From assembly GCF_025024155.1 (NCBI RefSeq), contig NW_026251711.1:620001-684000 (forward strand): 64,000 bases of DNA. Reading direction: 5' to 3'. Source of the DNA: Gamsiella multidivaricata (Eukaryota > Mortierellomycota > Mortierellomycetes > Mortierellales > Mortierellaceae). Made by a program: the position numbers and the translations under genes. The first letter of the stretch is position 1. Each line of letters opens with the position of its first letter. Below, piece by piece: positions 1 through 64,000 of the stretch. The notes beneath the pieces are model-generated. The model saw nothing but the letters and a program-made list of their open reading frames with translations. It was not told the origin of the DNA and made no database searches.

Positions 1-1961
1 TTTCAGGTCCTGATATCTTCTCGACGGGATGGTAAAACGGCGGAACCCTCCTCCCGTCTTTGAGTGAACCATTTTGGATATGGGCCGCCAGAAACCCCTC
101 TAGTGTCATGCTCCTATGGTCGACCCCAACGCGTTGGCGCGTCCATTCCAACAATCCTGGCTGTTTTCGTGAGAAATTCGTATTTCGAGGGGTCTGGGAT
201 CAGGGCTGTCTTGGACAAGTCCTTGTTGTTGAAAACGTGGACTAGGGTAGGAAGCACTGCCATCTCCCACATATGCCCATGGACGGAAGGGTAAGGTCCA
301 GAATTCAGCAAGTTACAGAGAGCACTGTGGAAGTCCGGATCCGATTTGCGGAAGTAGTTCAAAGCCGCGCGCAGTGCAAACGGCTCATCTAAAATCGTCG
401 TCGTATTTCGTCCAATATTCAGAATTCGCCCGACAGAAGCCTCAACCAGCGGCGCCTCCTTCTCGTTGATATATAATGCACGCCCATGCAAATAGTAATG
501 CAACACGAAGAGCTAGAGGGTAGCTCTTATGCTCTGGTACTTTGTATATCGCGCCGGGAATGAGGCAACTCGAGCGATCATTCGCTCTATGTCGAAGACG
601 ATGTTTTCTTTGCCATAATATGGGGAATCTGTCGATGTCAACGTATCTTCGGTTTCTTTGATCGCCGATTTCCAACTGATTCCGCCGTCGTTAGACCTCA
701 GTATGATCATACGCTCAATGGCAAAGACGATTGGCCGAAACCGTCCGCGAAAGCTGTCAAAGAGCTCTGGCGTTGATGTATCCGGCACACGTGCGTCGAA
801 AATGGTCATGGCTTCCTGATTTGGCAGCGAGCGACGCACAAGGTCGCGATAGTTCCGCACTTGTTCGAGCGATTCCCAACCACCGAAATCGGTAAATGGT
901 CCAAGCAGTTCTGTGCAGCCTTTGGCGACAGGAGCAGAGTCATCTAGCCGCTGTGGATCGAAAATACTGGGATCAGTCCCACAAGATATCACGCAAAATT
1001 CGTTCTCGTCGGCAGCGATCCGGCAAAACCTGTGGGTCAGGTGGGAGAGGACCGGTCGCTTATAGTCGTCGTGCGAGGCAGCAGTGTTTTTTTGATCAGA
1101 TTCTGAGGTCCATTGTTGTGAGAGGAAGGTGCCAAATCCATCCTTGTCAAGATTTTGCGCTTCGTCAACCACAAGAAGGATCTTGTAGTTAAATTTCTGG
1201 AAGGGCGTATTTGAGGGGAGGCTCAGAAGGCGCTGGCGCAGATCGGAGAACCGTCCTGTAACCGTGGTGTTGATGAACTCGATATCGACGAAGTGAAGGT
1301 GGATCACACGTGCAATCGATTTGAATAGATTGGCAAACAGGTCCTTGATACCCATCGTGTGAAAACCGACTTGCAACAGCATCCAGCGCTTGCAAGTAAA
1401 TGTGAGTCCTTCGCGTTTTGCGATGTTGAGACAGTGGTGCAAGATCATGACGCGAGCAAGAATAAGAGCCAGCGCCAAGATGTGTACGTGAGCGTTAGTC
1501 TCCGAGTTACAAGTTTTGTATCCCTCCCTTTCTTTAACCAATGTAAGAAGCAGAAGGAGATCTCTAGAACCCCAGTCCGTGCTGCTTCCGTTGAAATAGA
1601 AGCCCCACTGCTTGCAGAGCATCTCGATAGCCGTCCTCGTTTTTCCACATCCGGAAACACCAAAAAAGGCCATTAAAGGAAAAGATCGTCCATGAATCTT
1701 CTTAAGCGCCTTGTCGGCAGTGCTAGGAGGGTCCTGACTCTCGGACACTTCTGGCAAGTTAAGGAACAACAGACTCGGTCGGCCCTCGGACAAGCCTGAG
1801 CGGGGAATAAAAGAGGGCAGACCCCCAAGTGGTCCTCTGGTTGTTGGAATCACCCGATCGGCTTTCAGATATCGGACGAGGCTCGTGTAATTGACCGGGT
1901 CGGGTGCAAAGAAGTCGTCTTCAGTCTTTGCAACAAGCTCCTCCCATTTTTTGTCTGTTTG
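1..1961 (-). pseudogene. Crinkler-like P-loop ATPase, broken
   Basis: The minus strand encodes a protein resembling the ATPase part of Crinkler (CRN) family proteins. A Walker A motif GVSGCGKT lies at about 1638-1661, and a Walker B-like stretch LLVVDEAQN follows about 155 residues later. The frame is open from about 1961, after a possible splice acceptor (CAAACAG), well above the first ATG-like start, so a header exon is expected upstream but was not found. Two breaks are visible: an in-frame TAG at 513-515, with homologous coding continuing on both sides, and a frame change near 120-135, after which a second frame carries the usual CRN C-terminal region to the window edge. This is probably a dead copy cut off by the window; an assembly error at both sites is the alternative. 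CRN proteins are known as nuclear effectors in oomycetes and are numerous in Mortierella-like fungi. Confidence 0.7.
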
Positions 1962-2494
1962 AATGGCAGCAAAAAAGTAAGCACATTTAGTGTTGTTCTA
2001 CTGCAGTACTTGATAAATGTCGCCAGCTACGACACTTACAAGAAATTGGAGGACCAGGAGGTGAAGCGGCGCGAGCGAGGAATCTTGAGGGATGGGTGGA
2101 AACATGGATTGGAACAGTTAATGTAATAGTGCGGTAGAATGCAAGAAACAATGAAGTCAAATAAGCACAAGAAAAAGAAACAAGCTGTAGGGGACTAATT
2201 CAAGCACTAGCACGAATAGCACAAGTGAATGCTTACCAGACTGGGGATGTTGGACAATAGACAGTTTGCGAAGCTGGTGGATGTAGATGTAGAAGGTCGA
2301 TGTAGAAGAAGATTCACATCTCTACAAACACATCTGACTGGATTTCGTCCTTGTAGAGAGATCCTACATTTATCCCATCAAAATGTAGAATTAGTCATCA
2401 GTGTAGAAATTGGTGGCAAAAGATTCTTTTAAAAGACTGTCATGAAAAGGAACTCGTTATACCTCCAACAATATCCACTATTACCACCGTCATC

Positions 2495-3193
2495 ATGGAT
2501 GCTACTTCTTCGGCTCCTGTCGCTACAAATACTCCCATCGTCAATATCACAGACACTGCCACACCACGGATCGCTCTCCAAAACACGCGAGTTAGGAAAG
2601 TGATGTGTCGTGGTCTTACTCCTAAACACAAAAATATCGAAGCGAACACTCTCACCGTCCTCCAGGCTATGCAGACAAACCCACCATTTTTCCCATATGG
2701 ACAGAAGAGAGCTGCCTGGGAAGCATTCGCAAGCCTGGCTCGATCGAATCCAGACCTACTTCATGTTAATGGCACCCTTTGCGAAGGAAGATACAAGCAA
2801 GTCCGAGACGAGTACAAGGCTGCACAGGCTGCGGCTAGACGAGCTACTGGGACAGCAGAGCCAGCCCCTTCGGAGCAAGACATGATTCTGGAAAATCTCA
2901 TCAGACTTGAAGAGGACGTTGAGAAGAGAGAGGAGGAGGAGAAACAACGACAGGCTGCTCAGACAGCGGATGAAAACCAGCTACAAGCAACTGCTCTGGA
3001 CATACGAGATGCAGCAGTGCGTTTTGTTGCGCAAGATACAGACCCTGCTACAGAGAGTGTCCACACCAAGAACGTTATCGATGAACTGCCCACCCCCAAG
3101 CGTAGAAAAAGGAGATTTGATGGCGACAAAGCAGAGTTCGACAAAACTAATCAGCTTCTTCAGCAGGCCCTCTTGAAGTATCTAAACAAATGA
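2495..3193 (+). CDS. Myb/SANT-like DNA-binding protein of Harbinger element
   Basis: A 232-residue protein. Residues about 60-120 hold a trihelix/Myb-SANT-like pattern with conserved tryptophan and aromatic positions (PYGQKRAAWEAFA, then CEGRYKQVRDEY). A Glu/Arg-rich coiled coil (EEDVEKREEEEKQ) and a basic patch (PKRRKRRF) near the C-terminus follow, the latter a plausible nuclear signal. In PIF/Harbinger elements the second ORF encodes such a protein, which binds the element ends and helps bring the transposase to the nucleus. It converges on the transposase ORF with only 22 bp between the two stop codons. The frame is intact. Confidence 0.65.
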   Translation: MDATSSAPVATNTPIVNITDTATPRIALQNTRVRKVMCRGLTPKHKNIEANTLTVLQAMQTNPPFFPYGQKRAAWEAFASLARSNPDLLHVNGTLCEGRYKQVRDEYKAAQAAARRATGTAEPAPSEQDMILENLIRLEEDVEKREEEEKQRQAAQTADENQLQATALDIRDAAVRFVAQDTDPATESVHTKNVIDELPTPKRRKRRFDGDKAEFDKTNQLLQQALLKYLNK

Positions 3194-3215
3194 AAGCATC
3201 GAATAGTTTATTGTT

Positions 3216-4471
3216 TTAAGCATGAAGGTACTCCTCGAGCGTTGGAGGCGTGACTCCAAATCGGCCAACTGATGAATTGATCTCTGTAATGCAAGAGTGG
3301 ATGTTTGAAAAAAGAACGGAGGCTATATAGTGCAGGTGAACTTGGGATAAAAGAGAGCGCTGGGACTTTTTGTAATCTGAAAATGCAAAATACTGCAAGA
3401 CATGGCCAAAGGTCCACTCAACTGAAACTCTGACCGCAGACATGCATTCATTGAATCGCTGTTGCTGTTGAGTGATGCCGAGGGTTGGATAAGGAACTTG
3501 CAAAACAGGGGAAATAGGATATCCAGGGTCACCATATAGGTACAACTGATTCCCGTTAGTGTCCTTGGCCCAACGATAAAGAGTTTGCTGCAATCCTGAT
3601 GTTCTGTATATGGCTGTATCGTGATGTCGTCCCTGATATGGTCCTGAAAGATGAATGACAATACCATCCGGAGATGTGACCGCCTGGTATTTCATTGCAT
3701 GCACACGGTGATGGCCGTTGTAATCTAATTCTTGTCCTTCAACCGGCCGCGCGATTGGTCTTACAGTCCCATCAATAAAACCCACAACACCAGGTAAAGG
3801 AGATCCTGCAGCATGAATCGCAGCTGAGAATTCTTCCAGCTTGGCAGGCGACAGTCTTACCTGGTCCCAGTGGAAAAGAACTCCAGCCCATCGATTGTAG
3901 ATCCACCTAAGCACAGTGGTCGTGATCCGACTAAGCATGCCCACTGATCGTCCAAACAATTGTATCAGCTCGATAAAGCGACACGGGTAGGCAAGGCGAC
4001 GAAGAACGAGACAGAGACCCTCAAGGGAAAGAATCCTGGATCCATTATCAAGAACAAGAACATCTGGCATCCGCAATGCAACTGCAATATCTCGAATCTC
4101 GTCAGCCCGGAAGCGAAATAATCCTCCGCACGTCGCGTCATCGTAGGCGTCGATGTTGAGCCTGGTAAAGGGTATATGAGGTTTCTCCTTGGCCTGTTTT
4201 CGAAGTATTCATACGCCATTCGTAGGAATTGATATCCTGCTAATATAATTGGAAAAATCGCATCTTCATCTTCATCTTCGTCGTTGATGTTATTGCGTGG
4301 ATTGACTACTTCCGCGTCCTCCACCTCAAGGCCCTCCTCTTCAGTATCACTGTCGATATCCTCGTTTGTATCGTAGATAGTGTCGTCCTGGATATCGTTG
4401 TCGATACTATCGTCATCTCCCGAAGGTAGATTCTCTTCTTGGAGAAAGATGTCAAAGAGATTGTTGTCCAT
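3216..4471 (-). pseudogene. Harbinger-type DDE transposase, frameshifted
   Basis: The C-terminal 286 residues (3216-4076) are a DDE_Tnp_4-type transposase. Candidate catalytic residues are D102 in GFIDGT, D183 in GDPGYP and E220 in VSVEWTFG, with an HHD at 151-153 between them. The same frame stays open upstream of the first Met with typical family sequence (an FRFRADEIRDIA stretch). The N-terminal acidic part (start 4471) lies in a frame offset by one base, and the change falls near 4165-4185. No GT-AG intron of usable size fits there, so a one-base indel is likely. The downstream frame is otherwise intact, suggesting recent inactivation or a sequencing error. Confidence 0.75.
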
Positions 4472-4646
4472 GGTTGAAGATGCAAATGGAATCTGGAAGC
4501 AAGAAAAAAGCCGTCATTTTCATATTCACGTCCAAAATCTCCTCGTACGTGGATCTTTCTACATTTTGTTCTTGTAAAAACCAAATAAGCGCTACAATCC
4601 ACGAACCCTATTTCTATATTGAAATGTTCTTCGCAAACTGTCTATT

Positions 4647-5140
4647 CTACATTTGTGGCCGACCAGGAGGACCCGATCACATGAATAAGGTTCAGGAGTA
4701 CCCAGGAACCAGACACATATCCTATGAGGAGATCAAGTCCAAGTTCTTTGGTGTTCCCCTATTGTGATTTTCCTCATACAAATTTTTGTTTTGTTTAGTG
4801 TCTGCCGGAGTAATAGTTGTGTGTAGCATCGAACAAAGCTGCATAAGAATAGTCTATCTCATCAGGGCCGCGCAAAGAAGCATTGGGTTTAATCGAAGCG
4901 CCTATCAGTCATCGAAAAGGACGGAAGGCACGGTTTGGCATGCTTATTAAAAGTGACACTTATTGTGCCTTTCAAATAAAATTGTCGAGATACAAGATTT
5001 GATTTCACGCTATTCGAGTTCTCAGCTCCTTTTTTTCTGCTGGGCATGGTCCTGGGGCTGGCGTATCAAGATACTAAACGGGGAGATGCTCAAGAGAGTT
5101 GATACATCTTTGATATCCATGCCCATGATGCAGAAGAGGA
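4647..5140. other. Intergenic, nothing recognised
   Basis: Only short ORFs without family resemblance are seen between the Harbinger element and the Mutator-like fragment. Confidence 0.5.
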
Positions 5141-5757
5141 CTATGGCACGCCATCGAATATCTTCAGAATATAGCCTGAGCATCTGCAGTTGTTAAGCCA
5201 TACGTTGGCATTGTTGTTCACGGCATACGGTTCTACATTTGGACGGTTCTCGAAGGACTCAATTAAGGTCGTGCTATCAGCAGCCTCCGTTGTGTCGATC
5301 AATGTCTTTGCGAGCTCGGGGCCAATATCATCAGCCTTGGCTTTTCGGCGTCTTTCGTAGTCTGACAGGCGATGAGCGCCGAGACAGTTCGTAGCCTTAT
5401 AATGCTTTGCACGGAACTGGACGTCGACCATGCCCTGCAGGATATATATTAGGTCGTCAGCACATAAGTTGCGCTTTCCTTCCATGTAGTTGTGCTTGAG
5501 AGTGCGGTGCCATCCTTCAACCAAGTTACTGGTATCGACAATTCTGAAGTACTTGCATCTTGGTATACAGGAGTGTCCACCTCGGCAACTTTTGACCGTC
5601 GATCCATTGCTTCTCCATATATTTGATAAAGGCTTGGGAAGTTAGAATACGTTCTTTAACCGCACCCCACAACCCCCGGATCTCATCTTCAGTTTCCGCA
5701 TGATAGATTTGATGCAGCGATGGGCGCGCCTCATTTGCCGCTGCCATCTAACAAAGG
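5141..5757 (-). pseudogene. Mutator-like (MULE) transposase fragment
   Basis: Two adjoining minus-strand ORFs (5526-5747 and 5141-5524) look like the C-terminal half of a MULE/FAR1-type transposase. The second contains NLVEGWHRTLK, the motif seen just before the SWIM zinc finger in this family. The remains of a SWIM-like finger (LNNCRCSGYILK) follow before an early stop. The two ORFs are offset by one base near 5545-5560, where frame-shifted sequence continues the motif. No DDE catalytic core is seen upstream; a splice acceptor-like TTTGTTAG sits just before 5748. This is a degraded fragment. Its family is of interest because a foldback element with a Mutator-sized target duplication lies at 48.1 kb. 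Confidence 0.55.
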
Positions 5758-6854
5758 ATCGAAAGACCACGTATAAATAGTTAAGGAGGTTAATGAAGGA
5801 ACAAAGATGTAGTTGAAATATGGTCAACCAATCAGCTCGAGGGAACTTTCGCACGAAAAAAGGAGTACATTCCTTCCTTACTTGTTTTGCTCACCTGCTT
5901 GTGAGACGAAGGTCACACGCATCATTCCGCTTGACAATGACAACATCCATGGCATGTCCACTGTAGTTTAATCTAGTTTACTCTATCCTGCCTGCAACCA
6001 TTCCTCGTCTGCGCTACATAGACTATCGCCCCCTCCCTCTCTCTCTCCCGGTGTTGCTTTCTGACATGGAGACATGCCAGCTATCTTTGTTTACGCCCAC
6101 TTTCTGGACTTGCCCTTGTACAATGCATAACTCCATTCCAACTGAACAGATGTCTTTTTCATATTGCATTCCACTACTACAGTACAGATATGTTTTTTCT
6201 TCTTCTTATCCTTCTTCTTCTTCTTGAAAAAAATAAGAACAGATAGTTGCTATAGTTTTCGCATGGTGAAAGTGAGTTTTCTGAGAGAGAGGAATGTGGA
6301 CGCCCATCGCGTGAAAGCGCGATCAACCAATAGCTATGGAGGACACTTTGATAGTCTGGCATCTGTCGTCCCTTGCATCAGTTAAAATGCTATCATTTTT
6401 TTTTAACTGTATGCAATTGAAAAGAATATACCATTTAACATATGTGCACGCTAGTTTAGTGCGTGCGTTTATGTTGTGCAACGTTTCTGCATCCTGGGTA
6501 ATGCATTCTGGAGGCAACCAGGAGAGAGCAAAAAAGAGCAAGAGGAAGCAAGAGAGAGAGAGAGAGAGAGAAAGAGGTGTGTGCCGAGAGGGGGCGGCGG
6601 CCGAGGAACGCGTCAGCCTATCGTCTGCGTGCGAGACTGAAGGAGGATGACAGAGGAACTATTAAAAAAAAAAAAAAAAAAAAATGAAATCTGCTCTGGA
6701 CGCACACATCCGGGCGGTCGACATTGGAGGGCGGAGTTGAATCCCTTGCATAGCGCACGCAATCGAAACGGCGTCCAAGGGAGGCGAATCAAACGACCTG
6801 GTGAGCAAAACATACAGCAACACAAACTAAAACTGCTGCACAAAGGGCGCCAAA

Positions 6855-6888
<34 letters not shown>

Positions 6889-8701
6889 ATGCGGGCACAA
6901 GCCAAGAACAGGAACAGCGCAAGGGTCAATCAAAGTCTACCTGCAGGTGCCGGAGATAGGAGATGTTGGCTCCAACCAATGGGGTTCTGTCCGTTCGCTA
7001 TGTGCATGCAGCCCCTACTCCGATATGCATCTCATCACGCGCCTTGGCGCCCCCTTCTCTCTTTCCTTTCATCCAGTCATTGGGGGGCGGGGGGGAGATA
7101 CCTTCTTTTGGGTACCATTTCTCGCGCGTGTGTGAGGGGTGTGGGTCGTGCTGCTCGTGGGTCTGCACTCGTAGTATCAAAGAATTGATGTACCTTTCCA
7201 TGGATACTAGAGTTAAAAACCGTGGCCATAAAGGCGCATTATGCTTGAATCCGTTATCTTGCTTTTGCGTGACAACTCAACAATGCCAGTTTTCTCTCCA
7301 AGGATCTATGCATGTATGCTTGTGATGGTACCTGGCCAGAGTAGTAAGGGTCACGAAAGCTAGAAAGGCACCAAATGGTGCGCTCGTCTAATGCAGGTAC
7401 TAGCGCGTGTTTGCTCGTAGGTGATTTTGGCATGTAGACTAATTCTTACAAGGTCCTCATTCCTAAGGAGAGCAGTCTCTTTGATGAGGCGAAGGCGCAG
7501 GCCAAATATATCGGAATTAAGATCTGTAGACTGGTCGTTGTTCGCAAACCCTCGCTCTCGATGCATAGTCGTCGTCGTCGCGTTGCGTACGGATTGTTTT
7601 TTTGTTGGTCCATGGCACATGCAAGCTATGCGTGCGGCATGGTATACAGTACTCCTCTTTTGTACTTGTTCTCACGATGCCTAAAGGGAAAAGAGGCAAG
7701 TTCCAGCAAACAAAACAAAGAGGGGAGGGCGCAGAAGTGTAAACAGAGCATCTGCACATCCGTATTTGTCGAGGACAGAGACATGCGCCATCCCTCCTCT
7801 GGTCTCGGGTTGGGGTGAGATGAGGTGTTTGTTTTTCTTGTAGATGTAGGCTCGTCAGCCTGGAGCTGTCGACTTGGAAAAGTTGTTTCCGTTTGTTTTT
7901 GTTATCAATGGTGTCAACAAAGACATAAATTGTTATTCGCATGCGGGCTCATGCAAGGGTCAACTTGATCTAATACAGGGCATACGTCCTAGGCCGCGTT
8001 GAGAATCGACGCGCGCCTGGGATTGGCTGGGCCCTAATTGCACTAGCACACGCAGCGTAACCAGGAAGGGGGGACTTTTTTTGCTTGCTGACAGCCAGGG
8101 TTGCAGGAGAGAGCCAGGGATTGGCAATAGGTCTTTTTCTCTGTTTGATATACATTTGCTTATTTGCATGAGTATGTAATTTATTTCAGTAGTGCTATCC
8201 CTGGTAACAACACAGGTGCGTAGAATTATATACCCGGTTCTAACAATTGTGAGCAATTTTTCTATTATTTCAACGAATGCTAAGCAGAAAATAAAAGAAA
8301 TCTCATGCATAATTACCACTTTCCCCTTGCGACTCGCTCTATTTTATTTACACTTAATATGTATGAGACTCGGACTATGACAGGGTTCGGTGTGCAGCCA
8401 CCTCTCTGGTTCTCAGGGCAAATACCCTTCATACCCCTGATTAGACAATGCAATACAATCCTGTTGCTTGCATAACTGCACCCGCTGTGGCACCACCGCA
8501 CCCGCAGGCCGCATGCGCCCGCCGCCATATTTGCCTAACCCTTTATTGGTCGTGCTTATGATATTGCTCATCACGGTCGATTGTCCATCCCCTTACCTCC
8601 CCTACTCTTACTGCTGTAGTCTACTGATCTACAGCCTGTATGGCTGCTTGGCCAAGCAGAACAGGGACCCTGAACCTGAAAAACACGATGAAATGGACAG
8701 G
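5758..8701. other. Long intergenic region, no gene seen
   Basis: About 2.9 kb with no ORF that looks coding. It holds a GA microsatellite near 6549-6580, an A-run near 6664-6683, a T-run near 6859-6886 and AT-rich patches near 8150-8350. Its right end is presumably the promoter of the subtilase gene. Confidence 0.5.
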
Positions 8702-8709
8702 TATAAATA
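8702..8709 (+). promoter_or_regulatory. TATA box of subtilase gene
   Basis: TATAAATA lies 141 bp upstream of the chosen subtilase start (8850). A CT-rich and CAACCAACCAACC leader follows, typical of highly expressed fungal secreted-enzyme genes. Confidence 0.6.
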
Positions 8710-8849
8710 CCATGCTGCCATCCCCGGTTTTTTTTTCTCTTTCCTCATTCCACATCAAGCTCTTCTCTTCTACTCTCTACTCTCCTACAACCAACCAACC
8801 AACAAGCTCCAACCGGCTCTTACCTGCTCAAACTCACACACATTCCACA

Positions 8850-10013
8850 ATGAAGTACACCATCATCATCGCCGCGGTCATGGCCCTGGTCCAGGCTGCT
8901 CCTCTGCTCAACAACGGCGGCAAGGCCATCCCAGATTCCTACATCGTTGTCCTCAAGGACGGTAACACCGTCGACTCCTTCCAGCCCAAGTTCGATGATA
9001 TTGCCAAGCGCCAGAATGGCCGTGGTCGCAAGCCCTCGATCCACCGCAAGTATAACAAGATCTCTGGTTTTGCCGCCACCGTCAACCAGGCCGCCTTGAA
9101 GGAGCTGCTCGCTGCTCCCGAGGTCGCCTACGTCGAGCAAGATCAGATCTTCACCATCCAGGACTCTCAGACCTCCCCTCCATCCTGGGGTCTGACCCGT
9201 GTCTCCCAGACCGACTTGGATCTCACTCAGCCCTACCTCTACAACGAGGCCGCTGGTGAGGGTATTACTGCCTACGTCGTCGACACCGGTGTCTATGCCG
9301 AGCACGAGGAGTTCGAGGGCCGTGCCACTCTCGGCGCCAACTTCATCGACGGATCAGAGGACACTGACGAGAACGGCCACGGCACCCACGTCTCCGGAAC
9401 TATCGGTGGCGCCAGCTATGGTATTGCCAAGAAGGTCAACATTGTTGGTGTCAAGGTTCTGGATGCCTCCGGTTCAGGATCGACCTCAGGCGTCGTTGCC
9501 GGCATGGACTGGGTTGCCTCTCAGGCCACTCCCGGAAAGTCTGTTGTGAACATGTCTCTCGGTGGCGGAAAGTCCAAGGCCATCGATGATGCTGCTGCCC
9601 GTCTCTTCAAGGCCAACATTCCTTTGATTGTCGCCGCCGGAAACAGTGCCACGACCGATGCCTGCAACGGTTCGCCCTCCGGTGCCGCCAACGCCCTCAC
9701 TGTCGCTGCCTCGGACAAGAACGACAAGGTCGCATCCTTCACTTCGTACGGCAAGTGCGTTGAGATCTTTGGACCCGGTGTTGGTATTACCTCTTCCTGG
9801 ATCGGATCGTCTGATGCCAAGAACACCATCTCCGGTACCTCGATGGCCACCCCCCACGTTGTCGGTGTTGCTGCTCTCTACTTGTCGTTCAACAGCTTGC
9901 CCACTGCCCAGTCTGTCTTTGACAAGTTGGTTGCCACTGCCACTCCTAACAAGATCACCGGCAACTTGAAGGGCTCGCCCAACAAGTTGGTCTTCAATGG
10001 CGCTGCTGCTTAA
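8850..10013 (+). CDS. Secreted subtilisin-like serine protease (S8, proteinase K type)
   Basis: A single-exon gene of 387 residues. The start at 8850 is chosen because it opens with a signal peptide (residues 1-16, ending VQAAP); the longer in-frame ORF from 8640 runs across the TATA box and leader. Residues about 30-102 match an I9 inhibitor propeptide (SYIVVLKDG to VAYVEQDQ). The S8 catalytic triad is D145 (VVDTGV), H177 (NGHGTH) and S331 (SGTSMATPH), with the oxyanion-hole N265 (AAGNS). This is the expected length and order for fungal proteinase K/cerevisin-type endopeptidases, which are secreted as zymogens and cut their own propeptide. Codon use is strongly biased to C/G third positions, suggesting high expression. 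All key residues are intact. Confidence 0.95.
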   Translation: MKYTIIIAAVMALVQAAPLLNNGGKAIPDSYIVVLKDGNTVDSFQPKFDDIAKRQNGRGRKPSIHRKYNKISGFAATVNQAALKELLAAPEVAYVEQDQIFTIQDSQTSPPSWGLTRVSQTDLDLTQPYLYNEAAGEGITAYVVDTGVYAEHEEFEGRATLGANFIDGSEDTDENGHGTHVSGTIGGASYGIAKKVNIVGVKVLDASGSGSTSGVVAGMDWVASQATPGKSVVNMSLGGGKSKAIDDAAARLFKANIPLIVAAGNSATTDACNGSPSGAANALTVAASDKNDKVASFTSYGKCVEIFGPGVGITSSWIGSSDAKNTISGTSMATPHVVGVAALYLSFNSLPTAQSVFDKLVATATPNKITGNLKGSPNKLVFNGAAA

Positions 10014-12383
<2,370 letters not shown>

Positions 12384-12731
12384 ATGGATTGGTCGCCTTC
12401 CTTGTCGGTAGACGACAACGAAGCATTTGCCTCAGCACCATCATCCTCAGACCCTACCGTGAGCATTGCGAGCAACAGTAGTCTCATGGATATCTACTAT
12501 TCACAGCAGCGTCGGGAATATGTGGACCCACACCTGACAGAGCACCTCGCGGACCTTTGCATCCTTAAGCTGCAGCAGGCCTCGTCTGGTCGCCACCAGT
12601 CATTGCTGCGTCAAGTGCAGCTCTCCTGGTAAGCGATTTGCGCCTTTGATTTCTGTCCTTGTTGTTTTTTCCCCCTGTTTTCTGTGCTGTGTTGCTATCG
12701 GCCGTTTTGTTGTATGGGATGGCTGTGTGTG

Positions 12732-12769
<38 letters not shown>

Positions 12770-13367
12770 GTGTTCCTGTGTGTGGCTATAAATGCCGGCT
12801 TTAAAGTGCTGTGTATGACAAAGCTGTGTGTCCCCTTTCGTGTGAATATATAATAAAGTATCGCAACGTTGTTGCCCTGTTGGTTGTTTGTTGATGTTGT
12901 TGTTGTTCTCTGCATGGTTCCTATACTGCAGTTGATATCTCACCATCATCATCATCATCATCATCATATATTTGATACATGTCTATATATTAATATACAT
13001 GTATATTGTAAAAAGACATTCCCCGTGGCATGTTCTCGTTCCTGTGCTTTTGCTTTTTACTAATTGCTGTGCATTGACCGCCCTCAATCAATTATTGGCT
13101 GCGTCTCGTATTAATTGATGGAATAATCGATGGACTCTAACCGTTTCACATTCTTTCTGCCACCCCCTCCCTCCCCCACACACATATTCTTTTATTTTTG
13201 TATGGTGCCCAACAGCATGTTGCATCAAATCAGAATGCAGGTCTTCATGCGACCTATCATGGCCGGATACATGCATCACCATCACCAATACCAACTCCAG
13301 CAACAGCACCAACAGCGCCTTCAGCAACAGCAACAGCAGCAGCAACAGCAGCAACAACAGCAGGAGC

Positions 13368-13407
<40 letters not shown>

Positions 13408-14156
13408 GCAGCAGCAGCAGCAACAATTACTCGCGCAGGACATGTCTTCATCACCATCTGTAGGATATGAATGGGAGCAGGAACCATCATTGGGCCCCAG
13501 CCAGATGGCCTCTGCACTATCGCTTGACATCCTGCTCTGCAGCATGGGTCCCTCCCCCTCGTCAGTACCTACCGCCGCCTCGGGTTCAAGTTCAGCCTCA
13601 CCAGAGACAGACCAGGGCATGTTTGGCCTTGGACATCCTCAGCAACATCAACATCAACATCAGCCAATATCGTCAATTCCCCTAGTATCTTATGGAAACG
13701 AATTCGATTCCCAGGATCTCTCGCTCTCATCCATACCATCCTCACCATCTGCATCTCCGATGTCTCCTCAGCAGTCACTGGCAACAGTTTCCGCGCTTCC
13801 TCAACCGACGTACTATGAGTTGCTGATGGCAGCCAACCCGAACGAGCCACTCTCACAGCTGTTGTCGACGAGTGCAACGACTATGGCCTCTTCATCTTTT
13901 ACGGTCACCTCACCATCGCCAAGCGTTCTTCCGTCCCAGGATCCCGCATCGGCGTACTCTGTTATTGACGCGACCATGCCCTCTTCGATCACGATCACCT
14001 CGTCCTCGGCAGGTGAAGGAACGCCGGCAGGGATTCCCCACCCGGAGGAGATGCTGACGGCTGTAGCATCTTCATTCACAATGGGTGTGGGCGCGTATCC
14101 AGTTGGAGTTGGAGCTGGAGTTGAAGCTGGATCCCTGGCGCATGGTGAGCAACCTC

Positions 14157-14187
<31 letters not shown>

Positions 14188-15658
14188 GCAGCAGCAGACG
14201 ATCCCATTGACGACTAAGGAGATCATGGACGCACTTTCTGGTCAGTTCCCGATCCAACCCATAGCGCCGATGGCGCCTGAGCTCTCCGCGGTAGAGACTG
14301 TGCAGTCAGAGACGAGTATGGAGGACCCACAACAGCCACCAGAGGAGCAGCAGTCGTACGGTACGATCCAGTCCCAGCTAGTGGGTCCTGTTCCTTCAGG
14401 ATCAACTTTGCCACTGACGTCGATGGATATTGCCACAACACCGTTGCAGCAGGATTCGATGACGACGGCAGTTCTTGTGAACATCCAGACGACCGATATT
14501 CCTTCTTTGGAATGTGCGGGCACGAGCGTGGAGTCTTTGGGATCGGGTATGGAGTCTAGACCTGTGGAATCCTTTGTGGTCAGTACTGTGGTTTCGTCAG
14601 TTTCAGCTTCGAAGGCGGGGTCGACCGAAGAGCTGGAAACAAGGGTCCGACCACAACCAAAGAAGGATTCTTGGGATGAGGATTGTGACATGTTGAGCCC
14701 ACCACCGCTTTCTCAGTTTGACGCGGAAGAAGAAGAAGAAGAACACTCGGCTGTTTCTGCCGCTGCTACCGCTGCATCTATCGTTTCAGTGTCCTCGCCT
14801 GATCGTCAGTGCGACTCTCAGGATGTGAGCATGGACCCCTCACCTTCGACCTCGTCGTTCTCCAAGGGCACACGCTCCCCTCGCCGGCCAAAGAGCTCCA
14901 CTGTCGGTCGCCGTGCTTCTTCCCGACCACAGACCCGTCGTTCTCGGGCCCAGTCCGAGGCCGATTCTTTGTCGAGCCGTCTGCACGATATCATGGCCCC
15001 GTCCGCGGAGGAGAGCACCAGCCTAGCCGTGACCTCATCGTCCAAGCGCCGCAAAGTCAGCGACGACGATGCCTGTCCCTCGTCATCATCATCGTCATCG
15101 TCCTGTTCTAGCCCAGAATCTTCGCCACCCTCGCCGAGGACCCCACCACCGATCTCGGAGAGCCAGCAGCATCATCACCATCATCATCATCAATGTGCAC
15201 ATCAGAAACGAAGTCTCTCTTTGCAGGAGAATCGTCTCGATGATGGCAATAATCAACAACAGCAGCAGCAGGGAGAGGAAGGGCGGTTTGAGATGGAGCC
15301 GTCAAAGCGGTGCAGGACGAATATCGATAACGATGTAAAAACGGTGATGGTGGGCAACAAGGTCCCAGATGTGGTCGTAGTGGATGTGGAAGGGGCGATG
15401 AAGACAAGCAAGTCGGGTGCGTCGTCGGGGACGAAATCGCAGCTGGATGAGGTCGAGGGTCAAGATGAGGATGCGGGCATCCTCTCACCCTCGCTTCTGA
15501 CGCGGCATCCGACAAGACAGTCCACGAGGATCTTGCGCCGGACTTCCGGTCGCATGCAGGCGGTGGCGAGCTCTTGTGGAGCGGGAGCCGTGGCCGTGGT
15601 TGCGACTGTGGCCGTAGGTGCAAGTGGTGGTAATGCCACGAAGGTCACTGCTGCTTAA
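12384..15658 (+). CDS. Poly-Gln protein with SERTA-like motif
   Basis: Two exons, 12384-12628 and 13216-15658, joined across a 587-bp GT-AG intron (donor GTAAGC, acceptor CAACAG) in phase 2, giving 895 residues. The junction falls inside a helical stretch: exon 1 ends LLRQVQLS and exon 2 continues MLHQIRMQ. With the upstream ADLCILKLQQ this resembles a SERTA motif (LxLLKL then LRxxVLxxxxLxxI), found in transcriptional co-regulators. Long poly-Gln runs follow near residues 100-150, then Ser/Thr/Pro-rich acidic sequence typical of activation domains, two further Gln tracts, a poly-His run and basic clusters (SSKRRKV, RSPRRPK) that could be nuclear signals. The SERTA assignment is by eye and tentative; the two-exon model is better supported. 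The intron carries TG and CAT microsatellites. Confidence 0.65.
12735..12768. repeat. (TG)n microsatellite in intron
   Basis: A GT/TG dinucleotide run within the intron of the SERTA-like gene. Confidence 0.85.
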
Positions 15659-16752
15659 AAAAAAAAAAAAAAAATCGAGTTTCGTCGGAGCCCCTTCCTT
15701 GTTTTTTCTTCTTTTTTTTTGGTTGTAGTTTTTTTTTTGTTACTTTTTTTTTTCTGTGCTGTTTACTTTCCCCATCCCATGTGTGCTTTACTATGTACCC
15801 TTCCCCCATTGTTTGTACAACTTAATTAATGGTCTCTTAACGACGGACGATCTCCCCTTCCGATTTACACCCTTCCACGGAAATGTAGTCTAGTCTTTTT
15901 CCTCTAATTCTTTTTTTTTTTTATTTTTTTTTCGTGCGCCGGGATTCTGTATGCACCGCACAGCAGATCTAGACGTCCTTTCCTTTTTCTATTTTTATTT
16001 CTATTTTTATTTTTTTATTTTTTTTGTTATGTATATATAGCTCCACTTTACTGCCGCATACACAGATACACACATGCAAATGAACAATGTCTTTTAAACA
16101 AAATGCCGCACTGTGTAGTGTATAATATCGGTTATATTCTATTTTCTATTTTATTTTCTTTTGCTTCTTGGTTCTTCCTCCGCATCTACGCTCTCTCTCA
16201 TTGCAGACAAAAATACTAAAAGAAAACGAGAACTGGAATAATAAAAAAGTTTATAAAAAAAAAAAACTTGCTAAACTGTTAATCAGCAAAGTCAGGAGAT
16301 TATTGTCGACATTCGTATCTTCAAAAGCGTTTACGGACCAAAAAAAAAAAAAAGGAAGACCAAGGTTAATCTACCGATTGCCAGAAATGGGGAGGTTTGC
16401 CTTTTGCAAAAGGCATAGGACAGATCTTTGTGGAAACCAACCACAACAAAAAGTCAATTCACATGGTGCACTCCAATAACCCCTCTTACTCTACTTCGTA
16501 TGTCTTTTTTTTTTTTTCATCATAAGGGGTTTATTTATTTACTCTGTACGGTTTGGTTAGATCGATCGGGTTCATGGTATATGCGTGTATGTGTATGTGT
16601 GTGTTCGTTGATCATTTACAAGTGGGGGGGGGGGAGAGAGATGGATGGAATAAATCTACAAGTTTGCGGGCATTTTGTCTTTGTACATGCTTAAAAACAA
16701 GCACCACACGAATAAAATAAAAAAAGGAATGATGCATAGGAAACAAAGACCT
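15659..16752. other. Convergent 3' intergenic region
   Basis: This lies between two convergent genes. It is T-rich with many T and A homopolymers (for example 15657-15674, 15910-15930, 16339-16352) and AATAAA-like sites. No gene is seen. Confidence 0.5.
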
Positions 16753-19700
16753 TCAACGAGCTCTGATGATCGTGGAATTTGCAGAGGACATCCTCGCCAC
16801 CCTTGGACTCGCCTTCACTGCCACCGTTGCAGTTCCTGTTCCCGTTGATCTAGCAGGCGCCGCCCATGAAACTCCTCTCCCTCGGGCCTGCTCAACCTCC
16901 CATGAGGGTCTCTGTCGGCCCTGTCCGAGCCCGAACCCATGCAGCGACGTGCTGCTAACCGCATGCGGACGCACCGATACACGACGCGCGACCCCCAACA
17001 CGGCCGCATCATCATCATCATCATCGCTCGAGTCCGAGTCGGAATCTCCTCCGTCCAGGATCCCTGTTCGGAAATCTAGCATCGGCACTGCAGTCTTTGG
17101 TTTCGTCGTCGAATTCGCAGCACTGATCGGGAGCTTTGGAAGCGTTGGCGAGAGCGGGCTCGATGATTTGTTAGAGTTGTTGTAGTGATGCCTCATGAGT
17201 GTGTCCTGCTCTAGACATCGTTCTTCATACGCAAGACTATTCTGACGCTGACGTTGGCGTCGTTGTTGTTGCTGTTGCTGTGGTGGTGGTGGCGATGAAA
17301 CTGCGACGACGATATGCTTATTAGGCTCGTAGAACGACTCGCGCCGTGATTTTCCATCCTCATCCTGGCTCTGCTGCTGTCGTGAGAAAGACTCGTTGCA
17401 AAAGGGTGGCGACGGTGGTTCTTGATACCGCTGTAAACCCAGGATCACAAGCTCGCGTTCCAGTTCTTCGAGTTCCCGACGGCGTTGTTCACGGTCTTCC
17501 TCAGAGTCACCACCGCTCTCTTCGCCATCATCCTCATCGTCACCTTGTCTTCCGGGGGACGCCGCAAGTCTTGAAGCTGGCAAAGACTGCGCCAGGGGTG
17601 TGCGCTGATCCCTCGACCAAGAAGGGTCGCTTTGACTCTGTTCCCGCTGTTCTAAAGCAGACATTGACGGAACAACACCATGCGACCCAAAAGATCGACT
17701 ACCCACAGAACAGCACGGCTCATGGCAGATCTGACTCACGACTCCATCCTCATCATCAAAGTTGCCCTGACCTGGAAAGGTTTTGTAGTTGTGGCGGATC
17801 TTGTTATCCCTCTTGACGAACCTCAACTGCTCGTCTTGTTCTTGATCTTGCAATTGCTGTTTTCGCAAAGCCTCTTCTCTCTGGCGATGTGCCGTGGCCG
17901 CAGCATCGATTTGGTAGGATAGTTCTTCTTCCTCCACCATCTGCCACAGCGCCTTGATGGTTCTTGCGTACTCTTGAGCCTAGAGGAGGTCAAAAAACAG
18001 TCGTAGTAATGCGGGAGAGATAAAATAGCGAGTAAGGGAAGGTTAGCATGAGTAATGCACAAGGACAGAGATGTTAAATTAGCTAAGATATCTAAACTGC
18101 GTTTACGCGCGCTTGGGGTTTGCCGCCAAAAGAAATTAGCAAAAAAAAAAAAATGAGTTGCATTCTCCGCGGTGCAATGTAAATCGGATGATGCAACCCT
18201 CTTTCTAGCAATTTGGTAGTTTGCAAACAGGAGTTGATCCTATTCTCTATTCTCGCATGAGAACGAACCCAAAAAAAAAAAATGGTGGTTCTCCTTCCAT
18301 GTGGTCATAATGCACTAGTTAACTGCACTCCCTCCCTTGCAACCCTTGCAACCCTTGATTCCTCACCTCCTACACCATGCTTTTTATTCCGTCTCTGCAT
18401 CGCGGGAAGATTGCACCACATTTTCCTTTTTTTTTTTTTTCTCTTCATCGCCATTGCAATAAATGGGGCTATTTTTCAGGGCTGCACCTTGTGTGGGCTA
18501 CATTGGGCTGGATACCACCGATGTGGGCCCCCACATACTTAGCCCCGTTCCCTCTTTTGCCTCTCCCTTTTTTCTTTACAGTCTCCCTGATCCCTCCCTC
18601 CCATCTTTGTACCACACAAACAAAACGCACGCACACACGCGCAGCACCCTCAAGGGACCTTGGGACCCAACTTAGACATGTAGTGTAACCACGCTGAAAC
18701 GGGACAACGAACGGACGAACGAACGGAAGGACAGAAACGAACATGCCCCCCCCTGCCATCCTCATCACACCTCAAAGGAGATCCACAACAGAAAAGAAAG
18801 AAACAAACATAACCCAAAAAAAGAAGTAGGGGGTAAAGAAAAGTAAAGAAAAAAAAAAAAAGGGCGCCAGCATGCCATAGCTTAACCATAAAAAAATCCA
18901 AACATACCACAGTCTCGACCACGGGCAAGAGATCCGTCGAGGACGTGAACCGCGCAGACAGGTTCCTAAACATCTTGCTGCTGTTGCTGTTGCTGCCGGC
19001 ATGCATGCTCATGATCGGTCCTGTCGTTGGTTTCGTGGCCTTGATCGACGAACGACTCTTATTATTATTTTGAAGCAGATGCAGCTGAGCTAATGCAGAA
19101 GTGTGTCTCTTCTGTTGCATCTGCTGCTGCTGTTGCTGCTGCTGTTGCTGAGGAATGGGTACACCCCATGACCTCATTCCAACACCCCTCGCAGCAGTCG
19201 TCGCCACCGCAGGGATCTTGAGACTCATCGGCGGTAATGGCGGCACACGCTGAGACCAACGGTGCAGGGAGCTCATATTTACCGACATCATCTCGTTCTT
19301 TCCACTGTTCGTCGTCGTACTCGCACGACCGCTGCTGCTGTTGCTGTTGCTGCCTTGTCGTTGTCGTTGTTGTTGTTGTCTGAATGGTGCATTAGGAGGT
19401 CCATACAGATTCTTTTCTTGTTCTTGAATGGGCGAGGCATTGTTGGTATTGACTATGTTTTTGGTGGGTAAGGACTGGATAGAGGGGTTGCGATTACGAT
19501 CGCGTAGGAAGAAGAGGGTTGGTGGACGGATACTCATGGATCGTTTGGGGAGTGCAAGAGGGAGAGAGGGGAGGGAGACGTTGACGGATGCAAAGGCGGT
19601 GGTCAAGCGACTGGAGAGGTGTCTTTTACGCTGGAGCGATGGTGGTTGTTCTGGGTTCTTTGCAGTGGTGCTAGTGTTCGTGGCTGAGATGTGTTCAGGG

Positions 19701-20143
19701 ATGGTGTTGGAGGGGGTGGGAAAGCATAGAGGAGCAGAGACGATGGCTGCAGGCCGCCTTGTTTGGTAGTGTAGGATGACTGGTGCTGAAGAGTAGGCGA
19801 CTGAAGACGAAGTGTTGTGATGATGTTCGAAAGAAGCAGGAGCGAGGTTGTGTTCTGAAGTAGTAGTAGTAGTGTTAGAAGAAGAAGAAGAAGAAGAAGA
19901 AAAAGAGGGCGAGAGGATAGTAAGAGGAGGAGGAGGCACGAAGGATGGGAAAACTGAGCTGGGAGAGGTGGAGGAAGGGGGAGAGGCCGTTGAAGCTGCA
20001 GGTGAGCCTGTTGAAGGGGAGTGTGATGATGTTGCAGAAGAAGGTATATGCTGTTTAAGATGTTGCTGCTGTGCGCGCTGATTTTGATGCTGCTGCTTCT
20101 TGGTCCTTTTGAACCAGAGTCTTGCTTTGATTAGGGATGCCAT
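16753..20143 (-). CDS. Unrecognised low-complexity protein, two exons
   Basis: Modelled as exon 1 20143-18908 and exon 2 17979-16753, in phase 0, giving 820 residues. The donor is GTATGT and the acceptor CTAG; the 928-bp intron is long for this region, so a missing small exon is possible. The start MASLIKARLWFKRTKKQ follows an untranslated leader. Exon 1 is Ser/Thr/Pro/Gln-rich with a poly-Gln tract and basic patches. Exon 2 opens with a confident amphipathic helix (AQEYARTIKALWQMVEEEE) followed by a Gln/Glu/Arg coiled coil, then Ser-rich and poly-Asp stretches. The helix is the only region that looks constrained; it is faintly MIT-domain-like but not enough to assign. No enzyme motif or membrane segment is seen, so the function is unknown. 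Confidence 0.55.
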
Positions 20144-22092
20144 TGAAAGAGGAGAAAGAGGAGGGGGGAAGTGTACTATGGTTTTCCAGGAAGTAAAGGA
20201 AAGAGGGGAAGAAGGGCAGAGGGACGGGAGATATATGGGAGTTTTTTGGCGGCAAAGACAAGAAGATGAAGAAGGAGAGAGGGCGATGAAGAAAAAAGGC
20301 AAAGAAAAGGATCGGCTTCATAAAAAAAAAGAACGCTTTCGTGGGCGGGTTTTGTTTTGTAGCAGTGGCAACCCCCCCTTCAGGGGAGAGAGGGGGGGAT
20401 GGTTGCACAAGCGGATTACGACCCATTGTTTCATCCCGTATCATCGATTCTTCTGCGTTGTGTCTCATTCAGTCACGCCCTGGAAGTGGATACACATACA
20501 CCCGAGGAAAGACAAAGGGTGCAGGGCAGAACCACCTCCATCGCACTGCACCCATGGTCTCGCCGTCTGTGCCCCATTGTTCCATTGTTCAGTCGGTCCA
20601 ATACACCATAAAAGAATTTCTCCGCGTAGTCAGTCACCCGGCTGCATTCCTTCTGTCCCCCCCTTTTTTTTTTATCTCTCTCCAGAGCAACCCCAAAAAT
20701 ACACTCTCTCTCCCTCGCATCTGCACCACACTTCGCCCTCTCCCTCCCTCCCTTACCTCATCACACCACACCACCGCCACCACCACCAAGCCCGCGGGTG
20801 CAACAACAGCACCACCATTGGCGGGAAATTCGTCTCTGCATGCAGCAATGGAGGTCATAATCGATCGCATAGATTTCGTAAAGACAGAACCCCAGCATGG
20901 AAAAGGGAATATAAAAAAATACCTTCCTAAAAGTATATACATTCAAATGATATCCATGAACATCACAAGGAACCACAAAAACAAAGAAAAAAAAAAAAGT
21001 CGACAACCTAGTCGATTCATGCGATGCCCTCTAGTCATCATCCCATTTGTGCTCTCCACATTTTCTTCCATCATCATCACCATCATTAAAAAAACCCCTA
21101 ACCTAGGAAACACCATTTCCAGACATAGTCAACGAACGCAGTGTGTCGTATCGTATCGTATCGTACATATATTAAATTTAAAAAAGAAAAGAACCAAAGT
21201 TCATAGTCCACAGTTAGTGACTCCACAGCTCTGGTGGCGATCGACGTAATTCAGGGCAATTGAACCTTCTGAACCCACTTTTTTCTCGGTTGCAAAGGCA
21301 TCATCACACAACACACAACGAGAGCACCCCGATCCTACGTGAAGTCTCTCTCTCATCAATTAGCACTGGGAAGTTTTTTTTTATTTTTTTGTGCGACCTG
21401 CGCGAAATGAATGAAGGAGGGTGATGACGGCGGGAGTTCTCTTCTGAAACGCGCACAAACTTCTCCTCCTTCACTACGTTATTCCACCACCCCTTCCCTT
21501 CTTCCTTGTTGGTAACCCCCTCCTCCTCTTCCCTCGCCTGACATTTCATTTCAATTTGACAACTGCATCCGACCCATGGCGCAGACCTAATATCACATCA
21601 CATCACATCACATCACATCACACAACCTTTGCTTTGTCCATGTCCATGTATGTACATCGGAATTGCATCCCCCTCCCTTCCATGGCGCAGACTTTAATAT
21701 CATGATCACACAATCATTTGCTTTTGTCGATGTACTTTTACGTCTGCGATGTTACATTGCATTTTTTTTTTTTTTGCAAAGCAGCAATATTTGACTATCT
21801 GGGTTGGACATTAGAGCAATTGAGCTGGATGTTCAAAATACGCGACGCGACAAATGTCAGTCTTTGACTTTTGGACTTTTTCTTTTTTTCATTAGGCTAT
21901 TTCTTTGTCTTTTGCTCCTGTCCATAAAAAAAAAAAGAAAAAAAAAAAAACAAAAGCTTCTACTACTCGTTTATATCGTTATCTTCACGAGAAGAAGAAA
22001 AAAGAAAGAAAAGAAAAAAAAAAAAAAAAAAAAAGGAAAAGGAAAAAAAAAAAAAAAAACGGCGAACCATTTCAGTGTTCATGTCCACCATC

Positions 22093-22133
<41 letters not shown>

Positions 22134-22166
22134 ATGCGTTCAGGGACCGACGAGTTACACATCGCG
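20144..22166. other. Intergenic region with repeats and A-runs
   Basis: No gene is supported; ORFs here are shadows or homopolymer translations. It contains a tandem duplication (21574-21790), a TCACA repeat (about 21593-21624) and long A-runs (about 22016-22038 and 22095-22130) just past the EAF stop codon. Confidence 0.5.
21574..21790. repeat. Imperfect tandem duplication, period 106 bp
   Basis: CCATGGCGCAGAC at 21574 recurs at 21680. Each is followed by TTAATATCA/CTAATATCA, TCACA and then TTTGCTTT..GTC..TGTA, and each is preceded by A(A/C)TGCATCC, so two copies of a unit of about 106 bp stand side by side. Confidence 0.7.
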
Positions 22167-24556
22167 TTAGTCATCCTCGTCGCTGCTGGTAATATTCCCC
22201 TCGTCATCATGAACAACCCGGCCCCCAGCAACCGTCTCCGTGAACGCATTCAATGAAATCGGTCCCTTCGGCTTCACCGAAGTCGATGCTTGCTGTGCAT
22301 CATCCTAAGTCGGATATACAGAAAACGCACGATTAGTTTCAGAAAGCAGACTACACCGCTTTGCCTTGCCTTGCCATCTCCAAAAGAACAGAACAATCAA
22401 ACTCAGTGCAGGGAGGAATTTGCGCCTACATTAATCTGGCCCTCCAAAAACTCGACCAAATCATCATCCTCACTCATCGCGCCCTCCGGTGACGGCTCCC
22501 TCGCCTGCTGCTGCTGCTGCTGTTGCTGCTGTTGCTGTTGTTGTTGTTGCTGCTTTAACAGCCTCTCATGTGGAGGCAGCAACGCCGGCAACCCCAGCTT
22601 TGCGCCCCCTCCTCCAACCTTCGGTGTCCCCCCTGCCGAGACCGACCCCGCAACAGGCTTCCCCATCCTCGACACCATCGCCCCACCCCCCAAAACATCC
22701 CCCACCGGCGTTGAAAGCCCCAACCCAATAGCTCCCTGATGCTGCAACGGCCTAGACCGCTTAGTGCCATTCCTCCTATCAGCCTCCGAATCCGATCCCG
22801 ATCCAGTCCCCGACCCAGAATCTGAACCGGACCCTGAAGAAGAACTTCCAGAAGAACTGCCCGAACTCGATCCTGACCCCGACCCCGACGATGATGAACC
22901 AGATCCGGACTCGCTTCCAGACGATGAGACCTTGCGCGGTCTTCCTCCTGGTCCTCTTGATGGCGGTGGTATTCCTGCTCCTAATCCAGCTGCTGATCCC
23001 TGCGCTAGAGCCGGTGATGAAGTCGTCGGCGCCGCTGACTTTACAACAGCACGAGCGGACGGTGGAGGTGGCATATTGATACGTGGCCGTCCTCTCGGCT
23101 TCCCCGTTCCCGCTGTCTTCTGTCCTCCTGCTCCGTCAGCTCCAGGTTTCGTGGCCATCAAAGACGATGACGACGATGACGACGACGGCAATGATGGAGG
23201 GGGTAACGCCGGTGACGAGAACGCATTCGGAGTCACTGCGGGCGGAATAATCACCGGCGTCAACACCTCCTCCATCTCCTCGTCCTCATCATCCTCATCA
23301 TCTCCTTGCTCCCCATCCTGCATATCCTCATCGCCACCCCCGCCAATATCATTAAACACGTTCTCAAACTCCTTCTCAAACTCCATCAAATCCTCATCCA
23401 GAACATCGTCGTCCTGATTCTGAGTGCCGTCAATGTTGCCCGCGTTGCCCGCACCACCACTACCACCATCACCCTGACGGCCTGTAATAGCCGCTGAAGA
23501 GGACGAGGCTGCAGAGGCCGATGCAGCAGTCGGCGGTGCCTTTTGGTTGTCTATCCGTCCGACATTCCGTCGAATGTTGCTGCTATTACTGTTGATGTTA
23601 CCGCTGGTGTTGGGCAGGAGCGGTGTCGTCGCCGCAGAATTCGGCATCGGAGAAGAAACCGGGGCGTTGGGATCATATTTACTCTGCGGCAACAGAATCG
23701 TGTGCTGCTTCGGATCCTTATGCTTCCGGTTCTGGATAAACGAAAACGCTGCGTGTTGTCTCTCCAACGTGAATGTCTAAAATGCAACACCAACCCACAA
23801 GAACCAATGGATATCACAGTATCAGGTTAGTCCCAAAAATCCGCTGTGATTTTTTTTTTTTTTTTGTCCTCTCTTCACTATCGTTCGCACTTCCATGATC
23901 CCATACCTGAGTCTCCTCATCAAAGATCAACAGACAATCCACAGCCCGACCAGGTCGTTCCGTTGACGTCCACGAAAACGTCTCTCCGCTTGTATTACCT
24001 CCAGCTCCATTGATCACGGCCACGGGGCCATTATGGATCTGATCCGATGCCGATGCCGATGCCGCTGTCGAGGATCCGCCACTGCTGCCGGCGAATTCCA
24101 GTTCAAAGGTCTCGCCGTTCCCGACCAATCCTCCAGGCCGGGACTTGTCCACAGATTCGGGCTGGAAGTTGTCTAAAATGTTGTTAATGTTGTCCCATAT
24201 TTGATTACCCCGTAATCGCATCGCATCGTATCGCATCGTATCATAGGGTAAAAACGAGGAAGAAGAAGAAGGAGAAGAAGCAATTAGTCAGCAAGTGCAC
24301 TCCATCATGATCCTGCAAAAACAACAACAACAACAACAACAACAACACAATGATAGAAGTGTTCTTTTTTTTTTTCCCCTCTCTTTCACACATACACACA
24401 TACACGTACACATACACATACACACTTACATTTGAACTGAAAAAACTCGTTCGGGGAACTGTTGGTGCGGTTACCCGAGGGTCCAGAACTAGAAGCAGCC
24501 ATCAACGAAGCTCCACGCTGCACACGGTAAGTTCCCTTTGCGTCCCAGCCGACCAT
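22167..24556 (-). CDS. eaf: ELL-associated factor (EAF), Pol II elongation cofactor
   Basis: Four exons: 24556-24430, 24172-23907, 23776-22430 and 22304-22167, all with GT-AG introns and matching phases, giving 625 residues. EAF partners the elongation factor ELL to stimulate RNA polymerase II transcription in the nucleus. Evidence is the EAF N-terminal domain: WDAKGTYRVQRGAS, then NEFFQFK joined across intron 1 to YNFQPESVDKSRPG, then the RPGRAVDCLLIFDEETQ block continued across intron 2 by TFTLERQHAAF. The rest is disordered: acidic and Ser/Gly runs, two AT-hook-like GRPR motifs, about 17 Gln near residue 545, and an acidic helix (SEDDDLVEFLEGQIN). The last exon ends in an acidic tail (SSDEDD). 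Exons 1 and 4 are short and easily missed. Confidence 0.85.
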
Positions 24557-25069
24557 TGTTTTTGATATATGATATACGATATATAGTCTTGATATAAAAA
24601 AAAAGAAAAAAAAGAAAAGAAAGTCTTGGAGGTGTTGCGTTCTGTTATGGGATGATTATAGAGCGTGCAGGGGCCAAGGAGGTGAGGGAATGTCAGACAA
24701 TTCCAATTCTGTGGGGTGGAGGATGCGTTGACGGGTTCCCAAATGCAGGGTACAGGAGGGAGAGGGAGGGCCAGAGAGAGAGAGAGAGAGAGCGAAAGAT
24801 GGAAGGAGTAAGTAGCTGTCCCCTGTTGTCAGAGTCGCGAGGTTTTTGGGAGGTGGTCGTGGCGTTGATGTGTTTGCTGTGTTTGGTGATGAACAAAAAA
24901 GACAAAAGCGGACAGAGCCAAAGGCAAAAAAGGTCAAGGGGATTCAAAAAAAAAAAAAAAAAAAAAAAAGGAACAAGGTCCTTAAGGGTTCATCTTTTCT
25001 TTTTTAATACGTGAAATGAGTTTCTTTTGCCGTCTCGGCGTCGACCCGTAGCGCCCTAATGGTCTCCCT
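24557..25069. other. Intergenic region
   Basis: Upstream of the EAF start and downstream of the NADH dehydrogenase stop. It has a GA repeat (about 24774-24793) and an A-run (about 24946-24969). No gene is seen. Confidence 0.5.
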
Positions 25070-27369
25070 CTACCCGTCGCGCTCAGCGTTCATGAGCCGC
25101 TTCCTTCGGTCGTACTCCTGGAACGAACTCACATCGCGCCCGAACACCCAAGTCATGAACCAGTACACTGGAATAATCATCTTGTTCCTCAACGACACGC
25201 TCATCGTCAGATAAGACGATCGCCAGAACACCCATGCTAATTTACCGCCCTCCTTGGCCTTGTCGTTGATCTCCGTCATGTCCACAACGGCCTCCCAGTT
25301 GCCGATATAGGCCATCGATCCCAGGTTCTTGAATGTAAAGGGTCCCGTTACATCCGTGAGTGATCTCTCGGGCTGCTTCGCCAGTTTGTTCAATGCCTTC
25401 CGCAACCAGATCGCTTGCTGGTTCGCTACTTGAGCCGTCTGTGGCAGTTCATGATCTATTATTACAAGTGCGCAAAAAAAACTCCAATCTGTTAATAAAA
25501 AGCTTTGCTATTGTCCAAGTAACACAATGTTGCTTTTTCTTCTTTTGCTTGCCTTTGATGGTAGCGCAATCTCCGAGTGCATACACGTTCGGGATGGTCT
25601 TTCCCTCCGCATCCAGGACCCTCAGATACTGATCCGTCAAGATCCTCCGATTCTTCGTCTTTTGTACCCTCCCCTCCAACGCCTCCGTCAGCGGGTTCTC
25701 TGTCAAACCCGTGGACCAAACCAGACACCCAAATGGAATCTCCTTCCCGTCTTTCAGCACCAACTTGCCATCCTCGACCCTCTCCACCACCGTACCCGTC
25801 CTAACCTCGATCCCTGACCGCTTGAACTTTTTCATACAGTACTCGGACAGCGACTTGTCAAAGCTCGCCAGGATGGTCGGCGCGACATCGTACACGGCCA
25901 GGGTCACATGGTTCATCAGCCTCGGAAACAACCTCGAGCAATCCTCTCGGATGAAATCATGCAGCTCCGACGAGAACTCGACCCCCGTCGGGCCTCCACC
26001 GACGACTGCGAAATGCAACAGCCCATTCCGCTCCTCGTCCGAGTTCAACATCTCGGCCCTCTCAAAACACTCCAGCACCCGGGATCGGATCTTGCGGGCG
26101 TCTGCGACCTCCTTCAGAAAGAAGGCGTGTTCTTTCACCCCAGGGATATTGAACGTGTTCGAATACGAGCCCACGGTGATGATGAGATGATCATAATCCA
26201 GACGAACGTTGTTCGGAGGGTGGACCGCGTGTGCCTTGCCGGAGGAATCTCGAACTTGCGTCACAGGGACCTTGGACAGATTGAGGGTGCAATCGACCTT
26301 GGACTGTTCAAAGTCGATGTTGTCACACCAGGCTTGGTGGTATTCGACCTTGCCAGTGTATCCGCGCACGGGCTCGGTGATGCACCGGAACTCGAGCGTG
26401 CCGACCGACGTGCTCGCCAGCAGCGGCGTGAAAAGGAAGTGGTTCCTATTCAAAAAAATAAAAATAAAAAATAAAAAATAAAAAATAGACAGCCAAATAT
26501 TAGAGTTGATTGGACTCTTTCATATTCGCAAAAGTCCCATAAAATAAAATAAAATAAAATATAAAGACCCCCTCCGGCCGCCCAAAAAGGCTGTGCCGTT
26601 CCACAAACTGCACGACAAAACAAAACAACAGCGACAACAACAAAATAAAAGCTGTATATTACTTTACCTGGGAGAGACCGCAACGATCTGGTAGGAACTT
26701 TTGTCCATGTCGCGCAACAGCCTGAACCCGCCCCATCCCGATCCCAGGATCATCACTCGACCTGCACACACGCACACACGCACACACACATACAAACAGG
26801 TACAGGTACCAAAAATAATGCAAACTGCAGTTAGTAGCTCATTCTTCCATAGACATATGAAAATGAAATATAATAAAAAAAAAAAATCACGATAACGTCT
26901 GCATGAACGTCATTTTGACGATCTTTCTGCAGATCACTTTTTTTTTTTTTGTTCTTCCAATAAAAACCAGGACCACCAACAAAGAAGAAAAAAAAAAAGG
27001 CCTTACCCTGAGACTTTCCGACAGATCGGATGCCTCGGATTTGCTGCTGGTACTGTCGATTCTTTGACAAGGATCCCGAGGATTCAGAGGAACTGACAGA
27101 CAAAGGCGTCCATGACAGGGTGGATCGAAAACCTGGAAGGACACGGCCCAGCTGTTGTTGCTGTTGCTGTTGATGCAGTGTCCTAACCACCATCCGAGTC
27201 ATGAATCGTCCCGTCACTGCTCCTGCTCCTGTGATTGCTCCTGGCCCTACTGCTGATGATGATGGTGATACATTTGTCAAGGTTCGCCTGAATGCTGTGA
27301 CAGAGTAAGGACGGGATGTCGCTGTCGAAGCAAAGTGTCGTAGCGGCAATCGTGTAGATTGTGATGAAC
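25070..27369 (-). CDS. Alternative (type II) NADH:ubiquinone oxidoreductase, mitochondrial
   Basis: Exons supported by frame: 27369-27007, 26761-26668, 26445-25553 and 25455-25070; a short 5' exon with the start codon is still missing upstream of 27369. This rotenone-insensitive FAD enzyme oxidises NADH and reduces ubiquinone at the inner mitochondrial membrane without pumping protons. Evidence: a basic, Ser/Arg-rich mitochondrial presequence; FAD-binding ILGSGWGGF rebuilt across the first listed intron; NAD-binding AVVGGGPTGVEF; the second FAD motif NVYALGDCATI; and the C-terminal membrane-anchor region with SLRNKMIIPVYWFMTWVFGRD. The last intron has a GC donor (AAAG|GCAAGC) and TAG acceptor, and the join restores the conserved frame. 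No EF-hand is seen, so this is the NDI/NDE type without calcium regulation. Internal versus external facing cannot be decided. Confidence 0.9.
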
Positions 27370-29760
27370 CTGTTGTTTACGGGGTCCGATCCGAATTAGA
27401 AAAAAAAAAGACAGACAGACAGACAGGGAGACAGACAGACAAGACGAGTCATAGTATACATTGTTAGCAAGCAAGCATTGGATCTGACAAAGAAATAAAA
27501 AAAGGACGACGACATGGTCAAGGCGCTCTTTTTTTTCTTACGACAGATGGATGACATGATTTTCTAGTATGTAGTATCTGGTTAGGATCTTTGAACGTGA
27601 GAAAAAAAAATGGAAAGGAGACGTGCGATGAGACCGAAATAAAGGACTCCAATTGCAGAGAGAGAAAGAGAGAGACGGATGAATGTGCTGTTGAGAAATA
27701 TAAAAAAGAAGAAAAAGAAAAGAGAGACAACGCTCCCGTATTTATACGTCCCTTTTCCACAGGCTGGCATGAAACGCGTTGCAGACTACCCGATTGACTG
27801 ACTGCATGCACACGCACACCCAGTCTATTCAGGTTTTAATAATCTCCCCATTCCATTGCATGGATTTCCTTCCCTCCTTCTCTTTTCTTGGTCCATTTCT
27901 GTATTGTCCAATCCACCGAGTAAACATTCGACTTCAAATAAAAAAAAAAATATATAACTTTTCGCCTTCCGAGTCCGATCGACAATCCACCGCAGCGGAC
28001 GGACACACACGATACACAAATTCATAGTTCAGTCCGCAGCGCAGTATCTATTATTACTATTACTTACTACTATTACCACTACAACACGCGGGTGCACGCG
28101 TTCCTGGTCCTGCCGCCCGGAACACATTTTCGGACCACCCGTTGGGGGGAGGGGGAGATCGCACGATATCCTTTTCTACTTGTGAGTATACCTACAGCAG
28201 AATAGACAATACCACACAACCAGTCCAACCAATTCCCTCTCTCTCTCTCTGTCTCTCTCTCGATATCTCTCTTTCTCGATATCTGCTCGTCTGTTTAGTT
28301 TGACTGTGCAGGAAAGATCAGGGTCGAGGAAATAAACCCGCCCCATTTCCCATTGCACCCTAACATGCTTAACCTTGATTGAGTTCCTGGACTGCCATGT
28401 TTTCTCTATCGTCTGCCTCCTCTCTATCTCGTATGTGTGGAATCCTCTCGATAGGTCTGTCAGCCCAACAAAAAAAATAAAAAAATAACCTTCCTTCGTA
28501 AAGACGCATACACCCTGACCCAACGCGGGCACGTCCATCAGGCCATCTCTCGACACCAACCACCCCATTCGCAATGGACCCTATCTATCTACCTATCTCC
28601 ATCACAGAACAAGACAAACTCAAAAGTGTTCTCTCTATTTCCAATCACACAAAACCAATCTGACATCTTAACATGAATGGATGGGCCAAGCCTTTTTTTT
28701 TTTTTTTTTTTTTTTTATTAGTATTACTTTGTTCAAACAAAAAAATAAAAAAAAAAGTAAATAGCAAATAGCACTAAGCAATTCACAATCTTCACCTTTT
28801 TTTTTTTTTTTTCTTTTTTTTTTTTCCTTGATAGTATTAAAGAGTCAGGCGGCAAGAGATGGTCGTACACGTAGATCATCAAAAGGGGGGCAGATCACAC
28901 GTATAGATAAAGGACAATGTCCATTCACGAAGCCGGCCATAAACGAGATTCTTGTTGCTTGTGTGTGCTGTCGGTTGTTATTGCTGTTGTTGTTGCTGTT
29001 GTTGTCAATGTCGGTTACTTGACTAGTATTGTTGCTGTTGCTGGTGTATGTGCGAGAGTATGTGGCGAGAGTGTGTTGCGTGTGTGTTTCGATTGATTCG
29101 GGCAAAGGCCTTCCGTAAAAGCACCGGAACGCGCTCCGGTCTTATTATTCCCATGCACCCTACTGACACCTTCGCGTTCGTTCATGTTCGTGTGAAAAGT
29201 GAAAAAGTGAAAAAGTAAAAACATTTAAAAAAATAAAAAAAAATATCGCAAAATGGTGATGGCAAACTATTCTGAAAAAATATAACTAGAAATATTTTGA
29301 GGTGAAAAAAGCACAGTGAAAAGATTCCTAATAATACACGAATAGTTCACAGAACCATGTAAAAGTACAAGCGAATAAAGAAAAGAAAAAAAGTAAAAGT
29401 GAAAGGAAAAGGGAAAGAAAGAAAGAGAAAAAGAATTACATTAACTAGTAATACACATGAAAATCAAAACTTCGGACAGGAGTGTGTCATACTCGCAACA
29501 AAAACATGCACTGGGTGTGCATGGTCTTGGCAATGTAGGGGACACACAACCTGCCCACTATCCATTACGGGCAAACCAAATAATATGCCTGGATAGATTG
29601 AAAGGACGCAAAGAAAGAAAGAAAAAAAAAGACGAGAGACAAACGAAAAGCGCTGGGCGAGAAAACGAAAAAAAAAAAAGAAGTGATACATGGGTATGAA
29701 CGCAAGGAAAGATAGGATTGAGGTGAAGGGAGAAAGGGTTGCCCATCGACGCTTGGTCCT
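27370..29760. other. Intergenic region, missing first exon plus spacer
   Basis: About 2.4 kb. The right-hand side of the NADH dehydrogenase gene must place its first exon here, but no donor could be chosen with confidence. The remainder has T-runs (28692-28716, 28799-28825), an AGACAGAC repeat near 27410-27440 and AT-rich sequence, with no other gene seen. Confidence 0.45.
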
Positions 29761-31210
29761 CTACTGGCTCTGGATCTTAAGCAGAGTACGGAGGTTCTGA
29801 CTAATCTCCATCAGTTGGTCGACGCCAGGCTGCGTGGACATGTGGGTGTGGGGTGCAAAGCTCGAGGTCGCCATGCGCTCAGGGACATTGTAGGCGTGGC
29901 CCATGGGCGTGGGCATGGGCATGGGCATCGAGTAATGACCATTCCATCCGCCCATGAAAGGCTGGACCAGCTGAGGACGCATGCTGTTGAGCTGTGGCGA
30001 AGCAGCCTCTGCAAAGAAGGGGGCAGAGGGCAATCGCTCGACAGCAGCCTCTGCAGGACTGTTGTTAGCAGAGCGGGCGAATGCAGGGATGGGCAGGCTA
30101 GTGGGCGCAGGGGAGTTGTGGAAGGTAGGGCCAGCATAAAGCGTAGACTTTTTCTCTACGGGCACGCGGTCGGCCATCAAGACCTTGTCCGATGAGCTAG
30201 CCTTGGGACGCTGCATCATGGTCTCCATAGGATGAGCAACTCGGCTCGCATATACAGATCGCTGCTGCTGCTGCTGCTGAGCAGGATCCATAGAGAGATA
30301 TCTATGTACACGATCAAATAACAAACTGATTAAAATCACAATTCCGATGCAAACGGAAGGAGAGTCCAGGACGGAGGTCGCCGTCGTGGTCGTCGTCCTT
30401 TGACAACCTCACTTCGATATGACGTGATGAATGGCTAGGAACATACCCGTGACGGAGCTGCTGCTGGGGCGCTGCTGGGGCAGAGTTGGGTCGCAGAGGA
30501 GGACTACCGGCCAATTGGCGCTGGTGGCGCTTCATGTTCAAGAACGTGTCGGGCAAACGGGTCATGGGTGACTCAGAGTCGTCAGAGTCCGACGAGGAAG
30601 GGGGGCTGGATGGGTCCAGAGGAGGGCTCTGGTGCATGGCCTGGTCCAGGTCGGCCTGGGCGAGGGACTCTGTGGTGGCCTCGATCTCCTTGCGTCGCTG
30701 GACCCTGCGAGCCTTGGATAGGGGCTGCGGCGATTGGGGCTTTGGCTTCTGGTTGAGATGATGGTTGCGATGGTTCTGCTGGTGCTGGTGCTGGTGCTGG
30801 TTGTTCTGATGGCGCTGCAGCGACGCAGGATTGACATTAGGAGAGGTGGCATTGGCGGCGGTCTGCTTGGAAGGGGAGGAGGGACCTTGGACAGGGCTAG
30901 GGGCGGTTGCAGGGGGGGCAACAGAGGAGCGCTTGAGGATGGTGACAGGATGAATGTGGGTCATGGTCATACCACGCTGCTGCGGGGGCATGGACTGATG
31001 GCGGCTCTTGCTGTTGCCATTGGAGTTGGTGGTGGTGGAGTGTTGGCGAGGAGAGGGATGGCCTGGGCCTGGGGATTGCGCATGGCTCTGCCTGTGGGGT
31101 GCGGTGGTGAGACCGCTCTTCCGGTTATTGGATCTCTGAGCTCGGGGAGCAGAGGAAACAGCAACGGCGGAGGACGACGGGGGAGCGGCTATTACTGATG
31201 ATGGCTGCAT
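29761..31210 (-). CDS. Unrecognised Pro/Gln/Ser-rich protein
   Basis: Two exons, 31210-30447 and 30301-29761, joined in phase 2 across a 145-bp intron (GTATGT donor, ATAG acceptor), giving 434 residues. The start MQPSSVIAAPP lies just inside a possible splice acceptor (TTCACAG at about 31224), so a 5' UTR intron or an extra N-terminal exon is possible. Features seen: a basic segment (KARRVQRRKEIEA) at mid-protein, an acidic Ser/Asp run (SSDSDDSESP), short Gln and His runs, a Met/Pro repeat (SMPMPMPTPMG) and a C-terminal amphipathic helix (DQLMEISQNLRTLLKIQ). Residues MTRLPDTFLNMKRHQRQ look constrained but match no domain I know. It is probably a disordered nuclear or signalling scaffold; the function is unknown. 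Confidence 0.6.
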
Positions 31211-31393
31211 AGGATATGATTCGGCTGTGAAGGGAGGGGGAGAGGGAGAGAGAGGGGGGAGAGAGGGATGAGAGGGGGGTATAGGAATTAGAGGTAAGAG
31301 TTGAGAGAAAAGAAGAGAAAGAAGAAAAGAGAAGAGAAGAAAAGAGAAGAAAAATGAAAAAGAGAGCAGCGGGATTAGAGAGTGGCTAAAAGG

Positions 31394-31429
<36 letters not shown>

Positions 31430-32637
31430 GCAGGCATTCTCTTGATGTGTGCTGCCGTTTCGTTTCGTTTGTTTGTTTGTATGTATGTGTGTATGTTGGC
31501 GAAGCAAGGTGGACTAATACATCAACCAATCAACCAACCAACCCACTCAAAAGAGAGAGAGAGACAGACAGCTACCCGTTGAAGGGAAGAAGAAAAGCCT
31601 TTGTCCATGACAGACAGAGAGAGCATCCAAGCGAATGAATTACCTTTCGGGTGAGTGGATGTCTGTACGTGTGCGTGTGTGTGTGTATGGAGGTGTGGGA
31701 TGACGAAGTGTTGCTCTCTCGCTTATTTATTTAATGTTTTTTTGTTGTTTTTTGTGAGCGGGAGAGAGAGAGAGAGAGAAAGAGAGGGAAGGAGGGAGAG
31801 AGAGAGGGAGGGGAGCAGAAAAGGGGTGAGGAGGGGGATGGGTGTGTGTGGATGGGTGTGTCGGGAAAGAGAGAAAGAGAGGGAGAGGGAGAGGGAGAGG
31901 GAGACCAAAAATAGACTGGGGTATGGAGGAAGGGAATGGGAAGTTAGTCAGTTGGAGACAGGAGGGAGGAGAGGAAGACAGGGGAGAGATGAATGAGTTG
32001 GGTGAATGAATGAATGAATGAATGTTGGTGTTGTTGCTGGTGATGATGATGAAGAGAAAATAGAAAGCAAGAAAATCGGGGGATGAAGGAAATGGCGGAT
32101 ATATACCAGACCAGACAGAGGCGGGGTAAGCCCAATCCCTCAAATGCAATTTGTGGTTCTTCTGGTCTGGTCTGGTCGGGCCGCTTAGTGTGGGCGTGAG
32201 CATGGGCGTGGGCGTGTTTGTTTGTGCCCTATGACACTCGAGAGAAGCGAGAACCGGGGGGAATGATAAAGACAAATAACACAAGCATCCGCTGCCATTG
32301 GTCACTGCTCTTTACGTACACCACTACGAGTCGTGGAAGAAAAAAACCACTCATCTGAAACGACAAACGATGTCATTTTGCCTGATCATGTACGTAGTCT
32401 CTTTTTTTACTCCACTGCACCCTTCAGCCCTTTCTCCAACCATTAATGCCGTTAATGTGTCCAATTGGACCCAAAAAGAGCACTTGACGTCGAACCAGTC
32501 GGTCTATTTCACCCCAAGAATGTTCCAACAGTCTAATGGTGTCTAATGGTGTCTAATGGTGTCTAATGGTGTCTAATGGTCTAGCGGTCTAATGGCCTGA
32601 AGCAACGGATATCGTCAATGGCACCAGACAAACCACA
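31211..32637. other. Intergenic region with simple repeats
   Basis: It holds (CAGA)n near 31396-31430, GA tracts near 31760-31905, a TGAA repeat near 32003-32024 and the decamer array at 32531-32580. No gene is seen. Confidence 0.5.
32531..32580. repeat. Decamer tandem array, 5 exact copies
   Basis: GTCTAATGGT is repeated five times without change, followed by a degenerate sixth and seventh copy (CTAGCGGTCTAATGG). It lies about 60 bp beyond the HAD phosphatase stop codon. Confidence 0.95.
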
Positions 32638-33701
32638 TCAGGCCTCGCGCTGGCACTCCTCCTCCTGGCGACGGTTGATTTCGCCCATGGTCAACGACCC
32701 ATCCTGCAATCCCTGGATCAGCTCCGTCACCTCGTCAAACGTCTCGAACGCCAAGAACGGGATCTTGTGGGTCCTGCAGTACGACTCCAGCCCTCTGGTA
32801 CCATCAACAAAAAAAAATGAGCGGTCGTCAGACATTCCGCCGTGAAACGTTCACTTCATCCCTCCCTTCTCCTGTAAGCATTTTTTTTTTTTTTCGTTTC
32901 AAATCGCATCAGCAAACTGTTTCGACTTACCTATCTTTCCTCGCAAACAACACATCGGCCTCACGCGCGGCGCTCAGATCCGAGACACCATCGCCACAAA
33001 ACACGATGACATGCTCCTCCTCCCGCTCCTCCTTCGTCTCGCCCGCCTGTTCCTTCTCAATCTGTCTGTCCATAATTTCCTGCTTAAACTTTTGCTTCGA
33101 GTCCTTGATCGACACAGACTTGTCGTGGCTATGAGGGCTGTCGTCCCGGTAGGTGACAATCCACTTGTGGCCCTCGACTTTGGCGTAATTGGCCAGGACC
33201 ACCATCTTCTTCGCCTCGGCCTCACCCATATGCCAGGCCATGTACTGCTCAATGAGAATGTCGAGTCCACAAGACAGCATCGAAAACGGGATGTTATGCG
33301 ATTGAATAAAGGCGTAGAACTGTAGGAACCCCGGATCAATCTCGACCGGCCGAATGAGCTCCAGTCCTTCTTCCAGCGTCAGGTTCACACTCGACCACCA
33401 AATGTCCATCGCATCCCTACAGTTCCGTATTGGTATTGGTATTGGTATTATGGTATTATGCATGGAGCATGCAAAAGTGTTTTACGTCAGCAATATGATC
33501 CTTCTGATACTGAGCGAACAATGCCTCCCCCCCCCCCTAACTTTCGTGTCCGACTTACCGAAAGGTCAGTTCGTGGCGCATGATCCGCTCGTCCATTTCC
33601 TTGCGGGCCTCCTCGCCCATGCCAGAATCAATCAGGATGCATCCGGTGTCGCCGAGACTGATCGTTCCGTCAAAGTCTGAGAATACTTCAATACGAGGCA
33701 T
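32638..33701 (-). CDS. HAD-superfamily phosphatase (PSPase/DKMTPP-phosphatase-like)
   Basis: Three exons: 33701-33559, 33416-32931 and 32794-32638, with GT-AG introns of 142 and 136 bp and matching phases, giving 261 residues. HAD motif I is D9-F-D11-G-T at the N-terminus (D9 nucleophile, D11 acid/base). Motif II is probably the serine in FSMLSCG (about 93-96), and motif IV is GDGVSD with D190 and D194 for magnesium. The size and cap resemble the phosphoserine phosphatase-like group that includes 2,3-diketo-5-methylthiopentyl-1-phosphate phosphatase and PHOSPHO enzymes. The substrate cannot be read from sequence. There is no signal peptide, so it is likely cytosolic. All motif residues are intact. 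Confidence 0.85.
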
Positions 33702-33783
33702 GGTGATGGGTGCTGTGGGTGGAATGGGTAAGGATGAGTCGATGAGTCGATGAGTCGATGAGTGAGGAAGGGGACAAGCGCCC

Positions 33784-33791
33784 TATTTATA
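33784..33791 (-). promoter_or_regulatory. TATA box of HAD phosphatase gene
   Basis: On the minus strand this reads TATAAATA, 83 bp upstream of the ATG at 33701. A GATGAGTC repeat (four copies, about 33732-33763) lies between it and the start. Confidence 0.55.
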
Positions 33792-34006
33792 TCCATTTAT
33801 TCATTCTCAGGAACCGCCGCCAATTTTGCTTTGCTGGGCGTTTAGGCCTTACGCCCTGGGGCTAAACAGATAAAGAAAGGCATGCGCCGCTCGCTACATG
33901 GTCAGCACAGGTGATCCATGGAGATCGCAGGGCATCTTCCAATCTCTTTATTACGCTAGACGCCATGTTCTAAAAAAGACAGAAAAAGGTACGCAGATCC
34001 ATTGAC

Positions 34007-35900
34007 CTAGAGCAAGTCTCCCCAATCAAACCCGTCGCCATCACCTCCTCCACCTCCACCTTCACCCTTGTCGCCTCCGAACCAAGAATCTCCAGAGTCG
34101 GCGCTCTCCTCGCTCCAGACATCCTCGCTCCACCCATCCGTCGACGTTCCCGCGGGCATGTCCTCTCCCCAAGCACCGCCCCCTGTTGCTGGTGGTGCAG
34201 ATGGCATCGGTGGTGGTGTCGGCATACCTCCGGCTGCCCCTCCCGCAACATCTCCTGCTGCTGCGCCGCCCAGCACATGTCCTGCACCTGCGCCCGCTCC
34301 CGCGCCAACCACTGTACCCATGGGATTATCCGAACTGCTGCTTGGAACAGGCGCATGTCCACCTCCCATCATCATCGGAACCGGCATGATACCCCTATAC
34401 CGTGGGAACGCGCGAGAAACCGTTAGTTATACCAAATCGAATAACGACCAGAACAGTATAGCAATAACTGCTAAAAATAACCATAGTTGCCTTACCCGTT
34501 CCCTGAATGGCGTGAAAAGTAATCAAAGTCGATACTGACAGCACACGCCAGCATAATAGCTCTCTGATCAAGCGTCAGTCCACCTCTGCTCTCCAACTGC
34601 GCCAGCGCCTTCTCGTCCTTGTTTGCCTGGATCTCCTTAGCCTGCTGCAGATCCTGTTCGCTTGTGCCTGACAAGGTCGACGTCGCCGCGGGTGTGGCCC
34701 CAAGTCCCTGCTCCTGCTGCAAGTCCTGGATCACAGCCGCATCGAACCGAAGAGCATACTGTCCTGAGTCCGTAAAGAGCTCCCTCGCAAAGCCCACAAA
34801 GTTCCTGTTCACACTAGCCATCCTTTGCCCTTGCTCATCCTGCATATCAAAGTCCAGGGCCAAAAACCCTCCATCGATATGAGCAAACTGGACTCGGGTC
34901 AATCCATGACCACTCAGATCCCGCTCCGTCGAGATCGCTGTCGTCTTGCTATCCCGCTGTATTTCGTTCGTATCCTGTTGCTCGATTGTGAAGAGGTTGT
35001 AGCGCCTGCGGATCAAGTGCCACTCCTGTTGAACCTCGCCGATCAACCGGTCATCGGGCGTTGAGATCATGATCCTGGAGTTGATGAACGCAAAGGGACG
35101 GTGGATCTTCAAGACCTCATTGCCTTCCAAATCCAAAACTGAGGCCTTGAAGGGACGATGCGTGTGAAGAAGCTGTCGGCTCATGGCCTTCATGATGGTC
35201 GTGTCCTCCTCTGCAATGTATCCGATCGGAGCTCCTGAGGGATCCACGATCGCATATTTGTTGGCTTGCTCGAATCCCACCAGAACTAATTTTGAGGAAA
35301 AATGAACCCGGCACAGGCCATTTCGTTAGCAAGCCTCAACTCTGATTCAATGCTTAGTGGTTATCGTGCGGGAACGAATATGCGGAACAAAATTATTAGG
35401 CCCACAGGAAGCTATCACCTACCGTTCATCATTTCGATCTGGCGTGTCATGATCAAGGCTGGCTGCGCAAGCAGTTTGTAGGCTGTATCATGCGGCTGCA
35501 GGACCCCGAACGGATCCTCCGGGATAACTGCAGGTGTCGCCGCGATATCCAGTCCCTGTACCATATTGCTTGGCGCTTGCTCCTGTGGGATCCCTGCGGC
35601 ATCCGGAGCAGCCGCTCCATGGCTTAATACCGAAGCAGTACCCGCTGTAGGTGCTGGAGTTGATGCTGGAGTGTTAGCCCGCGAGGGTGCTGCGGTCCTG
35701 GCAGTGATGCGTCCTCCTCGAGAGCTGTGTGAGTTTCCGATGGCGTGGCGCCTCAGAGAGGAATACTGATTATTGTAGTTGTAGTGTCCCGCTGTCCGTG
35801 CTGCGCGTAGAGAAGACGGAGTGTGCCGAAGAGCAGTAGAAAGCCTTGTCCGCGAGGGAGTGATCAGCAGCACTGCAGTGGTTGACACGGCTCGCTGCAT
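34007..35900 (-). CDS. Mitochondrial phospholipid scramblase-family protein (AIM25-like)
   Basis: Three exons: 35900-35423, 35285-34496 and 34394-34007, phases 1 and 2, GT-AG introns, 551 residues. The N-terminus (MQRAVSTTAVLLITPSRTRLS) is rich in Arg/Ser/Thr and lacks acids, as expected for a mitochondrial presequence. The scramblase-like barrel begins around residue 150 (LAQPALIMTRQIEMMN, then FEQANKYAIVDPSGAPIGYI) and runs through the DLEGNEVLKIHRPFAF and LIGEVQQEWHLIRRRYNLF strands. This matches fungal AIM25, a mitochondrial member of the scramblase family. The C-terminal 130 residues are Gly/Ala/Pro-rich and acidic, ending WGDLL, and look disordered; this tail is longer than I expect for the family. 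Membrane lipid movement is the inferred role, not shown here. Confidence 0.85.
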
Positions 35901-36613
35901 GGTCTGTTATGGTCTCTGTTGGAATGGATCCGGGTTGTCGGGCAGTTGGTCGAATCCGGGGATGCAATGAGGAAAAGTGATCTAGTTCACCTTCTTTGTG
36001 GTGTGGTTCCTTTTTGTTCCATAAGGGCCGCCCAATCCATGAGACATGTTCCCTTATTTGGTCATACATTAATAGAATTTGAGGAGGATCCACCTCTAAA
36101 ATATAATTCCGGAACATAATAATGCATCAAAATAGGGAAGTCTGTTTATAGTTTATACTTTACTAATACACGTAATTGCACACGCATAGTCTAAAACGCG
36201 TGAGCCAGCTATATAGCAGCAAATCTACAGTGCACTGTGACGATGTGCAGCTCTGGATATCGTCATTTTGCTCCAGCTTTCTACCTAAGTGCCTAAGTGT
36301 GCATGAGAGACCTCTAGAACAGAGGGTGTTCTCAGGTCTGACGATCATTGGTTAGAGTAGCAGCAACAAAAAAAAAAAATTCCCCATGGCGCTGGTTTGG
36401 ATCTGCTGCTTAGCTTACTTGCTTAGCTTACTTGCTCAACGCCAAAGAGCAGAGAAACATTTCGCCCACAACTAAAGTAAGCAAATCCAATCCTCACCGA
36501 TCGAAAGTAAGCTGGTGGTCTCCACCCGTTGCTCCCGAGGAGTGCACGTTGCGCTCCAGCAAGGACATAGGATGGTCTAGAAAGGAACCAAGCTCAATGC
36601 TCCGAAAGGGTGC

Positions 36614-36654
<41 letters not shown>

Positions 36655-37157
36655 AGCACTCTTACAAACACCACCCTTTCCTTCGATCCTTCGAAGCAAG
36701 ACTGCAGGCAGGAGCTGTTCATTTCGATTCGTTGTTATCACTCCTCTTCAGTTCCCGCATATGGCTCTCGTTATTTCTGCTCATGAACCCCTCTCTCTGC
36801 TCTGTCCCATCCAATCGATCCTGCCAGTCCACGGTCCACGTTCCTGGGAGCGGGAGCCTTGACGCGACCTGTTCTCGGCTCTCATCACCCAATCAGACCA
36901 AAGCTCTTTTTCTCTCGCCTTAGTCTAACGTATTGGTCTATCCTCTTGGACCATGTCCCCCCCTCCCTCTAAGGAATGCACCTTTCAGGTCCGTCTGCAA
37001 TGTATCTCTTCTCGAGTTCTCATGGAGTCAACAGAAAACATTTAAAAGGAAAGACTCCCGCGCTGGTTTATGGCCCGCTCTTTGATATTCTATCCTCCCC
37101 AACCTTTTAACCCTCGCACTTTCTCCACCCTCAACCAACCTCCCTTCACTTTCAGCA
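35901..37157. other. Divergent promoter region
   Basis: It separates the scramblase gene (minus) from the secreted 2H phosphoesterase gene (plus). It contains a TG repeat (about 36614-36647) and a short repeated GCTTA(C/G)TT near 36410-36436. No gene is seen. Confidence 0.5.
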
Positions 37158-37992
37158 ATGCGTGTCTCTGCCTCTTTGTTCGCTGCCCTGGCCTTGGTTG
37201 CCACCACCGTCCTGGCTGCTCCTGAAAATAAGAAGAACAACAATAACAACAAGCCCATTGTCATCAACAAGAAAGTCCTCCAGACCTCCAAGGTGCCCTT
37301 TATTCCCCACAACGTACGTTTTTTTTTTTTTCTGCTTCTATCTGAACATTCCAATGCTATTGATTCTGGTGTTACTTCCACAGTTGTAGATTACACCACT
37401 TCAACCCCATCGAAACAACGTCTTCTGATCTATGCTTTTGTGTGTAAACTTTATCTCTTTCTCTCTCTTCCAGGGTACTGAATTGTTCACCAACTGGGTT
37501 GGTCTGAACGTCGACTTCCAGTACGTCAAGCCCATCTTTGACCTCGTCAACACGACCCAGACGCTCGGCAACGGCACCCTGCTCTCCCGTGGCGAGGCCC
37601 ATGTGTCGATCATCCTCCCCACGGAGTACGACCAGGTCCTCCACCCCGCCGGTGTCACGATCGAGGAACTCAACACCCTCGCCTCGACCAAGAACCGTCT
37701 CCAGCGCTCCAAGTTCGAGCTCGAGTGCCTGGGCCGTGTCCAGGTCGTGTCGAAGCCCGACGGTGTGTTCCAGCAGTCGGTGCAGATCATCCTCAAGAAT
37801 TACAAGGACCTGATCCACTTCCGTGAGGAGGTTTTCAAGCTGTATGTGAAGAAGGGCGGCAACCCGGCCTTGTTCGCCGCCGAGAACTTTACGCCCCACA
37901 TTACCTTGGGCTTCAAGCACAGGGATATCTTTATTGAGGATGGTGTCTACAAGGGCAAGAACGCTTGCATCCACAAGATTGTTGCCAAGTAA
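37158..37992 (+). CDS. Secreted 2H phosphoesterase-like (RNA-repair ligase/CPDase fold)
   Basis: Two exons, 37158-37313 and 37474-37992, phase 0, joined over a 160-bp GT-AG intron (GTACGT donor, CTTCCAG acceptor), giving 224 residues. A clear signal peptide (residues 1-20, ending VLAAP) is followed by a Lys/Asn-rich linker. Two HxS/T motifs mark the 2H phosphoesterase superfamily: H95-V-S97 (EAHVSIILP) and H194-I-T196 (PHITLGF), about 100 residues apart as expected for the two-lobed active site. The superfamily acts on 2',3'-cyclic phosphates or related RNA ends; fungal relatives are annotated as Swiss-army-knife RNA repair-like proteins. A secreted member with both motifs intact is unusual. 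The substrate is unknown. Confidence 0.75.
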
Positions 37993-38546
37993 AAAAAGAA
38001 AAAAATGAAAGAGTGAAAAAAGACAAATATACTGTTCATAGTACATCCATACCCTTGCCATAGACGTTAACAAACACAACATAATAATATGAAAAAAAAG
38101 AGCGCGACGGGAGCCGTAAAGTGCACGATCGAATGCGTGTCTAGTCTAATATGAAATGATTACAAAACGGCATATGCACACACACCCCTCCTCTTGAAAT
38201 GTAGCTCAATTTGACTTCAGGGACGGCATCCAGAAAGATTTCTCACATGCCGGAAACAACTTCGCCGTGCTCCGGGGGAGGGGCGTGAAATCGTTTAATT
38301 TGTGGTCGGAACAGGGCACGCGGGGGCTAGTCTACCCACTCTCGGGGAAGGCCGAGCCCTTCGTTCTCCATTCATTGGCCCCGCCAGCTCCACCTCATCC
38401 CATTCCTTTTCTTCCGTGATGACTCTTGGCCCTCCTTCTCTCTTCTCATCCTCATTCCCATTCCCCACCCTCCACTCCTCATTCTGCTGTCCTCATTCCA
38501 CACTCCTCCTTCGTCGTAGCAAGATACCTTCTAATCCCTTCGAGCC
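37993..38546. other. Intergenic region
   Basis: No gene is seen. It holds AT-rich terminator-like sequence after the 2H gene and a CT-rich leader (about 38385-38520) before the next ORF. Confidence 0.5.
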
Positions 38547-40385
38547 ATGACAAGTCTTCTCTTCCAATCCTCAGGCAAGGACAGCTCCTCCTCGTCCTCG
38601 TCCTCCTCCGCGAACCCATTCCTGGCACTCACCCACTTTTACGAGCAAGAACTCACGGAGCTCCAGATCGACTCCCGTCTCAATGGCCACAGCAGTAACA
38701 ATCCTTCCAGTCGGTACCACAGACAAACCTTCCAGGGCAAGCAGCCAGCGGCCAGAGCACACCTCTTCCCATCCTCCTCCTCCTCTTCCTCTTCATCATC
38801 TCTTTCTTCCTCGCCCGCATTATCTTCTTCTTCATCTGTCTCCTTCTCCAGCGGTAGCAGCAATGGCAGCTATACCCTCAAAGCTCACTCTGCCTATACC
38901 CAACCCCAAGACGAATTCAAGGTTTTTGCTAACCAACCGACACTCTCGACACTCTCGACTTTTCCGGACTACCACCAAACCTACCATGGCCCCAGAGGAT
39001 CAACGGCGGACCTTTCAGAGGAGGACCTGAAGCAGCGACAAGAGTACTATGCACGCGAGGCAGAACTGCGGAGTCGGGATCGAAACGACGGTCTGGGACC
39101 GATTGTGGATTTCTCGGAGCAGTATTGGAGGGATCTGCTGATGGATCGTGGTCTGGGCCTGAGTAAGAATCGTCTGGAGAATCATCTCCAAGTCAGGCAC
39201 CATAATCCATACGCACAAAGACAACACCGGGAGCATCAACAACAACAACAGCAGCAACAGCAGCAACAGCAGCAGCAGCAGGGAATGCGTGCATCATCAC
39301 AGCAGGAGCAAGTCTGGCTGGATTTTGGGCGGAGCGCTGTTGAGTTCTCGGACGAGGAGATGTCAAGAACAATGACGACGACGGAGAGGGACATGGATCA
39401 GGCTTGGAACGAACCGCGTGCTGTCTTGAATGACAAGATGACGACGAACATGTCGTCATTGGATACGGGAACAGTAAGGCCCACCACCCCAATAGCGTCT
39501 GCTTTCAGGGATGCTGCCATGTCGATCCATTCCTCATGGCCACTCGCACCCTGGGCAATCGAGACCGAAGCCGCGTTTCTCGAGTTTGAGGAAGCACACA
39601 AGAACCATAACAGCTTCAACCAGCATCAGGACCAAGGACACCGTGTTCTGTCATCTCCCACTACTACAACAACAGCAACAACAACAACAACCTTGGAATC
39701 TTTCAATCCGGATGCATCGTCGAACTGGTCTGAGGAATTCAGGCAACGCAGCTGGGAGGCTTCGTCGCTCTCAAGTATACCCGCCCCCAAAGAAGGAAGC
39801 GAATCGCTCAAGACCTGTGGATTTATTTTCGATACCAAGACCCATCCGGATCTTTCGGAACCGACCACGTTGATGTTCCTCGGCGCGTCGACAACCCTTC
39901 CGACCGTAGAGGTGAATTACCAAGGTCCAATAGGCGCATCATCAACGGTATCTGTGCCTCTGCCTCTGCAGGAACAACAGCAATATCGTTCAGGACCAAC
40001 TTCATTCGTAGCGGACTTTACATCCCTAACACAACAGGAACCAATCGAACAAGAAAGGCCTGGTCAGGTTTACAATGACGATGTCTTTGAAGGGGATATG
40101 TTGCAAGCATGGATGGAAACGCTGGCGCTGGAGAAACAAGAGGCGGATGAGCGTGCCAAAGAGGAGGAAGGAAAGCGGGCTGCTAAAGAGAAGGAGGAGG
40201 AGGAAGAGGAGGAAGGAGAAGAGGCGGCAGCGACGGAGACGTTGGATGAGACGAAGCAGAAGATGGTGCTGGAGGTGGCGTTGAGGCGGTTGGATGCGCT
40301 GATGCACCAGTTGGATCGGACTCAGGGGTCGCTGAAGCGCACAGGTGTTCTGGAGAAGGGAAGGAAAGTCGATGCTGTGGCATAG
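38547..40385 (+). CDS. Unrecognised low-complexity protein, possibly peroxin-like
   Basis: A single-exon ORF of 612 residues starting MTSLLFQSSGKD. The N-terminus (residues 22-43, ANPFLALTHFYEQELTEL) faintly recalls the N-terminal NPLxxLxK helix of Pex5/Pex20 import receptors, but the usual conserved cysteine is absent. One WxxxF pentapeptide (WSEEF) and several W-containing acidic helices (EQYWRDLLMDRG, LQAWMETLALE) are also in keeping with that group. The rest is Ser runs, a poly-Gln tract (about residues 230-246), poly-Thr and a Glu/Lys coiled coil near the C-terminus, followed by a helix with LRRLDALMHQLDR. The peroxin idea is weak; I call the function unknown. Confidence 0.5.
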   Translation: MTSLLFQSSGKDSSSSSSSSSANPFLALTHFYEQELTELQIDSRLNGHSSNNPSSRYHRQTFQGKQPAARAHLFPSSSSSSSSSSLSSSPALSSSSSVSFSSGSSNGSYTLKAHSAYTQPQDEFKVFANQPTLSTLSTFPDYHQTYHGPRGSTADLSEEDLKQRQEYYAREAELRSRDRNDGLGPIVDFSEQYWRDLLMDRGLGLSKNRLENHLQVRHHNPYAQRQHREHQQQQQQQQQQQQQQQGMRASSQQEQVWLDFGRSAVEFSDEEMSRTMTTTERDMDQAWNEPRAVLNDKMTTNMSSLDTGTVRPTTPIASAFRDAAMSIHSSWPLAPWAIETEAAFLEFEEAHKNHNSFNQHQDQGHRVLSSPTTTTTATTTTTLESFNPDASSNWSEEFRQRSWEASSLSSIPAPKEGSESLKTCGFIFDTKTHPDLSEPTTLMFLGASTTLPTVEVNYQGPIGASSTVSVPLPLQEQQQYRSGPTSFVADFTSLTQQEPIEQERPGQVYNDDVFEGDMLQAWMETLALEKQEADERAKEEEGKRAAKEKEEEEEEEGEEAAATETLDETKQKMVLEVALRRLDALMHQLDRTQGSLKRTGVLEKGRKVDAVA

Positions 40386-41154
40386 ACCAGTTAGATGTAG
40401 ACCAGCATTTGATCCAGGTGCTCAGTCGACATAATATTAAAAAATAGAAAAGGAACACAACGATGTCTCCACAAACAGACGCGAACGCGTAATGCAGGGT
40501 CCTTCATAGTCCATGCGCTGTGAAGTATGATGGGCCCATGTCCTCATCTGCCAATTCGCCCTGCTACGTTCTCTGTTTGACCTCCCGATTGCTTTCAGTC
40601 AGGACCTTCTCGTGATAGCCAGCCTTCGCTGTTTCCTCCTCTCCCCTCTCCCCCTCTCCTCCTATGCCTGTCTACAAGATGACATTGGTTACTGGCTTTT
40701 CTTTTGCATACAACGGGCAAAAGAGCCCTTCATAGACCAGATTAAAACATTTATACATACATAAACTGTACGTATAAACCGTTGAGGGGAAGAGAGGGAG
40801 AGAGAGAGAGAGAGAGAGAGGAGGAGACGATGACGGTAAGATCGTCTCTAATCTGGAATCTGGAATCTGCAGCCGCGAACTACGAGTGCATAGAGTCCAC
40901 CGGTTGTGGGAACCATTTATTTTATAAAACCAGGTAGCTTGGGGGACTCCTGGATATTTTCTTTTCTCTTTTTCTCTTAGCTTGAGCAACTTTGGCTTTT
41001 TTCGCGCATACCCCCCTTCCTTCTCCCCCTCCTTCTCCTAGACTCCTATTAAAACGCGCATACCCAAACGCATAACCTAAACGCACATCCTAAAAACATA
41101 TCCTTCTACACAAAAAAAATCGCCATTTCATCTCTACTTGAACGTTAGGACCCA
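40386..41154. other. Intergenic region
   Basis: No gene is seen. A GA repeat lies at about 40796-40821 and a duplicated ATCTGGA pair near 40852-40868. Confidence 0.5.
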
Positions 41155-43208
41155 ATGAAACTGAATCTTGGCCTTGCAGGCGCGCTCTTGATAGTCGCCA
41201 CACAGGCAGCGACGACGGACACCAAGTCCGCAAATATGCTCAAGTAATAAATTGAAAGCACATCTCTCTCCTGTGCTAAAGACCAGTAAGGAAAGAAAAA
41301 AAATGCATCCGATGGATGTGAATCCTAACGCGTGTCGAATTCGTTTTTTTTTTTTTTTTTTTTTTACTTTTTTCTACTTTTTGCCATAGGATCTCGATCA
41401 CGACAATCCAGGGAGGACGACGACCGTCGACGGTGGGACGATGGGTGCATACGTTACGGAAATACGGTGTTTCAAGGTCCATGGCAGGAGGGGTCAAGAG
41501 CATCCAACGCGGTGGTGTCGCAGAGGGGGAGCGCACGAGTCTTGCGCGGGTGCCCTTGATCGACTATGATTTCGATCGCGAGGTAAAAACAGTTTGTTAA
41601 TGTCTGAACAGGATGGCAAACATTCTGATATTCATATCACTTTTTATTTTTGTGCTTGGAATGTGTGTAGTACTATGGTACGGTAATGGTGGGCGAACCA
41701 CCTCAGTCGTTCAAGGTAAGGAAAAAAAATGTGCGCACTTGCATCCGCCTCTCCACTAACACCAAACTACAATCGTCTAACCTGCCTCTCTCCCCCCCCC
41801 CTTCTCTCTCTTCTTGGTCTAGATCGACTTTGATACAGGCTCCTCAAAGTTCATCCTCTCCTCCAAGAGCTGTCAGCAATGCTCCGGCACAACCCGCTAC
41901 GACCCCTCCACCTCCAACACCTTCCTCCTCAACAGCGACTACGAGAACAAAGTCAACGCGTACAACGGCTCTCCTCTCACTAATTCTTCTTCTTCCAATA
42001 CCCCCCCACTCTTCTCCCCACCACCCGTGCCCTCGACCTCGAACGCCTGGCACATCACCTACGGCGACTTTTCCCACGCGGAAGGATACCTCGGTCGGGA
42101 CCACGTCCGGATCGAGAACCTCGTTGTTCAGGACCAACAGCTCGCGCTCATCACCTCCGAGAGCGCGAATTTCGATGACGTGATCGACGGCATCATGGGC
42201 CTCGCCTTCGGCTCCCTCTCCGCCCCGTCTTCTTCGTCGTCCTGGGCACCGAAACCGCGGACGGTGTTTGAGAACATGATGGACCAGGGACTAGTTGAGC
42301 GTGGGATGTTTAGTTTTTTCCTCGGCAAGAACCGACGTGATGGGTTAGCGAGTCTGGACGGCACACGTGCCAATGGCGGGGGGGAAGTGATCTTTGGAGG
42401 GATGGATATGGGCTATGTGAAGGAAGGGCATGAGATCGTGTGGACGAATGTTACAAAGCCAAAATATTGGCAGATTAATGTTGAGAATATTTGGGTGGAT
42501 AGACACAGAGTCGACTTTAAGTCCAGGGGGTTCTTTGCGAACCCAGGATTCTCCTCCGCCTTGTCATCGTCGTCGCCGTCGTCGTCGTCTGGTAGCGCCA
42601 AAAGCAAACAGGAAAAGAAAGATGAAGAAGCAAAGTCGGATATTCCGGGGATTATGGATACGGGCACGACGCTGTTGATCATGCCTGAGAGATTGGCGGC
42701 GGGGATCCATGCCATGATCCCGAGGGCGGTCCAGGTCTACGGACAGTCATGGGCCTTGCCCTGTGAGCTCGCGAAGGAGACCAAGAAGCTTGAGCTTGGG
42801 ATTGAAGGGCATCGGTTCGCGATTCCGTTCTCGGATCTCGTGCGTGAGGAGGTTGCTCAGGGCGAGGTTGCTCAGGGCGAGGTAACCCACGACAATGGAC
42901 TGACGTCGGATCACGACAGCTTAGGGAAGGATAAGGACAAGGATAAGGACACCAAAAAGCCAGCCAACTTGTGCTTCTCAGGGATTCAGCCCAGCAGCGC
43001 CGGGTTTATGATCATTGGGGATTTGTTTATTAAAAACAATTACGTGGTGTTTGATCAGGAGAACAAGCGTGTGGGTATTGCACCGTTGAGGTTTGAGTCT
43101 GATACAACGGCGGCAGAGGTAAATGCGATGGAGAAGAAGAGGCGGGGTACGGAAATGAGGACAGGATGGGAGATAGCAGAGGAGACAGAGGAAGCGATGG
43201 GGTTATAA
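41155..43208 (+). CDS. Secreted pepsin-type aspartic protease (A1)
   Basis: Four exons: 41155-41243, 41390-41582, 41671-41715 and 41823-43208; all introns are GT-AG and phases agree, giving 570 residues. The signal peptide (MKLNLGLAGALLIVATQA) and an Arg/Lys propeptide precede the mature enzyme, which starts with YYGTVMVGEPPQSFK, carried mostly on a 45-bp exon. The catalytic aspartates are D113 (FDTGSS) and D388 (MDTGTT); the flap tyrosine is Y189 (ITYGDF). The enzyme is longer than a typical 400-residue pepsin because of low-complexity inserts: a Ser/Asn/Pro stretch before the flap, a Ser run plus Lys/Glu segment before D388, and EVAQG and KD repeats near the C-terminus. These look like surface loops. 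It should cut proteins at acid pH outside the cell or in the vacuole. Confidence 0.9.
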
Positions 43209-45012
43209 TGTTCGACCTGCTAGATCCAAGGTCCATGGGGATAAGGGGAAGCGTCTGTAGACGACGATAGTGTTCAGTAAAAGAACTACAGCAGTGTGTG
43301 GACATGACAGACAGAAGCTACTGGTTGAGCTCAGGCTTCTTCTGCAATATCTACTATGACATGACGAGTGTAACCATGCGAAAAAGCACAACAGGAACCG
43401 CCAATGCTCTCCACTTTCTAGATCGTTAACGTTTTCAAGAAATAAACTCTGCTTCATGCCTCACGCCTCACAGCAATGAGAGTTTGGCGTAGGGAACGCG
43501 TATCAAGAATACGATCGATGGCGTGTATACGCAAGACGCTGTGCGACGTCGCAACCAGTTTGTCCTTGCGCAGCATACAACAGTTGGCAAATTACTAATG
43601 ATTTGAGACGAGATGAGATGGGCAGAGGACACGCAAGCAACTCGTCGTCTAGCTACACGCAATCGGTCATGGCCTGGGACCCGATGTTGTTGTCCATATC
43701 TTGAATAGCTAGCGGCCATGATGACGACGATGATGATGATGATGATGATGGGGCACTACAGTTGGAAATTGTTTCAGGGCCAAGTGGATCTCCGATCTCG
43801 AATATTATTATCGGAATATGGAAATACTCTGCCCGTTTTTTCTTTCGCTCCATTGATCGACAGGGGATGGGTCTAGGTCGGTTGTCGAGCCTATGGTGAT
43901 GATGAAGAAGAGAAAAGAGTTGGCAGGGGCAAAGCTACCCACGGATGAGTCATGTCTCTGACTTGACAAGAAAGCTTGCTGGACATCGGATGAAGCTGGA
44001 TTGTGTGCAGGCCACTCGATTTGTCAGTTGGGTATTGTCCAGCCAATTTAAAAATACAGAGCTGGACTTCACCTAATAATGATATATATTCTCGGTACCA
44101 AATCAGAATCGAGCTGAGTCTGCGATTGAAGACCGATTATTATTGAATTGCTGTGGTACAAGAAAAAGAAGAAAAAGAAAGATGCAGATGAGGCCCATGT
44201 TGGAACAAACGGCCAAAACGGCTCACAGGCAAACAGGTGGTGCTGGAGAGAGAGATTGTGAACCTCTTTTAGTCAGTGGACTGGTTGGTACCACTGCTCT
44301 GCAAGTGGGGTAGACGAACTATGTTTGAAAAGGGATGAGAGCACGCGAGTCATTCCATGTCAAGGGCGATTCATTCTCCTTATCGTCTGCATTTAATTTT
44401 TTCCTCATCGATAAGAAACAGCAGCCGTTGCGGCGGTGCGCAAGGCAAGACAAATGTCCGAGAGGAGCACTACAGCGGGTGAGTATATACACCTGTGGTA
44501 CGGAGTATATATCGTACACGGAATACGTATGGATGGAAAGACGAGAAAACGAGAACCAGGGGACCAGGGCCAGACGACAGACACTCCGACTTTGAATGTC
44601 AGCGCTAAGGTTTTCTTCTAGACGAGGATTACTAAAAACTGGTAAAGCTGTCCATGAGCCAATTGTATTACCAAAAGATGGCAAGGCGAGATACATAGAC
44701 GGCCGAGTCCCATCTAAATGGAAACACCAATCTGCGTGTTCATTATACAGAGGCGTTTATATATGGAAGTGCGGGTACTTTTCCACGGTCTACCTGGTGG
44801 TCGTTTTGTCGTTCATTTATATCTGGACCTTCCCTCCGTCTTCTTGTCCTCCTCTTCCCTCTGCTCATCCGTCGTTCCTTCTTTCCTCGTTTCCTAAACC
44901 CTCACATACTCTTTCCTTCCCCTATCGCTCGTTTCAGTTATTCACCCGTCCGTCCGTTCATTCATCCATCCATCCATACATACATACATACATACATACA
45001 TACATACACAAG
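43209..45012. other. Intergenic region
   Basis: About 1.8 kb with no supported gene. A GAT trinucleotide run lies at about 43719-43751, and a CATA/CATC repeat (about 44960-45008) ends just before the threonine dehydrogenase start, probably in its 5' UTR. Confidence 0.5.
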
Positions 45013-47856
45013 ATGCTCAAGCGCACAACAACGTCGATGCTGGCCTCGTCCTCCCGCATCCTCAGACAACCCCTGACAAGAACCGTCGTCCCCGCGCCTT
45101 CTATCCGCCACATGAACGCCGCTGTCGCCACCAGACTCTTCTCCATCTCCTCCTCTGCCCAGTCCCCTCCTCCCCCTCCGCAGTACTCCACAAGAACAAC
45201 CGAGTCAAATGCCCCTCGTCATCCCAGGGTCCTGGTCACTGGTATGTAATGGTGTGGCTGTTTTGTAAATGCACAGGAAATAGAGAAAAGAAACACTCAA
45301 GAAAGGCTTCATTGCAATACATGTGCATGTGTGGCAAATAAGGAAAACGAGGACAATGCCCTCCTGCACTCTTCCTTGGTTGTCGACTGTGGTTCTGGCC
45401 TGACTGCAAACAAACATCTGAAAAAGGCCTACCCACTCTCAATCAATCACTCATCTTTTATTCTGTTTCGTTTCCTCACAAAAACAGGTTCTTTGGGTCA
45501 ACTTGGCTCTGGATTGGTCAAGCAGCTCCGGTAAGGAAGAGAATCTGCTTTGAGCTGCATTTTACCATGCATTCATCTCCTCCTCTTTGGCCTTTTCTCA
45601 GTGTTTGTTTTTGGGTTCTCCAAGGGGGGTTTACGGCCTGAGTGCCTGTGTAGCCCAGCTGTTTAAGCAGGGCGTGGTTGTACGACAAAAATAACAAATG
45701 AAAGGAACGTTGTACCAATGACAAGTACCCCCAACAGGGGCTACATCCCAACCCAGCAGCGTGGTCCCCATTCACCCCTTCCTCCTCAAATTCTTCCCAC
45801 AGTTCAATATATGGGTTGTTCAATATATGGGTTGTTCAAAAAAAGGAGGATGGGGACAGCCTGCAATAGCAACGAGAGATCTTTATTTGTTTACTCTCAT
45901 CTCAAAAGGAAGAACAGGCAGGCGCATTCAGATCGAGATGACTAGACGCTGATGCAAGCGACGAGGGTATTACATGGCAGAGCATTGTTCGGACATCCTG
46001 TTGGCGGTCTCGCCCTCTGCCCTGCCCTGTCTTGCCGGACACTGCATAGTCTGCTCTTTTTTTCTTCTCTTTTTGTTCGTAGCTCACCACGCTCTGGCCT
46101 GTTTCGTACTTTTGGCACATTATTTTCAGCACTTTTCATCCCCCCTATGGATTCATCATCTCTTCCCACAGCTCCCATGACCAATACTTCTTTTGTTACC
46201 AAAAGCGCGGTTAAACTAACGAGTTATGCGTTTCGCGTTCTTTATGAACTCTAGTGGCATGTACGGCAATGAGAACGTTATTGCCTCCGATATTCGCAAG
46301 GCACCGGATGCATTCATGGCCAGCGGTCCCTTTGTGTATGCGGATGTCATGAACTACTCCCTGCTCGAGCGCATCGTTGTCGACTGGCGCATCGGTAAGT
46401 CTAATATTACTCTGCCCCAAAGGAACGCTGGCAGACCAACCAAAGACTTTTGCAGTGTGAGAAAAACAAGGCGACGGAGGATGAACTCCACCGCAGCCAA
46501 CTCCTCTGTCCGAATTTTACCCCAGACTGCAGCGTTCTAAAGTTCAGGACGAGAGCCATGTGTTTAGGCGCAAAAAAACAATGAAAGAGAGCAGTGCGGA
46601 GTACAGTAACATCCTGGGAACATTAGGAACTTTGGGAACTTTCAGGTTCAGCACCCTCTTTTTTTTTCCACGATGCCTTGTTATTTGTTTACTTCTCGCT
46701 ATTTTTTTTTTTTTTTTGGCGCTAAAACAGTGCTTCCTTGCAGCACTTCTGTTTACATCGTTGCCTATTTCAAAGCAGCTGGCCGCAAAGTTCAATCTCC
46801 ACGCGGATACCTGTTGTGCACTCCCCCTGCTGTCGACTTTTTTTTTTTTTTTTTTTTTTTCCATGAGCCATGTTTTCCACGCTTAATGCCTGCAGCAGTT
46901 TGAAAGAAAAAACACATTGTGTCTGTATCTGACTTCGTACCCGCTTTCCTTTCTTTCCTGAACTAGACTGGATTGTACACTACTCGGCCCTGCTTTCTGC
47001 CGTCGCAGAAAAGAACCCTGCCTTGGCGCTGAGCGTCAACATGACCGGATTCCAGAACGTGCTGGAGTTGGCCAAGATTCACCGTCTGAGACTGTACTCG
47101 CCCTCGACCATTGGCGCATTTGGTCCCTCGACTCCCAAGAACAACACCCCTGACTTGACCATCATGCGGCCCAACACCATTTACGGCATCACTAAGCTGC
47201 ATAACGAGCTCCTTGGCGAAGTAATGATTCAATTCTCTCATCTGGACCTGCACACTCGCATCCAAATGTGGTAACCTATGCTAACATTCTTTTCTTTTGT
47301 ATCATAGTATTATCGTGAGAAATTCGGCGTCGACTTCAGATCCGCCCGCTATCCTGGCATCCTCAGTGCTGATACCCCTCCAGGTGGCGGAACTACCGAT
47401 TACGCTGTCGATATTTTCCACCATGCCATCCGTCATGGCCACTACGACTGCTTCCTGTCCAAGGACACACGCCTGCCTATGATGTACCTGAGCGACTGCA
47501 TCAAGGGCACAGTCGACCACCTCACTCACCCAACGCCATTGCCTCAGTCTGTCTACAACATTGCTGCGGTCTCATTCACGCCTGAAGAACTGGCAACAGA
47601 GATCCGCAAGCACTTGCCTCACTTCACCATCTCATACCCAGACCCTGCACGCCCAGATTTCCGTCAGGCAATTGCAGACTCTTGGCCAGCGTCACTGGAT
47701 GACTCGATGGCACGGCGGGACTTTGGCTGGAGGGAGGAGTACGGTCTGGAGAACATGGTCAAGCTGATGTTGGACAAGATCCAGGCTCAGGTCGATACTG
47801 AGAAGAAGACCATGGGCTCAAATGATGGCTCTACGACAGCAGCCATGGCCGCCTAG
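45013..47856 (+). CDS. tdh: L-threonine 3-dehydrogenase, mitochondrial (SDR type)
   Basis: Five exons: 45013-45241, 45488-45530, 46255-46394, 46967-47220 and 47308-47856; phases agree and all introns are GT-AG, giving 404 residues. The enzyme oxidises L-threonine with NAD to 2-amino-3-ketobutyrate in mitochondria. Evidence: a presequence rich in Arg/Ser/Thr (residues 1-70), the nucleotide-binding loop VTGSLGQLG split across intron 1, SDIRK for NAD binding, HYSALLSAV, SPSTIGAFG, the YxxxK pair Y210/K214 (IYGITKLHN), RYPGILSAD and PGGGTTDYAV, all in the order of animal TDH. Introns 2 and 3 are long (724 and 572 bp) compared with 87 bp for intron 4. Confidence 0.9.
45803..45834. repeat. 16-bp tandem duplication in TDH intron 2
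   Basis: GTTCAATATATGGGTT is present twice in direct succession, followed by the first six bases of a third copy. It lies inside the 724-bp second intron of the threonine dehydrogenase gene. Confidence 0.9.
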
Positions 47857-48093
47857 AAAAAGCGCGTGTCGAGTCGTACTTTTTTTTTCTGTTTAGCATA
47901 TTATTCTCATTATCATCATTATGGCGCACATTTTTCTCTTGCGGTCAATATGCGCTGTCACCGTCTAATAAAACCCTCGAGTGAACCCTATTTTTACGCC
48001 ACCAACTTCATCAGCGCAGTGTATGCGGAAGCGGCTCCTTGTGGTATCGAGTGCAGGGGGGGAAAGGCTTAATAGGGTAATGGATAAAAAGAG

Positions 48094-48102
48094 GTCTGCC
48101 TG
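48094..48102. repeat. 9-bp target-site duplication, left
   Basis: GTCTGCCTG directly abuts the left arm of the foldback element and is repeated at 49676-49684. Confidence 0.85.
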
Positions 48103-49675
48103 TAGGCTCGATTCCAGCCCTCTCTTATTGTAATTTCCTTATTTGTCAATTCAATGCAGAGGGGCTGGTAAAAAATGATGGGTCCAAGGCCGACATCTTA
48201 AAAGGAAGTTGATTAAGGGGTAATACTGGGCAAAACATGCAATAACAGAGTAGTCCGCTCCTTCGCTTGCACGGTGGCCCTGCCTTGAGTACAGAGCACC
48301 GGCCAGTCATCTCAGTCTAATCATCTTCAGCTACTCCATTCCTGTCCCAATGACGAACCCTGCATCTAACATTGACACCCCCTCCCCTCCTGCGCATGTC
48401 ACTGCTGACGGTAGTCCGCCGTGGGCACCACGTGTGGAAAGAACGAGTAAGTGGAACGCGTCGCAAAACGCGTTGACGAATTTAAAAAAAAATCTACCCC
48501 TTTCTAACCTCGGCACTTCCTAGTTATTGTATTGGACTCTCCCTCCCCTCCTGCATCACCCACAGCTCGATTCTCTGACCGCGCTGTACAAAAACGACCG
48601 CGTGTGGAGAGAGGACGTAAGTAGAACGCGTGCCAAAAGCCGTCAGTAGAAACTACACTGGAAAAAAAACTATTCTAACCATGGCATACTTCTCCTCTCT
48701 TATCTATTTGCAACTTCTCATTAGCCCTCTCTACCAGCGTAGTGCCCGCCGACGAGGTGCTCGAGTCTCAATTCGTTTTCGAATCCTTTTGCAAACGGTC
48801 AAATCAGGTGGAAGTGGATCTAGGGTGGAAAGGAGGCTTTATTCGTATCAATGCTGCTGTCTAGTTCTACGTGTGGATGGGGTTTATATAAACTGGCTGG
48901 ATAGATAGCAACAGTGTTCTAGAAAGTCGTAGAAAGATGGGCGAAGCGCTGATGACATCATAATGCACTTAACCGAGCATAAACCTGTTGCATTGGGGGT
49001 AACTTGAAATACATCTTGGCATCGTTTAGTGGTATCCGCGGGCAAGGAGAGGGCTAATGGGAAGTTGCAAATAGATAAGAGAGGAGAAGTATGCCATGGT
49101 TAGAATAGTTTTTTTTCCAGTGTAGTTTCTACTGACGGCTTTTGGCACGCGTTCTACTTACGTCCTCTCTCCACACGCGGTCGTTTTTGTACAGCGCGGT
49201 CAGAGAATCGAGCTGTGGGTGATGCAGGAGGGGAGGGAGAGTCCAATACAATAACTAGGAAGTGCCGAGGTTAGAAAGGGGTAGATTTTTTTTTAAATTC
49301 GTCAACGCGTTTTGCGACGCGTTCCACTTACTCGTTCTTTCCACACGTGGTGCCCACGGCGGACTACCGTCAGCAGTGACATGCGCAGGAGGGGAGGGGG
49401 TGTCAATGTTAGATGCAGGGTTCGTCATTGGGACAGGAATGGAGTAGCTGAAGATGATTAGACTGAGATGACTGGCCGGTGCTCTGTACTCAAGGCAGGG
49501 CCACCGTGCAAGCGAAGGAGCGGACTACTCTGTTATTGCATGTTTTGCCCAGTATTACCCCTTAATCAACTTCCTTTTAAGATGTCGGCCTTGGACCCAT
49601 CATTTTTTACCAGCCCCTCTGCATTGAATTGACAAATAAGGAAATTACAATAAGAGAGGGCTGGAATCGAGCCTA
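48103..49675. mobile_element. Foldback element with 629-bp arms, Mutator-like target duplication
   Basis: Bases 48103-48731 are repeated inverted at 49047-49675 with no length change across the parts compared; one mismatch was noticed (48718 against 49060). The spacer is 315 bp. The ends are TAGGCTCGATTCC..GGAATCGAGCCTA. The 9-bp direct repeat GTCTGCCTG flanks it at 48094-48102 and 49676-49684, which marks insertion. A 9-bp duplication and long inverted repeats fit a non-autonomous Mutator-superfamily element. No transposase is encoded: the mirrored 61-residue ORFs in the arms are palindrome artefacts. The near identity of the arms argues for recent origin or ongoing gene conversion. Confidence 0.85.
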
Positions 49676-49684
49676 GTCTGCCTG
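49676..49684. repeat. 9-bp target-site duplication, right
   Basis: GTCTGCCTG directly abuts the right arm. The match continues into TAG, which also happens to begin the element. Confidence 0.85.
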
Positions 49685-49689
49685 TAGGG

Positions 49690-49810
49690 TTCTCTTTCTT
49701 GGTTCGAATCTCGACAACAGGTACATCTCCGTCGTAGAAACATGAAGTTGTATATCCGTAGCCATATCTTCTTTTCTTGGTTCGAACCTCGACAGCAGCT
49801 TGGTTGTTCG
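49690..49810. repeat. Direct repeat, period 78 bp, core CTTGGTTCGAA
   Basis: TTCTTGGTTCGAATCTCGAC (from 49697) recurs as TTCTTGGTTCGAACCTCGAC (from 49775), each followed by a short A(A/G)CAG-type continuation. The copies are separated by non-repeated sequence. The rest of 49811-50099 is plain promoter region of the TM9SF gene. Confidence 0.7.
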
Positions 49811-50099
49811 AATATTAGCTATTTCCACACCACCAACGGTCAAACTATCTACCACCCCTTTTCAACCAATCAGCATGGGAATCGGGCGATCCAGACGGAC
49901 AGCCACCCCTTCGCTCGCACCTTCCTACGTGTCACGTATGTCCTACGCCCAGAAATAAAAACGTGCTGAAAACAGCCCCCCACATACCCAGTCGTCTCTG
50001 CCCCCCCTCCTCCTTCATCGCACTGCATCCTATCATCAACTGATCCTCAGGAACAGACCCCCCTCCCCCATCAACCCATCTCATCATCACAACATACCG

Positions 50100-52606
50100 A
50101 TGACCCGCCGCTGGAACGCCCTCACCCGGGTGGCAGCACTCGCCCTACTCGGCACGACCGTCACCCTCTCCCAAGCATTCTACCTCCCCGGTGTGGCCCC
50201 GACAGAATACGAGGATTCAGATGCAGTGCCGCTGATGGTCAACGCCCTCACCCCCGGATCCGAATCAGAGCTCAAGTCAGTCATCCCCTACGACTACTAC
50301 GATCCCATGTTCAACTTTTGTAAACCAAAGGATGGTGAGCGTTCCCAGGCAGAATCCCTCGGCAGTATTCTCTTTGGTGATCGCATCTGGGACTCGCCCT
50401 ACAAGGTATTCAACACTACGCGACCTTGTCAAGGTGTCAAAGGAGCACACACACACACACACACATCCAATTATCGATGGCGATTCTTGTATTCTGACAT
50501 GTACTATTATTTTTATTATTATTTTGTCATTTATTCCTTTCATAAAACTTATCCAGATCAACATGAAGCAGCCAAAGCTGTGCGAGAAACTCTGCGACAC
50601 CGAAGTGGGCACGGAACAGGCAAAGTTCATCAACAACAGGATCCGCGAGAATTACGTGGTCAATTGGCTTATCGATGGTCTCCCCGCTGGTTTCGTACAT
50701 TCGGGAACAGGCAGGGATCAGGATAAGGAGTTTTATTCCATTGGATTCCCCTTGGGTGCCGACACTGGCAGGGAGACACCGATGCTGCACAATCACCATG
50801 AAATCACGATCGATTACCATCATAATACACAAAAGGATACTCTACGCGTCGTCGGCGTCACTGTCGAGCCTTATAGGTATTCAACAAGGCGTTCATTTTT
50901 TATTTTTTTTATTTTTTTATTTTTTCAAAAGCGCGAGGAAAGGAGGGAAACCTCGATGCAACCATACCTGACCTGACTAACAATGATGGTCTTTCTTTTT
51001 TTCCTCTCTTTGCTTCAAAAACCTGCAGTATTGAAGTCCCTATAGAGAAAACTGAACTGTGTGGAATCTCAAATATGGAACAGGTCCCTGGCATGTACGT
51101 GTCTGAGAAGAAGACCACTTTGGTCACTTACACCTACTCTGTCCACTGGAGGGTGAGTTGAATAGATTTCCTAAAGATCCACCCCCTTCCTCCCCCCCCC
51201 CCCCTTTTTTTTTCTCTGTGTACCCGGGGCTGGCTATCCCAGACAACATCCTGAAATATCTCGCTAATAATTTTTTCCTTTTTTTCCAAAAAAAATTATA
51301 GGAGGAGGTCAATACCGCATGGGCAACCCGATGGGACAGGTACCTTCTCGTGGGCGAGCCCAGGATTCATTGGTTCTCTCTTGTGAACTCGATCATTATC
51401 GTTCTCTTCTTGACGGGTATGGTCGCCATGGTCTTGTTGAGGGCCCTGCACAAGGATATCTCGCGCTATAACCAGCAAGAGGCACAGGAGGATTTCCAGG
51501 AAGATTTCGGTTGGAAGCTGGTCCATGGGGATGTCTTCCGTCCCCCACCTTACCCAATGTTGCTATCCATCATTGTTGGAAATGGATCACAAATGTTCTT
51601 GATGGCCTCAGTGACGATCTTGTTTGCGGCTCTTGGTTTCTTGTCGCCCTCGAACCGTGGATCGCTCGCGACTGTCATGATTGTGTTTTACATGTTCTTT
51701 GGCGTCGTTGCAGGTTTCATCTCCGCAAGACTGTACAAGATGTTCGGAGGCGAGGCCTGGAAGCGCAATGTGATCGGCACCGCATTGTTGTTCCCCGCGT
51801 AAGTTGTTGTCAGTGCGAGCTCACTTTAAGATGGAAATCTTTCGAGTTGTGTTACGCCACGTTGTAGGACGATATTAATAGACAACCGTTGCTAAACCGT
51901 TGACCATACTCTCTAATTCCGTTTTTTTCTGTTCAACAATAGAATCATCTTTGGTGCATTCCTTGGGCTGAACTTCTTCCTCATTGGAGCCAAGTCCTCT
52001 GGAGCGGTGCCCTTTGGTACCATGCTCGGTCTTGTCGCGCTCTGGTTCCTGGTCTCGACACCTCTCTCGGTCATTGGATCCTATCTTGGATTCCAGCGCC
52101 CCAAGATCGAGACCCCCGTGCGTGCGAACCAGATCCCTCGCCAGATCCCCGACCAGGTGTTCTATCTGCGCCCGATCCCTTCTATGATGATCGGCGGTAT
52201 CTTGCCCTTTGGAGCCATCTTCATTGAGCTGTACTTTATCCTGAATTCGATCTGGTTCCACAAGATCTACTATGTCTTTGGATTCCTGTTCCTGGTCTTT
52301 GGAGTCTTGATCTTGACCTGTGCTGAAGTCACGATCCTGATGTGCTACTTCCACCTGTGTGCCGAGGACTATCACTGGTGGTGGAGAGCCTTCTTCACAA
52401 GTGGTGCGTCTGCGATCTATATCTTCCTGTACTCGGTCATGTATTACTTCACGACCCTCCAGATCAAGTCCTTCACGAGCGTGGTCCTGTACTTTGGATG
52501 GACCGCGATCATGAGCTTGATGTTCTTTGTCCTCAGCGGCGCCATTGGTTTCTTCTCGACCTTCTTTTTTGTCAGGAAAATCTATGGAAGCATCAAGATT
52601 GACTAG
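50100..52606 (+). CDS. Transmembrane 9 superfamily (nonaspanin) protein
   Basis: Five exons: 50100-50405, 50557-50876, 51029-51152, 51302-51798 and 51943-52606, GT-AG, phases 0, 2, 0 and 2, giving 636 residues. The signal peptide (about residues 1-26, LSQAFYLPG) opens a luminal domain with [23 protein letters not shown] and YSVHWR, followed by nine membrane segments from about residue 295 on. [23 protein letters not shown] and FYLRPIPS are hallmark TM9SF sequences. The protein ends SIKID, which fits the KxD/E coatomer-binding Golgi-retention signal of this family. It likely acts in endosome-Golgi sorting of membrane proteins. All expected parts are present. Confidence 0.93.
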
Positions 52607-52801
52607 ATGACGGACGAACATGATGTTTTTTTTGGGTGCCCAAGGATTGAAGGACGTAGATGTAATAGATCAAAGAGCGTTTTGCTTCCTTGCAATAAAA
52701 AAAAAAAAAAAAAAAAAAGCTTGCGATGCCATTCGATTGTTTATGTATGGTGATATAGGTCTAAGATCTATTCATAAATCACAGTAATCGCCTCTCTCTC
52801 T

Positions 52802-52843
<42 letters not shown>

Positions 52844-52928
52844 CTCTCTTCCTTCCTTCCTTCCTTCCTTCCTTCCTTCCTTCCTTCCTTCCTTCCTTTC
52901 TTTATCTCAAGACACGAATGCGTTCTGT
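52607..52928. repeat. Convergent spacer with CT and CCTT microsatellites
   Basis: The 322-bp gap between the convergent TM9SF and COQ8 genes holds an A-run (about 52697-52718), CT tracts and a CCTT array (about 52793-52897). No gene is seen. Confidence 0.8.
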
Positions 52929-54045
52929 TCAAGTGCCGCGACCAAAATTCACTCCGCGTCGCTCATTGACCTTATCCTCGCTGTAACGGCTTGTGATTTC
53001 TCTGAACAATTTCTTGCACTCGACACGAGCGCCCAATTTGGAGCACAGCAAGAACGCACCTGCCATCTTACGATGCATCGAGTAGGTCTCGTCCGGCGGC
53101 GGTGTTAGTCTGTGCTTCAGCATCGTCGGGATCTCATCCTTGACCCTCTGCGTAATCGTTTGGTACTTGAAATCGTATACATCCGGTGCTGACTCCTGGA
53201 ACGGCTCCGACAGAGTCAACAATGAACTGATATGCGCGGTTTCCATCACCGGTGTCTCCTCGCCCGTCAAGAACCCAAGTTCCCTCGAATACCTCAAGCA
53301 CCCATCTCGGTCTCCTGCTGCGCCCGCCAAAATCGTCTTGAGGTACAACGTCGTGAACCTTGACTCGAATCCACGCGTCGCTCCAAAATCCAGCAGCTCC
53401 AGCTTCGTCGTCGTCGGATTATACAAAAAGTTTGTCCAATTGGGATCCGTCTGCATGTACTGGTATTCGAACAACTCTTTCAAACAAAGACTCAAGATAT
53501 TCGTCCCGATCCGGTCCCGCACCGCCTGATCGCGCGTCTGCATCACCTGCGTCATTGACTCGCCCTCCATCCACTCCATCGTCAACACCATCGGTCCCGA
53601 CGCCTCGCGCACTAGTCTTGGCACCTGATAATCCGGATCATTCTCCATGAGTCGTCCAAACTCCTCAATACAGTCAGCCTCGCGTAGATAGTCCGTCTCC
53701 CAACCCAACTCACGCTGCGCAACCTTGATCGTGTTATCGAGGTACATGCCCCTCGGTAGAATACTAGACATGAGTACCAGGGTCTTGAGGTTCGACAGAT
53801 CCGAATCGATCGACGCGGCCACGCCGGGGTACTGGACCTTGACCGCCACAGGCATCCCTGTGGCCCTGTGAATGGCCTTGTGGACTTGTCCGATCGATGC
53901 TGCAGCGATAGGGGTCATCCCGAACTCTGAAAATTCGGATTCCCAGTTCGATCCCATCGTCTGGACCATGACTTTCTGCGAGAATATGAGGTTACCAGAG
54001 CAGGGCATTCTTAAGTGTTAGTTCCAGGAACCAAAGCATAGTGTT

Positions 54046-54079
<34 letters not shown>

Positions 54080-55476
54080 AAACTGATAGACAACTGGCGT
54101 TTAGCAGGTATAGGCGCTTACTCTCATCTGCTTCTCGGGCATAAAGTTGGCGCTGTTCTGAACCCGCAGCAAAACCTCCTCCAACTCTGGCGGCAACATC
54201 TTGTTATCTGCGATCATTTGAAGAAAAAAAAAGAGACAATGAGAATGACGAGAAAGATGAGTAAGCTATTCCAGTTACACATCCTTCTACAGCAACCAGG
54301 GGAAGGAGATATGGAAAGAAGAAAAAGACGTACCCTGGATGCTCAGCATCTGGCCCAGCTTCAATGCTGCTCCTCGCATCCGTGTCAGCTTACTAACTAG
54401 ACGATCCATATTGGCTGGCGTCAAGAACAACGGCGATTCGCTCGAAGTCGTTCCTCGGCCGACAGTTCGACGCATAGTTTCCGAGATTGCTCCAACTCCC
54501 AATGATGCGGCCAAACCTAATTACAGCAGACATGTTAGCGTATGCTTAAACAAAAATGACATCAGTCCCTTTAACTCTGCAAATGAACCCTGTATTACCT
54601 CCGTAATGGAAAAGTCGGCTCACGCGAGATGTTGGCATGGCTGCGGCAGTGAGGTTCGCCTTCACAGGTTTGTTAAAAATCTCCTCCTTCATGAATTGAT
54701 CTTCAGACGAGGGGGTCGTTGTGGTCGACGACTGGATAGATTCAGCCATCAAGTCGGGTATCGTGGCTGTTGCTGGCGCTGACGCTGACGCTGGTACCGA
54801 TACTGGTTCTGGTGTCGATGCTGGTTCAGATCCCGGTGCTGGTGCCAATGATGGGGATTGTGATGCCATTGAAAGTGTTGAATTGTGATACGGCGTTTCC
54901 ATTCCTCCAGTCGTCAAGCGTGTCACGTCCTGGTCATCCTCCTCGAATTCGTCCTCGACAGATTCCATCAATGGCCTATAAACCATCATCCTAGGTCCCA
55001 GTCGCTCTGTCTGTGCCCATAATGACTCCTGATCCGCAATCCCGCTGTTCAGTTTGGTGATATCCTCCGCAGGAAGCGAGTCCAGCCATTTCGATTCCCG
55101 GCGCAATGTTTCGAGGGCGTCCTTGTTAATAGGTGTCTCCTTCTTTCCATAGTCCGGTAGTGGAGATGAGGCTGGTGCAGAATAGGATGGTGCCGCGGCT
55201 GACTGAGGGAAGGAGGCATTGCTGGCGTTGGCCCGGGGAGGTGTAACCGTGGTGACAGTTGGACGCTTGTGTCCGTGAGCAGCCGGCGTGGCCAAGAAAC
55301 TGGGGTCGAGTAGCGATGGCTCGTGAGAAGTTGAGGTCTGCGTCGTTCCCGTGGAGGCCGAAGATGTAAATGACGGCGTTGTAACCTTAAGAGGAATAGA
55401 AGACGACGTAAAAATCTGGTCGAGCCATGTTCCTGTAATCGATGGGCTGCTTGTCTGTGTAAATGTCTGGTACCCT

Positions 55477-55521
<45 letters not shown>

Positions 55522-55715
55522 CCCAAGAAATCTTCGCGCGACACTTCTGTGGCAACTGAGGCAGTGTTGGTGGCTGTTACGGCGCTCTTCCTAAGGAGAC
55601 TTGAGGTGGCGGCATAGGACTTGAGATGTCGCCACTCGAGGGCAAGAAACCTGCGAGATACGCTGGCACCAACGGCTGCCAGGGACTGTGCATCCGCGAA
55701 TCGTCGTGCAGACAT
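52929..55715 (-). CDS. coq8: COQ8/ABC1 (ADCK-type) atypical kinase, ubiquinone biosynthesis
   Basis: Four exons: 55715-54599, 54516-54334, 54207-54122 and 53975-52929, GT-AG introns, phases 1, 1 and 0, giving 810 residues. COQ8 is a UbiB-family ATPase/kinase-like protein of the mitochondrial inner membrane that supports coenzyme Q assembly. Diagnostic motifs are intact: KxGQ (K425-L-G-Q428), the Ala-rich loop A486-A-A-S489 in place of a Gly-rich loop, K508 (VAVKVQYP), D639 and N644 (MQTDPNWTNF) and D658-F-G. The N-terminus (MSARRFADAQSLAAVGASVSRRF) is a likely mitochondrial presequence. About 300 residues of Gln/Ser/Thr/Pro-rich sequence precede the kinase domain, including about 16 Gln near residue 65; this spacer is unusually long. 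Confidence 0.93.
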
Positions 55716-56897
55716 GGCCGAGGGAGTTCCTATGTTGAGTTCCTGTTTTCTTCTGCCTGCTTGAGATGGAAATGGGATCGAATACGGATGCGAAAAGAGT
55801 GTTTAAATGGATTCGAAATGAGAAGCACAGCAGTTTGAACGCGCGACCTCCCGAAGCTAAACAACAAAATAAGATGTGACTTTGGACTTTACTTTTAAAA
55901 TTGGTGGCAATGCAGCATACACGTCCACGACGCGTCTACAAAAAACGAGGATGAATCGTTCTTTCTGTTTTACCATGCGATAGTCCCTAGGTCATCCTAG
56001 ATAATTCACTTTGAGCCATACCAACAAGAGATAAGGAGGATGTAACGGCAGATACGAAAATTGTTCACCTAGCGCATAACAGAAGAGAGTTTTGAGATTT
56101 TTAAAAAAAGTCGTTCCTTGATTCCTGTTTGAGCGCGAGTAGTGTTAGCCGTGAACAAGAACAAAGTCATGACTGACTGAACGGAGTAGGGAAGGGCAAG
56201 TAGTATTCACATCTTGCATGAATCTCGGTAACGTCCTGCAGTTCTCATGCATCCAACGTCGAAAGGGCGTCCTTGACCGAGCGCTCTTTCATCAAGACTT
56301 TCAAGGACTAGGACGAGCTAGAACTGGAAAAACCATACGACATAGAGGATGGTAGAACCTGCTTTAGGGTAATGCGCCCATGCATTAGTAGGAATAAGCA
56401 GGGGCATAAATCAACCAGTCCGCCATCCTTAGCCTCATTTGTATTTACCTGGTTGTAGGCAGCCCAATGAATCAACCATTAACTGTCCATACTGCATCTT
56501 TTGAAGTACAAATCAGGACACCTTTTAACGACCGGATTTATTACAGGCGCTTTTGGTGGCGAGGGTCTTTATGTAATGCAACCAGCCGCCATGTCATCCT
56601 GGTAACCGTTATGGGTAGCAATTTCATCTGACCCTAGCGAAGTTCTGCACGTTGAGGAAAATCACGTACAAATTCGTTTCCTCAAAAGAAAAGAGCTCTA
56701 ATAGAAAGACACTCAGTGCTACAGTCGAGTCGTAAATATCCGCCGCCTTTATTAGTGCCGAATATTTGAAATATAAAGAAAAGGAGTATAGGCCAAGGAC
56801 GTGAAAGTGATACGTGTAAGAGAGGTCACAATATAACATGGTAGGGTGTATGTCCGCTAAAGGAGTATAAGACAATGAGAATATTATGTACAGTTGG
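55716..56897. other. Intergenic region
   Basis: No supported gene; short ORFs only. The left part is the COQ8 promoter side. Confidence 0.5.
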
Positions 56898-57581
56898 TCA
56901 CAATCGCTCCTTCGACTTCGCATTTCCTACGCACGTTTCAGAAGCTTGTTCAGCTCTGAGGTGGAAACCGTATGAAACCGCGCCTTTCCTGCGCCCAGAG
57001 GACACTTTTCCTTTCGCTGCAGCGTTCAGCGCTAGCTTGATACCGTTCTCGACTGTCAGTGCCAACTCGAACCATATGTTGTACTCCGCTCCAATGGTCG
57101 CGAGCTCCTTCATGCTGTCAGGGATCAAGACATCATGGACATGGACCATAACGTACATGTTGCCGCAACGCCGGATCAGGTAGATGCTCATTGTCTGGGC
57201 TATCGCTCGATATCCCACCAGGGTCGCATTGTCCACGCCGTACTTGTCTTGGATCAGATCCAGAGCGTCTTTCAATCCCAGGCCGATACGCGCGAAATCT
57301 TTGGCATTCTTGTAGTTTTTATGAGCATGTGAGGTCCCTTCACCAATGCCCAACTCGCAAAGGGTCTTGTTCGATTGATCCTTCAACTCCAGCACAAGAT
57401 CAGGCTCTCGTTTGCTCTTCGTTCCAGTCCTGCCCTTTCCGGATACTGTGACCTTGTCCACACTGTAAAGCAAACCAAGAAATCGATCAGTCATGTTACT
57501 TACAAGTTTAGGAAGACCATTTTTTCAGGGTCACTCATAAACGCCTGACACAACGGCAGTACTCCTTGCTGGGCCTTAAAA
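56898..57581 (-). CDS. PD-(D/E)XK-like hypothetical protein, 5' end uncertain
   Basis: Two exons can be read: 57581-57504 and 57462-56898, separated by a 41-nt GT-AG intron (GTAAGT to TTTACAG); the join reads KMVFLNF then VDKVTVSGKGR. An in-frame ATG (MSDPEKM) lies in the first exon, but an acceptor-like TTACAG at its left edge suggests more exons upstream. Residues KREPDLVLEL followed by LCELGIGEGTS give the D..ExG/E spacing of a PD-(D/E)XK nuclease-like core, then helices (KDFARIGLGLKDALDLI) and a strand-rich part (YVMVHVHDVLIPDS). The same architecture occurs in large families of uncharacterised proteins in Mortierella and Rhizophagus-type fungi, some linked to Crinkler-like proteins. Nuclease activity is not shown. 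Confidence 0.5.
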
Positions 57582-58133
57582 CTGTAACATCAACAGAAAG
57601 GGCACACGACGCCATAGCCAGCTCATATCATGCAAAGCCAAACTGAAGACCACCATCGTCGCAGCCACATCTCGCTCGGCAGGGGACGATGTTTCTCTGA
57701 TTCACCTGCTGGAGCTAAAGAGGCCAGACTGCTATTGACTAGATGTTTCTACGTGAAGGAAAGACAGCTCTGACACAATACCTTTAGAGAGAGGGAACAA
57801 AAGAGAGAAGCGGAGAGACAACAAAAAAGGAGCAGTGTGTATAAAAGAATGCCAAGCAAATAAGGAAGAGTAATAATGAAAGACAAGACAAAGGCAGGAA
57901 TGACAACAAGCGCGAGAGTAGTGAACAGGGTGTAGGAGCGGTGATGGAAAGGGCGTGGGGGTGCTGGCAACCGTGAAGGATGAAGAGAAGGGCGGGGGAG
58001 TGGTGGCAAAGGTGAGTGGCAGCGGCTATTGAGGTCGAGACGTGCGTGGGAGTGATGAATGAGAAGGGAGTGATGATGAGAACGGCGTGGGAGTGGTGGC
58101 AAAAGGGTGTGATGACGAAAAGGGGCGTGTGAT
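57582..58133. other. Degenerate GGGAGTGRTG-rich minisatellite and spacer
   Basis: No gene is supported. From about 57930 to 58130 the plus strand is purine-rich with repeated GGGAGTGGTGGCAAA/GGGAGTGATGA-type units. It serves as target of the retroelement micro-insertion to its right. Confidence 0.45.
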
Positions 58134-58151
58134 GCTGAGAAGGCTTGCGAC

Positions 58152-58201
58152 TTTTTTTTTTTTTTTTTTTTTTTTTTATTAACATAAATCCCCATGAGCA
58201 C
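58152..58201 (-). mobile_element. 50-bp retroelement 3'-end micro-insertion
   Basis: On the minus strand this is GTGCTCATGGGGATTTATGTTAA(T) followed by a run of about 26 A. The same 3' end closes the retroelement at 60949. The 18-bp sequence GCTGAGAAGGCTTGCGAC flanks it exactly at 58134-58151 and 58202-58219. It is therefore an extremely 5'-truncated insertion with only about 24 nt of element sequence. Confidence 0.85.
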
Positions 58202-58280
58202 GCTGAGAAGGCTTGCGACAAGGGCTTGGGAGTTGTGGAATGTGGCCTGTCTTTTGGCGACCGTGGATTTTTTTTTAACT

Positions 58281-58573
58281 TTTTTTTTTTTTTTTATTAA
58301 CATAAATCCCCATGAGCACGCGACGCATGGTCCGCAAAGTTACAGGATAGACCTCGGATGTGGGGCTATAAATCGTTCTTTTTTTTTTTTTATAACAACT
58401 TGTCTCTCGAGTCAATTGACTCTGCGAATCTATCAGACTAACTAGCAAAGATCTACTATCGCTGTCCCAGTTGACAGGTCACATTCCCCCACACCTCATC
58501 AGTGTGTTAAAAGCTGAAAACACCTTGTTACAAGGAGGGTATCTTCCCCATCCCCTCCATGGTTGTCAACCGC
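58281..58573 (-). mobile_element. 3' part of older retroelement copy (left of nested insertion)
   Basis: Reading minus: the tail of an ORF up to TAA (58528-58530), about 230 nt of 3' UTR, then ACCATGCGTCGCGTGCTCATGGGG, GATTTATGTTAATA and an A-run. The 3' end matches the tail at 60884-60925. With the fragment at 60950-61527 it forms one copy split by the insertion at 58574-60949. A second possibility is that the last 60 bp are a separate truncated copy, because a 24-bp duplicate of 61423-61446 lies at 58341-58364. Confidence 0.6.
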
Positions 58574-60733
58574 ACGCTCAGCCAGCGTAGCGTAAGGAAG
58601 CAGGAATACATTCGACGTGCTATGGTAAACATGACAGGCAATCGACTGCGTAATCAAGACGACTTGGACCGTGCTTTCGACAGAGAAGAGCACAGACTCG
58701 ATCAACAATGGATTAAACAGAAGCGGGCACAACTGAAAGTAGTACAGAGGCACCTTCGGCAACAAATGCAGCAGGCAGAACAGCAAACACGGGAACAACA
58801 GCGACAATTGGAAGAGGAGCGGCGGCGGGCAGAACAGCAAGAGAGTGACCGACAGCGGCAGCTGGAAGAGGAGCGGCAGCAGGAGAAGCAACAGCAGGAG
58901 GAGCAACGACGCCTGCGGGACATCGAGAGACGGGCTCGATACAGAGAAGAACGACGAAGACGACGCCATTTATATCGTAGATATATGAATGTGGATGCAG
59001 AGGCGTGTATAGACCACTTGCATGAGGATGCGCACAAGGCGGTGGACAATATGACGACACCTGTTCGCCAACCATTGCCGGCAGTATCAGATGAAATTGA
59101 GCGAGATTTACTGGGATTGGCGCTCCAGGTACCAACAATCCAGCAAATTCGGACAGCTAGGAGACGTTTGCAAACACATCGAAGGCTTCACTTCTGCTCG
59201 GATGGGTCAGTGATTCACAACGGCACAGAGCAGGTCAGTGCAGCATTCGGAGTTGTCGTTTCTGTGGATGGTGGTCCCTACACAACGGCGTTCAGTGGAC
59301 GGGTCGGGGGATACGCGTCGTCAACAATTGCAGAGATGTGTGGGCTCTTAGCAACAATTCTTATCAGCCCAAGGGAAGAGAACGTCGACATCTACATCGA
59401 CAATCTCACAGTCGTCAACAATTTCAAGGAGTTGGTGCAGCAGCGGGATTCAGCAACAGCAAGGCAGCGTTTGAGATCTGCAGATGCACAGTGGTGGGCG
59501 ATGGTGCATTATGCCTTCTTGCAACAAGGACAAGGTATATCTGTGCATTGGGTACGAGGACATGCTGGACACCGTGGCAACGAGGCTGCAGACACTGTTG
59601 CCAAGGCAGCACATGGGATCGATACAGGACTATGGAGGCTAGACGCAACGCAGCACCATGATTTGAAATGCCACGCACAGTTTGCAACACACAGTGCAGA
59701 CCTGGACTTGAGGAGGATACTGAAGTTGCAGTCCGCGGTACGGCACCATTATCAGTGGACATTGCAGCATCGAACGAGGACCTACATCAAGGATTGGCGG
59801 TCGGTAGCATGGGCGCCCACGCTACGGATCTTACACGATAACAACCCGCCAAAGCGCTTATACACCAGCCTGGAAGACTGTCGTTTACGTTCGCACAGGA
59901 TCAAGAAGCTGCATGGAGATTTGCCGACATTGCAGGCGATGAAGAAACGACATCCAGATACCTACCAAACGGACATATGTCGTAGGTGTGAGAGGGAACC
60001 AGAGACGAACGATCATCTTTGGCGTTGTTCAGCTACCTTGTGCGACCAGCGACAAGAGTGGAGGGACGCGGTGGAGGAAGTGGAGTTGAATGGATATCGT
60101 GCATGGAGACAGGCAGTGCGAAAATGGGAACAGGAGAGAGAGGAGGCCGAACGGAAGGACAAGCCCTTCACTGCGACTTGTCCCAACTTCTCGGCAACAG
60201 GAACGAAGGCTATCTGGGAGTCAATGCAGTGGATTCAGGGGACGGCGGAAAGGCGAGGGACATATCGGGTTGCGGAAGAAGAGGAGCCGGAGAGTGAGGC
60301 AGATTGGGAGGTCAAGGACTTATACCGAGGTTTGGTGCCAACGGGACTCATTGAGACCTGGAAGCAGCTATTTACCACCACCAAGTGGATTGCGACGATC
60401 ATGGTGACAAAGTTCGTGAGCAGGATCGAAGAATTTGGCAGGACCAAGATATGGAACAAACGATGCGAGGACACTGTCGCCTGGGAAAAGTCAGTTGGAA
60501 TCACCTTCATGAGCAAACGCGCCGGAGGACGCAACGGTGATCGGGGACACCAACGTAGTGTTGGTGATTTCTCTGATTTGAAAGGGAGACGGTTACTTGC
60601 AACGGAAATCCAGGAAGGTAGACGGACCGCGGATTATAGGGTGCTACAGCATTGCTTGGGGCGAGGGAAGTTGGACATAATGGAGGGGTTATTCGGTTTA
60701 AAAACAACTTTATTAACATTGGATCTGGATTAG
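58559..60733 (+). CDS. RNase H and zinc-knuckle protein of retroelement
   Basis: A 724-residue ORF. The first ATG (58559) lies inside the target duplication, so the first five codons come from host sequence; the first Met inside the element is residue 22. Residues about 50-140 form a Glu/Gln/Arg-rich coiled coil. An RNase H domain follows at about 208-352, with D215 (CSDGS), E259 (IAEMCG), D281 (YIDN) and D345 (NEAAD), plus H335 (RGHAGH), so all catalytic positions are filled. A CX2CX8HX3C zinc knuckle uses C474, C477, H486 and C490. About 230 residues of Trp/Arg-rich C-terminal domain follow, which is also conserved in the older copy on the other strand. No reverse-transcriptase motif (YxDD) or endonuclease is present. 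The frame is intact, suggesting recent activity. Confidence 0.8.
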   Translation: MVVNRTLSQRSVRKQEYIRRAMVNMTGNRLRNQDDLDRAFDREEHRLDQQWIKQKRAQLKVVQRHLRQQMQQAEQQTREQQRQLEEERRRAEQQESDRQRQLEEERQQEKQQQEEQRRLRDIERRARYREERRRRRHLYRRYMNVDAEACIDHLHEDAHKAVDNMTTPVRQPLPAVSDEIERDLLGLALQVPTIQQIRTARRRLQTHRRLHFCSDGSVIHNGTEQVSAAFGVVVSVDGGPYTTAFSGRVGGYASSTIAEMCGLLATILISPREENVDIYIDNLTVVNNFKELVQQRDSATARQRLRSADAQWWAMVHYAFLQQGQGISVHWVRGHAGHRGNEAADTVAKAAHGIDTGLWRLDATQHHDLKCHAQFATHSADLDLRRILKLQSAVRHHYQWTLQHRTRTYIKDWRSVAWAPTLRILHDNNPPKRLYTSLEDCRLRSHRIKKLHGDLPTLQAMKKRHPDTYQTDICRRCEREPETNDHLWRCSATLCDQRQEWRDAVEEVELNGYRAWRQAVRKWEQEREEAERKDKPFTATCPNFSATGTKAIWESMQWIQGTAERRGTYRVAEEEEPESEADWEVKDLYRGLVPTGLIETWKQLFTTTKWIATIMVTKFVSRIEEFGRTKIWNKRCEDTVAWEKSVGITFMSKRAGGRNGDRGHQRSVGDFSDLKGRRLLATEIQEGRRTADYRVLQHCLGRGKLDIMEGLFGLKTTLLTLDLD

Positions 60734-60921
60734 GAGACGTGTATCGCGCAACAGGTCACGCAGGAGTTAGGTTAGGCTAGCTATGCGACATGGGTTATGA
60801 ATTTGACGCCTCAAGCCAACATAGTTGGTAGGGGATGCGGCTCTGCCGTGCATGGAAGGCATCTATGGCTTCAAGGCCTTTGCGGACCATGCGTCTTGTG
60901 CTCATGGGGATTTATGTTAAT

Positions 60922-60949
<28 letters not shown>
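58574..60949 (+). mobile_element. Non-LTR-type retroelement with RNase H ORF, poly(A), 19-bp TSD
   Basis: A 2,376-bp insertion ending in TTATGTTAATA plus a run of about 28 A, flanked by the 19-bp direct repeat CTCCATGGTTGTCAACCGC (58555-58573 and 60950-60968). The poly(A) tail and the long target duplication show target-primed retrotransposition. It carries one long ORF with RNase H but no reverse transcriptase, so it is either 5'-truncated or a non-autonomous RNase H-type element mobilised by a partner. It sits in an older copy of the same family in opposite orientation. Confidence 0.85.
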
Positions 60950-60952
<3 letters not shown>

Positions 60953-61527
60953 CATGGTTGTCAACCGCTTCCTCCCTTGCAGGCAATCCAGCAGCGTCCG
61001 ATCCGCTGCGTCTAGGTCAAGCACGGGGCCAGGGCAGCTCCCGTTTACATGGTCAGCGAGTAATGCACCACACGGACATTGGTCATCGTCGCTAATGTAT
61101 CCATACCCATCACTCCAGTCCCCTCTCGGTCCCTTGTATGGAGTTCGTTTCATCTTGGCTGTGATCCCCCATTCTCGCTCTCGAGCAATGGTGGCCTTGC
61201 AGTGTGGTTTCCAGATCAGCTCCGTAGCTTTCTCCTCAATAAAGCCGACGAACTTGTGAATGACCTGGCGCGCAATCGACGATGGCGAGGTAAAAAGGCT
61301 GCCCCACTCCTTGATAAGGCTGACGGGTGTGATGCCACGGCATAAATCGCTGATACTCCAGGTCAGATCCGGAGAGCGGTCATAATACTCGTCGCCTTTG
61401 AGCATTGATCGGGTCCCGGCGATACAGGATAGACCTCGGATGTGGGTCTCATTGTTAGGACAAACCCATCGAATGGGTTTCGGTGCAGCAGCGGCGGCTC
61501 CAGCGCGGATCCTATCACGCTCTTGCT
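60950..61527 (-). pseudogene. C-terminal fragment of older RNase H retroelement ORF
   Basis: On minus, an open frame from about 61527 carries a zinc-knuckle-like CPNNETHIRGLSC, then DLCRGITPVSLIKEWGSLF and IWKPHC..TIAREREWGIT. These align by eye with DLYRGLVPTGLIETWKQLF and IWNKRC..TVAWEKSVGIT in the intact plus-strand ORF. The frame runs into the inserted element at 60950 and resumes at 58573, ending at 58528. The two copies are clearly diverged, so this one is older. Upstream it is cut by a stop near 61527, and RNase H is missing. Confidence 0.7.
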
Positions 61528-61685
61528 ACTTCTTGCTGTTCTTGTTGTATGCGGTCGTTGCAGCTCGTCCCCACTTATCGGGGGCTATAGATCGTGCATT
61601 TAAGGAAAGTTGCACTTATGGAATGTGCTCTTGCTCAAAAATTAAATATATATAAGCTTCATTACAGCAACGTTCAGCAAAGCCC

Positions 61686-61757
61686 GCCCGCTTAGCTCAT
61701 TGGTAGAGCGTCTGCCTAGTAAGCAGAAGGTAGCAGGTTCGATCCCTGCAGTGGGCA
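61686..61757 (+). tRNA. tRNA-Thr (anticodon AGT)
   Basis: A 72-nt cloverleaf. The acceptor stem pairs GCCCGCT with AGTGGGC, the D arm is GCTC/GAGC, the anticodon stem TCTGC/GCAGA encloses loop CTAGTAA (anticodon AGT), and the T arm is GCAGG/CCTGC with loop TTCGATC. The A box (TAGCTCATTGG) and B box (GGTTCGATCC) are intact. It has no intron. A short T-run downstream (about 61774-61790) can end Pol III transcription. Confidence 0.95.
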
Positions 61758-61853
61758 CTTACAGATGTCTCCGCGTTATCTTTTGTTGTTTTGTTGAACA
61801 TTTTACTGCAGGGAATTGTTTACGGAAGGAGTTATTCTATCTCGCCGTCTGCC

Positions 61854-62123
61854 TGGCAACCTGGGTTGTCAGTCTTATTTGGCAACCCATGCGGAAATCC
61901 AATTGCCACATTGAGCATGCAAGTCAATTCCCGCAGGAAACCTATGTGCCTGAAAATCGGCCTATGGCCCAAGTAATGCCTTTCCTGTGTTCACACGGCG
62001 GTTGATCCACGAGAGGGTCTGTTTTTTACGCTCAGGTTGCCTTTATCTTCGGCGAATGCACCAAGTATCCTACATGGACTTCCTGCAGGGGTTGTCAAGT
62101 AAGACTGACAACCCAGGTTGCCA
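61854..62123. repeat. Small inverted-repeat (foldback/MITE-like) element
   Basis: TGGCAACCTGGGTTGTCAGTCTTA (61854-61877, 24 bp; first 20 bases TGGCAACCTGGGTTGTCAGT) has a perfect inverted copy at 62100-62123. Both arms continue inward with partial similarity for about 25 bp more (TTGGCAACCC against TTGACAACCC). The whole is 270 bp. No convincing target duplication is seen. Confidence 0.65.
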
Positions 62124-62839
62124 AATAATTTTTTTCTTTCTCTGACAGCGAAATAGCATCATTGGCACGAAGCTGGTAACACTGTCAAAAGATTTTGGTG
62201 GATAGACGCATCTGGCCTGCCAGATATGCTGCCATGGTAAGAGTTCACTGGCGCCGTGACTATTGCCGGAGATGTAGATAACGACAGCTTGAACTACAGA
62301 GACTAATGGTTGGTTGGTGTATTTAAGGTCAAGGCGTCGAGAAATACGTGGTAGGATGTAGACAGGATCTGACTTTAAGTGAAATAGCATCACGTACTGC
62401 GCTACCTAATATGCATGGGACTAACGGGCAGTGACAACGATTGGCTTTTTCAGAGCGTCAAATGATGGTGCTGGGGGCAAGCCATTATTTAGTACGAACG
62501 CGCCCAAATCCAATTCGTGCAACTTATAACATCAAATGGCATAATCAGAGCGACAGAATAAATGAACGCGCTGCTTACGATTATTTTCTGCGCAAGTGTT
62601 TTATTTAACGTTAATGCAAGGTGTTGTAGTAAATTCATGAGAATCCTAAGTCGCCAAGTAACGGTTACAGTTCACGCGTCAAGAAATGTGCGGGTAATAC
62701 ATTCGCCGTTTATGTTCCCATGGAACTTACCGGCATGCCTCCCAGTGCATTCCTCGGCGCGTGAAATGGATCCAGCTTCCTTCGTCGTCGCCTTTATACC
62801 TGCAGGTAAATGATCGAGGTACGGAAACAGCTCTCGATC
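62124..62839. other. Intergenic region
   Basis: Between the inverted-repeat element and the 3' end of the cyclin gene. No supported gene is seen. Confidence 0.5.
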
Positions 62840-64000
62840 CTATGTCCGCTCGAATGACAGTAGCTGTCTGTAGCCTCTTCGTTCCTGCTCCTGCTCCCGA
62901 TGCTGCTCAAGCGCCTGCTGCTTGATCCACTTCATGACGAAGGGCGAAGCACACAATTTCTTCTTGCCAGAGTATACGCGATATGCAAACGAATCCTCGA
63001 TTCCTTCATAGTTAAGGAAGTTCATCATGTCTAATGTCGCGACCTCCACCTGCTCCACTCCGTAGCCAGAGAATTTTTGCATGCTCTCATCCTATTGTCA
63101 CAGAAAGGTGTTGGAATATAGCATTTCCCCAAGGAATCAAATGCCGCAGCTGCACTGAACTTACCCATTCCATCCGACCATCTATCCAGCGACCTAGATT
63201 CAGTGCTGCTGCCGCCTGCAATGACGGTTTGTAGTGTAGGAACTGTGGATGAGACTGGATCGCCACTAGAATATACTTTGCCAAAGTCCGTGCCTTGATT
63301 TCGGAGCCGTCCGCAATGGTACACCGCCTCAGAAACGACATGGGACCTGGCCATCCCAGATTGTAGTCAATCATACGCAGAAACGATCGTTCCAACTTTC
63401 GGAAATCTTCGTCCTCGATAGGGATTCCGAATTTCCGTAGTTCATAGACAAAGAGTGCCAGAGAAACATTTGCGTTCCGTTCCTCGAATTTCGACGCGAT
63501 CAACAGGCATGCGAAACCACGTACAATCATACACTGGCGTTCATGCATCTGCTTTCGAGCAGATACCTCGCCACTGGGGTGATTGAGCATGCTGAGGATC
63601 CTGTCAAAGATATTGACGGCTAGGAAGAAGGTCTCGAGATGCATATTTAAATGCTCATGATACTGCGTGAGAATATTAACGACTTCCCATCGCATCTGCC
63701 AGATATGGGTTGACATCCACTCCTCGTGCCTCACATTCGGCGCCAGTATAACCTAAATTAGTGGTGTAAAGCAAGCCTCAGCTTATAAAGATCGCCGATA
63801 AAAATAAGACGCGCGTTCCTTGAGCAGACACATCCATAATTACCTCCATTTCGCGCATATATTGAAAGATATCAGCCGCGTATTCGTTCACCAGCATGAG
63901 GTCATTCTCCCTCTCACGCGCTTGCTCGGTCGCCGGACAATATGAAGTCTGGTATGGCTTCACGCGCTTGACAATCCGCTCCTCATCTGGAGTAAGCTGA
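62840..64000 (-). CDS. B-type (mitotic) cyclin, 5' end beyond window
   Basis: The 3' part of a gene: exons 64000-63844 (runs off the window), 63752-63165 and 63091-62840, joined in phase 0 by GT-AG introns of 91 and 73 bp. Residues ENDLMLVNEYAADIFQYMREME followed by EEWMSTHIWQMRWEVVNILTQYH and LHLETFFLAVNIFDRIL-type sequence form the N-terminal cyclin box of B-type cyclins, which bind and activate the mitotic Cdk. Then come QCMIVRGFACLLIASKFEE and a cyclin_C-like part (ARTLAKYILVAIQ, LQAAAALNLGRW). The destruction box would lie upstream of the window. The usual cyclin-box Arg-Lys context is partly altered (HLNMHLET), so it may be a divergent paralogue. Confidence 0.85.

What the first reader, a model, noticed from the sequence alone, without database searches (positions are those of the whole stretch)
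58559..60968. RNase H-only retroelement whose start codon lies in its target-site duplication
A 2.4-kb insertion with poly(A) and a 19-bp target duplication carries one intact ORF: coiled coil, RNase H with all catalytic residues, zinc knuckle and a conserved C-terminal domain, but no reverse transcriptase. The ATG at 58559 comes from the duplicated target (CCATGG), so the host supplies the first codons. If other genomic copies share this 5' end, it is a non-autonomous RNase H element family; if not, it is a truncated LINE that landed in frame.
Basis: partly seen in the sequence, partly recalled or inferred. Interest (0 to 1): 0.75.

Follow-up and report, generated by a model that had tools for sequence, protein, structure and literature searches.

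The report
Young truncated LINE, chance start codon
This is an ordinary copy of a jumping gene (a LINE) of a soil fungus that lost its front half when it inserted, and whose surviving rear part stays readable because it is young and happened to land behind an in-frame start codon; the real oddity is that many related copies hold only a few dozen bases of the element.

Summary
The anatomy is confirmed: a 2,349-bp body, A27 and a perfect 19-bp target-site duplication (58555-58573 / 60950-60968), with one 724-aa ORF (58559-60733) whose ATG lies in the duplication, holding RNase H but no RT. The headline reading, an RNase H-only family, fails its own test. Of 29 other fetched copies, 8 reach this 5' end, and 8 of 8 run on through it in frame; 21 start at scattered internal points. 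In C111 one uninterrupted 771-aa frame holds the RT motif FVDD and about 111 residues of this ORF's start. A 41% relative (C103) has ORF1 plus EN, RT and the RNase H region in a 1,980-aa frame. So this is a 5'-truncated LINE. Its target is another LINE's C-terminal coding region, uninterrupted at 40 of 40 scored places. It has one private, silent change against 18 sister copies: young. An in-frame ATG just upstream occurs in 9 of 21 other truncated copies: coincidence. Worth following: 43 of 95 tails adjoin under 48 nt of element; 28 of these have clear target duplications, 14 being inserts of about 25 nt.

The parts
58555..58573 (+). left target-site duplication, 19 bp; contains the ATG at 58559
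   Evidence: empty target at 40 of 40 scored places
58559..60733 (+). 724-aa ORF: C-terminal part of a LINE ORF2; first 5 codons come from the duplicated target
   Evidence: in-frame continuation upstream in sister copies
58574..60922 (+). body of the 5'-truncated LINE copy, 2,349 bp
59192..59611 (+). RNase H domain (ORF residues 212-351)
   Evidence: PF00075 E 2.7e-11
59978..60028 (+). C-x2-C-x8-H-x3-C zinc-binding-type motif (ORF residues 474-490)
   Evidence: motif read by eye; no Pfam zinc match
60901..60922 (+). family tail CTCATGGGGATTTATGTTAATA (95 exact copies in the genome)
60923..60949 (+). poly(A), 27 A
60950..60968 (+). right target-site duplication, 19 bp
58177..58201 (-). second, independent insertion of the same family: 25 nt of the 3' end plus 25 A (58152-58176), with an 18-bp target duplication (58134-58151 / 58202-58219)
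58295..58339 (-). third insertion: about 45 nt of the 3' end plus an A tract; no clear target duplication found

Best explanation
The feature is a young, 5'-truncated insertion of a non-LTR retrotransposon (LINE) family of a fungus, inferred to be Gamsiella multidivaricata. Inferred from established LINE biology: a full element's protein (ORF2: endonuclease, RT, linker, RNase H, zinc motif, C-terminal domain) nicked the target, primed cDNA synthesis at the 3' end of its RNA, and stopped after 2,349 nt, within the ORF2 linker region; joining the cDNA to the staggered cut made the 19-bp duplication. Shown: longer copies continue upstream in frame, and the target was another LINE's C-terminal coding region, in antisense. 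The ORF is open because the copy is too young to have decayed; an ATG at the right phase in the target gives it a start codon by coincidence. I found no evidence that it encodes a functional RNase H-only protein; expression could not be tested.
For: 8 of 8 other fetched copies covering the 5' end share the same 30 bases upstream and the reading frame. C111: one 771-aa open frame holds RT FVDD (from residue 177) and TLSQRSVRKQ, the start of the element's part of this ORF (from residue 635); RVT_1 E 1.3e-13 in that copy. C175: a 1,147-aa open frame that reaches the end of the RT region, aligned to residues 914-1196 of the C103 ORF2; no RT domain by Pfam in it. Related C103: EN (PF03372 E 1.4e-11) and RT (PF00078 E 2.8e-21) in the part fetched, within a 1,980-aa frame that also holds the region matching this ORF at 41%, plus a 610-aa ORF1 upstream. 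The 21 remaining fetched copies begin at scattered points of the body. Perfect TSD, poly(A), 40 of 40 scored empty sites. One private change of 2,349, at the third position of codon 683, against 18 copies; singletons in those copies fall evenly on codon positions, 30/37/32, as for dead copies.
Against: Only one copy of this family (C111) was found with the RT active-site region, it has frameshifts, and no full-length copy was found (40 of 48 candidates scored), so the autonomous source element was not seen. That leaves room for mobilisation in trans by a related LINE.
Confidence: 0.97

Rival explanations
1. A non-autonomous family that encodes only RNase H, zinc motif and C-terminal domain, with its own defined 5' end, moved in trans by a LINE.
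For: Single intact ORF without RT; only 1 copy with the RT active-site region was found.
Against: 0 of 29 other fetched copies share the 5' end; 8 of 8 that reach it run through it in frame, and the other 21 have scattered internal starts. The start codon is not part of the element.
Confidence: 0.01
2. A domesticated host gene derived from LINE ORF2, in which the RNase H and C-terminal domain serve the cell.
For: Intact 724-aa ORF with the catalytic-type residues.
Against: Perfect target duplication and poly(A), one private change against 18 copies, no codon-position bias in sister copies: too young for a domestication signal. Expression was not testable.
Confidence: 0.02

Closest known systems
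LINEs with an EN-RT-RNase H ORF2 and a CCHC ORF1 (the general plan of the Tad1 and I groups; recalled, clade not tested)
   Same: In the C103 relative: ORF1 with a CCHC knuckle just under Pfam's cut-off, ORF2 with EN and RT ahead of the RNase H region; in this family: poly(A), variable 5' truncation, target duplications
   Different: Nothing that defines a new kind; the window copy lacks EN and RT because it is truncated
Human LINE-1 ORF2p (8uw3) and R2 RTs, by sequence
   Same: Best solved-structure matches to the C103 RT region (E 3.4e-22 for L1, 6.7e-15 for R2)
   Different: Human L1 lacks an RNase H domain and R2 uses another endonuclease type (both recalled)
5'-truncated human L1 insertions
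   Same: 5' truncation, target duplications and 5'-junction microhomology are usual (PMC2912911, passages seen)
   Different: That study kept insertions of 50 bp to 10,000 bp; many of the inserts of about 25 nt plus A tract seen here would lie near or below its lower limit

Membership tests
LINE (non-LTR retrotransposon) | Reverse transcriptase in the same ORF as this sequence in longer copies | tested here: met
   C111 771-aa frame, one copy; RVT_1 in it; C103 relative
LINE (non-LTR retrotransposon) | Endonuclease in ORF2 | tested here: inconclusive
   Present in the 41% relative C103 (PF03372); no full-length copy of this family itself found
LINE (non-LTR retrotransposon) | Target-primed insertion marks: poly(A), target duplication, variable 5' truncation | tested here: met
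   the script found duplications of 17-20 bp for 9 of the 22 copies (window included) whose 5' end lies inside the body; it could not find those of the 8 longer copies
Tad1, I or L1 clade | Placement of RT in a tree with reference clades | not tested
   No reference RT set was at hand; one search shows only general similarity to L1 and R2
Non-autonomous RNase H-only element family | A 5' end shared by independent copies | tested here: not met
   0 of 29 other fetched copies start there
Domesticated gene | Conserved ORF under purifying selection, expressed | not testable with these tools
   No strains or transcripts; what could be seen (youth, no codon-position bias in sister copies) argues against

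The most novel reading that the evidence does not exclude
The family produces two kinds of insertion: ordinary truncated LINEs, and a separate class of ultra-short 'tail' insertions in which the reverse transcriptase stops at preferred points within the last ~45 nt of the RNA, most often about 25 nt from the A tract (5'-GTG; 14 of the 28 short inserts with a clear target duplication), yet integration still completes. One longer copy (seen on C4 and C27) carries the same 25-nt tail fragment, without poly(A), at its 5' junction, as if the RT had jumped to a second RNA 3' end and stopped at the same base. That would mean that second-strand steps need almost no cDNA, and would make such LINEs a source of recurrent insertions of a few dozen bases that annotation misses.
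Probability: 0.35. Interest if true: 0.5.

Novelty: new member of a known kind. Interest (0 to 1): 0.22.

Why it matters
Mainly as a caution: a young truncated LINE can leave a long, intact, start-codon-bearing ORF that gene predictors may call as a protein. A homologue 97% identical over 67% of this ORF is deposited as a hypothetical protein of Gamsiella (P0001). The by-product is more useful: the same family offers some dozens of naturally cloned, minimal target-primed insertions, which could show how little cDNA a LINE needs to complete integration and where its RT tends to stop.

Tried and rejected
An own 5' end of the family: rejected. A full-length source copy of this family: searched with the C111 RT region as DNA and the C103 ORF2 as protein. 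In one search only C111 and, for 99 bp, C175 matched at family level; the other rows match a neighbouring repeat at the start of the query (about positions 62-252) or other families at 67-68%. The source was not found. A stable RNA hairpin that would explain the stop at GTG: folds of three 3' pieces are no better than shuffles (z -0.83, +0.82, -1.06). A lower size limit of 22 nt for the short inserts: set by my own 22-nt query. A 13-nt tail search gave 108 matches, the list cut off by the tool. Of 21 listed places not in the 95, I fetched 13; the other 8 lay at or beside bodies seen. Of the 13, read by eye, four (L125, L127, L132, L133) look like inserts of about 20-21 nt (L132 with extra bases before it), one (L126) of about 13-14 nt, one (L135) is a short insert with a variant tail, six (L123, L124, L128-L131) are longer copies with variant tails, and one (L134) is unclear. 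Literature: six answered full-text searches; none of the titles or shown abstract beginnings describes ~25-nt LINE insertions, and one search returned no paper; only passages of four papers were seen, so this does not show that nothing is in print. Structure prediction was not run, because the question was settled by sequence.

My script counted body length as 0 throughout (an off-by-one); its lengths are not used, and replace them. Searches translated the upstream regions of this family in a wrong frame; one search replaces them. For the private-change and singleton counts I used 18 of the 29 other fetched copies; the 11 left out are L014, L017, L019, L022, L025, L027, L029, L031, L033, L035 and L038, mostly the more diverged, rearranged or duplicated ones. 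L067 was fetched and not used.

Full report
What is there. The window holds, at 58574-60922, a 2,349-bp sequence followed by 27 A and bracketed by a perfect 19-bp direct repeat (58555-58573 and 60950-60968). The ORF 58559-60733 encodes 724 aa. Its ATG and codons 2-5 lie in the repeat. Pfam finds RNase H (PF00075, E 2.7e-11, residues 212-351) and no RT. D215, E259, D281, H335 and D345 stand where RNase HI has catalytic-type residues (roles recalled). The zinc motif is seen by eye only, and the coiled coil was not tested.

Which genome. The window lies in a 37.5-Mb, 180-contig assembly whose source is not named. The best database homologue is a hypothetical protein of Gamsiella multidivaricata (BC939DRAFT_502748) on a contig of 410,576 bases, the exact length of contig C103 here, so I infer that the genome is this fungus (Mortierellaceae).

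It is an insertion. The two flanks joined with one copy of the repeat match 40 of 40 scored places (124 first-look candidates) at 93-99% identity; each match covers 190-216 of the 235 bases, has the same length in query and genome, and runs across the junction. The target is part of another LINE: on its minus strand a 200-aa open stretch runs across the insertion point, and the region is 30% identical, over 194 aligned positions, to the C-terminal part of the ORF under study (E 6.5e-16). So the ATG comes from the antisense strand of a different LINE.

It is a truncated LINE. I hold 30 body copies (L009-L038, the window's own being L009), the 30 best-scoring of the 70 protein matches. Of the 29 others, 8 cover the window copy's 5' end (L010-L014, L022, L024, L025), and 8 of 8 carry the same 30 bases just upstream and continue the reading frame (...FTPRVQE, then TLSQRS...); how far they continue differs from copy to copy. 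The other 21 start at scattered points inside the body; the nearest, L017, starts 10 bases inside and has its own duplication. One further protein match reaching residue 3 (C105:393857) was not fetched. In C111 one uninterrupted 771-aa frame holds the RT motif FVDD and, 458 residues later, the start of the element's part of this ORF; about 111 residues on, that copy shifts frame. Its RT matches RVT_1 at E 1.3e-13. It also shifts frame within the RT and is incomplete at its 5' side. A related element on C103 (41% identical over residues 10-713) has a 1,980-aa open frame with EN and RT ahead of the region matching this ORF, and an ORF1 of 610 aa with a zinc knuckle just under Pfam's cut-off (20.5 of 20.8 bits).

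Why the ORF is open. Against 18 sister copies (of 29 at hand; the rest left out as mostly more diverged, rearranged or duplicated) the window copy has one private substitution in 2,349 bp, A for G at 60607, the third position of codon 683, where GAA and GAG both give E. Singleton differences in the sister copies fall evenly on codon positions (30, 37, 32): no sign of selection. Several other truncated copies also keep long open frames. An in-frame ATG upstream of the junction, before any stop, is present in 9 of 21 other truncated copies. Of the nine, two are the identical copies on C4 and C27, where the ATG lies in a tail fragment, and one (L029) straddles the junction. The ATG in the duplication is therefore an ordinary coincidence.

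A more unusual by-product. The exact tail occurs 95 times. For 87 I had flanking sequence: 43 match the element for fewer than 48 nt upstream of the 22-nt tail, so that less than 70 nt of element precede the A tract, and 44 for longer. The remaining 8 belong to longer bodies listed or seen in L029. For 28 of the 43 the script found a target duplication of 13-21 bp with at most one mismatch (leading A's may belong to the A tract). In 14 of these 28 the boundary lies 1-4 nt before the tail, with GTG directly before it, i.e. inserts of about 25 nt. Two of the 14 lie 75 bases apart on C110, and one lies in this window (58177-58201). Cautions: two of the 43 (C4, C27) are a tail fragment at the 5' junction of a longer copy, and the two are copies of one event; C72 and C110:12920 share one duplication and are probably one event; one (C95) is a rearranged longer copy; the others without a clear duplication are less secure; the size floor reflects my query; and no statistical test of the 25-nt peak was made. 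In the C4/C27 copy the 25-nt tail fragment has no poly(A) and lies inside one target duplication, which resembles the template jumping described for R2 RT (PMC8857657, passages seen; its authors suggest that jumping may not be needed for proliferation). RNA folding of the 3' end does not explain the stop. In human cancers short L1 transductions are reported to be easily missed (PMC13009371, passages seen), but that concerns transduced flanks, not whole inserts this short.

Verdict. The finding is accurate as observation and ordinary as biology: a young 5'-truncated LINE. The ultra-short tail insertions of the same family deserve the second look instead.

Noticed in passing
window 58134-58219 and 58295-58339; genome-wide, loci L001, L002, L009, L022, L035, L038 and many of L070-L122: Ultra-short insertions of the same LINE family: 43 of 95 exact tails adjoin fewer than 48 nt of element, 28 of the 43 with 13-21-bp target duplications, 14 of these starting at GTG about 25 nt from the A tract.
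   Followed up: partly
L005/L006/L032 (C4) and L033 (C27), 5' junction: A copy truncated at body position 1001 has a 25-nt tail fragment without poly(A) at its 5' junction, within one target duplication, suggesting a template jump.
   Followed up: partly
C111, L025 and L069: The only copy of the family found with the RT active-site region; it has frameshifts, and no full-length copy was found although many family members are about 99% alike. The source element may be missing from the assembly.
   Followed up: partly
window 60969-61530 minus strand: C-terminal coding part of a different LINE, the target of this insertion, with 40 scored matches in the genome.
   Followed up: partly
L003, L085, L086: Some tails end in extra ATA units before the A tract, suggesting slippage at the start of reverse transcription.
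   Followed up: no
window 3216-4076 minus strand and 2495-3193 plus strand: Neighbouring ORFs that look by eye like a DDE transposase/nuclease (Harbinger-like, label recalled) and a DNA-binding partner; not tested.
   Followed up: no
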